Shown: positions 1 to 64,000 of the stretch, in pieces
Layout: each line of letters starts with the position of its first letter
How positions within the stretch are numbered: position 1 is the first letter of the stretch
Assembly: GCA_002011075.2 (NCBI GenBank)
Contig: MTMA02000006.1
Location: 1,604,599-1,668,598 of the forward strand
Length of the DNA stretch: 64,000 bases
Source: Candidatus Scotarchaeum otlingeri
GTDB taxonomy: Archaea; Thermoproteota; Nitrososphaeria; Geothermarchaeales; JDFR-13
Reading direction: 5' to 3'
Made by a program: the position numbers and the translations under genes
Notes under the pieces: model-generated
Databases searched by the model: none
The model's input: the letters and a program-made list of their open reading frames with translations, nothing else
Told to the model about the DNA's origin: nothing

Positions 1-244
1 GTATTATCCTTTAAGTGTTTTTCCCATAGCATTACAAGTTGTCGCATCAGCGTTTCCTTTGGCCATAGGGTTAGATGGTATAAGGCGGAGCCTTATATAT
101 GGCGAAACATTTGGATCATTAGCAGTCCATATGATATTACTTGTTGTTATGGCTATAATTCTTCTTAGAATCGGATTATGGGCCCTTGAGTACATGGAGA
201 ATAAAGCAAAGAAAGAAGGGAGGCTGATCTTAAGATGGATGTAG
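1..244 (+). CDS. ABC-2 type transporter permease, 3' end only
   Basis: The reading frame is open from the left edge to the stop at 244, so only the last 80 or so residues of the protein are present; the ORF-track start at 59 is an internal TTG. The visible part holds a hydrophobic stretch rich in P, A and V, a short polar loop (LDGIRRS) and a final membrane segment (HMILLVVMAIILL) followed by a basic cytoplasmic tail. This is the usual C-terminus of an ABC-2 permease. It overlaps the next permease gene by 10 nt, so the two are co-translated and probably form a heterodimeric exporter channel. The ATPase gene must lie to the left of the window. Substrate unknown. Confidence 0.72.
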   Translation, partial: YYPLSVFPIALQVVASAFPLAIGLDGIRRSLIYGETFGSLAVHMILLVVMAIILLRIGLWALEYMENKAKKEGRLILRWM

Positions 245-1071
245 AGAATTATCTTAGGAAAATATATGCAATTATGTGGTTCTCGTGGCAAGAATTAAGC
301 AACTGGACTAAGCCTCATATATTTATTGCCTATCTAATGGTTAGGCCAATATTTGGTCTGCTATTGTATGCATATATTTATATAGCTTTTGCTGTCACCA
401 GCGGCTTAGTGGACCCACAACGGGCTTTCTACTTAATTACAGGAATCGCATTTTATAACTTCATTGGAAATGGGATATATGGCGTTGTATGGATAATCCA
501 TGAGGAAAGGGAACATTATAACATCTTGAAATATACATATATTTCATTTCCTAAACTCAGAGATTACCTTCTAGCTAGGAGTATAGTATACTATATTATA
601 GGTATAGGCTTATCTATAGTTGTATTGCTTATAGGTTTACCGCTTGTGGGATATAACCCTTTATTGCTGAAGCCAAATGTGCCCTTATTAATATTTATTT
701 TTCTAATTGGTTTTGTATGGAGCGCTTTTCTATCTATAGTTATGTCTGGATCGAGCCTATTTTCATCTGAATTTGGACCCTTGATATCAGAGGCTTTCGG
801 GGGACTGCTATTTCTTTTGGGTAATGTATTATTCCCCATAACCTCGTTACCAGAATGGCTGCAGCCAGCTGCGTATGCATTGCCGATGATGGATTGGATG
901 GAGTTAGCGAGATTTTCTATTAACCCGGCATACCCGATAGATCCGGTAAATACAACTATTATATTGGTCATTAAGACGCTCGTATATGTTATCATAGGCA
1001 TCGGGTTCTTTGCATTAGCTGATAAACTTGCACGAGATAGGGGTTTATTAGAAACATCGCTTTACCACTAA
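235..1071 (+). CDS. ABC-2 type transporter permease
   Basis: A 278-residue integral membrane protein with about six hydrophobic segments (roughly residues 25-52, 62-88, 110-140, 149-177, 187-208 and 238-262), the layout of ABC-2 exporter permeases. Its ATG lies inside the end of the preceding permease gene (10 nt overlap), indicating translational coupling and a two-permease exporter. The segment near residues 187-210 followed by a P-rich, amphipathic region is typical of ABC-2 domains. Nothing in the sequence reveals the substrate; drugs, lipids and polysaccharides are all possible for this family. Confidence 0.75.
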   Translation: MDVENYLRKIYAIMWFSWQELSNWTKPHIFIAYLMVRPIFGLLLYAYIYIAFAVTSGLVDPQRAFYLITGIAFYNFIGNGIYGVVWIIHEEREHYNILKYTYISFPKLRDYLLARSIVYYIIGIGLSIVVLLIGLPLVGYNPLLLKPNVPLLIFIFLIGFVWSAFLSIVMSGSSLFSSEFGPLISEAFGGLLFLLGNVLFPITSLPEWLQPAAYALPMMDWMELARFSINPAYPIDPVNTTIILVIKTLVYVIIGIGFFALADKLARDRGLLETSLYH

Positions 1072-1095
1072 TAATCTTCAGCCGATAAATAGAGA

Positions 1096-1106
1096 TTTAT
1101 TATATA
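1096..1106 (+). promoter_or_regulatory. TATA box of deoC
   Basis: TTTATTATATA lies about 50 bp before the deoC start, which places transcription initiation near 1130 and leaves a short leader carrying the GGTGGA ribosome-binding motif at 1145-1150. Position and sequence fit an archaeal promoter; not otherwise tested. Confidence 0.4.
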
Positions 1107-1156
1107 CTGTTATAGATGTAATTGTTGTATCATACATTATTTTTGGTGGAATCAAC

Positions 1157-1837
1157 ATGTTTAAGCAACTACCAGAGTTAGCGAAATTAATTGACCATAC
1201 CAATTTAAAGCCTACTGCGACATTTACCGATATTGTTACTCTGATAGATGAAGCACGGAAGTACGGCTTCTATGGTGTATGTATAAACCCCGCTTATATA
1301 CCCCTAGCTAACGAATTGAGGGGAAGAGATAAATTTAAATTAATAAGTGTAGTTGGGTTTCCCTTGGGAGCAACTGGTACTGATGTTAAGATATTTGAGG
1401 GTAGCCGTGCTATTGAAAATGGTGCTGAGGAGTTAGATATAGTAAGTAATATAGGTTTCCTCAGAAGTAAAAGATATGACTTATTTCAAGAAGATGTAGA
1501 AAAGGTTGTTAAGTATTTTAGAACCCAATATCCCGATGTGGTTATTAAGATTATAGTGGATGTTCCATATTTAGATGTAGAAGAACTAAAGATCGCTGTT
1601 AAGATAATTAATTATACTAAACCAGATTTCATAAAGACATCCACTGGTTATGCTCCTAGGGGCACAAGTGTAGATGATGTTAAACTAATTAAGAAGTTAT
1701 TAGCGGGGGATATTAAGATCAAGGCTGCCGGTGGTATAAGAACTCTGGATCAAGTTATTGAGCTTGTGAACGCAGGTGCTGAACGTATAGGTACAAGTAC
1801 CGCTGTAGACATAATTAAAGAAGCAATGGAGAGATAA
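1157..1837 (+). CDS. deoC: deoxyribose-phosphate aldolase
   Basis: DeoC splits 2-deoxyribose-5-phosphate into glyceraldehyde-3-phosphate and acetaldehyde through a Schiff base on lysine. The 226-residue TIM barrel has the family landmarks: LIDHTNLKP at the N-terminus, ELDIVSNIG with the assisting Asp (D94), DFIKTSTGY carrying the Schiff-base Lys (K160) and IKAAGGIRT with the second active-site Lys (K189). Length matches archaeal and thermophilic DeoC. The ATG is preceded by GGTGGA at good spacing and by its own TATA box. In archaea this enzyme links nucleoside breakdown with central carbon metabolism. Confidence 0.95.
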   Translation: MFKQLPELAKLIDHTNLKPTATFTDIVTLIDEARKYGFYGVCINPAYIPLANELRGRDKFKLISVVGFPLGATGTDVKIFEGSRAIENGAEELDIVSNIGFLRSKRYDLFQEDVEKVVKYFRTQYPDVVIKIIVDVPYLDVEELKIAVKIINYTKPDFIKTSTGYAPRGTSVDDVKLIKKLLAGDIKIKAAGGIRTLDQVIELVNAGAERIGTSTAVDIIKEAMER

Positions 1838-1872
1838 GGCATTTATTTATAGATGTTATATATCGTAGGGCG

Positions 1873-2706
1873 TTACAAGTTTAATATATAAGAAGTAATT
1901 GAGAGGCTTATAATCACGGCTTCTTCCATTCGTATCGTCGCAACCATTTGGTTGGGAACAAAATTTATAACTTTATTTGTAAAACTGTAGGGTGACGCTT
2001 CATAATATTCTAAGATTTCAAATAGGCCATATGATGGACCTCCAAATACTATCGCCAAACGTTCAGCCGAGACATTTTTTATATCATCTACCATGTCATA
2101 AATGGGCTTTCCTTTTCTTGAAGTGAGTATCAATTCTCCTTCATATTCGCCTAATAACGTAGGTAATTTTGTTTTTACGTTGACAACTCTATATCCGGTG
2201 TATATTGGAACATCTTCCCGTTCAACTATAACACCATGCATATAATTAGCTGATATCTTTGTTATCTTTACGATTACATTTGTACCTTTCTGTAATTTGG
2301 TGTTAACTACAACATCCTTATCCAGGCCGACATCGATAATAGATTTGTTTCGCCTCGAACTTATCACGATCCCTTCTCGATATTCTGGTAGGCTTAGTTT
2401 ATGGAGAGGCAGCTTCTCTTTATGTAGTGGAGTTCTCAGAGGAGGCAACATTCCGACATACTCTAAATCTCTATCCAATCTGAAGAACTTGCGTCGAAGA
2501 TAAGGAGCCATACTCATATATCTTAGTATCTTAACTATAATCCTACGGGAATTAGGGTCACGAACCAATGGATCTGGATAAATATAGATATTGTCAACAC
2601 CATATATGGAGGCCGCTCTAGCTACCATAGCAATCGCCAGTGTTTTCTGGACTAAAGAAGATAAATTACTAGTAAATGAAGAAGGGATTATTAGATCAAT
2701 ATGCAT
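1873..2706 (-). CDS. SPOUT-class RNA methyltransferase (putative rRNA uridine N3-methyltransferase)
   Basis: Recognised as the archaeal Methyltrn_RNA_3 (PF02598) protein that commonly sits next to the uL3 gene. The N-terminal half starts with a Rossmann-like strand (HIDLIIPSSF) and has a loop naming a nucleic-acid-type insert (residues about 100-200, OB-like); the C-terminal part contains AIVFGGPSYGLFE, a SPOUT trefoil-knot SAM-binding signature. I choose the ATG at 2706 rather than the TTG at 2721 because GGGGGCTG stands just before it. It is divergent from the ribosomal operon, and a role in 23S rRNA modification is inferred from family and location. Confidence 0.8.
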   Translation of the reverse strand: MHIDLIIPSSFTSNLSSLVQKTLAIAMVARAASIYGVDNIYIYPDPLVRDPNSRRIIVKILRYMSMAPYLRRKFFRLDRDLEYVGMLPPLRTPLHKEKLPLHKLSLPEYREGIVISSRRNKSIIDVGLDKDVVVNTKLQKGTNVIVKITKISANYMHGVIVEREDVPIYTGYRVVNVKTKLPTLLGEYEGELILTSRKGKPIYDMVDDIKNVSAERLAIVFGGPSYGLFEILEYYEASPYSFTNKVINFVPNQMVATIRMEEAVIISLSITSYILNL

Positions 2707-2847
2707 GAGCAGCCCCCACAAGATACATTGATAATATAATGATGAATCCTAAGTTTAATAATCATTAAAATTTGGTGCTCAACCTTTAGGTATTTAATAT
2801 TCATACTTTTATAGGTTTATGATTAACCTATACTATTGAATGAACAG

Positions 2848-2857
2848 TTATATATTA
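2848..2857 (+). promoter_or_regulatory. TATA box of the uL3-uL2 ribosomal operon
   Basis: TTATATATTA sits about 50 bp ahead of the uL3 ATG and predicts a start of transcription near 2880. The leader then carries GTGGTG just before the start codon. Assigned by sequence and spacing only. Confidence 0.4.
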
Positions 2858-2903
2858 CCTATAATTATTTCTATGAAGATGAAGATAGAGTGGTGTACAA
2901 GAG

Positions 2904-3908
2904 ATGGGGGCACGGAAGCGTTCAGCGCCGAAGAGAGGTTCATTAGCATTCGCTCCACGTAAAAGAGCGAAAAGTCTAGTACCTACTATAAAATATTGGC
3001 CTAAGCTTGATTTACCCGGTGTAATTCCACTCGGATTTGCAGGATATAAGGCGGGGATGACAGGGGTATTTTATGTTGATAATTATAAGAGATCGCCTAC
3101 CTTTGGCAAAGAAATATATTCGGCTGCAACCATAATCGAGGTCCCTCCGCTATATGTTCTGGGTGTAGTAGGGTATGCAATAGATAAAGTTAAAAACTCA
3201 TTGAGAAGTGTAGAAACAATCATCTCTCCTGAGGTTCCAGATTTTATTAGAAGGAGAATAGTCACATTAAAAGGTGGAAATGGTAAAAAAATAGATTTTC
3301 TAGAGTCTCGACTTGATCAGATTAATGCTATTAGGCTATTGGTGTCAATGCAGCCCCATAAGGCCGGTATACATAAAAAGACACCCGAGATATTCGAGAT
3401 AGAGTTAGGAGGAAATAGCTCGATAGAAGATAAATGGCGATTCGCTAAGGAAAGACTTGGTTCAGAATTAAATATAACTGATGTTTTTAAGCCCGGCGAT
3501 TATATAGATGTGGTGGCTGTAACAAAAGGAAAGGGATTTCAAGGACCAGTAAAAAGATTTGGGATAAAGATACTTAGTCATAAAGCACGAAAAACCAAGA
3601 GAAAGCCGGGTGCTTTAGGTCCATGGAAACCGAGTGCAACCATGTATACTGTACCCATGTTTGGCCAAATGGGATTTCACAGAAGAACATTCTATAAACT
3701 AAAGATACTGGATATAAAGAACCCAGATGATTTCGATAAACCACTCGAGTTCAGGAGATATGGTGTTATAAAAAGTCCCTTCTTGATAATTAAAGGCTCT
3801 GTACCAGGTCCGGCTAAGCGGCTAATAAAGATGAGGCATACAGTTAGACCAGTATCTCATGAGATGAAGCAGCCTGTTGAGATTACATTTAGTTACTTAG
3901 AGGTGTAG
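2904..3908 (+). CDS. rpl3: large ribosomal subunit protein uL3
   Basis: Archaeal/eukaryal-type uL3, 334 residues, binding 23S rRNA near the peptidyl transferase centre. It shows the family signature VTKGKGFQGPVKRFGIK (about residues 205-221) followed by KTKRKPGALGPWKPSATMYTVP, and a C-terminal VRPVSHEMKQPVEITF. The basic N-terminus (RKRSAPKRGS) is the rRNA-binding tail. First gene of the ribosomal run uL3-uL4-uL23-uL2, with a 3-nt gap to uL4. Start ATG is preceded by a GGTG motif. Confidence 0.97.
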   Translation: MGARKRSAPKRGSLAFAPRKRAKSLVPTIKYWPKLDLPGVIPLGFAGYKAGMTGVFYVDNYKRSPTFGKEIYSAATIIEVPPLYVLGVVGYAIDKVKNSLRSVETIISPEVPDFIRRRIVTLKGGNGKKIDFLESRLDQINAIRLLVSMQPHKAGIHKKTPEIFEIELGGNSSIEDKWRFAKERLGSELNITDVFKPGDYIDVVAVTKGKGFQGPVKRFGIKILSHKARKTKRKPGALGPWKPSATMYTVPMFGQMGFHRRTFYKLKILDIKNPDDFDKPLEFRRYGVIKSPFLIIKGSVPGPAKRLIKMRHTVRPVSHEMKQPVEITFSYLEV

Positions 3909-3911
3909 TGA

Positions 3912-4715
3912 ATGAAGAAGATCCCTATATTCAGTTTAGCTGGTGATGAGCTTGAAAAAATAAGCATACCAAGGATTTTCTTAGCGCCTATTAGAGAAGA
4001 TGTTATACATAAAGTGTTTGTTCACCAGTTATCGCATCGGATTCAGCCTAAAGGGAGATATCCTTTAGCTGGAAGAGAAACCAGCGCTGAAAGCTTCGGG
4101 GTAGGCTTAGGCTTAGCCAGATTACCTAGGGTCAAACATGGACCTCTTAGAGGAGTGGCCGCTGTATCCAATATGGCTAGAGGTGGAAGAAAACCTCATG
4201 TGACAACTCCTGAAAAGCGGATCTATAAGCAGCTCAATAAAAAAGAGAGGCTCTTAGGCATTGCTGCGGCTGTCGCCGCTACAGGTAGTAAATATTATGT
4301 TGAGAGAAGGGGGCATATTATTGACAAGGTCTTATTTTTGCCCCTCATTATAGAGGACGACTTAGAATCTATTGATAAAACAAGGGAATTCAGGGAATTC
4401 TCCCTCAGAGTAGGAATTTATGAGGATATTTTGCGCGTTAGGAATAATGTTAAACTGGTCGGTGGGAAAGCGAAGTGGAGAGGGAGAAGAAGAAAGGTTA
4501 GGAAAGGACCGCTAATAGTTTATAATGAGGACAGAGGGATAGTTAAGGCTGCAAGAAACATAGAAGGTGTAGATGTAGTATCAGCTAAGGAAGTAAGTGT
4601 TATCCATCTTGCGCCTGGTGGAGTTCCAGGTAGGCTAACAGTATGGAGTAAATCTGCCGTTGAAACAATAGAAGAGCGGTTAGGATACGTGTTGCGTAGG
4701 GTGGTAATGAAATGA
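3912..4715 (+). CDS. rpl4: large ribosomal subunit protein uL4
   Basis: Archaeal-type uL4 (267 residues). The extended internal loop with GRETSAESFGVGLG and RLPRVKHGPLRG reaches the exit tunnel in the ribosome; the C-terminal half carries GGKAKWRGRRRKVRKGP and HLAPGGVPGRLTVWS, both typical of archaeal L4. It follows uL3 by 3 nt and overlaps uL23 by 4 nt (ATGA), so translation is coupled along the operon. Confidence 0.97.
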   Translation: MKKIPIFSLAGDELEKISIPRIFLAPIREDVIHKVFVHQLSHRIQPKGRYPLAGRETSAESFGVGLGLARLPRVKHGPLRGVAAVSNMARGGRKPHVTTPEKRIYKQLNKKERLLGIAAAVAATGSKYYVERRGHIIDKVLFLPLIIEDDLESIDKTREFREFSLRVGIYEDILRVRNNVKLVGGKAKWRGRRRKVRKGPLIVYNEDRGIVKAARNIEGVDVVSAKEVSVIHLAPGGVPGRLTVWSKSAVETIEERLGYVLRRVVMK

Positions 4716-4990
4716 GTGAAGTTAAGCCTGATCCATTCTATAAATTCATAAAGACGCCGCTAATAACGGAGAAGACAGTTTTGCAAGTTGAGAAATTAGG
4801 TAAAATTACATTCATAGTAGATATTAATGCAAACAAAAAGATTATTAAAGATCTTATCGAGAAGAGGTTTGATGTAAAGGTTAAGAAGGTAAATACTATG
4901 ATTTCTCCTAGAGGCGAAAAGAAGGCTATCGTTACATTTATGAATGTTGATGATGCCATGAAAGTGGCAGTAGCACTTGGAATATTTTAA
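4712..4990 (+). CDS. rpl23: large ribosomal subunit protein uL23
   Basis: A 92-residue uL23 with the typical opening around KTPLITEKTVLQVEK and the NTMISPRGEKKAIVTF strand pair. uL23 sits at the tunnel exit and is the main docking point for SRP and other nascent-chain factors. It overlaps uL4 by 4 nt and is followed 15 nt later by uL2. Length matches archaeal homologues. Confidence 0.96.
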   Translation: MSEVKPDPFYKFIKTPLITEKTVLQVEKLGKITFIVDINANKKIIKDLIEKRFDVKVKKVNTMISPRGEKKAIVTFMNVDDAMKVAVALGIF

Positions 4991-5005
4991 TGAGGTGTAT
5001 ATCAT

Positions 5006-5719
5006 ATGGGTAAAAGAATATTGGCGCAAAGAAAAGGACGGGGATCGATCTTTAAAGCATTGACTCATAGAGCTGTGGCTCCGTCAAGAATTCCACCTTT
5101 TATGGAAGCAACAACTGCTGTTGTAAAAAATATTATTCATAATCCAGGTAGGGGAACTCCTCTTGCACAATTGAGAACACAGGACGGAAATGAATTCTAT
5201 ATCCATGCCGTTGAAGGTCTTTATATAGGTAAAACAATACGTATAAATCAGTCTGTTAAGCCTTCTCCGGGAGATATTTTAAAGCTGAAGGATATTCCTT
5301 CCGGTACAATTATTTCTCATATAGAGAAAGTCCCTGGTGATGGTGGGAAATTTGCTAGGTCTAGTGGGGCTTATGCCCAATTGATAGGTCCATCCGCAGG
5401 AGGAATAGAAGTTCGTCTACCCTCCGGCAAAACAATAACACTAAATCCGGAGTGTAGAGCGGTAATAGGGCCTATATCTGCAGGTGGAAGAGTTGATAAG
5501 CCGTTTTTAAAGGCAGGCAAAAAATATCTGTGGCTTAAAGCTAAATCGGGAAAGAGATATCCAAGGGTAAGTGGAGTAGCTATGAATCCCGTGGACCATC
5601 CTTACGGCGGGGGCGCCCACCAACATGTAGGTAAACCTAAAACTGTAGCCAGAACTTCGCCGCCTGGTAAGAAAGTAGGAAGTTTTGGAGCGCGAAGAAC
5701 TGGTAGAAGAAAAAGGTAA
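5006..5719 (+). CDS. rpl2: large ribosomal subunit protein uL2
   Basis: uL2, 237 residues, needed for subunit association and peptidyl transfer. Visible landmarks are GRGSIFKALTHR near the N-terminus, an SH3/OB core, and the conserved RVSGVAMNPVDHPYGGGAHQH segment whose histidine lies near the peptidyl transferase centre; the basic tail ends GARRTGRRKR. GAGGTG precedes the start codon. It is the last gene of the tightly packed ribosomal block: 342 nt separate it from uS19. Confidence 0.97.
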   Translation: MGKRILAQRKGRGSIFKALTHRAVAPSRIPPFMEATTAVVKNIIHNPGRGTPLAQLRTQDGNEFYIHAVEGLYIGKTIRINQSVKPSPGDILKLKDIPSGTIISHIEKVPGDGGKFARSSGAYAQLIGPSAGGIEVRLPSGKTITLNPECRAVIGPISAGGRVDKPFLKAGKKYLWLKAKSGKRYPRVSGVAMNPVDHPYGGGAHQHVGKPKTVARTSPPGKKVGSFGARRTGRRKR

Positions 5720-5833
5720 GTACTTTTTATTATATTTAGCGTAACTATATGTGAATAGTCAAATCGTAATTTAGAGGTAAGGTAGAGATTCTAGCTAGCA
5801 TTTTCCTACTGAGTAAGCATGTAAAAGATTATT

Positions 5834-5877
5834 TCTTTAAGATATTCTCAAGTGAGCCTCTCAGTATATCTTAAAGA
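5834..5877. repeat. 12-bp perfect inverted repeat with 20-nt loop
   Basis: TCTTTAAGATAT and its exact complement ATATCTTAAAGA flank a 20-nt loop. The stem is perfect over 12 bp. It lies about 115 nt after uL2 and 185 nt before uS19, away from both start codons, so it may be an RNA processing or termination structure, a regulator site or the trace of a small mobile repeat. Function unknown. Confidence 0.6.
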
Positions 5878-6022
5878 TTTTCAATTGCATAAATAAAGCT
5901 CATATTTGATACAAAAAAATCATTGTAAACTGTTAGACAGCGTCAATATGGCGAGATGAATTTTTATCCAGAGATAGATATTTAGATGGTTGCGGTTATA
6001 TCTCTTAGTAGATGATAAAATA

Positions 6023-6031
6023 TTTATATAT
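6023..6031 (+). promoter_or_regulatory. TATA box of uS19
   Basis: TTTATATAT is centred about 35 bp before the uS19 ATG, giving a predicted very short leader that still includes the GAGGAG ribosome-binding motif. This supports separate transcription of uS19 rather than read-through from uL2. Confidence 0.5.
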
Positions 6032-6061
6032 GAATTGGTATAAGCATGGGGTAGAGGAGCG

Positions 6062-6469
6062 ATGGTTAGAAGAAAATTTACATATAGGGGATATACTTTA
6101 GAACAGCTAAAAGAAATGAGTTTAGAGGAATTCGCTAACTTATTGCCTAGCAAAGAAAGGAGACATATATTAAGAGGAAACTTTACACCTGAGGAAAAAG
6201 CTCTATTAAAGAAAATATATAAAATTACACAGAATAATGAAGGAAATAATAAATCCATTAAAACACATGCTAGGGAAATGATAATTCTACCTATAATGGT
6301 AGGATTGACGATTCATGTACATAATGGCAAAGAATATGTGCCTGTAGAGATTAAACCGCAGATGATAGGTAAGAGATTAGGAGAATTCGCCATAACCAAT
6401 AAACCAGTAAAACATGGTCAACCGGGCGTAGGGGCTACAAAAAGCTCATTGTACATACCAATCAAATAA
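6062..6469 (+). CDS. rps19: small ribosomal subunit protein uS19
   Basis: Archaeal/eukaryal-type uS19 (135 residues), which lies in the head of the 30S subunit near the A-site finger. The N-terminal helix ([20 protein letters not shown]) and the core [27 protein letters not shown] are classic. Start ATG follows GAGGAGCG. Downstream, where uL22 and uS3 normally continue the operon, there is instead a rhomboid gene on the opposite strand. Confidence 0.97.
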
Positions 6470-6523
6470 GGGGATTATTTTAACATATTAATCGTTACAT
6501 CCTCTTAACTTATCGTCCGAATA

Positions 6524-7252
6524 TTATAATTTTATTTTTAATTGTTTTACCCAGTCTAAATGACCCGGCAGATATATTGCCTCATATATAAAGTGAGTGG
6601 CTGCTGCTAAGATCCCTAAGATAAAGCTCCATGAATGAATAAAAGTATTTGGACCAGACCTTATAACAATAAAACTCAGTGGACTCCCTATAATATAATT
6701 TGGTATGAAAACAAACATAGCTATATTAACTATCCATAAAATAAAGTTTTTTATGCTTGAAGTGTATCTATCAAACTCTTCATAGATCAATGCGGGCATT
6801 ATACTATTTGAAATCGAGAAGAACAGCACTATTCCTATAGCAGCATATACAGCTCCAGAGGAGCCAATCGCAGATATATGTGGGAATAATGTTATCCATG
6901 TTAGATTGGCCGCGATAGCTGAGGCAAATACACCTATAGCGAACGTCTTTGCACGGATATATCTTATATCACTTGGAAGCCCTGAATTTATTAAAATAAA
7001 TATTAATACAAAAAATGAAAAGTATATCATATTTGAATTGAAATGTTGTATATCACTATGGATAAATATTGAGGTTATAATTCCCCAGGGAGAATCGCTA
7101 GATGCAGACAAAAAAGCTCTATTCCATTTTATAGGGAAATATAGAGCTAGAGCACTTATACCTAGAATTGTTATGAATAGGACCAGTACGGGCCGATAAT
7201 CATTCACAAATATCTTTATAATGTGAAAGAAAGATCTCAAATATTTTTTCAC
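6524..7252 (-). CDS. rhomboid-family intramembrane serine protease
   Basis: A 242-residue polytopic membrane protein. Landmarks of active rhomboids are present: a HxxxNM segment (HFNSNMIYF, about residues 71-79) for the oxyanion region, GSSGAVYAAIG with the catalytic Ser, and a late membrane helix containing HSWSFILG with the general-base His. It would cleave helices within the membrane; the substrate cannot be told. Start is GTG at 7252, preceded by GGTGACC. Convergent with uS19. Confidence 0.85.
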   Translation of the reverse strand: MKKYLRSFFHIIKIFVNDYRPVLVLFITILGISALALYFPIKWNRAFLSASSDSPWGIITSIFIHSDIQHFNSNMIYFSFFVLIFILINSGLPSDIRYIRAKTFAIGVFASAIAANLTWITLFPHISAIGSSGAVYAAIGIVLFFSISNSIMPALIYEEFDRYTSSIKNFILWIVNIAMFVFIPNYIIGSPLSFIVIRSGPNTFIHSWSFILGILAAATHFIYEAIYLPGHLDWVKQLKIKL

Positions 7253-7275
7253 GTGGTCACCCTAAACCATTTATT

Positions 7276-7290
7276 GTGTTTATTAAACAC
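7276..7290. promoter_or_regulatory. 15-bp perfect palindrome upstream of the rhomboid gene
   Basis: GTGTTTATTAAACAC is a perfect palindrome around one central base, 24-38 bp before the rhomboid start codon. That position overlaps where a core promoter would lie, so a repressor operator is possible. AT-rich DNA produces chance palindromes, hence low confidence. Confidence 0.3.
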
Positions 7291-7536
7291 TAGAAGCCTC
7301 CTTACCCTTGATGATAAAGTAACTTGTAAAATATTGGCTATATGATAATACTTTATGCTTCTACTATGTATAAAAGGCGATTCTACTGGTATTTTCATCT
7401 ATAAGATACTATTTATTAGATGTAAAATAAATATAATTAGTTGTTAATTTAGATTAATAATGCTAAGCAAAATTTTTGATATTATTTATAGCGGAGGATT
7501 TGTAAAAAACTGAAGCACCATAAGTCTTTTTAATGT

Positions 7537-8256
7537 TTATCTTAATACCAGGCCGAGACTTAATAATACAAGAAATGTTCTTATGAATTCGATAATTCCA
7601 TATGTCTTTATAGCAATGTTGGCTGAGACATTTAGTATCTCCTGTACTACTCTACTTACTACATCTATTACCACTATGTATATTGTGTAGATACTCAAAG
7701 GTCCGAAAAGAATAACAACGTATATCAGAATCATAGATAACATGATGTAGTATATGAAAGCGACTATACGGACATAACCCATTACTTTTAAAGAGGCTTG
7801 TGCAGTAGCCATTATAGAATATATTATCGGAAAAAAGTATATTGAAATATTAGTTACGTTAGAGGCAATTAATATAAATATGGTGTGAGTTGAAATAAGG
7901 CCGCCTCCCACGATTGTTGATCCATAAGTTACGGGTTTTCCTCCCCGTATGTAATGAAGGATCAATATATATAGTAGTAATATGATGACCAATGGAGGAA
8001 TAGAATAATTAAATTTATTGATTATTATAGGAAGATAAATAGCTGAGAGAATACCAATGGATACAGAACATTTTAGATAATGTCTATATGCAGTACATAG
8101 TAATAGATAATCTGATGATAATAATAAGATAAGAGACCCGGATAATGCGGTTAAGAACAGTAAGTTTATCTCTTTTACCTGTAGTAGTGAATATACTAAA
8201 CTTGAAAACCATATTGATGTGATTCCGTGTTCTCTAGGTATACTAAATATCCTCAT
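7537..8256 (-). CDS. YwiC-like integral membrane protein
   Basis: A 239-residue membrane protein opening with MRIFSIPREHGI, a (P)REHG motif like that at the start of YwiC-like proteins, followed by about seven to eight hydrophobic helices with few charged loops. The ORF track extends 42 residues upstream, but that stretch is a low-complexity leader overlapping the next gene; ATG at 8256 gives the motif at the N-terminus. Function of the family is unknown. It lies downstream of the asparagine synthetase on the same strand. Confidence 0.6.
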   Translation of the reverse strand: MRIFSIPREHGITSIWFSSLVYSLLQVKEINLLFLTALSGSLILLLSSDYLLLCTAYRHYLKCSVSIGILSAIYLPIIINKFNYSIPPLVIILLLYILILHYIRGGKPVTYGSTIVGGGLISTHTIFILIASNVTNISIYFFPIIYSIMATAQASLKVMGYVRIVAFIYYIMLSMILIYVVILFGPLSIYTIYIVVIDVVSRVVQEILNVSANIAIKTYGIIEFIRTFLVLLSLGLVLR

Positions 8257-8335
8257 TTTATGAATATGATTATTTCTATATTTAATATATATAATTAACG
8301 AGAGTTTGCAGAGAAAAGCTTTATATTTATAATCC

Positions 8336-9274
8336 TTAGAAAAGTATTTTTTCACCTGGAACTCTTCGAAATAGCTGTACATCTCCTACGTGCCTAGCGC
8401 CTATAAGAAACCTTATAAATCGCTCGATTCCAAGCCCGCCGCCAGCACTGGGTCTAAGGAACCCTTTTCGGGCCATATAAAGGTAATTCTTGAACCCTTT
8501 AAAGCTGATTACGTCACTACATTCGCCAACTCTATTAACTATTTTATCATATTGCCACTCTCTCTCCCCTCCTGATAAAGCTTCTCCATATCCTTCCGGC
8601 CATACTAAATCATAATTTCTAAAGTGGCCTGGTTTTTCTGGATCTTCTCTATCATAAAATTCTCTTTTATGGCAAACTACCCATACCGGGTCCTTATGTA
8701 TAATACTCACTTTATATTCCCATTCTTCCCCAAACTCATCTATAAGCTCATGGGTTGTATATCTTTTGAAAGGTTTTCGAGGGATTGTTAAGCTACGGTT
8801 AAAGCTTTCTATAAGCCCTTTACAACTACCCAGTAACTTATTAATTACATAGATTATCATATCTTCAACGAGATCCATCACAAAATTCATATCTCCATAC
8901 GCGATTTCAAAGTCTAACTGAGTAAATTCAAAGAGATGCCGCCCTGTCTTTCCTCTATCTCTTCTTTCAAGTCTGATATTAGGAGAGAACACAAATATTC
9001 TATCAAGCCCAGAAACTAGTGAAATTTGTTTGTGTAAAATCATGCTTTGGGTCAAAACGAGCTCTTCATCATAATATTTTATTTTAGGAATACCAATTAT
9101 AGATGAACCGGGATCCGGCGCAAGAGGATCTGTTGCAACCGATGTTATTACCGGCATCAATTCTATAAAGTTATTATCTACTAGAAAATCTCTGAGGGCT
9201 TTTATTACCATTGTTTGTATTACTAACAATCGTTTCCATCTGCCATTACATAGGTAATCATCTAAGCTCATCAT
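8336..9274 (-). CDS. asnA: archaeal asparagine synthetase (AsnA-type, AsnRS catalytic core)
   Basis: A 312-residue class II aminoacyl-tRNA-synthetase-like core with no anticodon-binding domain. Motif 2 (FSPNIRLERRDRGKTGRHLFEFTQLDFE) and motif 3 (GGGLGIERFIRF) are intact, close to asparaginyl/aspartyl-tRNA synthetases. The archaeal proteins of this type make asparagine from aspartate and ammonia via an aspartyl-adenylate, as shown for Pyrococcus abyssi. An Lrp/AsnC-type regulator lies 98 nt upstream on the same strand, resembling the asnC-asnA pairing of bacteria. An alternative is a free-standing paralogue with another substrate. Confidence 0.8.
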   Translation of the reverse strand: MMSLDDYLCNGRWKRLLVIQTMVIKALRDFLVDNNFIELMPVITSVATDPLAPDPGSSIIGIPKIKYYDEELVLTQSMILHKQISLVSGLDRIFVFSPNIRLERRDRGKTGRHLFEFTQLDFEIAYGDMNFVMDLVEDMIIYVINKLLGSCKGLIESFNRSLTIPRKPFKRYTTHELIDEFGEEWEYKVSIIHKDPVWVVCHKREFYDREDPEKPGHFRNYDLVWPEGYGEALSGGEREWQYDKIVNRVGECSDVISFKGFKNYLYMARKGFLRPSAGGGLGIERFIRFLIGARHVGDVQLFRRVPGEKILF

Positions 9275-9372
9275 GATAATAGGCTGTCTATTCTTTTTAA
9301 TAAAATTTTTATTCTTTTTACTGTATTATTTTCAATAATAGATATTTACTAAAATAATTTTCTGAAAAAATT

Positions 9373-9870
9373 TCATGAAACCGATTCTAAATCTATAGGA
9401 ATTTCAAGGGATTCTTTTGCAGTGTCAAATACCAGACAAGTAAGAGTCTTCTCGATTCCTTCGATAAGTCTTAATCTATCTAATACAAGTTTGCCAACCG
9501 CATTTACATCCCGTGCCTTAACTTTTATGAGGATATCCCAATCACCACTAATTATATGAACTTCCTGGACCCCAGGTAGACCGGCGATTCTTTTAGCTAT
9601 TTCTCTTTGAGATATCATCTTACCTTTTTCTATAATTTTATATTTGAATGAAGCCAAGATAAATGCTGTTGTGCTTAATCCGAGCTTCTCCGCATCCAGT
9701 ATCGCCTTGTATCCCCTTATTATCCCCAGCTTCTCAAGTCTTTTTATCCTTGAGTATACTGTTGTTATAGGGCTCGATAATCGTCTTGATAATTCTTTTA
9801 ACGATACATTAGAATTTTTTTGAAGGATACTCAATATTTTCAAATCTTTGTTATCCAATTGTCCGATCAT
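9373..9870 (-). CDS. Lrp/AsnC-family transcriptional regulator
   Basis: 165 residues: an N-terminal winged helix (LDNKDLKILSILQKNSNVSLKELSRRL, recognition helix ITTVYSRIKRLEKLGII) and a C-terminal RAM/ligand-binding domain (VQEVHIISGDWDILIKVKARDV with the conserved G-D-D/Y region). Such proteins form octamers or dimers and sense amino acids. It sits directly upstream of the asparagine synthetase and could control it; that is inferred from position only. Confidence 0.9.
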   Translation of the reverse strand: MIGQLDNKDLKILSILQKNSNVSLKELSRRLSSPITTVYSRIKRLEKLGIIRGYKAILDAEKLGLSTTAFILASFKYKIIEKGKMISQREIAKRIAGLPGVQEVHIISGDWDILIKVKARDVNAVGKLVLDRLRLIEGIEKTLTCLVFDTAKESLEIPIDLESVS

Positions 9871-9927
9871 ATGTAAAAATTACGTGCCCTCACAAAAATA
9901 TTTTAATTGAAACGTTTTTAAGCTGGG

Positions 9928-10458
9928 CTATTCTATGGTCATATCTTTCATAAGTATCTCTCTAATTAGATTGAATATTAGAGGTTTATTTTCAGATAAC
10001 TTTTTAATACCTTTAATTTTTCCCATCTGAATTTTTGTGGCTTTATTGAATTCTTCAATAGAAACATCTATCTCTTTTGTTTTATCCAGAAATACTAGCA
10101 GCTCTCTTGACTTATCTTTTCGATGTGATTGCCCCCACGAAGTATTAGAAACCTTGATTGCTTCATTTAGTTGATAATCATCTTCATAAGTAAATGGATA
10201 TTTAAAAGCGATTCTTGCAAAACCCACTATTTTATTATTATGATAAAATAAAAGGATATCGTCTTTTTTCATTTCTTTCCAGGTCTCACTATGATTCTTT
10301 GAGAACCCCCATAAGAAAACTTTTCCTTCTTTGTATTTTTCTTTTATTTGCTCTAATAGTTTATCGTCTGATACATTTAGTCCTTCTTTATTAACTCCGT
10401 TGGCAACTGTTTTCTCGAAGCTGTCTAGGTCGCAATGAACTACATATATGTCCACCAT
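9928..10458 (-). CDS. PUA-like/EVE-type domain protein
   Basis: 176 residues. The segment WGFSKNHSETWKEMKKDDILLFYHNNKIVGFARI strongly resembles EVE/PUA-like domains, which read modified bases in DNA or RNA and are often attached to restriction enzymes. Here the domain stands alone, with a charged C-terminal helical part. I choose ATG at 10458 (MVDIYV), 4 residues inside the listed ORF, because GGTG precedes it; the upstream candidate is a TTG. No nuclease partner is next to it. Function unknown. Confidence 0.5.
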   Translation of the reverse strand: MVDIYVVHCDLDSFEKTVANGVNKEGLNVSDDKLLEQIKEKYKEGKVFLWGFSKNHSETWKEMKKDDILLFYHNNKIVGFARIAFKYPFTYEDDYQLNEAIKVSNTSWGQSHRKDKSRELLVFLDKTKEIDVSIEEFNKATKIQMGKIKGIKKLSENKPLIFNLIREILMKDMTIE

Positions 10459-10538
10459 ATGAGGCACCAAAAATATTTTTACGGCGTATAGAGATAAGTA
10501 TTCAGATGTTTAGTAAAGAAATATTGATGATATGCTTT

Positions 10539-11183
10539 CTACAATTGTAACAATTCATCTACACTAATTTGCTTAAGACTTGAAACTACCATGTCTGCAT
10601 TGATATCCATCATACTTTTATCATTAATCACAGCAATACATTTCATACCCGCTCTTTTAGCTGCTTGTATACCACTCGCGGCATCCTCAATAACAAGACA
10701 TTCATGGGGTTTCAGCCCCAATCGTTTCGCTGCTAATAGAAATATTTCTGGATCCGGTTTTCCACGGCTTACTTCCTCTACACTAACTATTGCTTCAAAT
10801 AGTTCTTTTATACTTAGTTTATCTAAAACAAGATGAATGAACTCTGTTATGGATGATGAGGCAACCGCGGTCTTAATACCTCGTGCCTTTAGTGCTTTTA
10901 TTAACTCAATTGCGCCGGGCATCGGCTCTACAACGGTTTCAACATACTCTATCATTACTTTCCATTTTTCTCTAATTGTTTTATTTATATCGATCTCAAT
11001 GTCTACGTTTGATGTTACTTCTTTTAGAAAGATTTCATCCGGGATACCTGCATATTTTCTGGTTATTTCATCTGGCGATATATCAATGCCATATTTCTTC
11101 AATATTCTAGATTCTATAATAGCATGTAAGCGTTGTGTGTCAGAGATAACTCCATCCATATCGAATATTACTGCTTTTATCAT
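10539..11183 (-). CDS. HAD-superfamily phosphatase / phosphomutase-like hydrolase
   Basis: 214 residues of the beta-phosphoglucomutase/phosphoglycolate-phosphatase type. Motif I is FDMDGVISDT (nucleophile and general acid Asp), motif II AVASSS, motif III lysine in GKPDPEIF, and motif IV VIEDAASGIQAA. A helical cap lies between motifs I and II. ATG at 11183 puts MIKAVIFDMDGV at the N-terminus; the ORF-track start is a TTG 12 nt earlier. Likely substrate is a small sugar phosphate, not determinable. Confidence 0.88.
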   Translation of the reverse strand: MIKAVIFDMDGVISDTQRLHAIIESRILKKYGIDISPDEITRKYAGIPDEIFLKEVTSNVDIEIDINKTIREKWKVMIEYVETVVEPMPGAIELIKALKARGIKTAVASSSITEFIHLVLDKLSIKELFEAIVSVEEVSRGKPDPEIFLLAAKRLGLKPHECLVIEDAASGIQAAKRAGMKCIAVINDKSMMDINADMVVSSLKQISVDELLQL

Positions 11184-11240
11184 CCTAAAAATCAACCCGA
11201 CTGTTTAAATGATGGAATAATGATTATTATATGAGCAAGG

Positions 11241-13919
11241 TTATATTGTCGATCTATATTGCTTGACTTTCTTTAGGCTGGCTTGGGCTGCAGCCAATTT
11301 AGCAATAGGAATTCTATAGGGTGAAGCGCTGACATAGTCAATGCCTACATTAAAGAAGAAATCGATGGACTCCGGGTCTCCGCCATGCTCTCCACATACA
11401 CCGATATTAATATATGGTTTGATCTTTCTCGCTTCATTTACTGCCCACTCGATTAATTTTCCGACCCCATCTTTATCTAAAGTTTCAAATGGATCGCGCT
11501 CAATAATCCTATTTCTAAGGTAATGACCAAGAAACTTTGCTTCGGCATCATCTCGGCTAAAAGCCCAGGTTGCTTGTGTTAAATCATTCGTACCGAATGA
11601 TAAAAAGTCGGCATATCTAGCTATTTTACCTGCTGTTAATGCACCTCTAGGTGTTTCTATCATCGTACCGACTTTGTAATCAGGCAAGGAATCATATCTT
11701 TTTTTAACTTCATATGCTGCCTTATCTATTATTTCACGGGCCCTTCTAAACTCCTCTGCCTCTGAAACTTGAGGCATCATAATTTCCACTTTTACCTCAT
11801 ATCCTTCCTCCATCAATTCTGCACACGCTTCTAGAATTGCAGCTACCTGCATTTCATAAATTTCGCTATGAACTAGGGCCAGCCTGACACCTCTCTGTCC
11901 CATCATAGGGTTATGTTCTTTTAACTCCATCACACGCTTTAATATCTTCTCTTTCTCTTTTAGCATAGGATTAGTTGGGTCAGTAATTCTTAGTCTTTCT
12001 ATCTCGGGCAACAATTCCTCCAATTTAGGTAAGAACTCATGCAATGGAATATCCAGTAACCGGATTGTAACAGGATAACCTTGCATAACTCTAAATATTT
12101 CTTTTAGGTCGCTTTTTTGGAATTCCTTTATCTTATTTAGATACCTTTGTCTCTCTTCTTTACTATCAGCTAGTATCATCGATTGAACAAATGCAAGTCT
12201 ATCAGGAGCATTAAACATACGTTCCGTCCTAGTAAGTCCGATACCCTCCGCCCCCATTTCACGTGCTCGCTTAGCTGCCTCAGGCGTATCCGCATTTGTT
12301 CTAATGCCCATCTCCCTAATTTTATCAGCCCAAGATAACAACTTTTCTGCCTCCCTGGTTAGTTGAGGCTCTACTGTCGGGATATTGCCCATATAAACGG
12401 TGCCGTCTCCTCCATCTATGGTAATTATGTCCCCACGTTTTATTGTTCTCTCGCTGGCTTTAAATATCTGGTTTTCTAGGTCTATCTCTAGTGACTCGGC
12501 TCCAACGACACAGGGTTTACCTAGTCCTCTAGTTACTACTGCAGCATGACTGGTCATCCCTCCTCTTGAAGTTAAGACACCTGAAGCTGCTAATATTCCA
12601 GCTATATCCTCTGGAGTCGTCTCCGGACGAACCAAAATAACATTCTCGCCTCGTCTAGCAGATTCAACACACTCATCAACACTAAACACCACCTTACCTA
12701 CTGCTGCCCCTGGAGAAGCAGGTAGTCCTTTTGCAACTGGTTTTATTTTCTCTTTGACAGAAGGGTCAATCTGTCTATGCAGTAGATATATAATTTGGTT
12801 CGGGTCCACCCTAAGAACTGCTTCCTCTGGGGTTATAAGACCCTCTTCAGCCATATCAACAGCTATCTTAACGGCTGCTTGAGGTGTTCTCTTCCCATTT
12901 CTTGTTTGAAGGATATATAGTTTTCCTCGTTCAATGGTGAATTCGATGTCTTGCATATCCCTGAAATGTCTTTCCAATTTCTCTGCGACCTCTTCCAACT
13001 GCTCATATACTTTTGGCATTTTGATCTTCAGTTCATTGATAGGGCTGGGTGTTCTTACACCCGCTACGATATCCTCACCTTGAGCATTTTCAAGCCATTC
13101 TCCATAGAGTTCTTTAACGCCTGTAGAGGGGTTACGTGTAAAAAATACGCCCGTTCCAGAGCCTTCACCCATATTTCCGAATACCATTGTAACAATATTT
13201 ACCGCTGTACATAATTCATCTGATATTTTGTAATGCCGTCTATACTCCATTGCACGAGGATTCCACCATGAGTCAAAAACCGCTTTTATAGCTAGTTTAA
13301 GTTGCTTATAAGGGTCTTGAGGTAAGGCTATTCCTGCATTTTTATAAATATATTCTTTAAATTTCTCAACCGTTTCTTTCCATCCCTCAGTAGGCACTTC
13401 TGTATCATATTTTACATTATATTTATTCTTAATCTCCTCGATTATCTTCTCAAACTCTTCGCCATGAAGCTTCATAACTATCTTTCCAAACATTTGAATA
13501 AAGCGTCTATATGTATCATAAGCAAAACGCTCGTCTCCCGTTAATTTAGCTATTCCCTCTGCGACCTTATCGTTTATTCCTAAATTAAGAATAGTGTCCA
13601 TCATGCCGGGCATTGAATATGGCGCTCCCGATCTAACAGAAACGAGAAGGGGATTGGAGGGATCTCCAAATTTTTTACCAGTTTTTTCTTCTAATTCATT
13701 TATTAATGTGACTACATGTTCCCAAAGCCCACTTGGCAACTCTCTATTATTTTTATAATATTCTCTGCACATTTCAGTTGTTATAACAATACCTGGAGGA
13801 ACAGGAACCCCTAATCTAGACATTTCAACTAATCCGAAGCCTTTTCCTCCCAATTGAAATTTGTTTAATCCCAGTTTTGCGGCTTCTTCAAACAAATATG
13901 CACCCTTACTCATAACCAT
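11241..13919 (-). CDS. ppdK: pyruvate, phosphate dikinase
   Basis: 892 residues, normal PPDK length. PPDK interconverts pyruvate + ATP + Pi and PEP + AMP + PPi, acting in gluconeogenesis or PPi-linked glycolysis. Domains in order: N-terminal ATP-grasp (KGFGLVEMSRLGVPVPPG; GSGTGVFFTRNPSTG), the swivelling phosphohistidine domain (SRGGMTSHAAVVTRGLGKPC with the catalytic His), and a PEP/pyruvate TIM barrel (GLTRTERMF; NIGVCGEHGGDP with the catalytic Cys). All key residues are intact. Alone between an HAD phosphatase and an MFS gene. Confidence 0.97.
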   Translation of the reverse strand: MVMSKGAYLFEEAAKLGLNKFQLGGKGFGLVEMSRLGVPVPPGIVITTEMCREYYKNNRELPSGLWEHVVTLINELEEKTGKKFGDPSNPLLVSVRSGAPYSMPGMMDTILNLGINDKVAEGIAKLTGDERFAYDTYRRFIQMFGKIVMKLHGEEFEKIIEEIKNKYNVKYDTEVPTEGWKETVEKFKEYIYKNAGIALPQDPYKQLKLAIKAVFDSWWNPRAMEYRRHYKISDELCTAVNIVTMVFGNMGEGSGTGVFFTRNPSTGVKELYGEWLENAQGEDIVAGVRTPSPINELKIKMPKVYEQLEEVAEKLERHFRDMQDIEFTIERGKLYILQTRNGKRTPQAAVKIAVDMAEEGLITPEEAVLRVDPNQIIYLLHRQIDPSVKEKIKPVAKGLPASPGAAVGKVVFSVDECVESARRGENVILVRPETTPEDIAGILAASGVLTSRGGMTSHAAVVTRGLGKPCVVGAESLEIDLENQIFKASERTIKRGDIITIDGGDGTVYMGNIPTVEPQLTREAEKLLSWADKIREMGIRTNADTPEAAKRAREMGAEGIGLTRTERMFNAPDRLAFVQSMILADSKEERQRYLNKIKEFQKSDLKEIFRVMQGYPVTIRLLDIPLHEFLPKLEELLPEIERLRITDPTNPMLKEKEKILKRVMELKEHNPMMGQRGVRLALVHSEIYEMQVAAILEACAELMEEGYEVKVEIMMPQVSEAEEFRRAREIIDKAAYEVKKRYDSLPDYKVGTMIETPRGALTAGKIARYADFLSFGTNDLTQATWAFSRDDAEAKFLGHYLRNRIIERDPFETLDKDGVGKLIEWAVNEARKIKPYINIGVCGEHGGDPESIDFFFNVGIDYVSASPYRIPIAKLAAAQASLKKVKQYRSTI

Positions 13920-13978
13920 AACTTCTAAGACCTTATAGATAGATAAAAATCTTTATAGATAAGTAATTATTCAAATAT

Positions 13979-15219
13979 TTACTCTTCTCTACGCTGAGGT
14001 TCTTTGATAAATAACGTTACAACCAATAATATTAAGACTCCTATGAATAGAGTGAATAAGAATGGAGTTTTGGGATCAAATTGATATAGTAATCCACCTA
14101 TTGTAAAGGCGGGAACCATAGCTATTATATTTAATGTACCAATTATCCCCATTATTCTTCCTCTTTTATCTTTAGGAACCATATCAGTGATTAAAGCCTG
14201 AAATGCAGGTCCTATCATTGTGGCTCCAATCCCAAATAATATGAATACAATAATAAGGTCAATTATACCCTTTGAAAATACAAATAATAACGTAGTAAGC
14301 GTAAATATGAGATAAGAAAGTAATATTGACCGCCTTCTCCCAATTATATCAACCAGTTTTCCCATAGGAATACCAACTATTAAAGAAGTGATGATCCAGA
14401 AGGTTGTGGCAATGCCCCATTGAAACTTTGTTATACCTACGACATCAAGTACATATAGCGAAGCGAATTGCATATAGATTGGATCTTCAAATGAGCTAAT
14501 TATTACAACAATAGTTAGTATCTTGAGATTTCTGGGAATAGTTCTCCATGCTTCAATAATTGAAGTAATAGATTCTTTATATACGCTTTTTAACTCGACC
14601 AATCTAATAGGTTCTGCAGTTTCTAATGTTTCTCTGAGAAAGAGCCATCTGACCATTGCTGCTGCCATAGCTAATGCGATTACTATTAAATATACAATTC
14701 GCATGCCATTTACCAAATCATATACAGTCACGATATATGCTGCGACAAGGGGAGACGCGATAGTTGGGATTGAAGGAACCACCCTAGCAATTGCAAACCC
14801 TAATCCACGTTTATCTGATGGTATAGAGTCTGCAGTTATAGCTTCAAGTGCGGGTTGATAGATAAGGCAGAAATTACTTAATATAACCCCAATTAATATG
14901 AATCTCCAATCAGGTGCTAATGCGTAAAATAGATAAGAAACTGACACGCCGAAAGTCATTAAAACAATAATCTGTTTTCTCCCGTATCTATCGGCGATAT
15001 ATGACCCTGGAATCCTGACTAATGTAAGGGTTAGTGAACCGACTGAACCTATAACGCCTATGATAAATGGTGAAGCACCTAACGCTTGGATATATGGAGA
15101 CTCATATGGAAACGTCATAGAGAAAGCAAAGCTGAAAAAACCCAGCTAATAATCAACACCAATAGATTTCCCTTTACAAATGAAAATTCTCTGACTAACC
15201 AGCCCAGCATTTTCGGCAT
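13979..15219 (-). CDS. MFS transporter with an apparent frameshift near the N-terminus
   Basis: The long ORF (13979-15118) codes for an MFS exporter lacking its first helix. That helix is present just upstream in another frame: ATG at 15219, with GGAGAGTGA ahead of it, starts MPKMLGWLVREF then a hydrophobic NLLVLIISWVF. The frames join if one base is added to the run of six A/T at 15135-15140, giving a normal protein of about 413 residues with 12 helices and the MFS motif A region (RIPGSYIADRYGRK). This may be a sequencing indel, slippage at the homopolymer or a fresh mutation. Substrate unknown. Confidence 0.8.
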
Positions 15220-15334
15220 CTATGTCACTCTCCAATCATTCTTCTTAAGTATGATTTGTGATATTGATACTCTGTATAGGTTATAAATTGTCTGTTCTTT
15301 TGTGGTCAACAGAAATTATAGATATAAAGATCAC

Positions 15335-16537
15335 TTAGTTTGCTAATTCTTCTACAAAATTAGCTATATATTTCACAGCCGCTTCTATCCTCTCCTCAGA
15401 CTCAGTTACAAAAGAAAATCGCACAAATCCTTCGAATGAGTTTCCGAAGAGGGCTCCCGGTATCAATGCAACGCCCTTCTTCTCTAACAAGCGTTCTGTG
15501 AACCTAATTGAATCTATATTTAACCGGCATAAGTATGATGAAAGATCGACAAACATAAACATTGATCCCTGTGATCTGAAATATCGTGATTCTGGAAGGT
15601 ATCTATCAAGTGCATAACAAAGCGTGTCACGCCTACTGCGATATATCTCAAGCACTTTAGGTAAAAATTTCTCTCTTAATCTATTTTTTAAATAGTATGA
15701 TGCGGCCCATTGTGATATTACTGGAGGACAATATACAAGCTCTTCATTTACAAGCTTTACAGCCTTAATAAGATCTTTATTTGCATATACGTATCCTAAT
15801 CGCCACCCCGGAAAACCTGGGTCCTTCGAAAAAGTGTTTATCCCTATAACATGTTCAGGCGCGTACTTCCAAAACCAAAAATGCTTTCCTTCATAAACTA
15901 TAGTTTTATATGCCTCATCTATTAATATCCAGAAGTCATATTCAACCGCCAGATCACAAATTGCTTTTCCAATTTTCGGTTCTAGTATCCTCCCCGTCGG
16001 ATTATCAGGTGAAACAATTATTAAGGCTTTGGTCTTACTATTTACTTTCTCCTTAAGATCTTCTATATTTGGTTGAAAACCATTCTTGAGAGACGTCTCT
16101 ATATAAGTGATTTTTCCTCCAAAATAATCAATAAGAGGTTTATACCCAAAATAAGATGGGTCTGTTAAAATTACCTGGTCTCCACCCTCTATTATTACTG
16201 ATAGAGTCGCAAACATCCCCTCCTGCCCTCCCGCTGTGACAACAATGTTTTCATCTGGATTTAATTCTATCCCTCCCAGCAACATAAGGTCTTCGGCTAT
16301 GGCTTCTCTTATTATTGGCAAGCCCCTACTCTGAGTATAACCATAATATTTCATAGTTTCCTCCATCAAGATCTCAGCTACATACTTCCTCATCTCCATA
16401 GGCGGAGGGATGCTAGGTTGTCCAGTGGACAGCAGATAAATATCCTTCCTTTCCTTGCTAAGCTTTTCTTTAATGATATCTATACGACGGGTCGGTGACT
16501 CTCTCAATTTGAAGGTATTTCGATTAATTCGCCGCAT
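15335..16537 (-). CDS. PLP-dependent aminotransferase, class I/II
   Basis: 400-residue fold-type I aminotransferase of the AspC/AlaA type. It has SPDNPTGR (PLP-phosphate and substrate contacts), LIDEAYKTIVYEG with the conserved Asp/Tyr, and the PLP lysine in FSKDPGFPGWRLGY, followed by the C-terminal RFSFV arginine that binds the substrate carboxylate. Substrate specificity cannot be read from sequence. Since methanofuran genes lie 16 kb away, a role as the alanine-dependent MfnC-type aminotransferase is possible but speculative. Confidence 0.88.
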   Translation of the reverse strand: MRRINRNTFKLRESPTRRIDIIKEKLSKERKDIYLLSTGQPSIPPPMEMRKYVAEILMEETMKYYGYTQSRGLPIIREAIAEDLMLLGGIELNPDENIVVTAGGQEGMFATLSVIIEGGDQVILTDPSYFGYKPLIDYFGGKITYIETSLKNGFQPNIEDLKEKVNSKTKALIIVSPDNPTGRILEPKIGKAICDLAVEYDFWILIDEAYKTIVYEGKHFWFWKYAPEHVIGINTFSKDPGFPGWRLGYVYANKDLIKAVKLVNEELVYCPPVISQWAASYYLKNRLREKFLPKVLEIYRSRRDTLCYALDRYLPESRYFRSQGSMFMFVDLSSYLCRLNIDSIRFTERLLEKKGVALIPGALFGNSFEGFVRFSFVTESEERIEAAVKYIANFVEELAN

Positions 16538-16604
16538 CTAGGATCACAAATTTACAGCATAACTTAAGCTTTAAATATGTTATTGATTATTGTACGTAAT
16601 TTTT

Positions 16605-17648
16605 TCATAATTCTTCTACTATGGGCTTCTGTCCATATTCAAACTCTCTAGCAGTCAATAAGGTCTTGCCTAGTTTTTCAGCTGTTTCCCACACTATTTG
16701 CGTCCTTTTTCTATATCTTCTTTCTCTAGGAAGATGATGGTCCCAGATCATGAACTGAAAATCTACATTTTCAACTATTTTTACAGCGTTCTTTAGAATT
16801 CTGTTAAAATTGATTAGGTTCAAAGTATAGCCTAGCATATAAGTCATCGGTCCATCTAAGATAATTATTTCTGGAGATTCTCTTATGATAAAGTCTGCAT
16901 AGTCTTCTATAATAGGGCCATTGAGATCAGATGAGTGAAGAATTTTAGTGTCACCATATTCTATAATCGTGGAAAATACCCAGCCAACACGTGAATATTC
17001 AATACCATGAAACATCGGCTTTGTAAATCTTAATTTGGTACTACCAAACCTAAAAATTTTTCCTTCTGGGTAGATGATTTCAATATCTCTGGTCTTTATT
17101 TCTGGAATATGCCCCCATCTAAGCCATTTATCTCTCAATCTAATAAACCACTTTTTCCCTTTATTTAGCAGCTCTTTCCTCCTGTTATTATAATCTCCAA
17201 AATCTTTATTTATCGACCCCAGCTCTTCGGCGGTATCTGCATATTCTCTGTCTTCAGCGTTACGTAAATCGAGTTGTTTATTTATATACCTTTTCCACAA
17301 GTTTTCAAAAAACTCTATAGCTCTATTTCGTTGAGACTCGTTTATATAGTTATTAGGATTCTTTACCAAAATCTTTTTGCCACTATATATATCCAAGTTA
17401 TCTGGTAGGAAATGATCCCAATGATAGTGCGAAATTACGATTATATCTGTATTCTCTGCAGCTCTAATAATAGCTTTCTTTCCAGTAAGTAGCCATTTAA
17501 CTTTATCTTCATATTCAGCCGGGAAAGTTGGATGCATAATAGCGGCTCCAGGATCAATCAATATCGATACATCAGGCGTCTCTACTGATGTACAACTGCT
17601 TTTTACACCATAAGAATCAAAACAAATTAACTTAACCTTTATTTTCAT
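16605..17648 (-). CDS. UPF0282-family metallo-beta-lactamase-fold hydrolase
   Basis: 347 residues with the metallo-beta-lactamase signature SHYHWDH (HxHxDH) near residue 75 and an internal SSDLNG and IWDHHLPRERRYRKR region, matching archaeal UPF0282. The N-terminal FDSYGVKSSCTSVETPDVSILIDPG strand is typical of the family. Such proteins bind two metal ions and probably hydrolyse a phosphoester or thioester; no substrate is established. Stands between the aminotransferase and a divergent JAMM gene. Confidence 0.85.
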   Translation of the reverse strand: MKIKVKLICFDSYGVKSSCTSVETPDVSILIDPGAAIMHPTFPAEYEDKVKWLLTGKKAIIRAAENTDIIVISHYHWDHFLPDNLDIYSGKKILVKNPNNYINESQRNRAIEFFENLWKRYINKQLDLRNAEDREYADTAEELGSINKDFGDYNNRRKELLNKGKKWFIRLRDKWLRWGHIPEIKTRDIEIIYPEGKIFRFGSTKLRFTKPMFHGIEYSRVGWVFSTIIEYGDTKILHSSDLNGPIIEDYADFIIRESPEIIILDGPMTYMLGYTLNLINFNRILKNAVKIVENVDFQFMIWDHHLPRERRYRKRTQIVWETAEKLGKTLLTAREFEYGQKPIVEEL

Positions 17649-17768
17649 TGGTTATTTCCCAATAACTATAATATCTAAAATATTTTGATAAAAAGAATCA
17701 GCATTTAATAATAAATGTAGAATTTGGATATTCTGGAAAGGGTATATTTGATGTTAACGTGACATGAG

Positions 17769-18179
17769 ATGGATAATCAATTAGGGAGAATCCAGTATAT
17801 TTATATTAAAAGAGAGATGGTAGATGATTTCGTGTCTAAGGCAATAAATTCTGATATAGAAATCGTTGGTCTACTAATTGGTACTACAGAGGAGAATTGT
17901 GCCTTTGTTAGACGTTTGGTTATAGGAGAAAATGTATTAAAAAGTAGTGTAAGATTTGAGCTCGATATAAATACAGTAGCTAAGACCTTGGAGACGCTAG
18001 CTAATGATGAAGATATAATAGGAATAATACATTCTCATCCTGCATCTCCTTATCCAAGTCTCATAGACAGAAATGGAATGAATTACTGGCCCGTTATTTG
18101 GGTGATCATTAATTCTATAACTGGTGATGTGAAAGCATGGTTTTTTGACCGCGAAGTAAAGATAGTAATAGAAGAATAA
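17769..18179 (+). CDS. JAMM/MPN+ zinc metalloprotease (deubiquitinase/desampylase-like)
   Basis: 136-residue single-domain JAB1/MPN protein. The zinc site is complete: Glu31 in EIVGLLIG, the HSHP motif (His88, His90), Ser97 and Asp100. The spacing between the second His and the Ser is 6 residues, one fewer than the usual 7. Archaeal relatives remove ubiquitin-like SAMP proteins or process sulfur-carrier proteins. No ubiquitin-like or E1-like gene is adjacent, so the substrate is open. Starts with ATG; head-to-head with UPF0282. Confidence 0.8.
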   Translation: MDNQLGRIQYIYIKREMVDDFVSKAINSDIEIVGLLIGTTEENCAFVRRLVIGENVLKSSVRFELDINTVAKTLETLANDEDIIGIIHSHPASPYPSLIDRNGMNYWPVIWVIINSITGDVKAWFFDREVKIVIEE

Positions 18180-18267
18180 TAGGCGGATCACGTGATATCA
18201 TTGATTATAAGTTGAGACATATTCTTTATTATTTTAATTCTCTAGATGATTATTGTTTTTAGTAATC

Positions 18268-19042
18268 ATGAGCTCGCGAATAGTAGCTGTTGATAATAAG
18301 AATTTTGACGTGTTTTGGGAATTCGTGCATAGTGATATCTTGGATTATTTTTTCTTCATATTTGACTGGGTATACTATAAGGATAGAACCAAATTCTATT
18401 TGTATCTTGAAAATGATGAGATCCAAGGCGTGATGCTGATCTATAATAACTCTATTGTACAATTAAGAGGGAGTACTCGGGAAGTTATTTTAAAGTTCAT
18501 CGATAAAATCCCTAAAAAACATATCCAGATCACTGTGCCGATTCAATATCAAGAAGACATACTTAGAAAGATTAATGTCACTAAACAAAGAGAATTGATT
18601 CTTATGTATGCAACTCAAGAATCAATTCATCTCTTTAAGACCGTTAGACCACATAAATTAGGAGTCAGTGATATACAGCAAATATCTATTTTATTGAAAG
18701 AGGCTTTTGGTGAAGATTTTAGATTAACGCGCAGAGAGATGATAGAAGAATTTTAAGAATTCTCTATGGTTAGGAATCAAAGAAGAAAAACTGGTGTCTT
18801 TGTGTAGAGCAAGGACCGTAGAAAACATTTCATTTATAAGTGCTGTTGTTACACATGAGGAATGTCGAAATAAAGGCTTTGCCTCAAGCCTCTTGTCATA
18901 TATGCTTGAAGACCTATTTAAGAAAGTAGATATTGTGTTATTATATGTTTCAAAAGAAAACGAACCCGCTATACGCCTGTATAACAAACGTGGATTTCGG
19001 TCTTACAAATCCTATGCAAATGTATGGGGCAACATAGAATAG
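18268..19042 (+). pseudogene. GNAT-family N-acetyltransferase split by a frameshift
   Basis: Two ORFs encode one acetyltransferase. The first (18268-18756) ends TRREMIEEF at a TAA that includes the last T of a four-T run (18751-18754). Dropping one T lets the frame continue as KNSLWLGIKEEKLVSLCRAR into the second ORF, which contains the acetyl-CoA site (THEECRNKGFASSLLSYML, the Q/RxxGxG/A motif) and the ending YNKRGFRSYKSY. The joined product would be about 257 residues with an unusual N-terminal domain before the GNAT core. Either a sequencing error or a recent inactivation; codon use stays normal on both sides. Confidence 0.75.
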
Positions 19043-19081
19043 TATATTAATTTATTAGATATCATATGGAAAGCTATATTT

Positions 19082-19462
19082 ATGAAAGAAGCGATATTTA
19101 CCGAGAAAGCTCCGAGACCTCTAGCTAAATATTCCCAAGCCATTCGAGTAGGTAAACTACTATTTATCTCAGGGCAAGTAGCTATAGACCCCGAAACAGG
19201 AATATTAGTAGGAAATGATATTAAAACACAAACAATAAGAGTTATAGAAAACATTATGGCGATAATAAAGAAAGCAGGGGGAACACTTGATAATATTGTC
19301 AAGATCAACGTGTATTTGGCTGATGCAGCATTTTATAGAGAATTCAATGAGATATACAATAAGTATTTTAAAGACGTACCTCCAGCACGAACGACAATTG
19401 CTACAAGTCTACCTGGAAAGAAGTATTTAATAGAAATGGACGCCATCGCTTATATAGAATAG
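19082..19462 (+). CDS. ridA: RidA-family enamine/imine deaminase
   Basis: 126-residue RidA (YjgF/YER057c/UK114) protein, a trimer that hydrolyses reactive 2-aminoacrylate-type enamines made by PLP enzymes. Conserved features are RPLAKYSQAIRVGKLLFISGQVAID, the catalytic-site Arg in PPARTTIATSLP, and the terminal MDAIAYIE containing the active-site Glu. It follows the broken GNAT gene on the same strand. Length is standard. Confidence 0.93.
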   Translation: MKEAIFTEKAPRPLAKYSQAIRVGKLLFISGQVAIDPETGILVGNDIKTQTIRVIENIMAIIKKAGGTLDNIVKINVYLADAAFYREFNEIYNKYFKDVPPARTTIATSLPGKKYLIEMDAIAYIE

Positions 19463-19478
19463 CGCCTTCTATAGCTAA

Positions 19479-19940
19479 TCACCTAACAATAATGTCTGGC
19501 GTTATATACCACTTTATACGCCACTTGAGGTCATCACCTTTTTCTAGACATAAAACACCAGAGTTCCTGAATACAATTACCTCGGTAGTAACTTCTAATA
19601 ACATACTCGCAAGTCTGGATAAATACGGCATATGACCTATGATCATTATGTTCTTATCGATATTCTTCAGTCTATTATACCATATTTTTGGGTCGTCAAG
19701 AGGCGCCAAGCCTTTCTCTTCCTTAACTACACTATTAGCCAAATATTCACTTATTATTTTAGCCGTTTCCTTAGCCCGTACCTTACCACTATGTATTACC
19801 TTATCTATCTTCAATTGTATCTTATTTAGATGATTGGCTATCGCCTTTGTCTCGGTGATTCCTTCTTGCGTTAAATGTCTATCCGGATCTACTTCTTTAA
19901 AGAAAGCTTTACCGTGATGAACAAGATATAGATATGTCAT
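19479..19940 (-). CDS. sixA: SixA-like phosphohistidine phosphatase
   Basis: 153-residue histidine-phosphatase fold. The nucleophile motif is LVHHGKA, so the Arg of the usual RHG is His here; the second half of the site is IGHMPYLSRLASML with the other catalytic His, and SGKVRAKETAKI supplies the phosphate-binding Arg. SixA removes phosphate from histidine in signalling or PTS proteins. ATG at 19940 is taken as the start since it places the nucleophile at residue 9; an ATG 15 nt upstream is possible. Substrate in this organism unknown. Confidence 0.8.
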   Translation of the reverse strand: MTYLYLVHHGKAFFKEVDPDRHLTQEGITETKAIANHLNKIQLKIDKVIHSGKVRAKETAKIISEYLANSVVKEEKGLAPLDDPKIWYNRLKNIDKNIMIIGHMPYLSRLASMLLEVTTEVIVFRNSGVLCLEKGDDLKWRIKWYITPDIIVR

Positions 19941-19984
19941 AAGTAAAATTATCATTTTCTAATTTATTAATAAACCTCTTAAAA

Positions 19985-21166
19985 TCACCTCATTATTTCT
20001 TCGATAGAGGCCAAAATTTTATCTTCACTTTCGATGAAAACTAGTATGAGTCCGCCGAGGAGGAGAATAAGCGAATATATGCCAAACAAAACATTTATCG
20101 GGATAAAATAGGAAATAATTCCTCCTGAGGTCGATCCTATAAATACACCTATATCAAACATATTGAAAAATAGCGCCATACCTACTTCCTGCTCTTTTTC
20201 TCCTAAAGCAATACCTATGTAGCTTACACTTGAAACCGCCCTCATTCCCCACCCCACTCCAGATAGTGCCAAAGCTACAAATAGAGAGTATAAGGGTAAT
20301 TTTAGGAATATAATAATGAAGGAAAAAGATGTAATTATCATGCCGGAAATTATCAGTTTCTTGATGCCGATCTTACTACTAAATTTCCCCGTAAGCGGCC
20401 GTATCATCACATTAAATAATCCTCTAACTGTAAATAAGGTACTAACAAATGCAGCGTCTAGTAAATATGTTTCTTCAACATATAATGGGAAAAATGCTCT
20501 GAAAAACCCTAGAGCCAGACTATAAGTTAATGCAGAAAGCGAAATAAGGAGAAAATTCCTATTAGAAAGAATGGCTTTAATATTTCCTCTCAATGATACT
20601 TTCTTAGGTGATTCATAATTATCGTTATTTTTATAAAACATTATTATAACTGCAAAAATTGATGTTGGGATGGCGGCTAGTATAAACAGTTCTGAGTACC
20701 CTATAAAGCTTAATAAGATAGCTGCTAATCCTGGCCCTACAACAATAGCTATTGCGATTACAGTAAGATATGTGCCCACTACTTCACCTTTTTTCCGTAT
20801 GGGTGCTAACAAAGATACTGATGCTATAGCTACGGGACCAAACGCCGCTATAGCCAAAGAATGAAGAATTCGGGCCATGTAAACTAATGAAAGTGAGTTA
20901 GCCAAGCCGTAAAATATAAGGGAAAGCGCATTGATTAATAGTGCAATTCCTAGAAATCTGAATCTTCCAATTTTAGCCACACCGGAGGTTAAAGGGACTC
21001 GGAGAAAAATGGATAGTAATGATGGTATAGCTACGATAAAGCCGACTTCTGCTGGTTGGGCGCCGAGGTCTGATACAAACAAAGGGAAAATTGGACGTAG
21101 CATGTTTATTGAAAGCCAGAAAGAAAGCGCCGCTAGAGTTATTGTGAGGAGTATCCTGTTTTTCAT
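19985..21166 (-). CDS. MFS transporter
   Basis: 393 residues with 12 predicted membrane helices. The first helix (TLAALSFWLSINMLRPIFPLFVSDLG) and motif-A-like loop LTSGVAKIGRFRFLG are clear, as is a repeated MIRPLTGKFSSKIGIKK loop between helices 8 and 9. These fit the drug/metabolite exporter type. Substrate unknown. It is downstream of the prolyl oligopeptidase gene on the same strand, 39 nt apart, and may share its transcript. Confidence 0.85.
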   Translation of the reverse strand: MKNRILLTITLAALSFWLSINMLRPIFPLFVSDLGAQPAEVGFIVAIPSLLSIFLRVPLTSGVAKIGRFRFLGIALLINALSLIFYGLANSLSLVYMARILHSLAIAAFGPVAIASVSLLAPIRKKGEVVGTYLTVIAIAIVVGPGLAAILLSFIGYSELFILAAIPTSIFAVIIMFYKNNDNYESPKKVSLRGNIKAILSNRNFLLISLSALTYSLALGFFRAFFPLYVEETYLLDAAFVSTLFTVRGLFNVMIRPLTGKFSSKIGIKKLIISGMIITSFSFIIIFLKLPLYSLFVALALSGVGWGMRAVSSVSYIGIALGEKEQEVGMALFFNMFDIGVFIGSTSGGIISYFIPINVLFGIYSLILLLGGLILVFIESEDKILASIEEIMR

Positions 21167-21205
21167 AGCTAAACATAGATTATATACTTAAATAAAAATT
21201 ATTGT

Positions 21206-23116
21206 TTAAATACTGGTTCCTCTAAGAGAAAGAATTTTATATATGAAAGAAAGAATATCTGATGCTTCTTTAGCTAGATTCTCGGGTGATGACCCTATGT
21301 GGCCACTAATCGTCTCAACCCTTAAAAGAACTTCGTTTCCAGATTCTATTAATTTAGCTGCGAATTTAAATGCGTGAGCAGGATGTACACGATCATCACC
21401 AAGTCCAGTATATAACAATACAGGAGGATATCGTACTTTATCAGATAAGTTATGTAATGGAGAATATGCCTCTAAAATCCTTCTGTCTTCTGGGTTCTCC
21501 GGATCTCCATATTCTGGTATCCAAGCAGCTCCGATATATAACTTATGGAAACGAAGCATATCTATTACGGGATATCCAATTACAGCGCCATCCAGAAGTT
21601 CCGGTCTAAGAACCATTGTGGCTGCCACTAATAAACCTCCATTGCTCCGTCCTAAAGCAACAATCTTACAGTTATACTTACTCTTGATATCTTCTATGAC
21701 CGAAATAAAGTCTTCGAACACTTTTGGTTTATTTTTTCTCATACCAGCTTTATGCCATTGCTCGCCATATTCACTGCCACCACGTAGGTTTGCCATTACA
21801 AATGTACCACCATCTAGAACAAACCTCAGGACGAGAGGCATGTAACGCGGCGTCAAAGGAACCCTAAAACCACCGTATCCATATACAACAGCTTTATTTG
21901 GGATTACATCTTTCTTCTTAAGTATAAAGTAATGTATTTTAGTTCCATCTTTTGAGTATGTCCAAGCTTCAGATAACTCACATGCACCGCAGAGATTTTG
22001 ATATTCAGAAACCAGTGTTATATCTACATCTTTTGATATTGCATCTAATTTGAATATCCTATAGGGATATGTAAAGGATTGATATATTAGGTATGATGTT
22101 TTGTTATGCGTATTATATAGCAATATGGAACCCTTGGGTTCGAGATCTAAAGTCGAGATTGATTTATCGCCGAGATCAATTATTTTTATGAATGAAGCAG
22201 CGTCCTTTAGGTAAATAGTTATTAATTTATTATTCACTATCCATCCTGTTCTTAAAGGATTATGAGTATCTTCAGGAATAAACTCCTCTATTTTAGATCT
22301 TGAGACTTTTAATATTCTGCCTAGTCCATTCCCATCATAAACCGCTATATAATAGTATCTATTCTTATATCCTATTGGATAAGAAATTACATCCTTATCC
22401 CCATATATCGAATTCCATCGTTCAGGGTCAACTAAAGGACCTCCATAACTTTTACTCCAACTCCATCCATAACTCACTGTAACTAATGCTTTTTTATTAT
22501 CATGAGATTTGTTTAAAGATATAAAATGGGAGGAGGGTAGATTATAGCCGAAAACCATTTCCTCTGTACCATCCACGTCTCTGAGAAATATTCTTTCAGC
22601 GGGAGGTGCAACACCGTCAGGAGTTTTCTCATCTCTATAAAATCTGCCATAATAATACTTAGAATCATCTATCCATAGTACATTGCCGAAAGAGCCCTCT
22701 AACACATCTATAAAATTCTTAGAAGCGACATCCATAACAGCAAGAAAGCCTTTATCTGATCCACCTATTGAATATTGAATCGCTATAAGGTTCCCACTGG
22801 GGGATGATGAGATACTCCATGCCACAATCTCTCTATCTATATCACTTAAGTTTATTATCTTAATCTGGTCTCCTGATTTGTCAATTAATTCTATAAAGTA
22901 ACTATCGCCTCTCCATAGAATAAATAATCCTTTCTTTGAACTGGATATACTGATTGGCAACGCTATTGAATATAATTGTTTAACTAAGGGAAAAAGCTTC
23001 CTTGAATCAGATGATAAATATGAGCGGCATTTTTCATTTAGGGTTCTATACCATGATACAACTTTAGGATCAGATAGGTTCTCCATCCATGTATACAGAT
23101 CTTCCTTTATCGACAT
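21206..23116 (-). CDS. prolyl oligopeptidase-family serine peptidase (S9)
   Basis: 636 residues. The first two thirds form a beta-propeller that gates the active site; the C-terminal third is an alpha/beta hydrolase with the full triad: Ser in LGRSNGGLLVAA, Asp in GLGDDRVHPAHAF and His in ETISGHIGSS. NLRGGSEYGEQWHKAGM is a hallmark of prolyl oligopeptidases. It cleaves after proline in short peptides in the cytoplasm. I take ATG at 23116 because TTAGGTG lies 8 nt ahead; the track start is a GTG 12 nt upstream. Divergent from an M20 peptidase gene. Confidence 0.93.
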   Translation of the reverse strand: MSIKEDLYTWMENLSDPKVVSWYRTLNEKCRSYLSSDSRKLFPLVKQLYSIALPISISSSKKGLFILWRGDSYFIELIDKSGDQIKIINLSDIDREIVAWSISSSPSGNLIAIQYSIGGSDKGFLAVMDVASKNFIDVLEGSFGNVLWIDDSKYYYGRFYRDEKTPDGVAPPAERIFLRDVDGTEEMVFGYNLPSSHFISLNKSHDNKKALVTVSYGWSWSKSYGGPLVDPERWNSIYGDKDVISYPIGYKNRYYYIAVYDGNGLGRILKVSRSKIEEFIPEDTHNPLRTGWIVNNKLITIYLKDAASFIKIIDLGDKSISTLDLEPKGSILLYNTHNKTSYLIYQSFTYPYRIFKLDAISKDVDITLVSEYQNLCGACELSEAWTYSKDGTKIHYFILKKKDVIPNKAVVYGYGGFRVPLTPRYMPLVLRFVLDGGTFVMANLRGGSEYGEQWHKAGMRKNKPKVFEDFISVIEDIKSKYNCKIVALGRSNGGLLVAATMVLRPELLDGAVIGYPVIDMLRFHKLYIGAAWIPEYGDPENPEDRRILEAYSPLHNLSDKVRYPPVLLYTGLGDDRVHPAHAFKFAAKLIESGNEVLLRVETISGHIGSSPENLAKEASDILSFIYKILSLRGTSI

Positions 23117-23282
23117 GTCTATATACACCTAACTTAGTTGGCCACCCATGATAAATCTACTAAATATCTATTTAAAATTGAATATAAGTATCTATAACCT
23201 AATTAGACCGCGAAAAATCATAAACAAATGTCTTATGTCTTCTTTCAAGATTTATCTTAATAAGAAACATATTTTGTATTTA

Positions 23283-24641
23283 ATGAACATATATAATTTT
23301 TTCAATATCGTTGACCAAAATAAAGAGAGTTTGCTTCAAGAAGTTAGGTCTTTTCTAAGAATGCCAAGCATATCAGGCACCGGCGAAGGAATAGAGGAAA
23401 CCGCCAGGTTCTTGAGAGACTGGTTACACACAAAGCTAGGGGCAGATGTTCAACTATTAAGATATGGAGGGCACCCCATTGTTTATGGCTATCTCGACGA
23501 GAATGCTGAACATACACTCATTTATTATAATATGTATGATGTTCAACCCGTAGATCCTTTAGATAAATGGATAGCACAACCTTTCGAAGCAAAAATTATT
23601 GAAAACAAAATTGTTGCAAGGGGGGCTTTAAACACCAAGGGCAGTCTAATGAGTGGATTGCTAGGAATGGAATTATTTAAAAAAGAAAATGGAAGGCTTC
23701 CGATGAATATTATATTTGTCTTAGAAGGCGAGGAGGAGCTCGGAAGCCCAAGTATGCCCAGATTAGTAGAGGACAAGAAGAGTGAATTGGCCAACGCATC
23801 TGTTGCGTACTTTGCCTTTCCAACGGAAACTCTGATAAGTAAACCAAAGGTTATTTTGGGCAATAAAGGGATAATGTTTGTTGAAATAAACGTAAAGACA
23901 AGCCAATATGATGTGCATAGCAGTCTAGGACGAGGACTTTATAATCCGGCTGTAATACTATCCAAAATCGTTAGTAGTTTGATAGACCCGTTAAAAGGAC
24001 CCATAGTTGACTGGCTTGAAGAAGATGTCATAACACCTACAAGTAAAGACCTTCAATATCTAGATGAAATAAAGGAGGCTTCACCAATTGAAGTAGTCAA
24101 GGAATTATATGGTATAAAGGAGACTAGATTATCGGACGAGGAACTATACATCGAGGTTTACTTCAAACCAAATATTAATGTAGATGGTTTTACGTCAGGA
24201 TATACCGGGCCAGGACCCAAAACCATCGTTCCGGGAGAAGGCAAGCTTCGATTAGATTTCAGACTAGTACCTAATATGGATGGGAAAAAGATATATGATA
24301 ATTTTATAAATCATTTAAAAAAGCTTGGTGTATCCAGATACATCGATGTAAAGCTACATGACTTATATCCCTGGAGTAAAACTGATCCAGATAGTATAGT
24401 TGCAAATTCAGCTAGAAAAGCATATTCTATGATAGGTATGAAACCTTATACTATTCCTATGCTTCCGGGCTCAGCGCCTATGTACTTATTTACACATGTA
24501 TTGAATGTTCATGCTGTTGCGGCGGGTCCAGGTCATGGAGGAAGGGCACATGCGCCTAATGAATATATAACTATTGAAACTGTGCCAGGAATTGCCAAAT
24601 ATACAATGGCCTTCATCAGCATATGTAGTGAAGCATTGTAG
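23283..24641 (+). CDS. M20-family metallopeptidase (dipeptidase/carboxypeptidase type)
   Basis: 452 residues from ATG at 23283. The listed ORF adds 45 residues of AT-rich leader (INLLNIYLKLNISIYN) that do not belong to the fold. Zinc-ligand regions are recognisable: YNMYDVQPVDP (His of the usual motif is replaced by Asn-Met at the YGHYDVQP site), GALNTKGS (usual GxxDxKG, Asp also changed to Asn), LEGEEELGSP, and PGHGGRAHAPNEY near the end. The two substitutions at metal-ligand positions may mean an altered metal site. Dimerisation domain sits mid-protein. Confidence 0.82.
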   Translation: MNIYNFFNIVDQNKESLLQEVRSFLRMPSISGTGEGIEETARFLRDWLHTKLGADVQLLRYGGHPIVYGYLDENAEHTLIYYNMYDVQPVDPLDKWIAQPFEAKIIENKIVARGALNTKGSLMSGLLGMELFKKENGRLPMNIIFVLEGEEELGSPSMPRLVEDKKSELANASVAYFAFPTETLISKPKVILGNKGIMFVEINVKTSQYDVHSSLGRGLYNPAVILSKIVSSLIDPLKGPIVDWLEEDVITPTSKDLQYLDEIKEASPIEVVKELYGIKETRLSDEELYIEVYFKPNINVDGFTSGYTGPGPKTIVPGEGKLRLDFRLVPNMDGKKIYDNFINHLKKLGVSRYIDVKLHDLYPWSKTDPDSIVANSARKAYSMIGMKPYTIPMLPGSAPMYLFTHVLNVHAVAAGPGHGGRAHAPNEYITIETVPGIAKYTMAFISICSEAL

Positions 24642-24688
24642 TCTTTATAAAATCGATTTTCGATAAGAAGAATTAAGGAGAAAGAGAG

Positions 24689-25099
24689 ATGAGCATATAT
24701 AGTAAGACCTATAGAGTCTCGTGGGTCGAAACGGATGCGGCGGGGGTTGTTCACTATACAAATTATTTTCGATATTGCGAAAGGTTGGAAGAGGATTTTC
24801 TTAACGATATTAATCTTGATTTTGAGGCTATAGCCTTGAAATATGGTGTATGGTTTCCTCGCGTCTCAGCTGTGGGACATTTTAAGTGGCCCCTTAGATT
24901 TAATCAAAGGTTCAGAGTCGATTTAATAGATATATCTTTAAGAGATAGGTCTATTAGATATAAATTCGAGATATGGAATCTGGATGATGAAAAGATCTCT
25001 GCTGAGTGCGAAATTGTTATTGCATGTGTAAGTATTACTCAGAGAAAATCCATTTCCATTCCTGCCGAGATAAGAGAATTATTCGCTAATCTCCGCTAG
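24689..25099 (+). CDS. acyl-CoA thioesterase, 4HBT/YbgC-like hotdog fold
   Basis: 136-residue hotdog protein. The active-site segment VSWVETDAAGVVHYTNYFRYCERLEEDFL is the signature of 4-hydroxybenzoyl-CoA thioesterase relatives, with the catalytic Asp in ETDAAG. Such enzymes hydrolyse short-chain or aromatic acyl-CoA. Preceded by GGAGAAAGAGAG, a purine-rich ribosome-binding site, and 47 nt downstream of the M20 peptidase on the same strand. Natural substrate unknown. Confidence 0.87.
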   Translation: MSIYSKTYRVSWVETDAAGVVHYTNYFRYCERLEEDFLNDINLDFEAIALKYGVWFPRVSAVGHFKWPLRFNQRFRVDLIDISLRDRSIRYKFEIWNLDDEKISAECEIVIACVSITQRKSISIPAEIRELFANLR

Positions 25100-25166
25100 G
25101 TATTACTTTATGGTTTAATTAAATGTTATATTCTACTTTACAATAATTTATCTAAGGTGATTAATT

Positions 25167-26114
25167 TTGGAAAAAGTTGTATTTGGTTGGACAGGAGAAA
25201 AAGTAAGCCAGATTGGACTTGGAACATGGCAATTCAGTGATGCGTGGGGAGTAAAGGATTATGAGACAGCTAAGGAAATTATTGAAGCTGCATATAACTT
25301 AGGTATCAATTTTATCGATACTGCAATTGTATATGGAAGAGGGTTAAGTGAGGAATTTATTGGTAAAGCTTTGAAAGAGCTTGGGATTCGTGATGATATA
25401 TTCATAGCCACAAAAATACCCGGAGAAATGTTGTCGAGAGATGATGTATTTAGGGCGGTGGATAGAAGTCTTGAAAGACTTCAAATGGATGTAATTGATT
25501 TAATGCAGGTTCATTGGCCGCCATTATGGAATAATTTCCCTACATATGAGTATATTGGAGCATTAGAGCAGCTGGTTAATATGGGTAAGATAAGGTATAT
25601 CGGACTAAGCGATTTCCCTGTTGAATTGATAGATTCTGCTCGGGCATACTTATCAACAACGGATATTGCAAGTATACAGATAAGATATAACCTTATTGAG
25701 AGAGATGCAGAAAAAGAATTAATACCATATGCATTACGTGAGGATATGGTTGTGATACCTTGGAGTCCACTAGCAAAGGGTGCACTAACAGGAAAGTATA
25801 CTCCAGAGAATCTACCTCAATTTTCGGATGTCAGAGGTAATGATCCTATATTTAGACCTGATAACTTTATGGAAGTTTATAAGGTTGTGGAGGTTTTAAA
25901 TAAAATAGGCAGTAAATATGGTAAGACCCCTTCTCAAGTAGCTTTGAATTGGATTATCACGGCGTACCCAAATATGATACCGATACCTGGTGCTAAGAGC
26001 GTTGAGCAGGTGAAAGCTAACGCGGGAGCTGCTGGATGGAAACTGGAATACAGTGATTGGCGGGAGCTCGACGAAATAAGTAGGAAGGTATATATTAATA
26101 GGGTAATTTATTAG
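25167..26114 (+). CDS. aldo/keto reductase
   Basis: 315-residue (alpha/beta)8 NADPH-dependent oxidoreductase. The tetrad is visible: Asp and Tyr in FIDTAIVYGRG, Lys in FIATKIPGE and His in MQVHWPPLW. NADP-binding parts IPWSPLAKGALTGKY and IPIPGAKSVEQVKANA are in place. Start codon is TTG, preceded by GGTGA at suitable spacing. Physiological aldehyde or ketone unknown. Confidence 0.92.
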   Translation: MEKVVFGWTGEKVSQIGLGTWQFSDAWGVKDYETAKEIIEAAYNLGINFIDTAIVYGRGLSEEFIGKALKELGIRDDIFIATKIPGEMLSRDDVFRAVDRSLERLQMDVIDLMQVHWPPLWNNFPTYEYIGALEQLVNMGKIRYIGLSDFPVELIDSARAYLSTTDIASIQIRYNLIERDAEKELIPYALREDMVVIPWSPLAKGALTGKYTPENLPQFSDVRGNDPIFRPDNFMEVYKVVEVLNKIGSKYGKTPSQVALNWIITAYPNMIPIPGAKSVEQVKANAGAAGWKLEYSDWRELDEISRKVYINRVIY

Positions 26115-26137
26115 TTGTATTTTTTACTTTTTCTTTA

Positions 26138-27442
26138 TTATACAAATCCGCCTTTAACCATCTTTTCCAAGTCTAACAACTTATTAATTTCATCGTCTTT
26201 ATAGCCTATTTCTCTTAGCGCATCTCGGATAGAAAGTCCTGTAACAATCTTGTTGGCTAACTCGGTTGCCTTTTCATAACCTATTATTGGAGATATTACT
26301 GTTATTAATGCGAGACTTTTATTGGCAAGTTCTAAGCATCTTTCCTTGTCTGCTCTAATTTTGCCTATTACATTAACAGCTAGTTTAGTCATTGCTTCTG
26401 ATAATAAGGTTATTTGTGCTATAATATTATAGCCTATTAATGGTATTCCCATACTTAATTCAAACTCACCCAGCATTCCGGCCATCTGATTTGCATGGTC
26501 TAACCCGACTATTTGACTTGAAGCCAGTAATGCGGCTTCTGCTGTCACAGGGTTGGTTTTACCTGGCAGCATACTGCTTCCAGGTATATCATGAGGGATC
26601 TCTATTTCTCCTAAACCTGTATATGGTCCTGAGAACATCAGTCTAATGTCTTGGCATAACCGATATAGGTTTAAAGCCGCATTTCTGAGGTGACCGCTAA
26701 GCATCAATAAATCGTCCAATAGTCTCATTGCTCTGAATCTATTGGAAGCAGGTTTTATTGGCAACTTGGATATGGCGGCAAGTATAGTGATAGCCCTAGC
26801 TGGATATTCTGGGTGGGTATTGAAACCGGTTCCGACTGCTGTGCCTCCTAAAGGAACCTCAGAAATATATTCCAAAGTGTTTTTGATATAAAAAAAGCTG
26901 TTATTGAAAGCGTTTATATATGCCTCAAATTCTTGTCCCATTGTAATAGGTAATGCATCTCTTAAATGAGTCCTACCAGGTTTAATTATATCATTAGTTT
27001 TCTTGGATAGATCTTTAAGTTTATCGATAAATATCGAATAAGCAGGCAACAATTTATCATTTACTTCCTTAATTGTAGCCATCCGTATTGCGGTAGGCAC
27101 GGTGTCGTTGGAAGACTGACCAAGGTTTACATGGTCATTTGGATGTATTCTTAAATCATCTTTTGAAGCGATTTCAGCTATCAACTCGTTTATAGCCATG
27201 TTTAGTCCTGTGCCACTACCAGTTTGAAATACATCTACCTTTATTTTATCATCGTATTTTCCTTCTGCAATCTCTAATGATGCCTTCATTATAGCGTCTG
27301 CATGTTTTTCATCGATTAGCTTAAGAAATAAATTTGTTTTTGCAGCTGCATATTTGATAAGACCCATCGCCCAGATTATGCTTCTAGGGAAATAAGTTCC
27401 AGTTTGAAGGAAAAAGTTATGGGCTTTCTTAATATAACTCAT
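26138..27442 (-). CDS. fumC: class II fumarase/aspartase-superfamily lyase with short N-terminus
   Basis: 434 residues of the fumarase/aspartate ammonia-lyase superfamily. The signature loop GSSMLPGKTNPV, the FQTGSGTGLNMAINE segment, HPNDHVNLGQSSNDTVPTA and GRTHLRDALPITMGQEF are all present. The protein starts at the point matching residues 25-30 of typical FumC (YGAQTQRALENF...), so the first strand and helix are missing. ATG at 27442 has GGTG 8 nt upstream and only 61 nt lie before the next gene, so no hidden N-terminus fits. Likely reaction: fumarate to malate in the citric-acid cycle. Confidence 0.85.
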   Translation of the reverse strand: MSYIKKAHNFFLQTGTYFPRSIIWAMGLIKYAAAKTNLFLKLIDEKHADAIMKASLEIAEGKYDDKIKVDVFQTGSGTGLNMAINELIAEIASKDDLRIHPNDHVNLGQSSNDTVPTAIRMATIKEVNDKLLPAYSIFIDKLKDLSKKTNDIIKPGRTHLRDALPITMGQEFEAYINAFNNSFFYIKNTLEYISEVPLGGTAVGTGFNTHPEYPARAITILAAISKLPIKPASNRFRAMRLLDDLLMLSGHLRNAALNLYRLCQDIRLMFSGPYTGLGEIEIPHDIPGSSMLPGKTNPVTAEAALLASSQIVGLDHANQMAGMLGEFELSMGIPLIGYNIIAQITLLSEAMTKLAVNVIGKIRADKERCLELANKSLALITVISPIIGYEKATELANKIVTGLSIRDALREIGYKDDEINKLLDLEKMVKGGFV

Positions 27443-27503
27443 ATGTTTACACCTATTATTCTAATTCTATAATCAAAGAAATACTTTATCTTTAATCGGT
27501 TAT

Positions 27504-28142
27504 TTATTTAGATAATAATCCTTTTACTATGTTAAATCGAGGAACTCTAGCGATGTATCTCTTGTATTCTTCTCCAAATTTCTTTATCAACATCCTCTCT
27601 TCCTTTATTGCTTGTTTATAATATAGATATAGCAAGATAGGGAACATAATCAGCGTCGGTATTGTAGGCCATTGTATTATAAATGCAACTATAATTATAA
27701 TTATACCTAGATATTGAGGATGTCGAACCACAGAATATAGCCCGTTTACAGCTAATGTATCTTTATATCTATATATATGTATCCATCCACCAATTAATAA
27801 GAAAAGTCCTATTATTATCAAAATAATACTGACAATCATAACTAGTAAAACTCCCAACTCAAGCTCTAGAACACCATATATGTCAAGAAAAGTTGCTAGC
27901 AAATGTCCTGTTAAACCAGAAGGGATAATGTCTAAATGGAAAAATGATGATAAAATATATATAGTGAATGGGATTCCGAACATCTCAGTAAATAACGAGA
28001 TGATGAAGGCCTCTGTAAGTCCATATGAACGCCAGTCTAACTTTTTTGGTTTCGCCAAAAAAACCGTAAAAATAAAAGAGGCTACCAATATGGAGGCTAA
28101 AACAATTTCCCAGTTTCCATACCAATCAGAGTTATGTACCAT
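27504..28142 (-). CDS. isoprenylcysteine carboxyl methyltransferase-like membrane methyltransferase
   Basis: 212-residue membrane protein with five to six hydrophobic helices and the ICMT/PEMT C-terminal signature: LYSVVRHPQYLGIIIII, then a helix pair ending KEERMLIKKFGEEYKRYIARVPRF, which binds SAM. Members methylate membrane-associated substrates such as isoprenoid or phospholipid heads; the archaeal substrate is not known. Lies 61 nt upstream of the fumarase on the same strand. Confidence 0.82.
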   Translation of the reverse strand: MVHNSDWYGNWEIVLASILVASFIFTVFLAKPKKLDWRSYGLTEAFIISLFTEMFGIPFTIYILSSFFHLDIIPSGLTGHLLATFLDIYGVLELELGVLLVMIVSIILIIIGLFLLIGGWIHIYRYKDTLAVNGLYSVVRHPQYLGIIIIIVAFIIQWPTIPTLIMFPILLYLYYKQAIKEERMLIKKFGEEYKRYIARVPRFNIVKGLLSK

Positions 28143-28234
28143 TTTAATTCACTTATTATTTTTCTATTTACAAGAGAGATTTAAATATACTTCTCTTTCC
28201 ATAATGAAAAAGATTTGATTAGGTGGTTGTTCTA

Positions 28235-29917
28235 TTAATAGGCAGTCATCTTAAGACTGGCTTCCAAATTTAGTGGCGGCATATCGTCTTTGTGAATAAT
28301 TAGGTCTAAGACAAATGCATTATCACTATTAAGCATTTCATCAACAGCAGACCTAATATCTGAATCTCTATTTATCATCAGGCCCTCTGCTCCAAATTCG
28401 TGTGCAAGCCTATCAAATCGTGGATTGGTTAATAATGTGCCTAAGTATCGACCCATTTTTTGTATTTTCTGTCTATAGTATAATACTCTATAGCTATAGT
28501 CATTGACAACAATAATCTTTATTGGAATATGTTCGCGAATAGCGGTCTCTAGATCTTGTATAGTCATCATAAACTCTCCGTCACCTACAACGCATATTAC
28601 CTCTTTCTCAGGATACACTATTTTTGCTGCTAGTGCAGCGGGTAACGCAAATCCCATAGCACCGAGGTTTGTTGCTGCCATAAACGATTTAGGTTGCCTA
28701 ATTTTCAGAAAACTATATGTATAAACTATGTGCATACCCTGGCCCGCCACAATAATAGTATCATCTTCAATCTTTGCATTCAATATGTCAAAGAATTTAG
28801 AAGGATTTACATGATTTTCATATTTTCGATTTAAGGCATCCTCTATTATGCTGTTCCACTCGTTTTTCCAAGCCATTATTTGTTGAAGCCAATCGCTATA
28901 TTCTTTTGTAATATTTTCTTTTTTGACCTCTTCTACCAGCATCTTGAGAAATAAATTGGCATCTGTATAGTACCATTCTGAATATGGAATGGGCCTCTCT
29001 TCGGTTAGGCTATCTAGGTTAACGATTATTATATCGCCTTTTGGCATTATAGCATATGAATAGGTTGTTATATCAGATAAGCCACAGCCCAAAGCTAATA
29101 GAAAATCTGCGTTTTCAAAAGCTCTGTCCGCATATATACTCCCCCCTCCAAATCCCACTCTTCCAAGATTAAGAGGATTAGTTTCTGGAAAACTACCTCG
29201 TCCATTAGCTGTTTCTGCTATAGGGATCTTTAGATATCTATGAAGTTTTTCTATATGTATTGGTGTTTTATAGTTGTTCACTCCGCCTCCTAATAGCAGT
29301 AAGGGTTGCTGCGCTTGCTTTAAGTATTCAATGGTTTTTCTTATGTCTTCTGGGTTGGGTGGTGGAGGCTTATTTGGATTTACTTTGCAGATAGAGTGAT
29401 CATAATCTGTATTAGATAGCCATATATCTTCAGTTATTTCGATAAATACTGGGCCATATGGTGGAGATAATGCAGTGTTATATGCCTCTACGATATTTTC
29501 TTGTGCAATATTTGGATCGTCTATTCTATACTGTGCTTTTGTAATAGGGGCAATCATCTCAAGTTGTTTAACCTCTAACCAAGAATCTAGTTGTGATAAT
29601 CGTCTTCGGACAGCTCCTGATAGAAGGATGAGGGGTGACGAATCTTTGTATGCATTTGCTACACTTATTAGAGAATTTAGGAAACCAGGACCCGCGTGAA
29701 CCGCAGCAATGCCAGGGGTATCTGTTAGTCTTCCCTCTGCGTCAGCCATACTTACTGCTACTTGCTCGTGACGGGTTGTAATATACCGTATCTGTTCTCG
29801 GTAGTCATATAGGGCGTCGATAAAGTCTAATATGGAGGTACCTATAATCCCGTATACCCTTTTGGTACCTAGTTCGACAAGGCACTTAACCATACATTCA
29901 GCAACAGATATAGCCAT
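28235..29917 (-). CDS. thiamine-diphosphate-dependent enzyme, acetolactate-synthase family
   Basis: 560 residues with three domains: N-terminal pyrimidine-binding domain containing the activating Glu (YITTRHEQVAVSMADAEGR), a middle Rossmann-like domain (QPLLLLGGGVNN), and a C-terminal diphosphate-binding domain with VVGDGEFMMTIQDLETA (GDG-x-NN-type motif). Related to acetolactate synthase, oxalyl-CoA decarboxylase and benzaldehyde lyase. No small regulatory subunit is adjacent. Its ATG shares one base with the TAA of the upstream dehydrogenase gene (TAATG), so the two are translationally coupled, arguing for a joint pathway other than branched-chain synthesis. Confidence 0.85.
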   Translation of the reverse strand: MAISVAECMVKCLVELGTKRVYGIIGTSILDFIDALYDYREQIRYITTRHEQVAVSMADAEGRLTDTPGIAAVHAGPGFLNSLISVANAYKDSSPLILLSGAVRRRLSQLDSWLEVKQLEMIAPITKAQYRIDDPNIAQENIVEAYNTALSPPYGPVFIEITEDIWLSNTDYDHSICKVNPNKPPPPNPEDIRKTIEYLKQAQQPLLLLGGGVNNYKTPIHIEKLHRYLKIPIAETANGRGSFPETNPLNLGRVGFGGGSIYADRAFENADFLLALGCGLSDITTYSYAIMPKGDIIIVNLDSLTEERPIPYSEWYYTDANLFLKMLVEEVKKENITKEYSDWLQQIMAWKNEWNSIIEDALNRKYENHVNPSKFFDILNAKIEDDTIIVAGQGMHIVYTYSFLKIRQPKSFMAATNLGAMGFALPAALAAKIVYPEKEVICVVGDGEFMMTIQDLETAIREHIPIKIIVVNDYSYRVLYYRQKIQKMGRYLGTLLTNPRFDRLAHEFGAEGLMINRDSDIRSAVDEMLNSDNAFVLDLIIHKDDMPPLNLEASLKMTAY

Positions 29918-30930
29918 TACTTGTTCACCACATATAAGGGCTCTTCGCCTTTTAATACACGAATTACATTACGAATGGATATGTCTATGATGCTCTGCCT
30001 TGCCTCATTCGAAGCTCCCGCAATATGTGGCGTTGCGATGATGTTTTCTCCTTTTAGTTGCAATAGTGGATGGTCTTTAGGAGGAGGTTCAATTGAATAT
30101 ACATCGACGCCTACACCAAATATCCATCTATTTTTAAGAGCCTTAGCCAATGCACGTTCATCTATTATTTCACCTCTAGATGTGTTTATTATTATAGCGG
30201 TACTTTTCATTCTTCTAAGCTCTTTCTCTCCTATCATGTGTTTAGTGTCAGGGGTTAATGGAACATGTATACTAATAACATCTGCCTCTGCTATTAACCT
30301 GTTTATAGGTCTATATTCCGCTTCCAACTCTTTTTCCTTTTCTTCCGGTAATCTCACAATATCGTAATAATATATTTTTACACCAAACGACCTAATCCTC
30401 TTTGCTACCTCTCTTCCTATTCTCCCCATCCCTACTATGCCCCATGTTTTATTTCTTAATTCGAAGATTCCCAAGTTAAAGAATTCTTGTTGTGCCCATA
30501 TTCCATCCATAGTTTTTTGATGTGCCTGAGTCAGTCTCTTTAATAAAGATAATGCTAATGCGATTGTATGCTCAGCTACCGAGATGCTGTTGGCACCGCC
30601 AATGTTTGAGACAGGTATATTGGCTTCTTTAGCTGCCTCTATATCGATATGATCATATCCTGTGCTTGGTTGCTGTATAAGTTTGACCTTTTTCATATAT
30701 TTAATCATTTCCTTGTTTATAGGTCTTTCAAATGTGAAGTCTCCGATTATTATATCCGCCTCTTCCAAAGCTTTGTATAACATTTCCTTATTAGATAGGT
30801 CAGTTATAACCTTAAATTCTAGTTCAGCGTCTAACTGCATTTCTGCCTTATAAGGTAGAAATAGTGCATTTAGAATCTCCGCTGGATACGGGGAGAAACT
30901 TATAATTTTATAGACTTGCTTGCCGTTCAT
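29917..30930 (-). CDS. D-2-hydroxyacid dehydrogenase (NAD-dependent)
   Basis: 337 residues of the D-isomer-specific 2-hydroxyacid dehydrogenase family. NAD-binding GMGRIGREVAKRIRSFG with a following acidic residue, substrate Arg in INTSRGEIIDERAL, and the His/Glu pair in the VDVYSIEPP and TPHIAGASNEA region are all there. ATG at 30930 is chosen since GTGAGG precedes it; the track start is 18 nt upstream. Overlaps the ThDP-enzyme gene start by one base. Specific substrate (glycerate, lactate, phosphoglycerate or other) cannot be told. Confidence 0.9.
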   Translation of the reverse strand: MNGKQVYKIISFSPYPAEILNALFLPYKAEMQLDAELEFKVITDLSNKEMLYKALEEADIIIGDFTFERPINKEMIKYMKKVKLIQQPSTGYDHIDIEAAKEANIPVSNIGGANSISVAEHTIALALSLLKRLTQAHQKTMDGIWAQQEFFNLGIFELRNKTWGIVGMGRIGREVAKRIRSFGVKIYYYDIVRLPEEKEKELEAEYRPINRLIAEADVISIHVPLTPDTKHMIGEKELRRMKSTAIIINTSRGEIIDERALAKALKNRWIFGVGVDVYSIEPPPKDHPLLQLKGENIIATPHIAGASNEARQSIIDISIRNVIRVLKGEEPLYVVNK

Positions 30931-30986
30931 ATGCCTCACAAAAATCAAAATACATGGCTAAAGAATTATATGTTAAAATTTAAAGA

Positions 30987-32252
30987 TTATCGTATTGTTT
31001 CTATCTCAAAATCTATTGGAAAACCTATTCGTTCGAATTTGTCCATGAAAATGTTCGGGTCAACAGCCTCCGGCGCAATTACTCCCGTTGGAACTTTCTT
31101 CTCGGCACATAATATTGCTCCTACGGCTGCCGGTAAGCCTACTTGTATTTTTGTGGTTCCAAATTTATTGTACAATTGGATTCTATCCTTAATGTCTATA
31201 GGTGGAATAAAATTTTTATAGATAAGTTTTTTCTTAACTGCTCCGTCATTATCTTCTCCTTCTGCCTCTATAACTATTATTTCACATATAATATTTGTCT
31301 CATCGGACGTGAGGCTCTCGATATCTTCATCAAGAAAATCGTGTACAGGTTGTCTGAGCAGTTTTAGAAGGACATCTCTAGGAATAATCTTACAATCACC
31401 TATTTCAATGGGTTCATTATTAGCAAAACCCAATTTAATTAGAGCCCATGCGATGATATCCGGTGGATTTTTATAATCTACATACCTTATCCCTTTATCT
31501 ATAAATTTTGGCAGGGTGATCGGCTCTTCATGATCTACAAATGTATTTAGACAATTGCCAACAGGCTCAGGAAAATGATATTCTTCTAATCCACTATATG
31601 GTTCTAAATGTTTGTAAATTCCATCTTGATATATTACTGGCTGTGTAGCTCTATAAAGAAAAGAGACTTCGGGGGACCACGAAGGTGAGATTATCTCTGT
31701 ATATTCAGCTATTGATTTAATTATCTCGGGAACATCGCCTTTTACTAGCTTAGTGCCCACTCTAAACTTTATCTTCGAAACCCGATTTAGCGTATCACAT
31801 AAATACCGAGCTAAGATATTGGATAATCCAGGAGTAGATCCGCATGATATAATAGCTGTTAGGTCCTTTTTCTCGAATTCAGGATCCAACTTCATCTGTT
31901 CTAGAACCATTTTATCAATTGAATATAACTCATAATTTGGTCCGCTAGCTGTATCTATATAGTGTGTTTGGGCATCTAATGCTGCTCTCATAAGAGTTAT
32001 ATTATATCGTGGCGGTGCGAGATTTATGAGCACATCCATATTTTTTAAAGAATTTATTACCTGGCTTTTATTACCTGCATCTATTTTGATCGCACTAAGC
32101 TTTTCACTCTTGATTTTATCTTTTACTTTATTAGCAAGCTTTATGTTAATATCGGCCAGAACTATCTTGTTTGCTTCCTCTAGTTTTGATAAAATAGATG
32201 CACATGCGGCGCCTTGCGCGCCAGCTCCTATAACTAGAAAGTTAAAGGCCAT
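30987..32252 (-). CDS. saccharopine dehydrogenase-like oxidoreductase
   Basis: 421 residues from ATG at 32252 (the track adds 8 residues). N-terminal Rossmann domain VIGAGAQGAACASILSK followed by the LysDH/saccharopine reductase fold: LINLAPPRYNITLMRAALDAQTHYIDTAS and CGSTPGLSNILARYL. Homologues act on amino-acid-derived imines or carboxylates. It is 56 nt upstream of the hydroxyacid dehydrogenase on the same strand and probably belongs to the same transcript as the ThDP enzyme. The three-gene combination matches no pathway I recognise. Confidence 0.82.
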   Translation of the reverse strand: MAFNFLVIGAGAQGAACASILSKLEEANKIVLADINIKLANKVKDKIKSEKLSAIKIDAGNKSQVINSLKNMDVLINLAPPRYNITLMRAALDAQTHYIDTASGPNYELYSIDKMVLEQMKLDPEFEKKDLTAIISCGSTPGLSNILARYLCDTLNRVSKIKFRVGTKLVKGDVPEIIKSIAEYTEIISPSWSPEVSFLYRATQPVIYQDGIYKHLEPYSGLEEYHFPEPVGNCLNTFVDHEEPITLPKFIDKGIRYVDYKNPPDIIAWALIKLGFANNEPIEIGDCKIIPRDVLLKLLRQPVHDFLDEDIESLTSDETNIICEIIVIEAEGEDNDGAVKKKLIYKNFIPPIDIKDRIQLYNKFGTTKIQVGLPAAVGAILCAEKKVPTGVIAPEAVDPNIFMDKFERIGFPIDFEIETIR

Positions 32253-32452
32253 TCCTAACACCATTTCGGTAAGCATTTATAATTATAGTATAGCAGTATA
32301 ATCTAGATAATAATTTTGTATGGAAGAGTAATAAGTGTATGTTATATAGATATTAATTATAAAAAGATTGAGTTTCAAAAATTAGTTGATGTAAAAGATA
32401 GTAGAATAGTTTAAATCGTTGTAGTCTCAACAATTACTTTAGAGGGCATTTT

Positions 32453-33175
32453 ATGATAGTGCTTCCAGTCATTGATGTAATGAATGGAAAGGTTGTACGT
32501 GCAATCCGGGGTAACAGAAATATATATAGGCCTCTTTATTCTTGGCTCACTAATAACGCTGAACCAATAGAGTTAATTAATAATTTAATTAAGATAGGTT
32601 TTAGCAAATGCTACATAGCGGATTTAGATGGAATAAGAGGGATTCATAGAGATACTAAGCTATACAGCAATATAGCTAGAAAAATTTCGGTATATTTGGA
32701 CAGTGGAATTCAGAAGATAGAAGATATAAATATGCTTTTACAGACAGGCGTTTCTAGAGTTGTTATAGCCACAGAAACTATTTCTGATCTTAACATTATA
32801 TTCCGGTCGATTAAGATGTATGGAAGCAACAAAATCATAGTTAGCATCGATTATAAGAATAAAAGGATATTATCAGCATCTGAAAACATTGGAGCTCAAA
32901 ATCTAAAAAAATTCCTAGAAGAAATTAGAGATGCAGGTGTAAAAGACATTATATTTATAGATTTGGACAGGGTAGGTGGGCTTTGCGGAGTAGAGATTGG
33001 GCTTATAAGGGAATTAACCACTTTACCCTTTAACTTATATGTTGGCGGCGGGATTAGAGATATTAATGACATTATTTCTCTTGAAAATCTAGGGGTGTTC
33101 GGTGTATTAGTTGCCTCTGCACTTCACCTTAAAAAGATAACTATCAATGAACTCAGGAATTATGGATATATATAG
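32453..33175 (+). CDS. HisA/HisF-like TIM-barrel protein associated with C1-cofactor genes
   Basis: 240-residue half-barrel repeat protein of the HisA/HisF family. The first strand VLPVIDVMNGKVVRAIRG has the HisA-like acid, and the mirrored IFIDLDRVGGLCGV is the second-half site; phosphate loops are GGGIRDI and VASALHLKK. HisA-like paralogues of this kind accompany methanofuran/methanopterin genes in methanogens and methylotrophic bacteria. Since mfnF, mfnE and mfnB lie within 4.5 kb and no other his gene is seen, a cofactor role is more likely than histidine biosynthesis. Exact reaction unknown. Confidence 0.75.
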   Translation: MIVLPVIDVMNGKVVRAIRGNRNIYRPLYSWLTNNAEPIELINNLIKIGFSKCYIADLDGIRGIHRDTKLYSNIARKISVYLDSGIQKIEDINMLLQTGVSRVVIATETISDLNIIFRSIKMYGSNKIIVSIDYKNKRILSASENIGAQNLKKFLEEIRDAGVKDIIFIDLDRVGGLCGVEIGLIRELTTLPFNLYVGGGIRDINDIISLENLGVFGVLVASALHLKKITINELRNYGYI

Positions 33176-33228
33176 TCTCTTTGCTACATTATTCTTCATC
33201 TAAATAAATATAATATTTTGGTGGTGAT

Positions 33229-35034
33229 ATGGATCCGTCGAAAGTTCTTTTTAATGAATTTAAAATTAATGATCTAATAGAATATGTATACAAATTAAGT
33301 AAGTTTCATAGAATTCAAGGAACTGATGAATTAGAGAGGGCTGGAGATTACATATTTAATTTATTAAAAGATGTTCAGGAAGGAAAAGTTACACTCCATA
33401 AGTATGATTATTATAAGCGTTATGGTGCGTTTGACCCAGTAGTGGGGTGGTCCGTCACTAATGGAGAACTGAGGATTATCAAGCCTAAAGAAGAGTTTTT
33501 ACATTCTTTTGATGAATCTAAGACATTTGTAGTTGCACATAGCCCGGGCGGGAAGGCTAGCGGGTCTGTTGTTTATATAAAAGATGGAGAAAACCCCTCT
33601 AGCTATAATGAAAAAGTAGGTGGGAAAATTATATTGACATATGGAGATCCCTATATTATATATAAAAATGCATTAGAATTCGGAGCCTTAGGAGTTATAC
33701 TCTATAAATATGAGGCTATTGAAAAGGGAGTTCCTTATATGGGTCTATTTCTATCGCCTGATGAAGCTAAATCCGCCAAGATTCCGATAGTTTCAATTTC
33801 ACGAAGTAATGCAAATAAGATTATTAACTGGATAAATAAGGGAATAGATGTGAAGGTTAGTATATCTGTCCAATCAAGTTATAGAGAATATGCTCAGATA
33901 CCTGTTATTACATACGAGGTAGGAACTGGAGATAGTGAGATACATTTATATGCTCATTATTGTCATCCTGCTAATACGATAAATGATAATGTTAGCGGAG
34001 CAGCCAGTTTACTAGTAGCCGCTTTAGCTATCGACGACTCGATTAAAAAAGGCCATATCGAGGTGCCTGATAAACATAAAATTAGGATAATATGGTTTCC
34101 TGAGTATGCAGGCTCATTAGCATATCTATCACAAGAAAAACCTCAAGTTTTGTTTAGTATTAATCTCGATATGATAGGGGAAAAACAGGAACTTACGGGA
34201 TCTACTATAAATTTCATAAGACCGCCACCTCAATTATTTCACCCTTATGAGGCTATATTATATCACATTATAAGAAAAAATATATCATGTAATACTCCAT
34301 ACTCTTCAGGCAAAAAAGTTTTATGCTATAAATTTGACTCAGCGCCATATAGTGCAGGTAGTGACCACGATATTTATATACATTATAAAGTCCCATCGGT
34401 AATGATTAACCAATGGCCCGATAAATTTTATCATAGTGATCTGGATACCATTGAAAAATTTGATGCTGTTCTTGCAAAACAAATAGCTGTATCCGCATTG
34501 ACAGCTGCATATATATCTTCAGTATCTAAATATGAGGATTATATCGGAAGATTGTCTAGAGCCTATTTTCATATCTATATTGGACAAGAAACGCTAGATA
34601 CTCCAACAAAACAAAAAAATGAGAGATATCAATATTTAGTGCATATGATTGGTAGAAGATTATTAGAGTATACTTCTCAAATGGAAATAAAAGAGATGAT
34701 AGAGGCCACGCCTTATATAACAATACCTGATGATGGAGAATACTATAGGTACATTGGTGAGCCCGGCGTCTTTCGCTTAAGATACATATATAATAAACTA
34801 GGATGGCATAGATATAGAGTCCTCAAAACCCTTATAGATGAAATGAAGTTTATGAATACTATTATTAGAAGTATAATTCCACTATACCTAGAAGAACCAC
34901 ATACACTGGAATGGTTAAGAAGAAAACTTTATTTAGATTTCGGAGTAGATGTAGACTACAATAAACTAAAGAAAATAATCAGCATACTCCAAGAATGCAA
35001 TCTAATTATAAAAACTGGTAAATTAAAGAAATAA
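33229..35034 (+). CDS. DUF4910/M28-like zinc aminopeptidase with winged-helix tail
   Basis: 601 residues. The zinc-peptidase core carries YAHYCHPANTINDNVSGAA (His and bridging Asp/Asn), WFPEYAGSLAYLS (Glu), NLDMIGE (Asp) and GSDHDIYIHYKVPSVM plus HSDLDT (last ligands). An inserted PA-like domain precedes it (about residues 80-220). The C-terminal 130 residues form helices ending in a winged-helix-like EWLRRKLYLDFGVDVDYNKLKKI. Related proteins are predicted aminopeptidases. Located between the HisA-like gene and mfnF, 53 nt and 56 nt away, so probably co-transcribed. Confidence 0.72.
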   Translation: MDPSKVLFNEFKINDLIEYVYKLSKFHRIQGTDELERAGDYIFNLLKDVQEGKVTLHKYDYYKRYGAFDPVVGWSVTNGELRIIKPKEEFLHSFDESKTFVVAHSPGGKASGSVVYIKDGENPSSYNEKVGGKIILTYGDPYIIYKNALEFGALGVILYKYEAIEKGVPYMGLFLSPDEAKSAKIPIVSISRSNANKIINWINKGIDVKVSISVQSSYREYAQIPVITYEVGTGDSEIHLYAHYCHPANTINDNVSGAASLLVAALAIDDSIKKGHIEVPDKHKIRIIWFPEYAGSLAYLSQEKPQVLFSINLDMIGEKQELTGSTINFIRPPPQLFHPYEAILYHIIRKNISCNTPYSSGKKVLCYKFDSAPYSAGSDHDIYIHYKVPSVMINQWPDKFYHSDLDTIEKFDAVLAKQIAVSALTAAYISSVSKYEDYIGRLSRAYFHIYIGQETLDTPTKQKNERYQYLVHMIGRRLLEYTSQMEIKEMIEATPYITIPDDGEYYRYIGEPGVFRLRYIYNKLGWHRYRVLKTLIDEMKFMNTIIRSIIPLYLEEPHTLEWLRRKLYLDFGVDVDYNKLKKIISILQECNLIIKTGKLKK

Positions 35035-35090
35035 GTATTTTGAGTATTTATTTCCTTATTTAGTAGAGACAGTTTTACTATGGGGTTTTT

Positions 35091-36182
35091 ATGAATAGAA
35101 TTTTGGGATGGGATATCGGAGGGGCAAACCTCAAATTAACATACATATCTGGAAAAAATAATAAAATAATTGAATCCAAGATCCTTACTAAATATTTCCC
35201 TATTTGGAAAATGGGAAAAGAGAAATTATACTCTGCTTTAAAGGAGATGGTAAATAGTATAGGTGTAGACGATGTTGATGTGATTACAGCCACTATGACC
35301 GCTGAATTATCAGATGTGTACTTCTCTAAGAAGGAAGGTGTTCATCACATAATTAATATTTTATGCGATTTATTTGAAGAACAAAGACTCTTATTTTTAG
35401 ATGTCTACGGTAATTTATTAACACCCGAAACGGCTAAAGCAGAATATTTGACCGTCGCTGCCGCGAATTGGTATGCTATAGGGTGGCTAGCGGCACAATT
35501 TTCAGATAATTGTATAGCTATTGATATGGGTAGTACATCAACATCGGTAGTACCTGTATTGGGCGGAAAAGTTAGACCTAAAGGACTTAATGATCTAGAA
35601 AAATTAATGGTAGGAGAACTTATCTATACTGGCGCATTAAGAACAAACATTATTTCGTTAGTATCGCATCTACCATTTAAAGGGAAGTTGGTTCCTGTTT
35701 CTTCCGAGTATTTTGCACAGACTGGTGATATCCACTTGTTATTGGGAAATATATCTGAAAGAGACTATATTGTGGACACCCCGGATGGCAGAGGGATTAC
35801 ACGAAGAGAGGCTTCAGCAAGATTAGCCAGAGTAATATGTGGAGACTTAGAGGTTGTACCTAATGATGAAATTATAGAAATGGCCCGATACATATATCGA
35901 GCTCAAATCAGATATGTGGCAAAGGGATTATCAAGGTTTAAGAGAAACCATAATATCAACGAAGATATACCTGTTTATGTAATGGGATTGGGAGGTAATT
36001 TTGTTGTAGTACCTGCCCTAAAACAGGTAGGTTATAAGGACATCAGATTATTTTCTGATTATGTAGGTATTGAAGCATCTAGGGCAGCACCATCATTTGC
36101 CCTAGCCCTTATGGGTTTTGAACTGCTTGAGGGAGGAGATTCAATTGGATGCATTATTAAAAATAGGAGGAAGCTTGAGTAA
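35091..36182 (+). CDS. mfnF: MfnF-type enzyme of methanofuran biosynthesis (H4MPT-linked C1-transfer family)
   Basis: 363 residues of the hydantoinase/acetate-kinase-fold family named 'H4MPT-linked C1 transfer pathway protein'. It opens ILGWDIGGANLKLTYI, a phosphate-binding strand-turn; further ATPase-fold elements are IAIDMGSTSTSVVPV and VMGLGGNFVV. In Methanocaldococcus MfnF joins (5-aminomethylfuran-3-yl)methyl diphosphate with gamma-glutamyltyramine. ATG follows GGGG at 35084. The mfnE gene begins inside its 3' end, giving a 38-nt overlap. Strong sign of methanofuran synthesis. Confidence 0.83.
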   Translation: MNRILGWDIGGANLKLTYISGKNNKIIESKILTKYFPIWKMGKEKLYSALKEMVNSIGVDDVDVITATMTAELSDVYFSKKEGVHHIINILCDLFEEQRLLFLDVYGNLLTPETAKAEYLTVAAANWYAIGWLAAQFSDNCIAIDMGSTSTSVVPVLGGKVRPKGLNDLEKLMVGELIYTGALRTNIISLVSHLPFKGKLVPVSSEYFAQTGDIHLLLGNISERDYIVDTPDGRGITRREASARLARVICGDLEVVPNDEIIEMARYIYRAQIRYVAKGLSRFKRNHNINEDIPVYVMGLGGNFVVVPALKQVGYKDIRLFSDYVGIEASRAAPSFALALMGFELLEGGDSIGCIIKNRRKLE

Positions 36183-36786
36183 ATATCCAAAAAAACTTAA
36201 ACGTTTATGTGTCGAGATTAGTAAGCTAGTCGGTATAATAGATATTATCATAGTGCCTGGAGGTGGCGAATTTGCCGATCTAGTTAGGAAGCATTATGAG
36301 ACATTCGATATAACGCAAGAAACAGCGCATCAAATGGCTATAAGAGCTATGGATCAATATGGACTGTTATTAGCCGACATAACTCCTAACTCTGTTATGG
36401 TGGAATACATATATGAAGCATATGATGCTATCACTCAAAATAAAGTACCTATTTTACTTCCATACTCTCTTGTGAAAGACACACATGAACTAGAAGCCTC
36501 TTGGGATGTAACATCAGATAGCATCTCTCTATACCTAGCTTATATAATTGGATGTAAAAAGTTGATTTTGTTAAAAGATGTGGATGGGATATATGGAGAT
36601 GATGAACTTTTACAGACAGTTACTACTAAATGGTTAGCTGACCATCCCTCATGTATAGATAAGTATTTTCCTAAGCTATTGTCAAAAATGTATGTAGATA
36701 CGTATATTGTTAATGGTCTATATCCAGACCGCCTATTGGCCGCGTTACAGGAATTGCCGGCCATATATACACGGATAATAAAATGA
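36145..36786 (+). CDS. mfnE: MfnE-type amino-acid-kinase-fold phosphate kinase
   Basis: 213 residues of the amino acid kinase fold. LLKIGGSLSKYPKKLKRL is the Gly-rich N-terminal loop, IVPGGGEFADLVR the second loop, and KLILLKDVDGIYG the nucleotide-binding part. In methanogens MfnE phosphorylates (5-aminomethylfuran-3-yl)methyl phosphate to the diphosphate. I choose TTG at 36145, preceded by GGGAGGAG, over the track start at 36118. Overlaps mfnF by 38 nt and converges with mfnB at 1 nt distance. Confidence 0.8.
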   Translation: MDALLKIGGSLSKYPKKLKRLCVEISKLVGIIDIIIVPGGGEFADLVRKHYETFDITQETAHQMAIRAMDQYGLLLADITPNSVMVEYIYEAYDAITQNKVPILLPYSLVKDTHELEASWDVTSDSISLYLAYIIGCKKLILLKDVDGIYGDDELLQTVTTKWLADHPSCIDKYFPKLLSKMYVDTYIVNGLYPDRLLAALQELPAIYTRIIK

Positions 36787-36787
36787 A

Positions 36788-37504
36788 TCATAAATATTTC
36801 TTTATTTCTTCGTATAATCTTATTACTTTAGAAGGGTCGATACGTGCCTTAAGCCATTCATAATTATTGCATACACTTCTCCTAACCCCCATAATGTCCA
36901 CATCAAGCTGAATAAGTGTTTCTACATCATTAATACCCAGTCCTCCAGCTAAGGCGATGGTAAGATTATAATTGTGGCACTCTTTCACAATCCTTCTTAA
37001 TTCTTTAGCCTCTATAAAATCAAAGACACTACTACCCGACTTATTCTTGATATCAATTAGGACCCCTTCACATCCCGATTTATAACCTATCATAGGTAAT
37101 GTAAAGGGAGAGATAGAATTAATTTGCTGATAATCAGCATATGCACAAGCTATGACCTTGACATCATTGGACTCGTTTTTTACAGCTTCTACTATCCACT
37201 TCATGATATTAACAGCTTCATTGATGGTTCTAACTCCATATAATCCAGCCTTTATATAATTTACTTTTGTAGTGGCCATACCTAATGCAGCTAGGGCAGC
37301 AGTACCAGGTAAATATGGTAGGTCACCTATAGTCCCACTTATTTCTCGGCGGCCGTCTATAATTTCGACTATTTCCCTAACAAGGTTAGGATGACTAGCA
37401 CCTAAAGACCCCTCTTCTGGATTTTTTATATCAATTATATCGCATTTTGCCTTTAGAACAAGATGTGCTTCATCGATATCCCTAATACTAACTAAGAGCC
37501 TCAT
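36788..37504 (-). CDS. mfnB: (5-formylfuran-3-yl)methyl phosphate synthase
   Basis: 238-residue TIM-barrel MfnB, which condenses two glyceraldehyde-3-phosphate molecules to make the furan ring of methanofuran. The N-terminal MRLLVSIRDIDEAHLVLKA and IIDIKNPEEGSLGASHP (Schiff-base Lys) segments match archaeal and bacterial MfnB. Other parts: LAGGLGINDVETLI and IMGVRRSVC phosphate-binding loops. It is transcribed towards mfnE, so the furan pathway here uses two transcripts meeting at 36787. Confidence 0.88.
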   Translation of the reverse strand: MRLLVSIRDIDEAHLVLKAKCDIIDIKNPEEGSLGASHPNLVREIVEIIDGRREISGTIGDLPYLPGTAALAALGMATTKVNYIKAGLYGVRTINEAVNIMKWIVEAVKNESNDVKVIACAYADYQQINSISPFTLPMIGYKSGCEGVLIDIKNKSGSSVFDFIEAKELRRIVKECHNYNLTIALAGGLGINDVETLIQLDVDIMGVRRSVCNNYEWLKARIDPSKVIRLYEEIKKYL

Positions 37505-37629
37505 ATCTTACCAATAATTTTTAGCAACTTAGTTTTAATAATCTAATGATATTCATCATTAGAAATGGTTTAAATAGCATATATTAAAGTTAAATCATAG
37601 ATGCAAAAATTAATTTAATCTAGTGAAGT

Positions 37630-37887
37630 ATGATGGTAAAAGTCAAGATAGTAATTAAATACTGTGTTCCATGTGGGCATCTGCCAAAAGTAATAGAGCT
37701 CACGCGTGCGATTCTGAACAGCCTTGGGCAAGAGCTAAATAAAAATATTGAGTACTCTATAATTCCATGGGATGAAGGAGTCTTTGAAGTTTGGATTAAT
37801 AATGAGATAGTTTTTAGTAGAAAGGATGAAAAAAGGTTTCCTGAGCCTGATGAGATAGTCCAAGCAGTCAAAAACAGATGTGCATGA
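37630..37887 (+). CDS. Rdx/SelW-like thioredoxin-fold protein, cysteine form
   Basis: 85 residues with an early CxxC (KYCVPCGHLPKVIELTRAILNSLG) and a WINNEIVFSRKDEKRFPEPDEIV segment, matching the Rdx family (SelW, SelT, SelH) where the second Cys is often selenocysteine. Here it is plain Cys (TGT...TGT), so no selenium recoding is needed. Probably a small redox protein. Divergent from mfnB by about 125 nt. Confidence 0.72.
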   Translation: MMVKVKIVIKYCVPCGHLPKVIELTRAILNSLGQELNKNIEYSIIPWDEGVFEVWINNEIVFSRKDEKRFPEPDEIVQAVKNRCA

Positions 37888-38029
37888 TAAACGTTTTCGA
37901 TATATATTTTATGTTAAAGTACCATTTTTATTTTTATCATAATAAGCAAAAATTTTCTTTCTTACTGATATATATTGTTTACTATTTAACTAACTACTTC
38001 CATATTAATGATTGTGTGGTGAAAATTTA

Positions 38030-38446
38030 TTGTCTATTGTTGGTAAAGAGAATGTTATCAATCGTGTTTCTGCACGTTTTGATGATGGATGGATTGTATT
38101 TCTGTCGTTGATAGGCCCGATGGAAGTAATGAAGAATTTACAAGAAAACATTTTTCCTGTAGATACTGATCTTGAGAAAGACTTTGAGGTTGCTGTTGCA
38201 AGAACAGCGGAACAATTAGCTATATTTTACATATTCAAGAATATCAGGAATTTAGATGATTATCTTAATAAAAAAGCTGAGGCAAGTGAGTTCCACGAGC
38301 TACTTAGCTCGCAATTTAAGAAGTTTAGAAATAAATCTGGTCTTTTTTTATTGATATACGAGGATCCTGAAACCGAAAATTATGTTTTAAGTGTTTCTGA
38401 CGATAAGAAAGTTATGGTTGATCTTTTATCTCAACTATTAACATAA
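38030..38446 (+). CDS. hypothetical protein
   Basis: 138 residues; I start at TTG 38030 because GGTGA sits 7 nt ahead, rather than at the track's 38012. No family recognised. Mixed alpha/beta composition: an N-terminal strand pair (RVSARFDDGWIVFLSLIG), an acidic helix (TDLEKDFEVAVARTAEQLAIFYIF) and a charged helical middle, then strands (GLFLLIYEDPETENYVLSV). No membrane segments. Soluble, possibly regulatory. Sits between the Rdx gene and a convergent unknown. Confidence 0.6.
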   Translation: MSIVGKENVINRVSARFDDGWIVFLSLIGPMEVMKNLQENIFPVDTDLEKDFEVAVARTAEQLAIFYIFKNIRNLDDYLNKKAEASEFHELLSSQFKKFRNKSGLFLLIYEDPETENYVLSVSDDKKVMVDLLSQLLT

Positions 38447-38485
38447 GTGTTGTTCATAATTATTATGTAATTCTTTGCATTCATA

Positions 38486-38953
38486 TTATCTTTTTTCTAC
38501 TATCCGCCAACGCTCTATTAAGAGCCGATCCCCATATTCTTTTTCTTTTATTCTTGTTAATTTATAACCAGCTTCTTCTAGAGCTGCGTGTAAAACCGGC
38601 GTCAATATTAAGCTTGGAACCATACCTGAGGTTCGGAGCTTTACATTCATATTCCAAGTTATCGGTTTCCTTATCGTTACTTCAATAATGTCATCACATA
38701 TCTCTTCAATTGTCATACTTTCTATGAAACCCATATTTTTGAAAAAATTTCCTATTTTGTCTAAGATAACCCTAGGAGGGTCTTCATTGGAAATACCCAT
38801 TTTATCCTTTAATTCGTCATACAATATCTTGCCACTATGCCAAACAATATCCCATGCCTCATCACCGATCTTTTGATAAATAGCTTTATAAAGAGCATAT
38901 ATAATTAAACTCGCAAATGGTTTATCAAGGGGCACAATTTTTTTCCTAGACAT
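38486..38953 (-). CDS. conserved hypothetical protein, weakly V4R-like
   Basis: 155 residues from ATG at 38953, chosen because GGTGG precedes it; the track adds 10 residues. The N-terminal helices (IWHSGKILYDELKDKMGI-type, then DPPRVILDKIGNFFKNMGF) and following strands are faintly like V4R small-molecule binding domains, but I do not regard this as identification. No transmembrane segment, no obvious catalytic motif. Lies 40 nt after the permease gene on the same strand. Confidence 0.5.
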   Translation of the reverse strand: MSRKKIVPLDKPFASLIIYALYKAIYQKIGDEAWDIVWHSGKILYDELKDKMGISNEDPPRVILDKIGNFFKNMGFIESMTIEEICDDIIEVTIRKPITWNMNVKLRTSGMVPSLILTPVLHAALEEAGYKLTRIKEKEYGDRLLIERWRIVEKR

Positions 38954-38993
38954 AATTAAACTACCACCGGTAACTACTCCCAATATCGTTATA

Positions 38994-40406
38994 TTATAAA
39001 CCTATGATATAAAAGCGTAAATACAGTATTGCAACCGCCATTATAAAGCTGGGTACAGCAGTTATCACCCCTACTTTTACCCACTGCCTCATAGCAATTG
39101 TGCCTATTTTCCTTCTCTCTAATAAGCCCATAACCACTATAGACGCTGTTGCACCTACTGGGGTTAGCAAAGCCATAAAGACCCCACCAAAAAGTAACCC
39201 CCACCATAATGGAAAGATGTTGATGCCTACTTCAGCAATACTATGGACAACAGGTGAAAATGTCGCGACAGCCAGAACGTTGTCCATAACTGGACTTAAA
39301 AGGCCTACAATAATTGTGACCAATAGAAAAATTATATTATCATTTCCACCTGCTAAGTTAAATATATATCCAGCAATTAGATTAGTTATTCCGACAAGCT
39401 TCAATGTACCTACCGAAGCGAAGAAAGCCATAAAAAAAGTTAAAGTCCACCAGTCAACTTTATGTACAATAATATCATGTGCGTGATCTTTCTCGAATAA
39501 TAATGCTATACCAGAAAATATTAAAGGTATGGCGAGCAATATTGTCTCTGGTGAGATATACGCATTATATATATAGCCTAATAAATCTGCTATCTGCTTG
39601 TGAATAACTATTCCGCCTACTGTTCCTAAAAATATGAACCAGAGTTTCCTTAGTTGGTTAGGTTCTATCTGGTACCTAAGCTCCGATACCTCCTCTAACT
39701 TTACCTCTTTCATACCTTCTTGAAGGTCTTGAATATTTTCCTTAAACAGCTTTAGCATTATCCAGATAATGTAAATTGTTGCTAGTATAGTTATTGGGGT
39801 CGCCCATCTCAAGAAATCTGTCATTGTTAAATTTCCTTCAAATGCTACAATTATGGCTACAGGGTCACCTACAACTGTTGCACTTCCACCGATTATAGTG
39901 GTAAATGTAATTCCAAGTATGAGGTTTAACGGATCCGTATTATATAATCTGGCTATTTCCCAGGTCATCGCAGCCATGAATAATATTGCTGTTACTTCGT
40001 CAACTAACGCACTAAATACCGCGGACAAAGCCATTAATATGGCTACTAATCTATTAGCATTAGTACCTACTATTCGGATGATACGTATCGTAATATATTC
40101 AAAGAAGTGTGCTTCTTCCAGATAACCAATTATGGTCATCATCGCAATTAGAAAAATGATTATATCTATGTGTGCGAAGGCGATTAATGTTGATATGTCT
40201 AGTAATCCCAGCATCAGCAACATTGATACTCCTATTAACCCGAAAGGTAAACGTAGATTCCAATAAAGTAGTGTTCCTGCTATCAATGAGGCAAATACAG
40301 CTAGTGAGACTATCTGTCTTAAACTAAGTCCTGACAAAACACTGAGTATAATAATAACTGATAATACACCGAAATATATTATTTTCTTGTCGATTCTGAC
40401 CATCAT
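38994..40406 (-). CDS. ArsB/NhaD-type ion transporter (SLC13-like permease)
   Basis: 470 residues with about 11-12 membrane helices. The pseudo-repeat segments FSALVDEVTAILFMAAMTWEIA and LLSPVMDNVLAVATFSPVVHS each hold an Asp/Asn pair, and TTIIGGSATVVGDPVAIIVAF is the paired re-entrant loop, as in arsenite permeases and NhaD sodium/proton antiporters. Start ATG at 40406 has GAGGTGA 5 nt ahead. Whether it moves arsenite, sodium or a dicarboxylate cannot be decided. No arsR or arsenate reductase is adjacent. Confidence 0.8.
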   Translation of the reverse strand: MMVRIDKKIIYFGVLSVIIILSVLSGLSLRQIVSLAVFASLIAGTLLYWNLRLPFGLIGVSMLLMLGLLDISTLIAFAHIDIIIFLIAMMTIIGYLEEAHFFEYITIRIIRIVGTNANRLVAILMALSAVFSALVDEVTAILFMAAMTWEIARLYNTDPLNLILGITFTTIIGGSATVVGDPVAIIVAFEGNLTMTDFLRWATPITILATIYIIWIMLKLFKENIQDLQEGMKEVKLEEVSELRYQIEPNQLRKLWFIFLGTVGGIVIHKQIADLLGYIYNAYISPETILLAIPLIFSGIALLFEKDHAHDIIVHKVDWWTLTFFMAFFASVGTLKLVGITNLIAGYIFNLAGGNDNIIFLLVTIIVGLLSPVMDNVLAVATFSPVVHSIAEVGINIFPLWWGLLFGGVFMALLTPVGATASIVVMGLLERRKIGTIAMRQWVKVGVITAVPSFIMAVAILYLRFYIIGL

Positions 40407-40787
40407 GTTCACCTCTCTTAAAGAAATCATGTTTATGGGTAGGCTTTATATTCTCTTAACAATATAATCTTTATATTATTGAGCGCAAGCATGTATATAT
40501 GCTATGATATATAAAAATCAATAAGTAAGTTATTATATTTCATAAAGATGCTCTAAGAATATGAGTAACTAGGGTAATTATAAAAAATTAACTTCTCAAT
40601 CTATATATGAAGTTATCTTTCTTATATATAATGAATTTATAATATCTATATTTGACTTAGATAATAGCTATATTATTCTCAGTATATAGTTATAAAAAAT
40701 ATAGTAATCTATCAAACAAGACCTTAGTTTTGTTTTTCGCAAAAATTTATTTATTATCTTAACGAAATATAAAATGAGGTGTAATAA
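40407..40787. other. very AT-rich divergent intergenic region
   Basis: These 381 nt separate the permease from the secreted-peptide gene. I see no coding potential above noise. Contents: a short palindrome AGCAT-N6-ATGCT at 40488-40503, several TATA-like runs, and TTTATTTATTA near 40746-40756 that fits as the TATA box of the downstream peptide. Large size for a single divergent promoter region. Confidence 0.5.
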
Positions 40788-40982
40788 ATGAATAAAGCCA
40801 TAATATTGTTGGTCCTAGTTTTAACACTGATGTTTTTGCCGACCGTCGTAAACGTAGCAGAAAACATACTAACAACAGTACTTCCCTCCTTTGTAAAAGT
40901 GCACCTACCAATAGCATTCGACGCATCTATACAAGGACCCGGTGGTGGAGACGAAATAGAAGACCCAGTATACCCGGCATAA
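40788..40982 (+). CDS. small secreted peptide
   Basis: 64 residues. Residues 2-24 form a hydrophobic signal (KAIILLVLVLTLMFLPTVVNVA) of the Sec type with a small-residue cut site near A24; the remaining 40 residues end in an acidic, Gly/Pro-rich tail (GPGGGDEIEDPVYPA). GAGGTG lies 6 nt before the ATG, and a TATA box about 35 bp before, both strong for a real gene. It precedes a double Lrp-type regulator by 52 nt. No family recognised. Could be a peptide signal, a small surface component or a lipid-associated peptide. Confidence 0.65.
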   Translation: MNKAIILLVLVLTLMFLPTVVNVAENILTTVLPSFVKVHLPIAFDASIQGPGGGDEIEDPVYPA

Positions 40983-41034
40983 AAACCCCATAAACATTTT
41001 TTATATTCCATTTTTATTTTTATTATGAGCGAGT

Positions 41035-42186
41035 ATGTATGCAGCTTCGTTAAGAAAAATAAAAAAATATAAACAGTTTGATTCAATGGATCTAATAATA
41101 GTTGAGGCTTTAGGAAAATATGGTCCTAGAAATATACTGAAAATCGCTAATTACTTAGGATTGGCAGAGTCAACACTTAGATATCGTATAAACAATATGA
41201 TAAAGAGAAAGCTTCTTAAATTACACACAAATGTTTACCACACATCTCTCGGGCTTAAAAAGGTATTAATATTCGCTGATATTGATAAAATGTACAGCAC
41301 ATTAATAGAAAAATTCATGACTATAAACGATTTCTGGGCATTTATATCTAGAATACATGGACTGAAAGAAGGGATACATGCGCTATATACGGTGCCTATA
41401 AGATATGTAAATAAACTTAATGAATATCTTGAAGCACTGGCTAGCCACAACATTATAAGAACGTACGAAATATACTATTCTACATGTTTTCATAGAGTCA
41501 ATCCTACAATGACATGGTTTGATTTAAAAATTAATGATTGGAGATTTGATTGGCAAGGACTTATTAAAGAAATTGAAATCAGTAGTACGTATTTGCCTTA
41601 TACATTGCGTGATCCTGCTGATTTTCCTATTTTGGCTGATGAGATGGATGTTTTTATATTAAAGGAATTAGAGAAGAATGCCATTGTCTCTTTTAGGGAG
41701 ATCGCTAAAAAAACAGGGACTACGCCGCAGAATATTTATTACCATTATCATCATCATATTGTTGCAAACAGGTTAATTGAAGATTTTCAGATATATCTAA
41801 GAAAGTATGATCCTATGTGTAGTGTTTTGCCATACTTTATCATCGATTTTCATGATAAAGATATTTTTGCTAAGGTAGCTAATTCGTTGAGGAATAAGCC
41901 TTTTGTGGAGGTTTTAGGAAAGATTTTAGGTCGTAATACTTTGTTTATCTCGGCTAATTTACCTCTGAATGAATTTGTGAATATGTTGAATACTTTGAAT
42001 GAAATGGTTGCGCTTGGTTATATCAATGAATATAGGTATTATCTCTCCTATCCTCTTGAGGGTGGTAGACGGCAAACGATACCTTATAAGAACTTTGTCA
42101 ATGGTTCGTGGATGTATCATCACGATGAGTATATGAGAGAATTGGAGGATCTATATAAAAAAGTAAAAACAGAACTTAAGTCTTAA
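41035..42186 (+). CDS. tandem Lrp/AsnC-like transcription regulator
   Basis: 383 residues made of two copies of an HTH-plus-sensor unit. HTH 1 (about residues 18-60): DLIIVEALGKYGPRNILKIANYLGLAESTLRYRINNM; HTH 2 (about 205-250): DVFILKELEKNAIVSFREIAKKTGTTPQNIYYHY. Each is followed by a 100-140 residue alpha/beta region. Single-chain fusion means one polypeptide can bind two half-sites. Function unknown; the upstream secreted peptide (52 nt away) and the downstream phosphodiesterase are likely partners or targets. Confidence 0.7.
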   Translation: MYAASLRKIKKYKQFDSMDLIIVEALGKYGPRNILKIANYLGLAESTLRYRINNMIKRKLLKLHTNVYHTSLGLKKVLIFADIDKMYSTLIEKFMTINDFWAFISRIHGLKEGIHALYTVPIRYVNKLNEYLEALASHNIIRTYEIYYSTCFHRVNPTMTWFDLKINDWRFDWQGLIKEIEISSTYLPYTLRDPADFPILADEMDVFILKELEKNAIVSFREIAKKTGTTPQNIYYHYHHHIVANRLIEDFQIYLRKYDPMCSVLPYFIIDFHDKDIFAKVANSLRNKPFVEVLGKILGRNTLFISANLPLNEFVNMLNTLNEMVALGYINEYRYYLSYPLEGGRRQTIPYKNFVNGSWMYHHDEYMRELEDLYKKVKTELKS

Positions 42187-42381
42187 ATTATTTACCAATA
42201 TTCTTTTATAATACACTCAATTAAAAATATTAGAAAATATATAAGGTGGACCTTAGGAGCCTAAAAAGGCCGTTATAGGTACTTTTTCTTTCCGTACTTC
42301 TATGTTCACGGAGGAGACAATAGGATATAGTAATGATAGTTTAATTATACAGTTGCATTATTTATTTTTTGGTGATATTAT

Positions 42382-44130
42382 TTGAAAAAGCATAAAATTA
42401 TTCTAGTTGTAACTATATTAATAATACTTTTAGCTGGATTTGGTGTACAAACATATATCACTGGGATATGGTCAAGCTGGGTTGACTATAGATCACCGTT
42501 ATCCGGATTCGTTGTGGCTGGTGATGACTGGTCTAGTTCTGCCATTGGTAATCGCGTCATTATTATACTTATAGATGGGGCCCGGCCTGATGTAGTCGAT
42601 GAATACTCATCAAAAGGCGTATATCAATTTATTAGGCAAAATGGTGTTTTGTTTAGCAATGCTTATGCCGTTACCCCCACTTATTCTGTACCTGCTAGAG
42701 CCGCTATATCAACAGGATTACCACACGAACTCTCCGGAGTATCCAGTAACTGGTATGATGCTGGAACGCTCGAGATTCCAAGTATTTTTTCACTGGCGCA
42801 TAACAGGGGATTATATGTAGCAGCTATAGGCGACGGGTCCATAGAAACATTATTCGGTGACTATTTAGATGTATATATAGAAATCGAGGAGAAAGAGGGA
42901 CATATGTATGATTCTATAAATGCGGCGATAGAGCTCCTTGATAGTAATAATCCTCCTAATTTACTATGGATAGGATTAGCAGATGTCGATCATTATGGGC
43001 ACCTATACGGTGCTAAATCTAGTGAATATAAGTCTGCGGTTGAGGAGGCCGGCACTCTTATCGAGGATTTTATTCAGTTTTTGATGGATAAGAATATATT
43101 TGATGATACTCTGCTGGTGGTTGTGAGTGACCATGGGCATCTTGACAGAGGGGGACATGGTGGAGAAGAAGAAGTCGTAAAACGGATTTACTTAGGTCTG
43201 GTAGGAGGGGGAGTAAAACAAAACTTGGAGATAGTTGAAAGTGTTTATCAAATGAGTATTGCCCCGACAATATTAGCTTATTTAGGCCTTTCACCTAATT
43301 TGATAGCTTATTCACCGCCACTTCATAAAGCCTTTATGGACGAATATCAAGAAATATTTTCTAGGTATTCGTCTAGGCTTATCGAAATATATTTAGATGC
43401 ATTATATTATTTAATGCAGGAATATGACATAGACCCTATATTATATCAAGATAAGCTAGACCAAGTTTTAGAGTACAAAAATCTTATATCGAACAGCATT
43501 TTAAATAAAGACTTCGTTCAAGCATTGAACTATTCATCACATGCTTATTCTAATTTAGAAGATATTTATGGAGAGATACGTAACTCAATAATCACGAGGA
43601 CATCGGCTATACGATATTCCTTAATAAGTGTTATAGGTGTTATTTCTGTCTTGCTTCTTTATATCAGTTATAAATTGCTGCTAGGACGACAGTTAATAAT
43701 ACCATTTACATCCGCAGTTATTATTTCAGCTGTATTTTGGACCATGTTCATAGGGCTATTTGGCTATTCGACATCGATGTCTGCTATTAATGTACTTGAA
43801 GACTATATAACTGCGGTCATGTTTTCTACATTACTAGCAGTAATAATTGGAGCGGTCGTTGCATCTATATGGCTAAGAAAAATTCTTATGTATGTAGATA
43901 AGTGGTTCATCATAGTTTCAGTATATTTAATAACTATACTTATTGCAATGATTATTCTCAGTATACCTACTATGATCATGATATTTCAGTATGGATATAA
44001 AGTGATATTCCCGTTTCCCAATTGGACGATTGGATATCTATATTACACATCTGTTCTTTCCATAATGTTTATGATGCTGTTTAACTGGATTATAGCAGTT
44101 ATATTGGTTGTATTTTTATATAAAAAGTAG
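42382..44130 (+). CDS. membrane-anchored type I phosphodiesterase / nucleotide pyrophosphatase-like enzyme
   Basis: 582 residues. N-terminal signal anchor (residues 5-28), then an alkaline-phosphatase-superfamily domain outside the cell: IIILIDGARPDVVDE (metal Asp), AVTPTYSVPARAAISTG (nucleophile region), GLADVDHYGH and VVSDHGHLDRGGHGGEE (metal ligands). The last 170 residues contain about five hydrophobic helices, unlike soluble NPPs but like GPI-ethanolamine-phosphate transferases. Could hydrolyse or transfer phosphodiesters at the cell surface. Start is TTG after GGTGATATT. Preceded by 195 nt of intergenic DNA containing small imperfect repeats. Confidence 0.8.
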   Translation: MKKHKIILVVTILIILLAGFGVQTYITGIWSSWVDYRSPLSGFVVAGDDWSSSAIGNRVIIILIDGARPDVVDEYSSKGVYQFIRQNGVLFSNAYAVTPTYSVPARAAISTGLPHELSGVSSNWYDAGTLEIPSIFSLAHNRGLYVAAIGDGSIETLFGDYLDVYIEIEEKEGHMYDSINAAIELLDSNNPPNLLWIGLADVDHYGHLYGAKSSEYKSAVEEAGTLIEDFIQFLMDKNIFDDTLLVVVSDHGHLDRGGHGGEEEVVKRIYLGLVGGGVKQNLEIVESVYQMSIAPTILAYLGLSPNLIAYSPPLHKAFMDEYQEIFSRYSSRLIEIYLDALYYLMQEYDIDPILYQDKLDQVLEYKNLISNSILNKDFVQALNYSSHAYSNLEDIYGEIRNSIITRTSAIRYSLISVIGVISVLLLYISYKLLLGRQLIIPFTSAVIISAVFWTMFIGLFGYSTSMSAINVLEDYITAVMFSTLLAVIIGAVVASIWLRKILMYVDKWFIIVSVYLITILIAMIILSIPTMIMIFQYGYKVIFPFPNWTIGYLYYTSVLSIMFMMLFNWIIAVILVVFLYKK

Positions 44131-44143
44131 CTTCCTATATTCT

Positions 44144-46570
44144 TCAACTTTTTCTCTTAATCTCAGGAGTATATCTCTTCATCAGCAGACTCCATGATGT
44201 TACAGATACCGAGCTGAGAGCCATAGCTATACCTGCTAATGCAGGATATAGAAGGCCCATAGCGGCTATAGGTATTAGAATCGTATTATATATAAATGCC
44301 CAAAACAGATTTTCTTTGACCTGTCTGATCGTCCTTTTGCTCAACTGTATAGCCGCCACAACGTCTCTAAGGTCATCTCTTATCAGAATAATATCTCCAG
44401 CCTCAATAGCTATATCTGTCCCGCTTCCTATAGCGAAACCTACATCAGCTTGAGTTAAGGCAGGTGCATCATTTACACCATCCCCAACCATTCCAACTTT
44501 ATAACCTTGTTCCTGCAGCTTCTTTAATTCTTTTGCTTTAGCTCCCGGTAGCACATTTGCGAGGACCATATCGATACTCAACATTCTACCCACTGCTTTA
44601 GCTGTCCTTTCATTATCTCCCGTTATCATCCCTACTTTAATGCCCATTCTTCTAACTTCCTCGAGCGCTATCTTAGCTTCAGGCCGCGGTGTATCCATAA
44701 TACCTACAAGTCCGACAAGTTTATTGTTTAAGGCTATGGCAACAACCGTTTTACCTTGCTCCATTAGTTCATTAGCGATTCTCTCATGCCCATTCATGTC
44801 TACTCCTTCTTCCTTTAGTAGTCTAAGGCTACCTATAAGTATACTGTGTCCATTGTAAGATGCCCATGCGCCTTTTCCTGGTATTGAAATGAAGTCATCA
44901 GGCTCTTCGATCTTTATGCCCTTTTCATCTGCTGCCTTCATTATCGCTTTAGCTAATGGATGCTCAGAGTTTTTTTCAGCGATAGCAGCTAACCGTAATA
45001 TTTCATTTGCAGCATCTTTACCGCCATTAGTGGATATGTCAAGTGTAATTAAGGGTACAACATCAGTGACCTCTGGGCTACCTTTAGTTAATGTTCCTGT
45101 TTTATCAAATATTAGTACGTCTAATTTACCAGCTAATTCTAGGGCCTCTCCACTTTTTATTATTGTTCCATATTCAGCGCCTTTACCCATACCTACCATT
45201 ACAGCCGTGGGTGTTGCTAATCCCAATGCACATGGACAAGCTACTACCAAAACTGCAACCATATTTATTAATGCTTTTGAGATTGGTGCTCCTAAGAAAA
45301 AGTACCATACGCTGAATGTAGCAATAGCTATACCTATTACTAGGAGAGCAAATCTTCCAGCTACCATATCCACTATTTTTTGTATAGGAGGCTTACTGCT
45401 TACTGCCTCTTCCACAAGTTTAACTACTTGGGCTAAAAAAGTATCATTGCCTATTTTAGTGGCTTTTATTTTTAGTGCTCCTTCTCTATTCACTGTACCT
45501 CCTATAACTTCGTCTCCTGGCTTCTTCTCTACAGGTATTGATTCGCCTGTGACCATGGATTCATCGACAGCTGAGTGACCCTCTATTACGATGCCATCTG
45601 TAGGAATCTTTTCTCCGGGTCTAACAAACATTATATCTCCGACTTGTATTAATTCTATAGGAACCTCTTTTTCTCGGCCGTCTATGAGTAATGTAGCTCT
45701 TTTAGGTCTTAGTTCAAGGAGTTTTTTGATGACTGCCGATGTTTTGCCTTTTGTTTTGGTTTCAAGGTATTTACCGAGTAATACAAAAGAAATAACTACC
45801 GCCGAGACATCGAAATATAAGTATTGCCATTGCGGTAGAGGAAAGGTGTACCAAACACTCATTACATATGCCGCTGTAGTTCCAATAGAAACTAGCGTAT
45901 CCATGGTCGCCGTATACATTTTAGCGGCGCTATATGCACCTTTATAAAAAGGAAAGCCTACATAAAACTGTACTATACCAGTAAATAAGATAAGGATAAT
46001 TCCTGCCATGAGAGTATTCGCATATGGCAGGAAGCTAAATATCTCAGGATAATTATATAGTACTATTATTGTTGATAATAATAATCCTAATGCAACTGAT
46101 TTTTTTAATTTCTTGGCTTGAAGTTCTTCTGCAGTCAATGCGAATTCTTCGCTTAGCACCTCCAATCCATAGTCTGCAATAACTTTTTTTATGTCAACTA
46201 GAGATACTAGTGTGGGGTTATACTCTAGTTTAATCATATTACCAACATAATTTACAGACACATTTCTAATTCCATCTAATTCCCTGAGTTTATCTTCAAG
46301 TAAGTTTGCATCTATCTGGTCCTTTAGACCGCTAATCCTGATCGTTATTCTTTCATAAACAACGTCATAACCTGCGGCCCGCACAGCCTCCTCGATTTTA
46401 TCTAGGCTAACTATCTTTGGATCGAACGTAACCATTGCTTTTTCTGATGCAAAACTTACTTCAGCTTTTTCAACACCTTTTAATTTGTTTATATTGTTCT
46501 CTATCGTTGTTGCGCATCCTGCGCAATGCATTCCCCCTATTTGTAACACTATTCTCTTTTTTTCTGTCAT
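44144..46570 (-). CDS. copA: copper-translocating P-type ATPase
   Basis: 808-residue P1B-type ATPase. N-terminal HMA domain has GMHCAGC; a second HMA-like domain (residues about 74-140) has lost its CxxC. Core motifs: [12 protein letters not shown] (CPC metal site), DKTGTLTKG (phosphorylated Asp), SEHPLAKAI and [12 protein letters not shown]. Eight membrane helices. It exports Cu+ from the cytoplasm, given CPC. ATG is preceded by GGGAGGCGATGAAG. Upstream, 60 nt away on the same strand, is the YHS mini-protein, and copper-type regulators follow on the other strand. Confidence 0.95.
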
Positions 46571-46629
46571 TCTTCATCGCCTCCCTTTATGAACAAAAAA
46601 GAGGGGGTATATGGATTTTATTCTATAAT

Positions 46630-46794
46630 CTAATGGCCGTGATGATGCTTAGAATGTAGATATTTATGAGGGTTTTTATCAAACTCTGCTTTACAATGTC
46701 CACAGCAAAAATAATATTTTTTACCCTCAAATTCGCTGATATATGTTGTTTTACTCTCATCTACTTCCATACCACATACTGGGTCTATTGCCAT
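46630..46794 (-). CDS. YHS-domain metal-binding mini-protein
   Basis: Not in the ORF track because of its size. 54 residues: MAIDPVCGMEVDESK, then FCCGHCKAEF, ending in a His-rich tail (HSKHHHGH). PVCGM and CxxC spacing is the YHS domain found beside or inside copper/heavy-metal ATPases. GGTGATA precedes the ATG by 6 nt. Encoded 60 nt upstream of copA on the same strand, so probably one operon; it may sense or hand over copper. Confidence 0.85.
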   Translation of the reverse strand: MAIDPVCGMEVDESKTTYISEFEGKKYYFCCGHCKAEFDKNPHKYLHSKHHHGH

Positions 46795-46844
46795 CTTATA
46801 TCACCATACCTTTTAATCTACTTATTATGATATGAAGCTTATTT

Positions 46845-46859
46845 TTTCCATTTTGGAAA
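46845..46859. promoter_or_regulatory. inverted repeat in the YHS-copA / ArsR-like divergent promoter region
   Basis: TTTCC-N5-GGAAA lies between the divergent YHS-copA operon and the membrane HTH gene, about 50 bp before the YHS start and 70 bp before the other. Position suits an operator for a metal regulator; five-base arms are short, so this may be chance. Confidence 0.35.
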
Positions 46860-46927
46860 GGCATCAATCTGTTAATTTGCTTAGAATCTATTAATTAAAA
46901 ATTTCATTAATAATTTAGGGGTGTGGT

Positions 46928-47689
46928 TTGAGGAAAGATGTCTTCGATGCTATCGGGAATCCGGTTAGAAGAAAAATACTTCTTTTGTTAGATAAAAAGG
47001 CAATGAGTTATAAAGAGCTGACGAGTGAGCTTAATATAAGCATTGGGAGTTTATATTATCATTTGAATTATTTAAGGCCATTTCTTATTCAGGATCAAGA
47101 AAGAAAGTTTATGTTAAATGAAGAAGGGAGAGCCCTTGTTAGGGACCTTATAACCGGCAGAGTTGGAGAACAAATGCCTACCAAAATAAATAAACTTATC
47201 GATATAATCACTTTACATCCAATATTAGTTATAACCAGATTCAATCTGTTTTTCTCTATCATTTTGGGAGGATTATTACTTTTAATTGAGTATTCAATGC
47301 TCGATTCGACTAGAACATCCATTTTTCTAACTATGCCATATATCAATATCGAGACCCCTGTATTGATACCTCTGTATTATGGTATAACTCTATTAATTAT
47401 AGCATTAACAGTCATTGTATTATCAGTATTTTATGGTAGAAATGTAGGTTACATTAATTTATTACTACATATTCCATTAGCAATTTTTCCTATAACTCTC
47501 TACGCATATATATCCATCTTTACTTTTTGGCCTTATGGATTAAAAGAGATCTTATATTATCCCTTTACATTGTGGTTTATAGGATTACTCGCACGAATCC
47601 TTAAGGATATCTCTGGTGTTAATTATATCTATAGCTTGGTATTTGGGTTGATATTGAGTTATATATCTCTTATATCTATCTTCTTCTAG
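46928..47689 (+). CDS. ArsR-like winged-helix protein with C-terminal membrane domain
   Basis: 253 residues. N-terminal winged helix (DVFDAIGNPVRRKILLLLDKKAMSYKELTSELNISIGSLYYHLNYL) followed by five to six hydrophobic helices (from residue about 98). Such membrane-tethered HTH proteins occur in archaea and are thought to act as one-component sensors. Start codon is TTG, with GGTGTGG ahead. Divergent from the YHS-copA operon and next to a copper-type regulator, so it may respond to metal or membrane stress. Confidence 0.72.
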   Translation: MRKDVFDAIGNPVRRKILLLLDKKAMSYKELTSELNISIGSLYYHLNYLRPFLIQDQERKFMLNEEGRALVRDLITGRVGEQMPTKINKLIDIITLHPILVITRFNLFFSIILGGLLLLIEYSMLDSTRTSIFLTMPYINIETPVLIPLYYGITLLIIALTVIVLSVFYGRNVGYINLLLHIPLAIFPITLYAYISIFTFWPYGLKEILYYPFTLWFIGLLARILKDISGVNYIYSLVFGLILSYISLISIFF

Positions 47690-47785
47690 CCAAAAATTAT
47701 TACTTATTTGCATCTCGATATGTACATGTAATAAACTTATAATGGAAAAATAATTTAGTTGCTAAATTTAATTATGATATTTAGG

Positions 47786-48361
47786 ATGAGTATAAATCTT
47801 GATAAGATAGATTTTGAAATTCTAAAGATTTTGATGGAAGATTCAAGGACTCCGATAACCCTAATAGCTAAAAAACTAGAAATTAGTAGACCTACAGTTA
47901 GACAACGGATAAGAAAATTAAAGAAAATGGGGATAATACAGAAATTTACAATTACAATAAATGAGAATATAGGAGGAAACATAAGGACCATCATAGGCTT
48001 CAAAGCGCACGATGTAAATGAATTGATAAATATTATTAAGAATAGAGATGAGATTACAGAGATATATATCACCGGGGGTGAGCGCAATATAATTTGTAAA
48101 GCCGTGTTTCCCGATACCTCCAGCCTAAAGGATTTTATCATGGAGTTCCTTGAAAAAAATATACCTATTGACGTATCCATTATTCTTGAAACGGTTAAGA
48201 AAGAAACGGGTGTTATATCACAGTCTATATTTCAATTAAGATGTGACTATTGTGGTAAAGAGATAAAGGATAAGCCCTATACACATGTATTATATAATAG
48301 AACATTTAATTTTTGTTGCCCCACCTGTCTACGTGATTTTAAAAGAATAAGGGAATTCTGA
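47786..48361 (+). CDS. Lrp-like regulator with C-terminal TRASH metal-binding domain
   Basis: 191 residues from ATG at 47786 (the track starts 27 nt earlier at a TTG). N-terminal Lrp HTH (LDKIDFEILKILMEDSRTPITLIAKKLEISRPTVRQRI), a ligand-type middle domain, and a C-terminal Cys-rich domain: CDYCGKEI, FNFCCPTCLRDF, the TRASH signature. This architecture is that of archaeal copper-responsive regulators (CopT/CopR of Sulfolobales) which control copper ATPase genes. The neighbouring copA and YHS genes make copper the likely effector. Confidence 0.88.
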   Translation: MSINLDKIDFEILKILMEDSRTPITLIAKKLEISRPTVRQRIRKLKKMGIIQKFTITINENIGGNIRTIIGFKAHDVNELINIIKNRDEITEIYITGGERNIICKAVFPDTSSLKDFIMEFLEKNIPIDVSIILETVKKETGVISQSIFQLRCDYCGKEIKDKPYTHVLYNRTFNFCCPTCLRDFKRIREF

Positions 48362-48365
48362 TGCT

Positions 48366-48941
48366 CTATTCAGAAAGTTCATTGCCCTTTATTCTTTTTA
48401 ATATCCAGTCTTCTAAAATTATTTCGTTTGTATTGCCTACTGCCCGCTTTTTCACAATACCACGTTCTATAAGTCTAGTTATAATTCTATGAGTTTTTAA
48501 TCTAGTATACCCTGTTTCCCAGCGAATATCTTTTTGATACATTTTTCCATTATTTTTAATTAATAGCTCTAACACCCGTCTTTCATCGTTCTTTAGAACT
48601 TTCAAAATATCATTAAGTAAATCCATTGGTTGTGGCTTTACCGACCTTTGTTCAAAGATCTGCTTATCACTGGGCTCTGGTGATTTTCTAGTAATAACAT
48701 TGTATAATATGCCGAATACTCCTACTAAGGTAATTATTAAAAAGGAAAATGTTAGTATCCAAATGTAAATAGGTACATGTAAATTCCATGAATGTGCACC
48801 CATCATACGACGCATCATCTCCTCCATTCCACCCATAAAGGAGGAGGAAGCCGTATGCATGCCAATAAGATATATGGAAATCAGGAAACCGAAAATACCC
48901 ACTGCAAATACCAATATTAACGCTAAATCTCTATTTTCCAT
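48366..48941 (-). CDS. membrane protein with Met/His-rich loop and C-terminal winged helix
   Basis: 191 residues. Two membrane helices (about residues 7-27 and 57-80) flank an exposed loop MGGMEEMMRRMMGAHSW, rich in Met and His, of a kind that binds Cu+. After the second helix, a linker leads to a winged-helix domain (LKNDERRVLELLIKNNGKMYQKDIRWETGYTRLKTHRII). This could sense metal outside the membrane and signal to DNA. Convergent with the TRASH regulator, 4 nt apart; shape is like archaeal one-component membrane MarR-like regulators. Confidence 0.7.
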   Translation of the reverse strand: MENRDLALILVFAVGIFGFLISIYLIGMHTASSSFMGGMEEMMRRMMGAHSWNLHVPIYIWILTFSFLIITLVGVFGILYNVITRKSPEPSDKQIFEQRSVKPQPMDLLNDILKVLKNDERRVLELLIKNNGKMYQKDIRWETGYTRLKTHRIITRLIERGIVKKRAVGNTNEIILEDWILKRIKGNELSE

Positions 48942-49006
48942 CGAATCATAACCCCGAATTATAAGATATAACTATAAATTTATATCTAATGGTATTTTGG
49001 TATTTG

Positions 49007-49840
49007 CTAGCCGTATATCTTTTTATATAAGAATTTTATCAAATCATCGTATGATATAGGAATTTTCTTATCAAGCTTTCCAGTAAGTGTTTTATAAATT
49101 TTCACGATTAATGGAAGCTCCAATCCTACTTCAGCTAATAATTTCTCATTGATAATAATGTCTCTGGGTTCCCCAGCTGTCACCCCATTTTGCTTCATAA
49201 CTATTATATAATCGGCCAGACCCATAATCATATTTGTATCATGCCAAGTATATATAACACTACCACCATGTCGTACGAAATCTTTGATTGTTTCTATTAT
49301 CTTTAATAAATTATTATATGAAAGTTCGGAGAACGGCTCGTCAAATAACAATACAGAAGGGTCTGTTGAGAGAGCTGATGCTACTGCAACCCTTTTTTTC
49401 TCGCCACCGCTTAATTGATAAGGAGCTTTATAAAGTAGGTGGGTAATGTCTAATTTTTTAGCTAATCTAAATATCTTATCTTCTATCTCGTTATTATTTA
49501 ATCCTAGTTGTCGAGGGCCAAATGCAATTTCGTCATATACTGTCGATGTTATAAGTTGATCTTCCGGTGTCTGAAATACTATAGATACTTCTTTTCTAAA
49601 ATTTTGATACTTGTCGATCTCTGTACCTCTAAATAAAACTTTTCCTCTTGATGGTTTCAACAATCCAGCTAATATTAGAAGCAATGTTGTTTTCCCGGAT
49701 CCATTAGGACCGATTAAAGCAGTTATTTTCCCTGTGGGTATATTGAGTGATATATCTGTAAGAGCTATCGTGCCATCGGGGTAGATATACTTGATATTTT
49801 TACATATGTAAAGCATCTTACTTAACATCATCTTACACAT
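49007..49840 (-). CDS. cbiO: cobalt/nickel ECF transporter ATPase
   Basis: 277-residue ABC ATPase: Walker A GPNGSGKTTLL, Q-loop FQTPEDQLIT, signature LSGGEKKRVAVASAL and Walker B VLLFDEP, with the extra C-terminal helices of ECF-type ATPases. It powers the CbiMNQO uptake system. The first ATG overlaps the end of cbiQ by 8 nt; internal ATGs at 49828, 49825 and 49816 are possible starts. Last gene of the operon cbiM-N-Q-O. Confidence 0.92.
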   Translation of the reverse strand: MCKMMLSKMLYICKNIKYIYPDGTIALTDISLNIPTGKITALIGPNGSGKTTLLLILAGLLKPSRGKVLFRGTEIDKYQNFRKEVSIVFQTPEDQLITSTVYDEIAFGPRQLGLNNNEIEDKIFRLAKKLDITHLLYKAPYQLSGGEKKRVAVASALSTDPSVLLFDEPFSELSYNNLLKIIETIKDFVRHGGSVIYTWHDTNMIMGLADYIIVMKQNGVTAGEPRDIIINEKLLAEVGLELPLIVKIYKTLTGKLDKKIPISYDDLIKFLYKKIYG

Positions 49841-50639
49841 TCACTCCAGATAATAGGATAATAGAGTATATTACAATTGAAATGATAATTAAAAACATAA
49901 TATCATATTTTGTATATCTGCAGGTTTCCAAGAAGTTTTTCTCGATGTAGAGTTTTCTGGCGGATAGTGTTAATTGTAAACGAAAAGCTCGGTTATATCC
50001 TTTTATAATTATTTCACCCAAGGCTGTTGAAAGTAAATACCATATTAATTTTAAGTCGATATTTCGGTATATTACCCTTGATTTTCTTCCTATCAAGATC
50101 TTGGTAAGTTCCCTTAACATAATGGGAATAAAAATGATTGTTAGTATGAGTATATCCACCCATTTTTTAGGCATCCCTATCCTTATTAGTGTATATTCTA
50201 ACTTCTGGATCCCCATTATGTATATAATTAAGACTAAAATTCCTGAGGATACAGAGGTTCTAAGTAATAAAGGAAGGAGGCCCTTCGCCTTATCTAATAG
50301 TAGAATAGATAACGTTATTGATTTTTTTGTAATAAGTATTTGATAAGTATACATGGGTAAATAGATAAAGGAGACAAATATTGACGTTATAAGAATGATT
50401 TTTAGTAGATATAGAAGATCCATCCGATGAAAAATTGCTAGCGAAATTAATGTAATTAATGATAATATAGGTGCTATGATACCTATAGAAAGCGAAGTAA
50501 CAATAGAAAATGCCATCAATGACACTAAAAGTATGTTAGGGTTCAATTTCGACTTGTAGTGAGGGCTATCATATATTTTCCTGAAAATATCAGAAAAGGA
50601 AATAAGAAAATCAACTTGTGTAATTTTTATATATTTCAT
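49833..50639 (-). CDS. cbiQ: ECF transporter transmembrane subunit
   Basis: 268 residues, EcfT/CbiQ type: five to six membrane helices and the cytoplasmic coupling helix segment with RLQLTLSARKLYIEK. In ECF transporters this subunit links ATPases to the substrate-binding CbiM. ATG overlaps the stop of the cbiN-like gene by 4 nt (ATGA) and its own end overlaps cbiO, so the operon is translationally coupled. Confidence 0.85.
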   Translation of the reverse strand: MKYIKITQVDFLISFSDIFRKIYDSPHYKSKLNPNILLVSLMAFSIVTSLSIGIIAPILSLITLISLAIFHRMDLLYLLKIILITSIFVSFIYLPMYTYQILITKKSITLSILLLDKAKGLLPLLLRTSVSSGILVLIIYIMGIQKLEYTLIRIGMPKKWVDILILTIIFIPIMLRELTKILIGRKSRVIYRNIDLKLIWYLLSTALGEIIIKGYNRAFRLQLTLSARKLYIEKNFLETCRYTKYDIMFLIIISIVIYSIILLSGVNV

Positions 50640-50950
50640 TTTGTCTCCGACTCATCTTCTTTTATGTATATTCGAGATGCCGATATCACAGTCCCAATTA
50701 GGATTATGATTAAAACTCCAACCGCGCCCGACAACATATATCCAAGTATTGATGGTAGCCCTGGAAAAGTATAATCAGCAAAAGGCGTCCAGAAAAACTC
50801 ATATGAAGATTCATTTAGACCTAGCTTCTCAGCGGCGATATCTAAAGGTTCATGATAGCCCACCCAATCGGCCAGTATAATTCCAAAAATAGGGCTAATA
50901 AGAAGACAGATTATAACGAATAACAATGATCTTCTACTCAATCTTCCCAT
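50636..50950 (-). CDS. PDGLE/CbiN-like small subunit
   Basis: 104 residues with an N-terminal and a C-terminal membrane helix and an exposed loop containing TPFADYTFPGLPS, the PDGLE domain in the place of CbiN. CbiN/PDGLE proteins are needed for metal loading of CbiM. ATG lies 17 nt inside the 3' end of cbiM. Its 14-residue acidic tail is cytoplasmic. Confidence 0.8.
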   Translation of the reverse strand: MGRLSRRSLLFVIICLLISPIFGIILADWVGYHEPLDIAAEKLGLNESSYEFFWTPFADYTFPGLPSILGYMLSGAVGVLIIILIGTVISASRIYIKEDESETK

Positions 50951-51602
50951 CTATCAACTTCACCCCAGATCTAGATAAATATAGAAAATCTGGTCTACGT
51001 GATAGATAATCAAATGTTAACGCGGTTATAATTCCCTCGATAATACCAAGTAGAAAATGCCATGTTACCATTATAGGTACCGTAATAGAAATATTAAATC
51101 CAAAGTAAAAGGAATAGCCTATCTCTAATCCACATGCTAGTCCAGCAAGAGTTATCCCCATCCATCCACCTATAAAAGCACCAACCACTCCAGCTCGTTT
51201 AGAATTTGATAATGAAGTTATGAGTTTATAGATATAATATCCTGCTAGAACATCGATAATAGCCATGTTTATTGTATTTGCGGCTAGTGTTGTTATGCCT
51301 CCGTCATGAAAAACTAACGCTTGAATAGCTACGACAATAAACATCGTTAAGAACCCGAGTTGGGGTCCTAATATTATTCCAGCTATGGCTCCTCCAACAA
51401 GATGCAAGCTAGTTCCTCCCGGCAGCGGCCAATTTATCATTTGTGCAACAAATATACTTGCTGCAATAATTGTTATAAGCGGTGCTTCCTCTGTAATCTT
51501 TGAATTCTTCATATATCTAACGTTAAATAATATATAGAATATTAGTATGATGTATGTTATTACTACAGTTATGGGATCTAAAAATCCATCCGGTATATGC
51601 AT
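50934..51602 (-). CDS. cbiM: cobalt/nickel substrate-binding membrane protein
   Basis: 222 residues of CbiM/NikM. The processed N-terminus MHIPDGFLDP contains the His2 and backbone ligands for Co2+/Ni2+, and the loop MINWPLPGGTSLHLVGGAIAGI is the second signature with its His. Six membrane helices. First gene of the operon. A perfect palindrome lies 5 nt ahead of the ATG. Whether the metal is cobalt or nickel cannot be read from sequence; no cobalamin genes are in view. Confidence 0.93.
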   Translation of the reverse strand: MHIPDGFLDPITVVITYIILIFYILFNVRYMKNSKITEEAPLITIIAASIFVAQMINWPLPGGTSLHLVGGAIAGIILGPQLGFLTMFIVVAIQALVFHDGGITTLAANTINMAIIDVLAGYYIYKLITSLSNSKRAGVVGAFIGGWMGITLAGLACGLEIGYSFYFGFNISITVPIMVTWHFLLGIIEGIITALTFDYLSRRPDFLYLSRSGVKLIDGKIE

Positions 51603-51606
51603 TGAA

Positions 51607-51633
51607 GTGCACCATTAATTATATTTGGTGCAC
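51607..51633. promoter_or_regulatory. perfect 8-bp inverted repeat upstream of cbiM (candidate metal-repressor operator)
   Basis: GTGCACCA and TGGTGCAC flank an 11-nt AT-rich spacer, 5-31 nt before the cbiM start. With a TATA-like TATATATA near 51656-51664, transcription would start just at the repeat, so a protein bound there would block it. The arms are GC-rich in an AT-rich region. A NikR-type or other metal-dependent repressor is plausible. No regulator gene is adjacent. Confidence 0.55.
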
Positions 51634-51824
51634 CCTTATTTTACTCAAAATATGTCTCTATATATACTTAAACTATATTATATTTAATTTATCCATTACG
51701 GTCCCAAAAAGAAGATTATTTAGTTTAGATGTGACTCAAAAGTTATGCCCTATCGGTACAATTATAGAGATAAACCCGCTTATTCAACCTCATCACTTGT
51801 TAAATATTGATGGAGGCGTTGTTA

Positions 51825-52466
51825 GTGACTGATTTTAAAACTATGTGGACAGGTAAAGATAAAAAGCTATCAAGCGAAATAAGGAAACAATTATCACCTA
51901 AGAAAAAGCTAAGAGATAAGATACAGCAAGCTACACATTCACTCGAGCTTCAAAATAGAAAATTGGATGTCGCACTTAGAACACTACGAGAGAAGGATAA
52001 ATATTATTACACAAAGGTCCTTGAGGCATTAAGAACACATGATAGAAGCAGAGCGATTCTATATGCAAATGAGTTAGCCGAATTAAGAAAGGCATTAAAG
52101 TCGATTAGTGCAGCTAGACTGGCCTTAGAACAAATTACATTACGACTAAATACAGTTAAGGATATAGGGGATATAATGGTTGCAATATCACCAGCGATGT
52201 CGGTTGTAAAAGGAGTGAGGGAGAATATAATGCATGTCTTGCCTCAAGCGGAAGATGAGCTATATGGTATTCAAGAAATGCTTACGCATATACTTGTAGA
52301 TGCTGAACAAACAGCCGGTATAAATATAGATTTCACAGCTGCTAATGATGAAGCTGAGCGCATACTTAGAGAGGCAGAGGCTCATGTAGAGAGAGAGATG
52401 AAAGAAAAGCTACCTGGAATCCCTGCAGTAGGAGAAGAAGAAAAGCACTCTGAATTTATGTATTAA
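51825..52466 (+). CDS. ESCRT-III/Snf7-family protein (CdvB paralogue)
   Basis: 213 residues, long helical hairpin typical of ESCRT-III: KLRDKIQQATHSLELQNRKLDVALRTLREKDKYYYTKVLEAL, then ELAELRKALKSISAARLALEQITLRL, and an acidic C-terminus with ERILREAEAHVEREMKEKLPGIPAVGEEE, whose LPGIP resembles an MIM2-like site for Vps4/CdvC. No winged helix follows. CdvB proteins form filaments that constrict the membrane at division. Start GTG at 51825 is favoured because GGAGGCG stands 7 nt ahead. CdvA and CdvC genes are not adjacent, so this is probably a paralogue located apart from the main cdv operon. Confidence 0.85.
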   Translation: MTDFKTMWTGKDKKLSSEIRKQLSPKKKLRDKIQQATHSLELQNRKLDVALRTLREKDKYYYTKVLEALRTHDRSRAILYANELAELRKALKSISAARLALEQITLRLNTVKDIGDIMVAISPAMSVVKGVRENIMHVLPQAEDELYGIQEMLTHILVDAEQTAGINIDFTAANDEAERILREAEAHVEREMKEKLPGIPAVGEEEKHSEFMY

Positions 52467-52541
52467 AAGCAACCCATCTTTTTTATCAAATTATAAAAAT
52501 ATTGTTGATCCTTGTATTCTCTTTATAGGCAGAAATAAAGG

Positions 52542-53015
52542 CTATGTAGGTTTAAAGTATAATATATCAGATAGGTTACCTGCGCGCTCGTCTCGGGGTT
52601 TTAGTACCGCTTCAACTTCCATATCGATATAAACGTCTTCCGGCTCTACTTCTCTTATATAATGTATTATCCCGCCAACAGCATTTGGTAACGCGATTAA
52701 GGCTATTATTAATGGTTTTTCAAGACGTTCACCGTGATAATCTTCATATACAATTGTAAATGTTTCTATATAGCCTTTTGGCTCCAGCTCTTCATACACA
52801 GTCAACTCAGAAAAACAGTATTCACAGAAAGAACGAGGTGGTACGAATATCACTTCGCATTCATCGCACCTACTTCCCGTTATGACACCCTTGTCCTTCA
52901 AATTTTTCATGAATATTTCTCCTGCTATACCCATTGTATAGATGTGCTTCTTTACCTCCATGTCGCCGAACCATCTTCTTAGTATCCTTGGATCTCCTGA
53001 TTTATCCCAACTCAT
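52542..53015 (-). CDS. zinc-ribbon OB-fold protein (DUF35) associated with thiolase-like proteins
   Basis: 157 residues: a zinc ribbon (SRCDECEVIFVPPRSFCEYCF, four Cys) followed by an OB-fold (GYIETFTIVYEDYHGERLEKPLIIALI). DUF35 proteins bind thiolase-fold enzymes and gate CoA entry. ATG overlaps the upstream DUF35 gene's stop by 4 nt, with GGAGGTGA ahead. Last gene of the four-gene thiolase-like operon. Confidence 0.9.
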   Translation of the reverse strand: MSWDKSGDPRILRRWFGDMEVKKHIYTMGIAGEIFMKNLKDKGVITGSRCDECEVIFVPPRSFCEYCFSELTVYEELEPKGYIETFTIVYEDYHGERLEKPLIIALIALPNAVGGIIHYIREVEPEDVYIDMEVEAVLKPRDERAGNLSDILYFKPT

Positions 53016-53530
53016 TTCTCTTCACCTCCAGTTATCGGTACAAAGTATTTAATATCGTTTATACTACCTTCTCTTTCAGCTTCAGGCTTCCATACCGCTT
53101 TAACACGCATTCCAAAGACCTTTCTATTTATAACATCCTCTGGATTCACGCCTTCCAGGTAATGGAATAGTCCGGATCCCCCGGTACCTTCTATTTCTAT
53201 CACCGCGATAATAAGCGGTTTTTCGAGTTTTTCACGGGTGGTTGTTATGTAGCTGACCACCGCTGTATTCACGGTTCCTATAGGTTCCACATATATCCAT
53301 TCATCTGTAGCTCTAAAGCAAGATTCACAATACATTCTGGGAGGTATTAAAATCCTTCTACATTTATTACAACGCCGACCTATTAATTTTCCCTTTTTCA
53401 ATTCCACAAGAAAACGGCTAATTGCTTGTCCTGCTGTCCAAGCATATTTAGCGGTGCTACTTCGTTCTACTGTTATCGTCTCATCAAATCTTTTTATTGG
53501 TGTTCCTTTTAACCTAACTTTCTCATCCAT
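53012..53530 (-). CDS. zinc-ribbon OB-fold protein (DUF35), second copy
   Basis: 172 residues: a helical N-terminus, then RRCNKCRRILIPPRMYCESCF zinc ribbon and an OB-fold ending VWKPEAEREGSINDIKYFVP. The paralogue downstream is similar in length, so each thiolase-like protein may have its own partner. I choose ATG at 53530 (GGGGTG ahead); a GTG at 53539 overlapping the previous stop is the track's start. Sits between the thiolase-like gene and the other DUF35 gene. Confidence 0.88.
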   Translation of the reverse strand: MDEKVRLKGTPIKRFDETITVERSSTAKYAWTAGQAISRFLVELKKGKLIGRRCNKCRRILIPPRMYCESCFRATDEWIYVEPIGTVNTAVVSYITTTREKLEKPLIIAVIEIEGTGGSGLFHYLEGVNPEDVINRKVFGMRVKAVWKPEAEREGSINDIKYFVPITGGEEK

Positions 53531-53535
53531 GTTTA

Positions 53536-54717
53536 TCACCCCGCACGTAACACTATAACTGTACCTACTTGCATCAAATCACCCCAAGCTTGGGCCAATC
53601 CAGTATATACCGGCTTTTTTACCTGTCTTTTTCCTGCTTCGCCGCGTAATTGCCAATAAATTTCTGTAACTTTCATCATCCCAGCAGCTGCAATTGGATT
53701 TCCAACTCCCAATAAACCACCGCTTGGATTAATCGGTAAATCACCATCTCGTTCTGTTATACCTTCTCTAGTTAAAATTGGTGCTTCACCTTTTCTAGCC
53801 AACATTAAGCCCTCCATGTGATGTAATTCTTTGTAATCAAAGGGATCATAGACTTCTGCTACATCAATCTCTCTTGCTGGATTTGTTATTCCTGCCATTT
53901 TATATGCCATTCTCGCGGCGCATTCAACATATTTGGGATAAGCTAAATCCCGTCCTGTCCAATGTACAGTATCCAATGACCAACCTACACCTTCTACCCA
54001 GACAGGCGAGTCGGTTATGCGTCTAGCTATATGTTCTGAAACCATTACTACCGCCGCCGCACCATCCGATACAGGACTTATATCCAAGCGTTGAACGGGA
54101 TATACAAGCATTTCACTATTAAGGACATCCTCAACTGTTATTTTCGCTCCTAGTTGAGCCGCCGGATGATCTAAGGCGTTCCTCTTATTCTTAACACTAA
54201 CTCTGGCTATATCTTCTTTTTTAATGTTATACTTGTACATATATCTATGCATCTCTAGTGCAAATATCCATATTAAATTCGGTCCAATCGGTCTTTCTAT
54301 TATAGGGTCCCATATATGAGCAAATACAGATTGAGGATGAGGCATTGCCGGACTCATCTTCTCCTCTGCTACAGCAAGCACTACATCAAACAGTCCTGAG
54401 GCCACATGCCACCATCCGGCTATTGGTGTAAAGACACCAGTTCCACCGCCTACATATACCCGCATAACAGGTTTACCTGTGCCACCTGACCCATCGGCCA
54501 AATATTCACCTTTCATATGTATACCGTCGAAGGCATCGGGCGCGGTGCCTATAACAACGGCATCTACATCCGATAATTCTAATCCAGCTGATTCTAAAGC
54601 CATTTTAGCGGCGGCCCAAGCTAATTCCTTAGGGGTCTCTTTTAGTCGCCTTCGAAATAATGTTAATCCGGCTCCCACTATGGCAACACGGTTTTTCAAA
54701 TTTATATTCATTTTCAT
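53536..54717 (-). CDS. thiolase-fold protein B lacking the nucleophilic cysteine
   Basis: 393 residues of the thiolase superfamily (acetyl-CoA acetyltransferase/SCP2-like). The region expected to hold the nucleophile reads VYVGGGTGVFTPIAGW, with no Cys; the His loop reads NPSGGLLGVGNPIAAAG with Asn at the usual GHP position, and the second Cys loop (GLAQAWGDLMQVG) has none. Cys-less thiolase-fold proteins with DUF35 partners include Ltp2-type aldol-lyases in steroid breakdown. GAGGAGGTG precedes the ATG. Reaction is therefore unlikely to be classical thiolysis. Confidence 0.85.
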   Translation of the reverse strand: MKMNINLKNRVAIVGAGLTLFRRRLKETPKELAWAAAKMALESAGLELSDVDAVVIGTAPDAFDGIHMKGEYLADGSGGTGKPVMRVYVGGGTGVFTPIAGWWHVASGLFDVVLAVAEEKMSPAMPHPQSVFAHIWDPIIERPIGPNLIWIFALEMHRYMYKYNIKKEDIARVSVKNKRNALDHPAAQLGAKITVEDVLNSEMLVYPVQRLDISPVSDGAAAVVMVSEHIARRITDSPVWVEGVGWSLDTVHWTGRDLAYPKYVECAARMAYKMAGITNPAREIDVAEVYDPFDYKELHHMEGLMLARKGEAPILTREGITERDGDLPINPSGGLLGVGNPIAAAGMMKVTEIYWQLRGEAGKRQVKKPVYTGLAQAWGDLMQVGTVIVLRAG

Positions 54718-54723
54718 AATTAT

Positions 54724-55884
54724 TTACACCTCCTCATTACTTAATACCACTACTGCCCCTGTGGCAGTCGGAATATCTCTCCATGATTGTACAACACATC
54801 TTTTAACACCCTTCACTTGTCTACCTACAGCTTCTCCTCTTAACTGTAATGTAGCCTCAAGAAGTTTAATTAGTCCGCCGGCTTCTAACCCATGGCCTAT
54901 GCCTATGAAACCACCACCGGGATTGACAGGCAATGGGCCATTCCTATTAAATTCTCCTCGTTCAAGATCTAAGTGCGATGAGTATCTATTTGATAATTTT
55001 AGCGCCTCAACATGCATCAGTTCTTTATAGCTGAATTTATCGTCTATCTCCGCTAAATCTATCTGTTTCTTTGGATCTTCAATACCGGCTAGTCGATAAG
55101 CCATATCCGCGGCTATTCTTGCATAAAGGGCTTCACCAAAGTTTCTGGTCTCTATATAATTTGTCTCTGTTGCCCAGCCCACACCCTCTATCCATATTGG
55201 ATTATCAGACAATTTTTTAGCTTTGTCCTTAGTAGCTAACACAAATACTATTGCTACGTCGATAAGTGGCGCTATATCCATTACAGATAAGGGGTATACT
55301 ACATATTTTGCTTCAAGTATTTCGTCAACTGATAATTTTGATCCATAGCTGGCGAGTGGATTGGTTATCGCGTTTCTTTTATTTTTTTCCACAATCATGG
55401 CCAGATGTTCCCTTCCGACGCCAGAGGTGAGCATGTAATAGTTGGCTTCTAGACCCGCCAAATAGTAAGGGTGGGCGTCTATGTGGCTTGTATATAAGGG
55501 GTCAAAACCAAAATTCATAATTTCATGGAAAGTTAGAATGTCGCTGGCTTTACTATGTGCTTCCACAACCACTGTGTCAAACAGCCCTGTTTTAATTTTC
55601 ATATAGGCGGAGGCTATTCCTTGTAAACCATCTCCAGCTACGGTGTAAACAGGCTTTAGGACGCCTCCTAATTGATCTGGCATGAATTCATCTGTAATAC
55701 TGATGCCCGCCCAGTAATCTTCTTCACATGTAACAAAAGCATCAATATCTTTTCTTGGATCTAGGTCTCCAGCATCTTCATATGCGGATACTGCCGCCTC
55801 AAACGCCATTTCTCTGAAGGATGCTTCGAGGGTTACAGGAGAGAAACCATACCAACCAACGCCGATTATTGCTACATCACTCAA
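54724..55884 (-). CDS. thiolase-fold protein A lacking the nucleophilic cysteine
   Basis: 386 residues, start taken at TTG 55884 since GGTG lies 6 nt ahead; TTG/GTG at 55896/55893 are alternatives. The nucleophile region is TVAGDGLQGIASAYMKIKTGLFD, Cys absent; the His loop is NPGGGFIGIGHGLEAGGL and the second Cys loop VVQSWRDIPTATG has none. It is followed after 6 nt by protein B, its likely partner. Family-wise it resembles archaeal acetyl-CoA C-acetyltransferase-like proteins of unknown substrate. Confidence 0.83.
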   Translation of the reverse strand: MSDVAIIGVGWYGFSPVTLEASFREMAFEAAVSAYEDAGDLDPRKDIDAFVTCEEDYWAGISITDEFMPDQLGGVLKPVYTVAGDGLQGIASAYMKIKTGLFDTVVVEAHSKASDILTFHEIMNFGFDPLYTSHIDAHPYYLAGLEANYYMLTSGVGREHLAMIVEKNKRNAITNPLASYGSKLSVDEILEAKYVVYPLSVMDIAPLIDVAIVFVLATKDKAKKLSDNPIWIEGVGWATETNYIETRNFGEALYARIAADMAYRLAGIEDPKKQIDLAEIDDKFSYKELMHVEALKLSNRYSSHLDLERGEFNRNGPLPVNPGGGFIGIGHGLEAGGLIKLLEATLQLRGEAVGRQVKGVKRCVVQSWRDIPTATGAVVVLSNEEV

Positions 55885-56050
55885 CAGAGACACCAATCAA
55901 ATAGATTGTCTATTCTCTAAGAATAATCTTTTGAATTAATATTATAGTCATATAATTACGTTAACTAGAAATATAACTATAATCGACATACTGAGATTAA
56001 TTTTATGTGTTCTTTATTATTGCGGTGATACTAACCATGTTATTGGAAAA

Positions 56051-56464
56051 ATGAGGGATAAGCCCACAATCTTATTGGTTTTATTGTTTGGAATGGGATT
56101 TGTAACATCACTCTGGTATAACTATTTATTTCTGATTAATGAATGTGGTTGTGCTGCAAATGGTAGCAATTTGGTAGTTATTTTAGAAGCCCCGACTATA
56201 ATATTTTTCATTCCATTGAATTACTGGGCAAGCATAGGTTTTGGCATAGCGCTTATCCTGAGTATGTTAGTATTATTTTTTAATTATGCAAAAATAAAGT
56301 TGATTCTGATTATTGGAACTATAGTTAGTGGCATATTTATTGTGCCATATTCTATCTTTTTGGAAATCAATTTATTCAATAGGATATGCGGATTGTGTAC
56401 TGTGATGCAGATAGTGATTATATTGTCAGCATTATATTCGGCATACTTTCTTATGAAAACCTAG
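56051..56464 (+). CDS. VKOR-like disulfide-forming membrane protein
   Basis: 137 residues with about four hydrophobic helices. The loop NECGCAANG holds a Cys pair and the segment NRICGLCTVMQIVI holds the CxxC of the quinone site, the layout of vitamin K epoxide reductase homologues. These oxidise dithiol partners outside the cytoplasm and pass electrons to quinones. No thioredoxin-like partner gene is adjacent. In many thermophilic archaea disulfide bonds are common. Confidence 0.7.
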   Translation: MRDKPTILLVLLFGMGFVTSLWYNYLFLINECGCAANGSNLVVILEAPTIIFFIPLNYWASIGFGIALILSMLVLFFNYAKIKLILIIGTIVSGIFIVPYSIFLEINLFNRICGLCTVMQIVIILSALYSAYFLMKT

Positions 56465-56553
56465 GTTTGCGGTTGGAGTTTTGGGGGTAATACTTTAATC
56501 ATAAACAATAATGTTATATCCATCTATTCTATGTAATAATTTTTGAGAGAATA

Positions 56554-56985
56554 ATGATACTTTTAGCCGATAAATGGAGGAAATGGAGAGTAAGTATATC
56601 TATCGGAGAAGAAACTAATGAAGTTATTTTATATGATACATCTCGAGCGAGCCTTATATTCAGCAGTAGATTTTTGTCGTCTTTAAAAATGCTTATTGCT
56701 AAATACCCACATTATATGTCTGGAGAAATTATTAAGAAATTATTATCGCCGGAAGATGAAGATTATTCCGGGTTTTCTGTGTTTATGGTAATGTGTATCT
56801 TTAAGAAAAGAGTAGCGGTACGTGTAGGAAAAATACATTATTTTTTGTTTGCTATTCTTAGGGAGGGAGGAGTTGAATTAATTGGAGTGAGTGATGAAAA
56901 AATCACTGATAAGACTTTTTTGGAAGCCATAGGTATTATCATAGACAGCCCCGATAATGTCCAATCTCTTATAATGGCTTTATAA
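56554..56985 (+). CDS. hypothetical protein
   Basis: 143 residues, mixed alpha/beta, no membrane segment. Opens LADKWRKWRVSISIGEETNEVILYDTSRAS; has a short hydrophobic strand run (FSVFMVMCIFKKRVAVRVGKIHYFLFAIL) and an acidic end. No family recognised. 89 nt downstream of the VKOR-like gene on the same strand and convergent with the GYD gene. Could be a small regulator or enzyme subunit; I cannot say. Confidence 0.55.
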   Translation: MILLADKWRKWRVSISIGEETNEVILYDTSRASLIFSSRFLSSLKMLIAKYPHYMSGEIIKKLLSPEDEDYSGFSVFMVMCIFKKRVAVRVGKIHYFLFAILREGGVELIGVSDEKITDKTFLEAIGIIIDSPDNVQSLIMAL

Positions 56986-56998
56986 AAAAGTAGAGGGG

Positions 56999-57286
56999 TT
57001 ATTTTTTCAATTCTTTGATAAACTCGTCGACTCTAATTGCGGGCAGAGTTATTGTTCTTATTGTTCCTCTGCTTGCTAATTCGACCATCGCTTTCATAAC
57101 AGCTAGATTATTTTCAGCTTCTATGATATTTACAAAATCATACTCGCCAAACACAATATACTGATCCAAGACTTTAATACCCATTTTTTCTAGCTCTACA
57201 TTAACTTCTTTAACCCTCTCAGGCCTTTCTTTCAATGTTAGGGCTCCGGAGTCTGTTAATTTAGAAAGCACTATATATATCGCCAT
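56999..57286 (-). CDS. GYD-domain protein
   Basis: 95 residues from ATG at 57286, preceded by GTGAT. The central FGEYDFVNIIEAENNLAVMKAMVELASRGTIRTIT matches the GYD/ferredoxin-like dimeric domain (PF08734), whose typical G-(E/R)-YD is present. Function of the family is unknown. Listed ORF adds three residues. Confidence 0.75.
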   Translation of the reverse strand: MAIYIVLSKLTDSGALTLKERPERVKEVNVELEKMGIKVLDQYIVFGEYDFVNIIEAENNLAVMKAMVELASRGTIRTITLPAIRVDEFIKELKK

Positions 57287-57416
57287 AATAATCACAAATT
57301 ATAAATGGGTATTTAGAATTATAAAGAGAATAAACTCTTAAGTTGGTTAGTATCAACCTGATATGGTGCAGTATCATATTTTAACTGATATTAACATTTA
57401 ATTCTTGTGAATTGTC

Positions 57417-58568
57417 ATGAGCATGGAAAAAACATTTTATTTTACTGGAGGTAAAACTCCTCCAGAGACATTTCCAACGGATGCATTAGCATTGATTTCT
57501 CAGAAAGCAATTAAAAAAATAGGGGGTGCATTCGCCTTTTATCCTAGGCAACATGAGTATTCTTCATATTCTGATCTAGGGTATAAAGGGTTAAGGGAAG
57601 TTGTGTCTTTAAGATATAAACGTAGAGAAGGTGTGGCATTACCTATTGACAATATAGTAGTTACATCAGGTTCTATGCAAGCTATAGAGTTGGTCGGTAG
57701 AGCTTTACTTAAGCCGGGGGATATCATAATTACCGAAGAATTAACATATTATGGTTCATTAGAATTCTTTAGATACCTAAAATTGAATGTTATAGGTATA
57801 CCTGTAGATGATAAAAGGGGTATGGAAATTGACATATTAGAAGACACATTGAAGTGTTTCGATCGATTAAATCTTAAACCCAAGATTATCTATACAATTC
57901 CTAATCATCATAATCCTACAGGGGCAATAATGACAGAAAAAAGAAGAAAAAGATTGTTAGATCTAGCATATTCCTACAATATCCCTATATTTGAAGATGA
58001 TTGTTATGGAGATATAGATTTTTATAAGGATAGAAAACCCAGGTCCATAAATACATTAGATGATGAAGGAAATGTATTATTTGTCGGCTCATTCTCCAAA
58101 ATCTTAGGTCCCGGTATTAGATTAGGATACTTATATGCTAAAGATAACTACCTTAATACTATTTTGTCTCATAGATGGGATTTAGGGACTAGTGTTTTAG
58201 CAAGTATAATAGTAGCAGAGTATTTGAAGGAAAAAATGTGGGATCATTTAGAAAAGCATATAAAAGTTATTAAGAGAAAGATGGATATTACTTTGAAAGC
58301 TCTAGGAGAATACGCTGGGGAATATACTAAATGTACACCTCCTAGAGGCGGATTATTTATTTGGGTTAAGATCACGCAAAACATAGATATGGAAAAACTC
58401 AGTTTGTATGCTGAGAGACGTAATGTTAAGTATGATGAGGGAAAATTGTTTCATTATAGGGAAAGAGAGTTAAAGGCTCTTCGATTGTCTTATGCTCACA
58501 TTCCCGATGAAGAGATACCAATAGGTATAAAAAGATTATCTGAGGCGATACGAGAAGCAATTATTTAA
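57417..58568 (+). CDS. PLP-dependent aminotransferase, LysN/MocR-like class I
   Basis: 383 residues. NHHNPTGAIMTEKRR, FEDDCYGDIDFY (Asp/Tyr pair) and the PLP lysine in GSFSKILGPGIRLGYLYA match the 2-aminoadipate aminotransferase/MocR-like group; the Arg carboxylate site is in RLSYAH. Free-standing, no DNA-binding domain at the N-terminus. Possible substrate 2-aminoadipate, aromatic or branched amino acids. No lysine-biosynthesis gene is next to it. Confidence 0.88.
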   Translation: MSMEKTFYFTGGKTPPETFPTDALALISQKAIKKIGGAFAFYPRQHEYSSYSDLGYKGLREVVSLRYKRREGVALPIDNIVVTSGSMQAIELVGRALLKPGDIIITEELTYYGSLEFFRYLKLNVIGIPVDDKRGMEIDILEDTLKCFDRLNLKPKIIYTIPNHHNPTGAIMTEKRRKRLLDLAYSYNIPIFEDDCYGDIDFYKDRKPRSINTLDDEGNVLFVGSFSKILGPGIRLGYLYAKDNYLNTILSHRWDLGTSVLASIIVAEYLKEKMWDHLEKHIKVIKRKMDITLKALGEYAGEYTKCTPPRGGLFIWVKITQNIDMEKLSLYAERRNVKYDEGKLFHYRERELKALRLSYAHIPDEEIPIGIKRLSEAIREAII

Positions 58569-58638
58569 AGGATATATTAATCGAAATAGGAATTATTCTT
58601 AGAATTCATATTTATCTCATATTATTTTCTTATTATGC

Positions 58639-58974
58639 TTATAGTAGGTTGAAGACATGATCTATGACGTCATCCTTCAATGGTCTTAAAATCGTATAAT
58701 AAATTGATTTGGGATCCTTACCCATCTCTTCGATCGAGATTTCCTTAATCTCGCCGCTTGAAGTATATTCTATAGCCTCTATATCAGGAGCAAGATCCAC
58801 TTTTTTAGTATAAAGTATGTACCAATTATTCCTACCTAAACTTGATAGAATATATGCGATATCTTTGTAGATACGAATTTCACCATATCTATATGCTACG
58901 ACGGTGCCAACTAAATTTCTCGACGCTTTTATTAAGTCTAATAAATCTTTAACTTCTGTTTTTGCAACTTCCAT
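58639..58974 (-). CDS. hypothetical protein
   Basis: 111 residues from ATG at 58974, preceded by GAGGTGA at 5 nt; the listed ORF runs 14 residues further upstream without a ribosome-binding site. Helical start (MEVAKTEVKDLLDLIKASRN), a beta-rich middle (TVVAYRYGEIRIYKDIAYILSSLG) and a charged C-terminus. No recognised family. Downstream of the gamma-glutamyltransferase on the same strand, with 78 nt between. Confidence 0.55.
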   Translation of the reverse strand: MEVAKTEVKDLLDLIKASRNLVGTVVAYRYGEIRIYKDIAYILSSLGRNNWYILYTKKVDLAPDIEAIEYTSSGEIKEISIEEMGKDPKSIYYTILRPLKDDVIDHVFNLL

Positions 58975-59052
58975 AATTTTCACCTCAATACTATAATGGT
59001 ACGAGGCACTATTCAAATAATATTTAATGATAGATATTTGGGATGCTTTATT

Positions 59053-60585
59053 TTATACTAATCCTAGAGGTATTCCTTCACCTCTAATATCACAGTAACT
59101 GATTCTGATATTATCGTCTCGTAATATACTCGCCGCTGCTACTCCCATCCTTGAGGGATATTTTCGTTTTACTGTAATATATTTATAGATACCGCACTCT
59201 TCATATCCGTTTTCAAATTCTATTTTATTAGTGTTAGGTATCCATATATAACGTGGATATTCTAAAGCTTCTTGTACATTCATATTATAAATTAGGATGT
59301 TAGTAAGTATTTCTGAGTGCAGTTGGGGTCTATAATGTCCGCCCGATAGGCCTAATGCAAGTGTATATGATGTAGAGTTAGCTATTATGCTTGATAAGGT
59401 ATGAAGAGGTTTTTTACCAGGATATAAGCAGTTTATATGTTTTTTATTTAATGAGAATGAGGATGCCCGTGAGTTGAGGGTAATACCGTATGTAGGTTCG
59501 GTTATTAGTGAGCCAAAGGGATGAAATAAGCTTTGTATACCTGAAATGATGTTTCCTTCATTATCTATAATTGTGAAATAAGTTGTATCTCCGTCACGTT
59601 TAGTATATGGTTCTGCATTCTCCATATGTATTGATTTTAAAAACTCAGATGATAATAACTCGTCTATTGTGTGATGCATATATTTGGGATCAGTTATATA
59701 TTGATCTCTAATGTAGTAAGCGATTTTGAATAAATCTATTGATGTTTTGATTCTATTTATGGAATTAGGCGATAACTCTGATAGGTTGGTCTCTTCAAAT
59801 AATTTAAGGATCTGTAGTGTTGTGACGCCTTGTGTATTGGGAGGCATTTCATAGATTAAATTGCCATTAAACTCTATAGTTAATGGTTCGACCCATTCAG
59901 CTTTATATTTTTTTAGATCTTCATATTCAATTACACCACCAGAGTCGGTTACATAATGCTGAATTGATTCGGCTATCTCACCTTCATAAAAGATACGATG
60001 GTCTTCTGAAATTAGTTCAAGTGTTTTATATAGACCTTCGAATCTAATAGGAGTGCCATAAGCTGCATCGTCCAATTTTTTATATGTAGTTCTTGAGCCG
60101 GCGTCTCTCAGGAGATCTACCTTATATTTGCGATATGCGTTTATCAAAGAATTACAAGCGGAGAACCCTTTGCCGTATAAACTATATACCTCTTTAATAA
60201 GTTTAGACCAGTCTGTGGTACCAAATTTCTTCCACATTTGGTATATGCCGTCTAATAGTCCCGGGATCGTAATTGACAGGGGTCCCTTTTCAGGCATATT
60301 CTGGTATCCGGCATTATGTAGGTGCTCTATACTCAGTTTTTTTGGCGCATATCCACTTCCATTAATGCAATAAACCTTATTTTTATCTGCAATGTATATT
60401 AATGCCAAAAAATCACCGCCCAATCCGCCTAAATGAGGTATATTTAATGAAAGAGCTATACTTGTTGTCACCGCTGCGTCTATGGCGTTACCCCCTAACG
60501 CTAATGTTTTATATCCAACTAACGAAGAAACATAATTTTCTGTAGCTATAACCGCTTTAGAAGATGGGAATGGATTTTTAAACAA
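59053..60585 (-). CDS. gamma-glutamyltransferase-family Ntn hydrolase
   Basis: 510-residue GGT precursor. The self-cleaving nucleophile Thr is in RDGDTTYFTIIDNEG; the small subunit then holds GSLITEPTYGITLNSRAS and ALGLSGGHYRPQL. The N-terminal half contains NAIDAAVTTSIALSLNIPHLGGLGGD. No signal peptide, so cytoplasmic. Hydrolyses or transfers gamma-glutamyl groups; archaea often lack glutathione, so the substrate may be another gamma-glutamyl compound (methanofuran too has gamma-glutamyl bonds, but no link is shown). Confidence 0.9.
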   Translation of the reverse strand: MFKNPFPSSKAVIATENYVSSLVGYKTLALGGNAIDAAVTTSIALSLNIPHLGGLGGDFLALIYIADKNKVYCINGSGYAPKKLSIEHLHNAGYQNMPEKGPLSITIPGLLDGIYQMWKKFGTTDWSKLIKEVYSLYGKGFSACNSLINAYRKYKVDLLRDAGSRTTYKKLDDAAYGTPIRFEGLYKTLELISEDHRIFYEGEIAESIQHYVTDSGGVIEYEDLKKYKAEWVEPLTIEFNGNLIYEMPPNTQGVTTLQILKLFEETNLSELSPNSINRIKTSIDLFKIAYYIRDQYITDPKYMHHTIDELLSSEFLKSIHMENAEPYTKRDGDTTYFTIIDNEGNIISGIQSLFHPFGSLITEPTYGITLNSRASSFSLNKKHINCLYPGKKPLHTLSSIIANSTSYTLALGLSGGHYRPQLHSEILTNILIYNMNVQEALEYPRYIWIPNTNKIEFENGYEECGIYKYITVKRKYPSRMGVAAASILRDDNIRISYCDIRGEGIPLGLV

Positions 60586-60638
60586 TACAGGTTCACCTAC
60601 ATAGTTTATTAACTTTATCTTAAGAATTTATTCTTAAG

Positions 60639-60839
60639 CTATTTTTTAAATATGTTAATCAGATTTACTGTTAAGAATAACGCTGAAATTATTGTCGCAA
60701 ATATTATCCCAAACAAAAATAATAGCGTGTGACTTGCGCCTGTTGAAAATAGTATACTATATCCTACTCCGAGGGCAATAAATATAGTTAAAGAGAAAAA
60801 CCATAGAAATATACTTATTAGTAATAATTTTCTTAGCAT
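60639..60839 (-). CDS. small two-helix membrane protein
   Basis: 66 residues with two hydrophobic helices (ISIFLWFFSLTIFIALGVGYSIL and LFLFGIIFATIISALFLTVN) and a basic tail. Start at ATG 60839 is favoured by GGTGG 5 nt upstream; the track's GTG start lies 9 nt earlier. No family recognised. Between the GGT gene and a winged-helix-like unknown, all on the minus strand. Confidence 0.55.
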   Translation of the reverse strand: MLRKLLLISIFLWFFSLTIFIALGVGYSILFSTGASHTLLFLFGIIFATIISALFLTVNLINIFKK

Positions 60840-60907
60840 TAATGCCACCTGTTCTTTTTACATATACTAGCATGGGCACAATATAAAAGTTTGTGGAAAC
60901 TTATCTA

Positions 60908-61273
60908 CTATAATAATTGGTTATATAAGTCTTTTCTTGCTTTAATATATTCCCTAAATCTGTTATCCTCCATTAATACTTTGTGTGTAGCAAAGCGGTC
61001 AATCAGTTTTACAAGATAATCTTTTTCTGAAACTGTAAATGATGCTCTTATCATCTCCTCAATCGATACTATACCGTCATCGCTTAATTTGTGGATTATG
61101 TCTTTAAGTCTATCAAGATCGCCTTGGCCGCCAACCAGGGAATACATAGTTAGTATTTCTGATTCAATCTCCTTCATCCATAATACTCCATTAAATAGGT
61201 TTAGGACCCTGATTACGTCGCCTGCCAATTCATCTTCCACTATAATGTTACGAATCAATTTTTCGATTTCCAT
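60908..61273 (-). CDS. hypothetical protein, possibly winged-helix
   Basis: 121 residues from ATG at 61273 (track start is a non-preferred upstream codon). Predominantly helical: MEIEKLIRNIIVEDELAGDVIRVLNLFNGVLW then KDIIHKLSDDGIVSIEEMIR, a helix-turn pattern like a winged helix, and a basic C-terminal helix. No firm family. Could regulate the neighbouring small membrane protein. Confidence 0.5.
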   Translation of the reverse strand: MEIEKLIRNIIVEDELAGDVIRVLNLFNGVLWMKEIESEILTMYSLVGGQGDLDRLKDIIHKLSDDGIVSIEEMIRASFTVSEKDYLVKLIDRFATHKVLMEDNRFREYIKARKDLYNQLL

Positions 61274-61394
61274 AAATATAATCATGATTAGCGTTCAATT
61301 TATTTTAATAAGATGATAATAGATACTGATAGCATGTTCAAATCTTTACACTCAGTTTTTATTTTTTTATAGTAATTTGTTTATTAGGGGTACT

Positions 61395-62405
61395 ATGAAA
61401 GCTGTAGTTCTAGAAGAAGTGGGGGCTGAGCCGGTATATAGAGAAATAGATAAACCTATTGTTTCAGAAGAAGATGATGTTCTTATAAAAATTGAGAGAA
61501 CAGGTGTGTGTTATAGAGACCTTTTGACAGTGGACGGCTTCTTTCCTCGTGTTAAACTTCCTATTATTTTAGGCCACGAGATTGCTGGGAGGGTTATCGA
61601 AGTAGGAGATAAGGTAAGTAAGGTTGGTGTGGGAGATAGGATAGTTTCATTAACATATATTCCTTGTGGAGAATGTGATTATTGCCGTAGCGGCAGAGAA
61701 AATTTGTGTATTAACAGAAAATGGTTTGGTGAAGATTTACATGGTTCATATGCTGAATATGTATTAACTAAAGAAAAAGCTGTAGTGAAAATTCCTGAGA
61801 ATGTCGGCTGGAATGAAGCTGCTATAAGTGCATGCGTTACTGGTATGTTGATTCATGGATTCGAAGATATGGCAAAAATATCTTCTGGCGAAGTGGTACT
61901 TGTTACGGGGGCTGGGGGAGGAGTAGGCATTCACGCGATACAGGTGGCGAAAGCATATAATACAAAGGTGATAGCAGTAACTACATCAGAAGAAAAAATT
62001 AAGTATATAGAAAAAGCGAGGCCAGATGAAATAATAGTTTCTAAAGATGATTTCAGCAAAGAGATCAAAAAAAGGTTTGGAGGTGTTGATTTAGTTCTTG
62101 AATCTGTGGGAGAACCAACATTTAGAACCAGTCTAAAAAGTCTAAAATGGGGTGGAAGAATAGTAGTTGTCGGTAATGTAAATGTCAAACCTGTGAACCT
62201 TAATTTAGGTATCATCATACTTAGGGAAAATATGATCATTGGAAATCTGAGTAGCACTATTAAAAGCTTAGAAAAAGCATTAACTCTATATCAAAAAGGC
62301 CTTGTAAAAGCAATAGGGTCTGTGTACCCGTTAAAACAAGCTACATATGCCCACAAACTTCTGAGGGACCGAAAAAGTATAGGTAGGATAATGCTTAAAC
62401 CTTAG
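61395..62405 (+). CDS. zinc-dependent alcohol dehydrogenase
   Basis: 336-residue medium-chain dehydrogenase/reductase. Catalytic-zinc Cys and Asp-type residues sit in TGVCYRDLL and GHEIAGRVIEVG; the structural zinc lobe is CGECDYCRSGRENLC; the NAD(P) fold has VTGAGGGVGIHAIQVAKA. ATG at 61395 is preferred, with GGGGT 5 nt ahead; the listed start adds six residues. Resembles archaeal ADH/acryloyl-CoA-reductase-like MDR enzymes. Substrate unknown. Confidence 0.92.
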   Translation: MKAVVLEEVGAEPVYREIDKPIVSEEDDVLIKIERTGVCYRDLLTVDGFFPRVKLPIILGHEIAGRVIEVGDKVSKVGVGDRIVSLTYIPCGECDYCRSGRENLCINRKWFGEDLHGSYAEYVLTKEKAVVKIPENVGWNEAAISACVTGMLIHGFEDMAKISSGEVVLVTGAGGGVGIHAIQVAKAYNTKVIAVTTSEEKIKYIEKARPDEIIVSKDDFSKEIKKRFGGVDLVLESVGEPTFRTSLKSLKWGGRIVVVGNVNVKPVNLNLGIIILRENMIIGNLSSTIKSLEKALTLYQKGLVKAIGSVYPLKQATYAHKLLRDRKSIGRIMLKP

Positions 62406-62596
62406 AAAACATTCCTTTTCTTGATATACATTTGAATTTTATCTATACACAAGAGATATTCTATTACGTGTTATTTTGTGCGGCAAGTGTAAACAAGGTG
62501 TAAAATCCCAATTAACAAATAATAAAATAATCATTTATCTAATTTATATACCATCTTTAACGCTTGTCTCCTTTAAATGAAGGAAACAGAAAAATA

Positions 62597-62607
62597 TTAT
62601 TTATAAT
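62597..62607 (+). promoter_or_regulatory. TATA box of 7S RNA
   Basis: ATTATTTATAA ends 24 nt before the first base of the 7S RNA helix at 62631, the normal distance for an archaeal promoter. An A-rich element just before it fits a BRE. Confidence 0.5.
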
Positions 62608-62630
62608 TCCGGATATAGTTAAGATATTAT

Positions 62631-62950
62631 GGTGGCGGGGTAGGGCTGGGGGGCTGGCCGTCCCCTATAACCTGAAACCGGCCATATGCAGGGGCCAGTA
62701 ACCCCTGGGTAAACACCGAAAACCACATCTTAACCCCATTACAGGGGAGATGTGGCCTCCGCCATGGGGAGATATACTGTGGAGACCCTCGTTGGAGGAC
62801 GAGGGAGACCCACTAAGGGGTGAACCGGGTTAGGCGCGGGAGCGAGCGGCCCTAAGCCCCGGTGTATCTGCTCCATGATACGGGGGTTGAATCCTTTGTA
62901 ATGGGGAGGGTGTGGGAGTACGGTGGGAACCAGGGGAGCCCGCCACCACC
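62631..62950 (+). ncRNA. ffs: 7S RNA of the signal recognition particle
   Basis: About 320 nt of very GC-rich RNA gene between AT-rich flanks. The two ends form a perfect helix: GGTGGCGGG at 62631-62639 with CCCGCCACC at 62939-62947. The SRP54-binding helix 8 is clear: GTGAACCGGGTTAGG, a GCGGGAGCGAGC tip and CCTAAGCCCC. The Alu-domain-like 5' part starts with GGGCTGGGGGGCTGGCCG. Together with uL23 this forms the co-translational targeting route. The exact ends are approximate by a few bases. Confidence 0.93.
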
Positions 62951-63046
62951 TATTCTATCTATCTAAAAAGGTTAGTGCATAAGGTAGTAGTCTAAATTAA
63001 AGTTATTCGTATTATTCCACTCTCAACTATTTATATCCAATTAATT

Positions 63047-63056
63047 TTTAAATATA
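63047..63056 (+). promoter_or_regulatory. TATA box upstream of tRNA-Ser
   Basis: TTTAAATATA places transcription start near 63077, exactly where a first copy of the acceptor sequence GCCGGGA begins (63078), 20 nt before the copy that best fits the mature 5' end. Confidence 0.4.
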
Positions 63057-63097
63057 TTGGCTAAGAAATTTAGTTATGCCGGGAGCCCGCGTCATGG

Positions 63098-63213
63098 GCC
63101 GGGATACGTATTGCCCGAGGCCCGAGAGGTTAAGGGGCCGGCCTGCTATATGGCTAATGTAGATAGCCGGTGGTCGTGTGGCCGCGTGGGTTCGAATCCC
63201 ACTCCCGGCGCCA
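63098..63213 (+). tRNA. tRNA-Ser(GCT) with an intron at 37/38 and a 14-nt insertion near position 8
   Basis: Acceptor GCCGGGA pairs with TCCCGGC, discriminator G (serine type) and CCA encoded. The anticodon stem CCGGC/GCCGG encloses CTGCTA-intron-A, giving anticodon GCT with a 16-nt intron (TATGGCTAATGTAGAT) at the canonical site. Variable arm GGTC-GTGT-GGCC is long, as in Ser. T-arm GTGGG-TTCGAAT-CCCAC. After GCCGGGAT, 14 nt (ACGTATTGCCCGAG) interrupt before GCCCGAGAGGTTAAGGGG; removing them restores U8 and a normal D-arm, so this looks like a second, non-canonical intron. The upstream duplicate GCCGGGA at 63078 leaves the true 5' end uncertain. Confidence 0.75.
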
Positions 63214-63318
63214 TATTTTAACTTCTAGAAGTGTGTATATTTTGTTCACTTTTAGTAGAAGTTACCCAAAAGGATATATAGTAGAATATCTTAAAACAAA
63301 AATGGATATTATATTTAG

Positions 63319-63391
63319 GGGTCCGTGGTCTAGTGGCTATGACGCCTCCCTGACGCGGAGGAGGTCGTGGGTTCAACTCCCACCGGACCCA
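63319..63391 (+). tRNA. tRNA-Val(GAC)
   Basis: 73 nt, no intron. Acceptor GGGTCCG pairs with CGGACCC, discriminator A, CCA not encoded. Anticodon stem CCTCC/GGAGG with loop CTGACGC gives GAC, reading GTC/GTT. D-arm GTCTAGTGGCTATGAC and T-arm GTGGG-TTCAACT-CCCAC are normal. Confidence 0.95.
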
Positions 63392-63552
63392 TTTCAATCA
63401 TACCTTTCACGTATTTTTCTTCAAGAAAGAAACTGTAAACTATATCTACTTATTGGAGGCGGTTTCTCCATCTAATCTATATAGCTTGATATTATTATTG
63501 TCTAGGTAATTACCTTTTGACTTTAGCGTGATCTTACTATATCGATTATTGA

Positions 63553-64000
<448 letters not shown>

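Follow-up and report, generated by a model that had tools for sequence, protein, structure and literature searches.

H4MPT-dependent Wood-Ljungdahl pathways have been published for non-methanogenic Nitrososphaeria (PMC10833072) and Bathyarchaeia (PMC9635834), and likewise for Crenarchaeota (PMC5020050). In Methylorubrum, the HisA-like protein Orf17 is required for methylofuran, and the same work infers that there are unidentified tyramine sources besides MfnA (PMC8141765). Methanofuran and Wood-Ljungdahl genes in a non-methanogen are by themselves already known from elsewhere.

Methanofuran consists of a furan-amine half and a gamma-glutamyl-tyramine half, which are joined by MfnF. The known substrate of MfnD is tyramine. 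In the organism described here, the furan half would be made by MfnB and MfnE (with MfnC), and the other half by a tyrosine decarboxylase and MfnD. A HisA-like protein would carry out an early step of the synthesis. Fwd would then place CO2 onto methanofuran as a formyl group, and Ftr would move this formyl to H4MPT. Mch, Mtd and Mer (F420-type) would take it to the methyl level, and CODH/ACS would lead to acetyl-CoA, a step that would be reversible.

The window, which is the whole stretch of 64,000 nucleotides that was analysed, contains a cluster of five open reading frames, recovered within positions 32453-37504:

32453..33175, + strand: HisA/HisF-like protein of the TIGR00734 type, homologue of Orf17/MJ0703 (TIGR00734 is the best match, 131 bits)
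33229..35034, + strand: M28/DUF4910 peptidase-like protein (weak matches to PF04389, 41 bits, and PF16254, 33 bits)
35091..36182, + strand: MfnF (TIGR03123 300 bits, cut-off 244; tree)
36145..36786, + strand: MfnE, aminomethylfuran-methyl phosphate kinase (NF040622 is the best match, 170 bits; PDB 7qrh 4e-35)
36788..37504, - strand: MfnB, (5-formylfuran-3-yl)methyl phosphate synthase (PF04476 239 bits, cut-off 22)

A first-pass annotation had named MfnB, MfnE and MfnF, and the family profiles (PF04476, NF040622 and TIGR03123) keep all three proteins in the Mfn families. MfnB matches the MJ1099 structure at 2.7e-50, and retains the residues aligned to K27, K85, K155, D25 and D151 of MJ1099, the Schiff-base and substrate lysines among them. 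For MfnE, the second-best family in the profile search stops at 39 bits. The equivalog cut-offs NF040623 (520) and NF040622 (300) are trained on methanogens. MfnF scores below the first and MfnE below the second, as expected for a distant lineage. The MfnE reading frame opens at 36118, with a candidate TTG start at 36145; judging by the starts of relatives, the latter is the more likely one.

The HisA-like protein stays under the family cut-off of 180 bits. Its gene adjoins MfnD or MfnF in several other families, and the order HisA-like, (MfnD), MfnF, MfnE and a convergent MfnB is found again in other families. Because this order recurs, the cluster is not a product of chance. The HisA-like protein is a genuine mfn companion, as first proposed: it is a recurring neighbour, and its homologue Orf17 is essential in Methylorubrum (PMC8141765). 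This strengthens the case for Orf17-type HisA-like proteins as a general step in furan coenzyme synthesis.

The peptidase is a different matter. It had been counted as part of the cluster, but it has no counterpart in the other mfn loci that were read. Because of this absence, and because its matches are weak, it is probably a bystander. In related loci, its place is occupied by MfnD. A role as stand-in for MfnD was considered and rejected, as MfnD itself is located 930 kb away.

The wider genome supplies the context of the cluster. The assembly is nearly one contig and is rated 88% complete. FwdA, FwdDB, FwdC, Ftr, Mch, Mtd, Mer, CdhA-E, MfnD and genes for tetrahydromethanopterin synthesis share a 1.676-Mb contig with it. 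Scores at or above the curated cut-offs were obtained for FwdA (728 bits), FwdB (522 bits, fused to FwdD), FwdC (225), Ftr (418), Mch (379), Mtd (390) and Mer (474), for CdhA (1165), CdhB (107), CdhC (699), CdhD (387, TIGR00381) and CdhE (571), and for MptA (274) and TIGR00284 (430). MptN, MptE, MptD, RFAP synthase and DmrX/AfpA are also in the genome. In FwdB, the metal-ligand Cys aligns opposite the Sec of 9sfi. MfnD has NF040722 as its only match (113 bits, under the cut-off of 400), and stands at 37% to a protein of the relative G004. This relative has orthologues of most pathway genes. One of its dehydrogenases (L007 52-708) was considered as MtdB and rejected, since Pfam gives an AlaDh/PNT domain only.

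McrA is absent from the genome in a search with positive controls, which agrees with the non-methanogen setting proposed earlier. The first-pass annotation had further suggested formaldehyde/formate handling or a truncated Wood-Ljungdahl pathway, and had listed mfnA, mfnC, mfnD, ftr, fmd/fwd, mch, mtd and mer as genes to look for. There is no mfnA, and for mfnC no gene could be singled out; all the others are there, as is CODH/ACS, so this is no truncated pathway. It is very likely that this non-methanogen has a complete archaeal H4MPT/methanofuran Wood-Ljungdahl pathway, for which the cluster in the window makes the methanofuran. The gene content is that of a complete pathway; its direction, activity and expression we infer. 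What looked like an orphan methanofuran cluster is in this way part of a full CO2/acetyl-CoA pathway.

MfnF is found in 2/11 members of the organism's own family, and in 62/398 genomes across the phylum. Because of these 62 genomes, and because similar pathways have been published, the pathway part is not new in kind, and methanofuran in TACK non-methanogens is better described than was first assumed. A genome from another family, G257, has cleanly lost the mfn block. The patchiness within the organism's own family (2/11) is useful for judging whether the phylum gained or lost the Wood-Ljungdahl pathway.

Two steps of the synthesis are less straightforward. For MfnC, the aminotransferases in the window match many families in a profile scan, none of them specific. 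MfnA, the PLP tyrosine decarboxylase, was not found in this nearly one-contig genome, where the best score is 30 bits against a cut-off of 299. The new part seems to be this missing MfnA, together with a candidate replacement:

contig 1,156,558-1,156,923, outside the window: SAMDm, a divergent AdoMet-decarboxylase-family protein

SAMDm occurs in 10/398 genomes of the phylum, 9/10 of them with MfnF (Fisher P=3e-7; by genus 1e-5). MfnA is missing in 9/10 MfnF-positive SAMDm genomes, the exception being G404, which has both; taken by itself, this contrast is weak (P=0.03, uncorrected for kinship). Two genomes (G288 and G274) have SAMDm, HisA, MfnD, MfnF and MfnE on the same strand, G004 has SAMDm next to MfnD, and three more have SAMDm at most 3.2 kb from MfnF. 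Chance would produce far less of this closeness to MfnF or MfnD, which is seen in several genera. In the genome studied here, SAMDm lies away from the mfn genes.

The predicted structure of SAMDm has the AdoMetDC fold (pLDDT 90, TM 0.77 to 1tmi), and the protein forms its own clade (100/100) in a tree without characterised Arg/Orn enzymes. The equivalents of Ser63 and Cys83, from the pyruvoyl/processing site, are invariant. The equivalent of His68, which is essential in the AdoMetDC of T. maritima (PMC10407285), is Tyr in 11/11 members. Because of this invariant replacement autoprocessing is uncertain, and SAMDm is placed in the fold family only, not as a SpeD enzyme. G264 and G271 additionally have Gly instead of Glu preceding the Ser.

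Distribution and gene neighbourhood suggest, tentatively and with somewhat less than an even chance, that SAMDm makes tyramine in MfnA's stead, as a pyruvoyl-dependent decarboxylase of L-tyrosine. It would derive from an AdoMet decarboxylase, would replace MfnA in several Thermoproteota families, and would work with a Tyr where the catalytic His68 stood. If true, SAMDm would be a first tyrosine decarboxylase of the AdoMetDC fold, and one tyramine source of the kind inferred in PMC8141765. With MfnA missing and SAMDm linked to mfn genes, the question of which non-MfnA enzymes supply tyramine becomes directly testable with one small protein. SAMDm does not explain all genomes without MfnA however, as 28 MfnF-positive genomes of the phylum sample have neither gene.

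Instead, SAMDm might stay unprocessed and serve methanofuran synthesis as a chaperone, partner or binding protein. The changes at His68 and before the Ser would fit this, as would the MfnA of G404, but the invariant Ser and Cys and the absence of MfnA in 9/10 make it rather doubtful. It is also unlikely, if conceivable, that no tyrosine decarboxylase is needed. Methylorubrum extorquens has a tyrosine-type furan coenzyme and no MfnA (PMC8141765), and the lack of MfnA here and the 28 genomes with neither gene are in line with such a coenzyme. Yet MfnD too is missing from M. extorquens, while an MfnD-type ligase is encoded here.

Less probable still, SAMDm might be an arginine/ornithine decarboxylase of polyamine synthesis that just happens to lie close to mfn genes. 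This activity is known from other neofunctionalised SpeD proteins (PMC10407285), fold and family are shared, and G257 retains SAMDm without mfn genes. Yet chance does not account for the proximity in several genera, and in Arg/Orn enzymes His68 is expected to be conserved (PMC10407285). Genomes of the same family without methanofuran mostly have a SpeD-like protein but never SAMDm, and G004 has two ordinary SpeD-like proteins plus SAMDm.

It is very improbable that the mfn genes are remnants of a pathway since lost, and the gene content largely refutes this. In Halobacteria, some of the H4MPT branch does persist without the main pathway (PMC9635834), and the patchy MfnF and the clean loss in G257 would suit such remnants, but every C1 enzyme here has an open frame and a high family score.

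Compared to known systems, the enzyme set Fwd, Ftr, Mch, Mtd, Mer and CODH/ACS is common to this genome, the non-methanogenic Nitrososphaeria JACPRH01, JACAEJ01, JAAOZN01 and QQ_bin.110111 (PMC10833072), and Bathyarchaeia (PMC9635834). Unlike in those published pathways, MfnA is missing here; there is no Mcr. In the tree, MfnF groups with sequences from two further families in the phylum (99/99), and not with the published ones of QQ_bin.110111 or JACPRH01.

Methanocaldococcus jannaschii, with MfnA-F, shares MfnB, MfnD, MfnE and MfnF, including the MfnB residues. In contrast, the present genome has no MfnA, and its cluster is built around an Orf17-type HisA-like gene. Methylorubrum extorquens (Orf17, MfnF/Orf9, MfnE/Orf21, MfnB/Orf22; PMC8141765) similarly combines a HisA-like protein and MfnB/E/F with the absence of MfnA. 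It uses a bacterial Fhc formaldehyde pathway however, where this genome has MfnD and an archaeal Fwd with Mtd, Mer and CODH/ACS. Finally, SAMDm has the AdoMetDC fold and the invariant Ser and Cys in common with the SpeD-derived pyruvoyl Arg/Orn decarboxylases (PMC10407285), but differs from them by its Tyr for His68, and by being linked to methanofuran rather than polyamine genes.

The window's open reading frames for a HisA-like protein, a peptidase, MfnF, MfnE and MfnB lie where the first-pass annotation put all five. A family profile scan also bears out the naming of the three Mfn proteins, none of which falls outside the Mfn families. MfnF scores 300 bits on TIGR03123 (cut-off 244) and MfnB 239 bits on PF04476 (cut-off 22); for MfnE the top family is NF040622 at 170 bits, with the runner-up at 39 bits. 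The methanogen-trained equivalog cut-offs for MfnE and MfnF are both missed, which fits evolutionary distance from methanogens. MfnB matches the MJ1099 structure at 2.7e-50 and retains the residues aligned with its K27, K85, K155, D25 and D151; K27, K85, D25 and D151 are presumably key MfnB positions. K155 is catalytic/substrate-binding (PMC11365854).

The HisA-like protein scores 131 bits on its top family, TIGR00734, under the cut-off of 180. Methylorubrum requires the homologue, Orf17, for methylofuran, in an early, unknown role (PMC8141765). The HisA-like gene is therefore a genuine member of the methanofuran cluster, as had been supposed.

The same does not hold for the peptidase. This M28-like protein is probably a bystander, because it does not recur among the other mfn loci read, and because MfnD, whose slot it occupies, is away from the window at position 707,252 of contig C6. 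The order HisA-like, MfnD, MfnF, MfnE and convergent MfnB is the same in other families (locus L009; genomes G285, G288 and G274). In genomes G264 and G271, MfnD, MfnF and MfnE are contiguous and the HisA-like gene is divergent. Downstream of MfnB the window has an ArsB/NhaD-type antiporter (38994-40430), of which a 39% homologue adjoins MfnB in G285, from a different family. An archaeal SRP RNA (62633-62945) and a tRNA gene (63319-63391) are near the window's end.

Contig C6, which holds the window at 1,604,599-1,668,598, makes up 1,676,113 bases of the 1,686,652-base assembly. Its C1 region contains:

C6 near 692,600: MptN
C6:695374-699943 (locus L109 3375-7944), beside the C1 cluster: PhsA/polysulfide-reductase-like molybdoenzyme, iron-sulphur protein, NrfD-like membrane protein, TorD-like chaperone
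C6 700,002-707,098: Mch, FwdC, FwdA, fused FwdD-FwdB, Mtd, Ftr
C6, next after the Ftr block: MfnD (707,252), CitG-like protein, MptA
C6 713,589-721,737: TIGR00284, DmrX/AfpA, DUF1464-like, RFAP synthase, DUF447, MptE, MptD, Mer, CofE-like
C6 721,979-728,907: CdhA, B, C, D, E, then an AcsV-like activator

By gene content, the H4MPT/methanofuran Wood-Ljungdahl pathway is complete here, where a truncated one had been suggested: Fwd, Ftr, Mch, Mtd, Mer and CdhA-E are all on C6, as is mfnD. Where structure 9sfi has selenocysteine, FwdB has Cys. The non-methanogen setting stands, since McrA was not found in this genome by a search that was positive for two controls and one phylum member.

Between the end of the PhsA-like group and the Mch gene there are about 60 bases. 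The organism may therefore respire a sulphur compound and couple this either to fixing CO2 or to oxidising acetyl-CoA. Amid the C1 genes, C6:711257-713132 (L143 258-2133) encodes a NapH-like ferredoxin membrane protein and a CoxB-like cupredoxin. The genome has four CofE-like paralogues with the F420 gamma-glutamyl ligase fold (L142 11982-12692, L143 9980-10738, L145 6014-6760, L146 6896-7660).

The genome check for mfnA came out negative: TIGR03812 reaches at most 30 bits here, versus 328-516 bits in genomes above cut-off. Next to or near MfnD in L009 and in G004, a genome of the same family, there is a small AdoMet-decarboxylase-family protein, here called SAMDm. This genome has it too:

C6:1156558-1156923 (L233 9559-9924), minus strand: SAMDm, divergent AdoMet-decarboxylase family

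It is flanked by ferritin-like and acyl-CoA synthetase-like genes, apart from the mfn genes. An ordinary speD, then speE, is also present. SAMDm sequences form a single clade (100/100) on a long stem, and the predicted structure (pLDDT 90) has T. maritima AdoMet decarboxylase as its top match (TM 0.77, 1.5e-7).

The link between SAMDm and methanofuran is well supported. The phylum sample has 10 strong SAMDm matches (140-228 bits), all others being at most 59 bits. MfnF is present in nine of these 10 genomes, versus 62 of 398 overall (Fisher 2.8e-7; 1.2e-5 counted by genus); both searches used 398 evenly drawn genomes, taken as one identical set. SAMDm is 49-58 bases upstream of HisA-like, MfnD, MfnF and MfnE in G288 and G274, all on one strand, 32 bases before MfnD in G004, and at most 3.2 kb from MfnF in G278, G299 and G285. 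MfnA is absent from nine of the 10 MfnF-positive genomes with SAMDm (nine from the phylum sample, plus G004). G404 has both; its bin is 75% complete, the contig with SAMDm is 6 kb long, and the other members of its genus are without SAMDm.

MfnF itself is patchy. Within the family it occurs in 2 of 11 genomes, this one and G004 (DQXH01000024.1, 'Thermoprotei archaeon HyVt-129'), and Ftr is found in 8 of 250 class genomes. The MfnF tree groups these two with G288/G274 and G285/G278/G299, from families outside the class (support 99/99). Transfer or multiple losses may be behind this; both are compatible with present data. In G257 (L291), HisA-like, MfnD, MfnF, MfnE and MfnB are cleanly gone from a locus otherwise syntenic with that of genus-mate G285 (L292). 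On contig C26 of G004, just before SAMDm and MfnD, the genes for MfnF, MptE and a DUF447-like protein occur a second time in decayed form (L008 8530-10270), in an order identical to the intact set on its contig C19.

The decarboxylation step of methanofuran synthesis is that of tyrosine, and MfnD is the enzyme after it. SAMDm would make tyramine from tyrosine in place of MfnA. This is proposed from that step, from its place beside MfnD, and from two published findings: the AdoMet decarboxylase fold gave rise to arginine and ornithine decarboxylases (PMC10407285), and some tyramine-type producers are without MfnA, suggesting unknown decarboxylases (PMC8141765). No paper among those searched joins an AdoMet-decarboxylase-family protein with methanofuran synthesis.

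Unlike the link, the reaction is not well supported, because several observations speak against it. His68, S63 and C83 are essential for AdoMet decarboxylase self-processing (PMC10407285), and SAMDm has an invariant Tyr at the His68 position. In G264 and G271 a Gly precedes the Ser. G257 keeps SAMDm after its mfn losses, and G404 also has MfnA. Finally, 28 MfnF-positive genomes of the phylum sample, several nearly complete, have neither SAMDm nor MfnA as judged by cut-off; they may draw tyramine from another source or build a tyrosine-type methanofuran.

In the window, the methanofuran set is intact, and its host is a non-methanogen whose Wood-Ljungdahl pathway is complete. This kind is already known elsewhere, and such pathways have been published for four Nitrososphaeria families (PMC10833072). 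What is new in this genome is that MfnA has been lost and that a SAMDm family linked to methanofuran is present.
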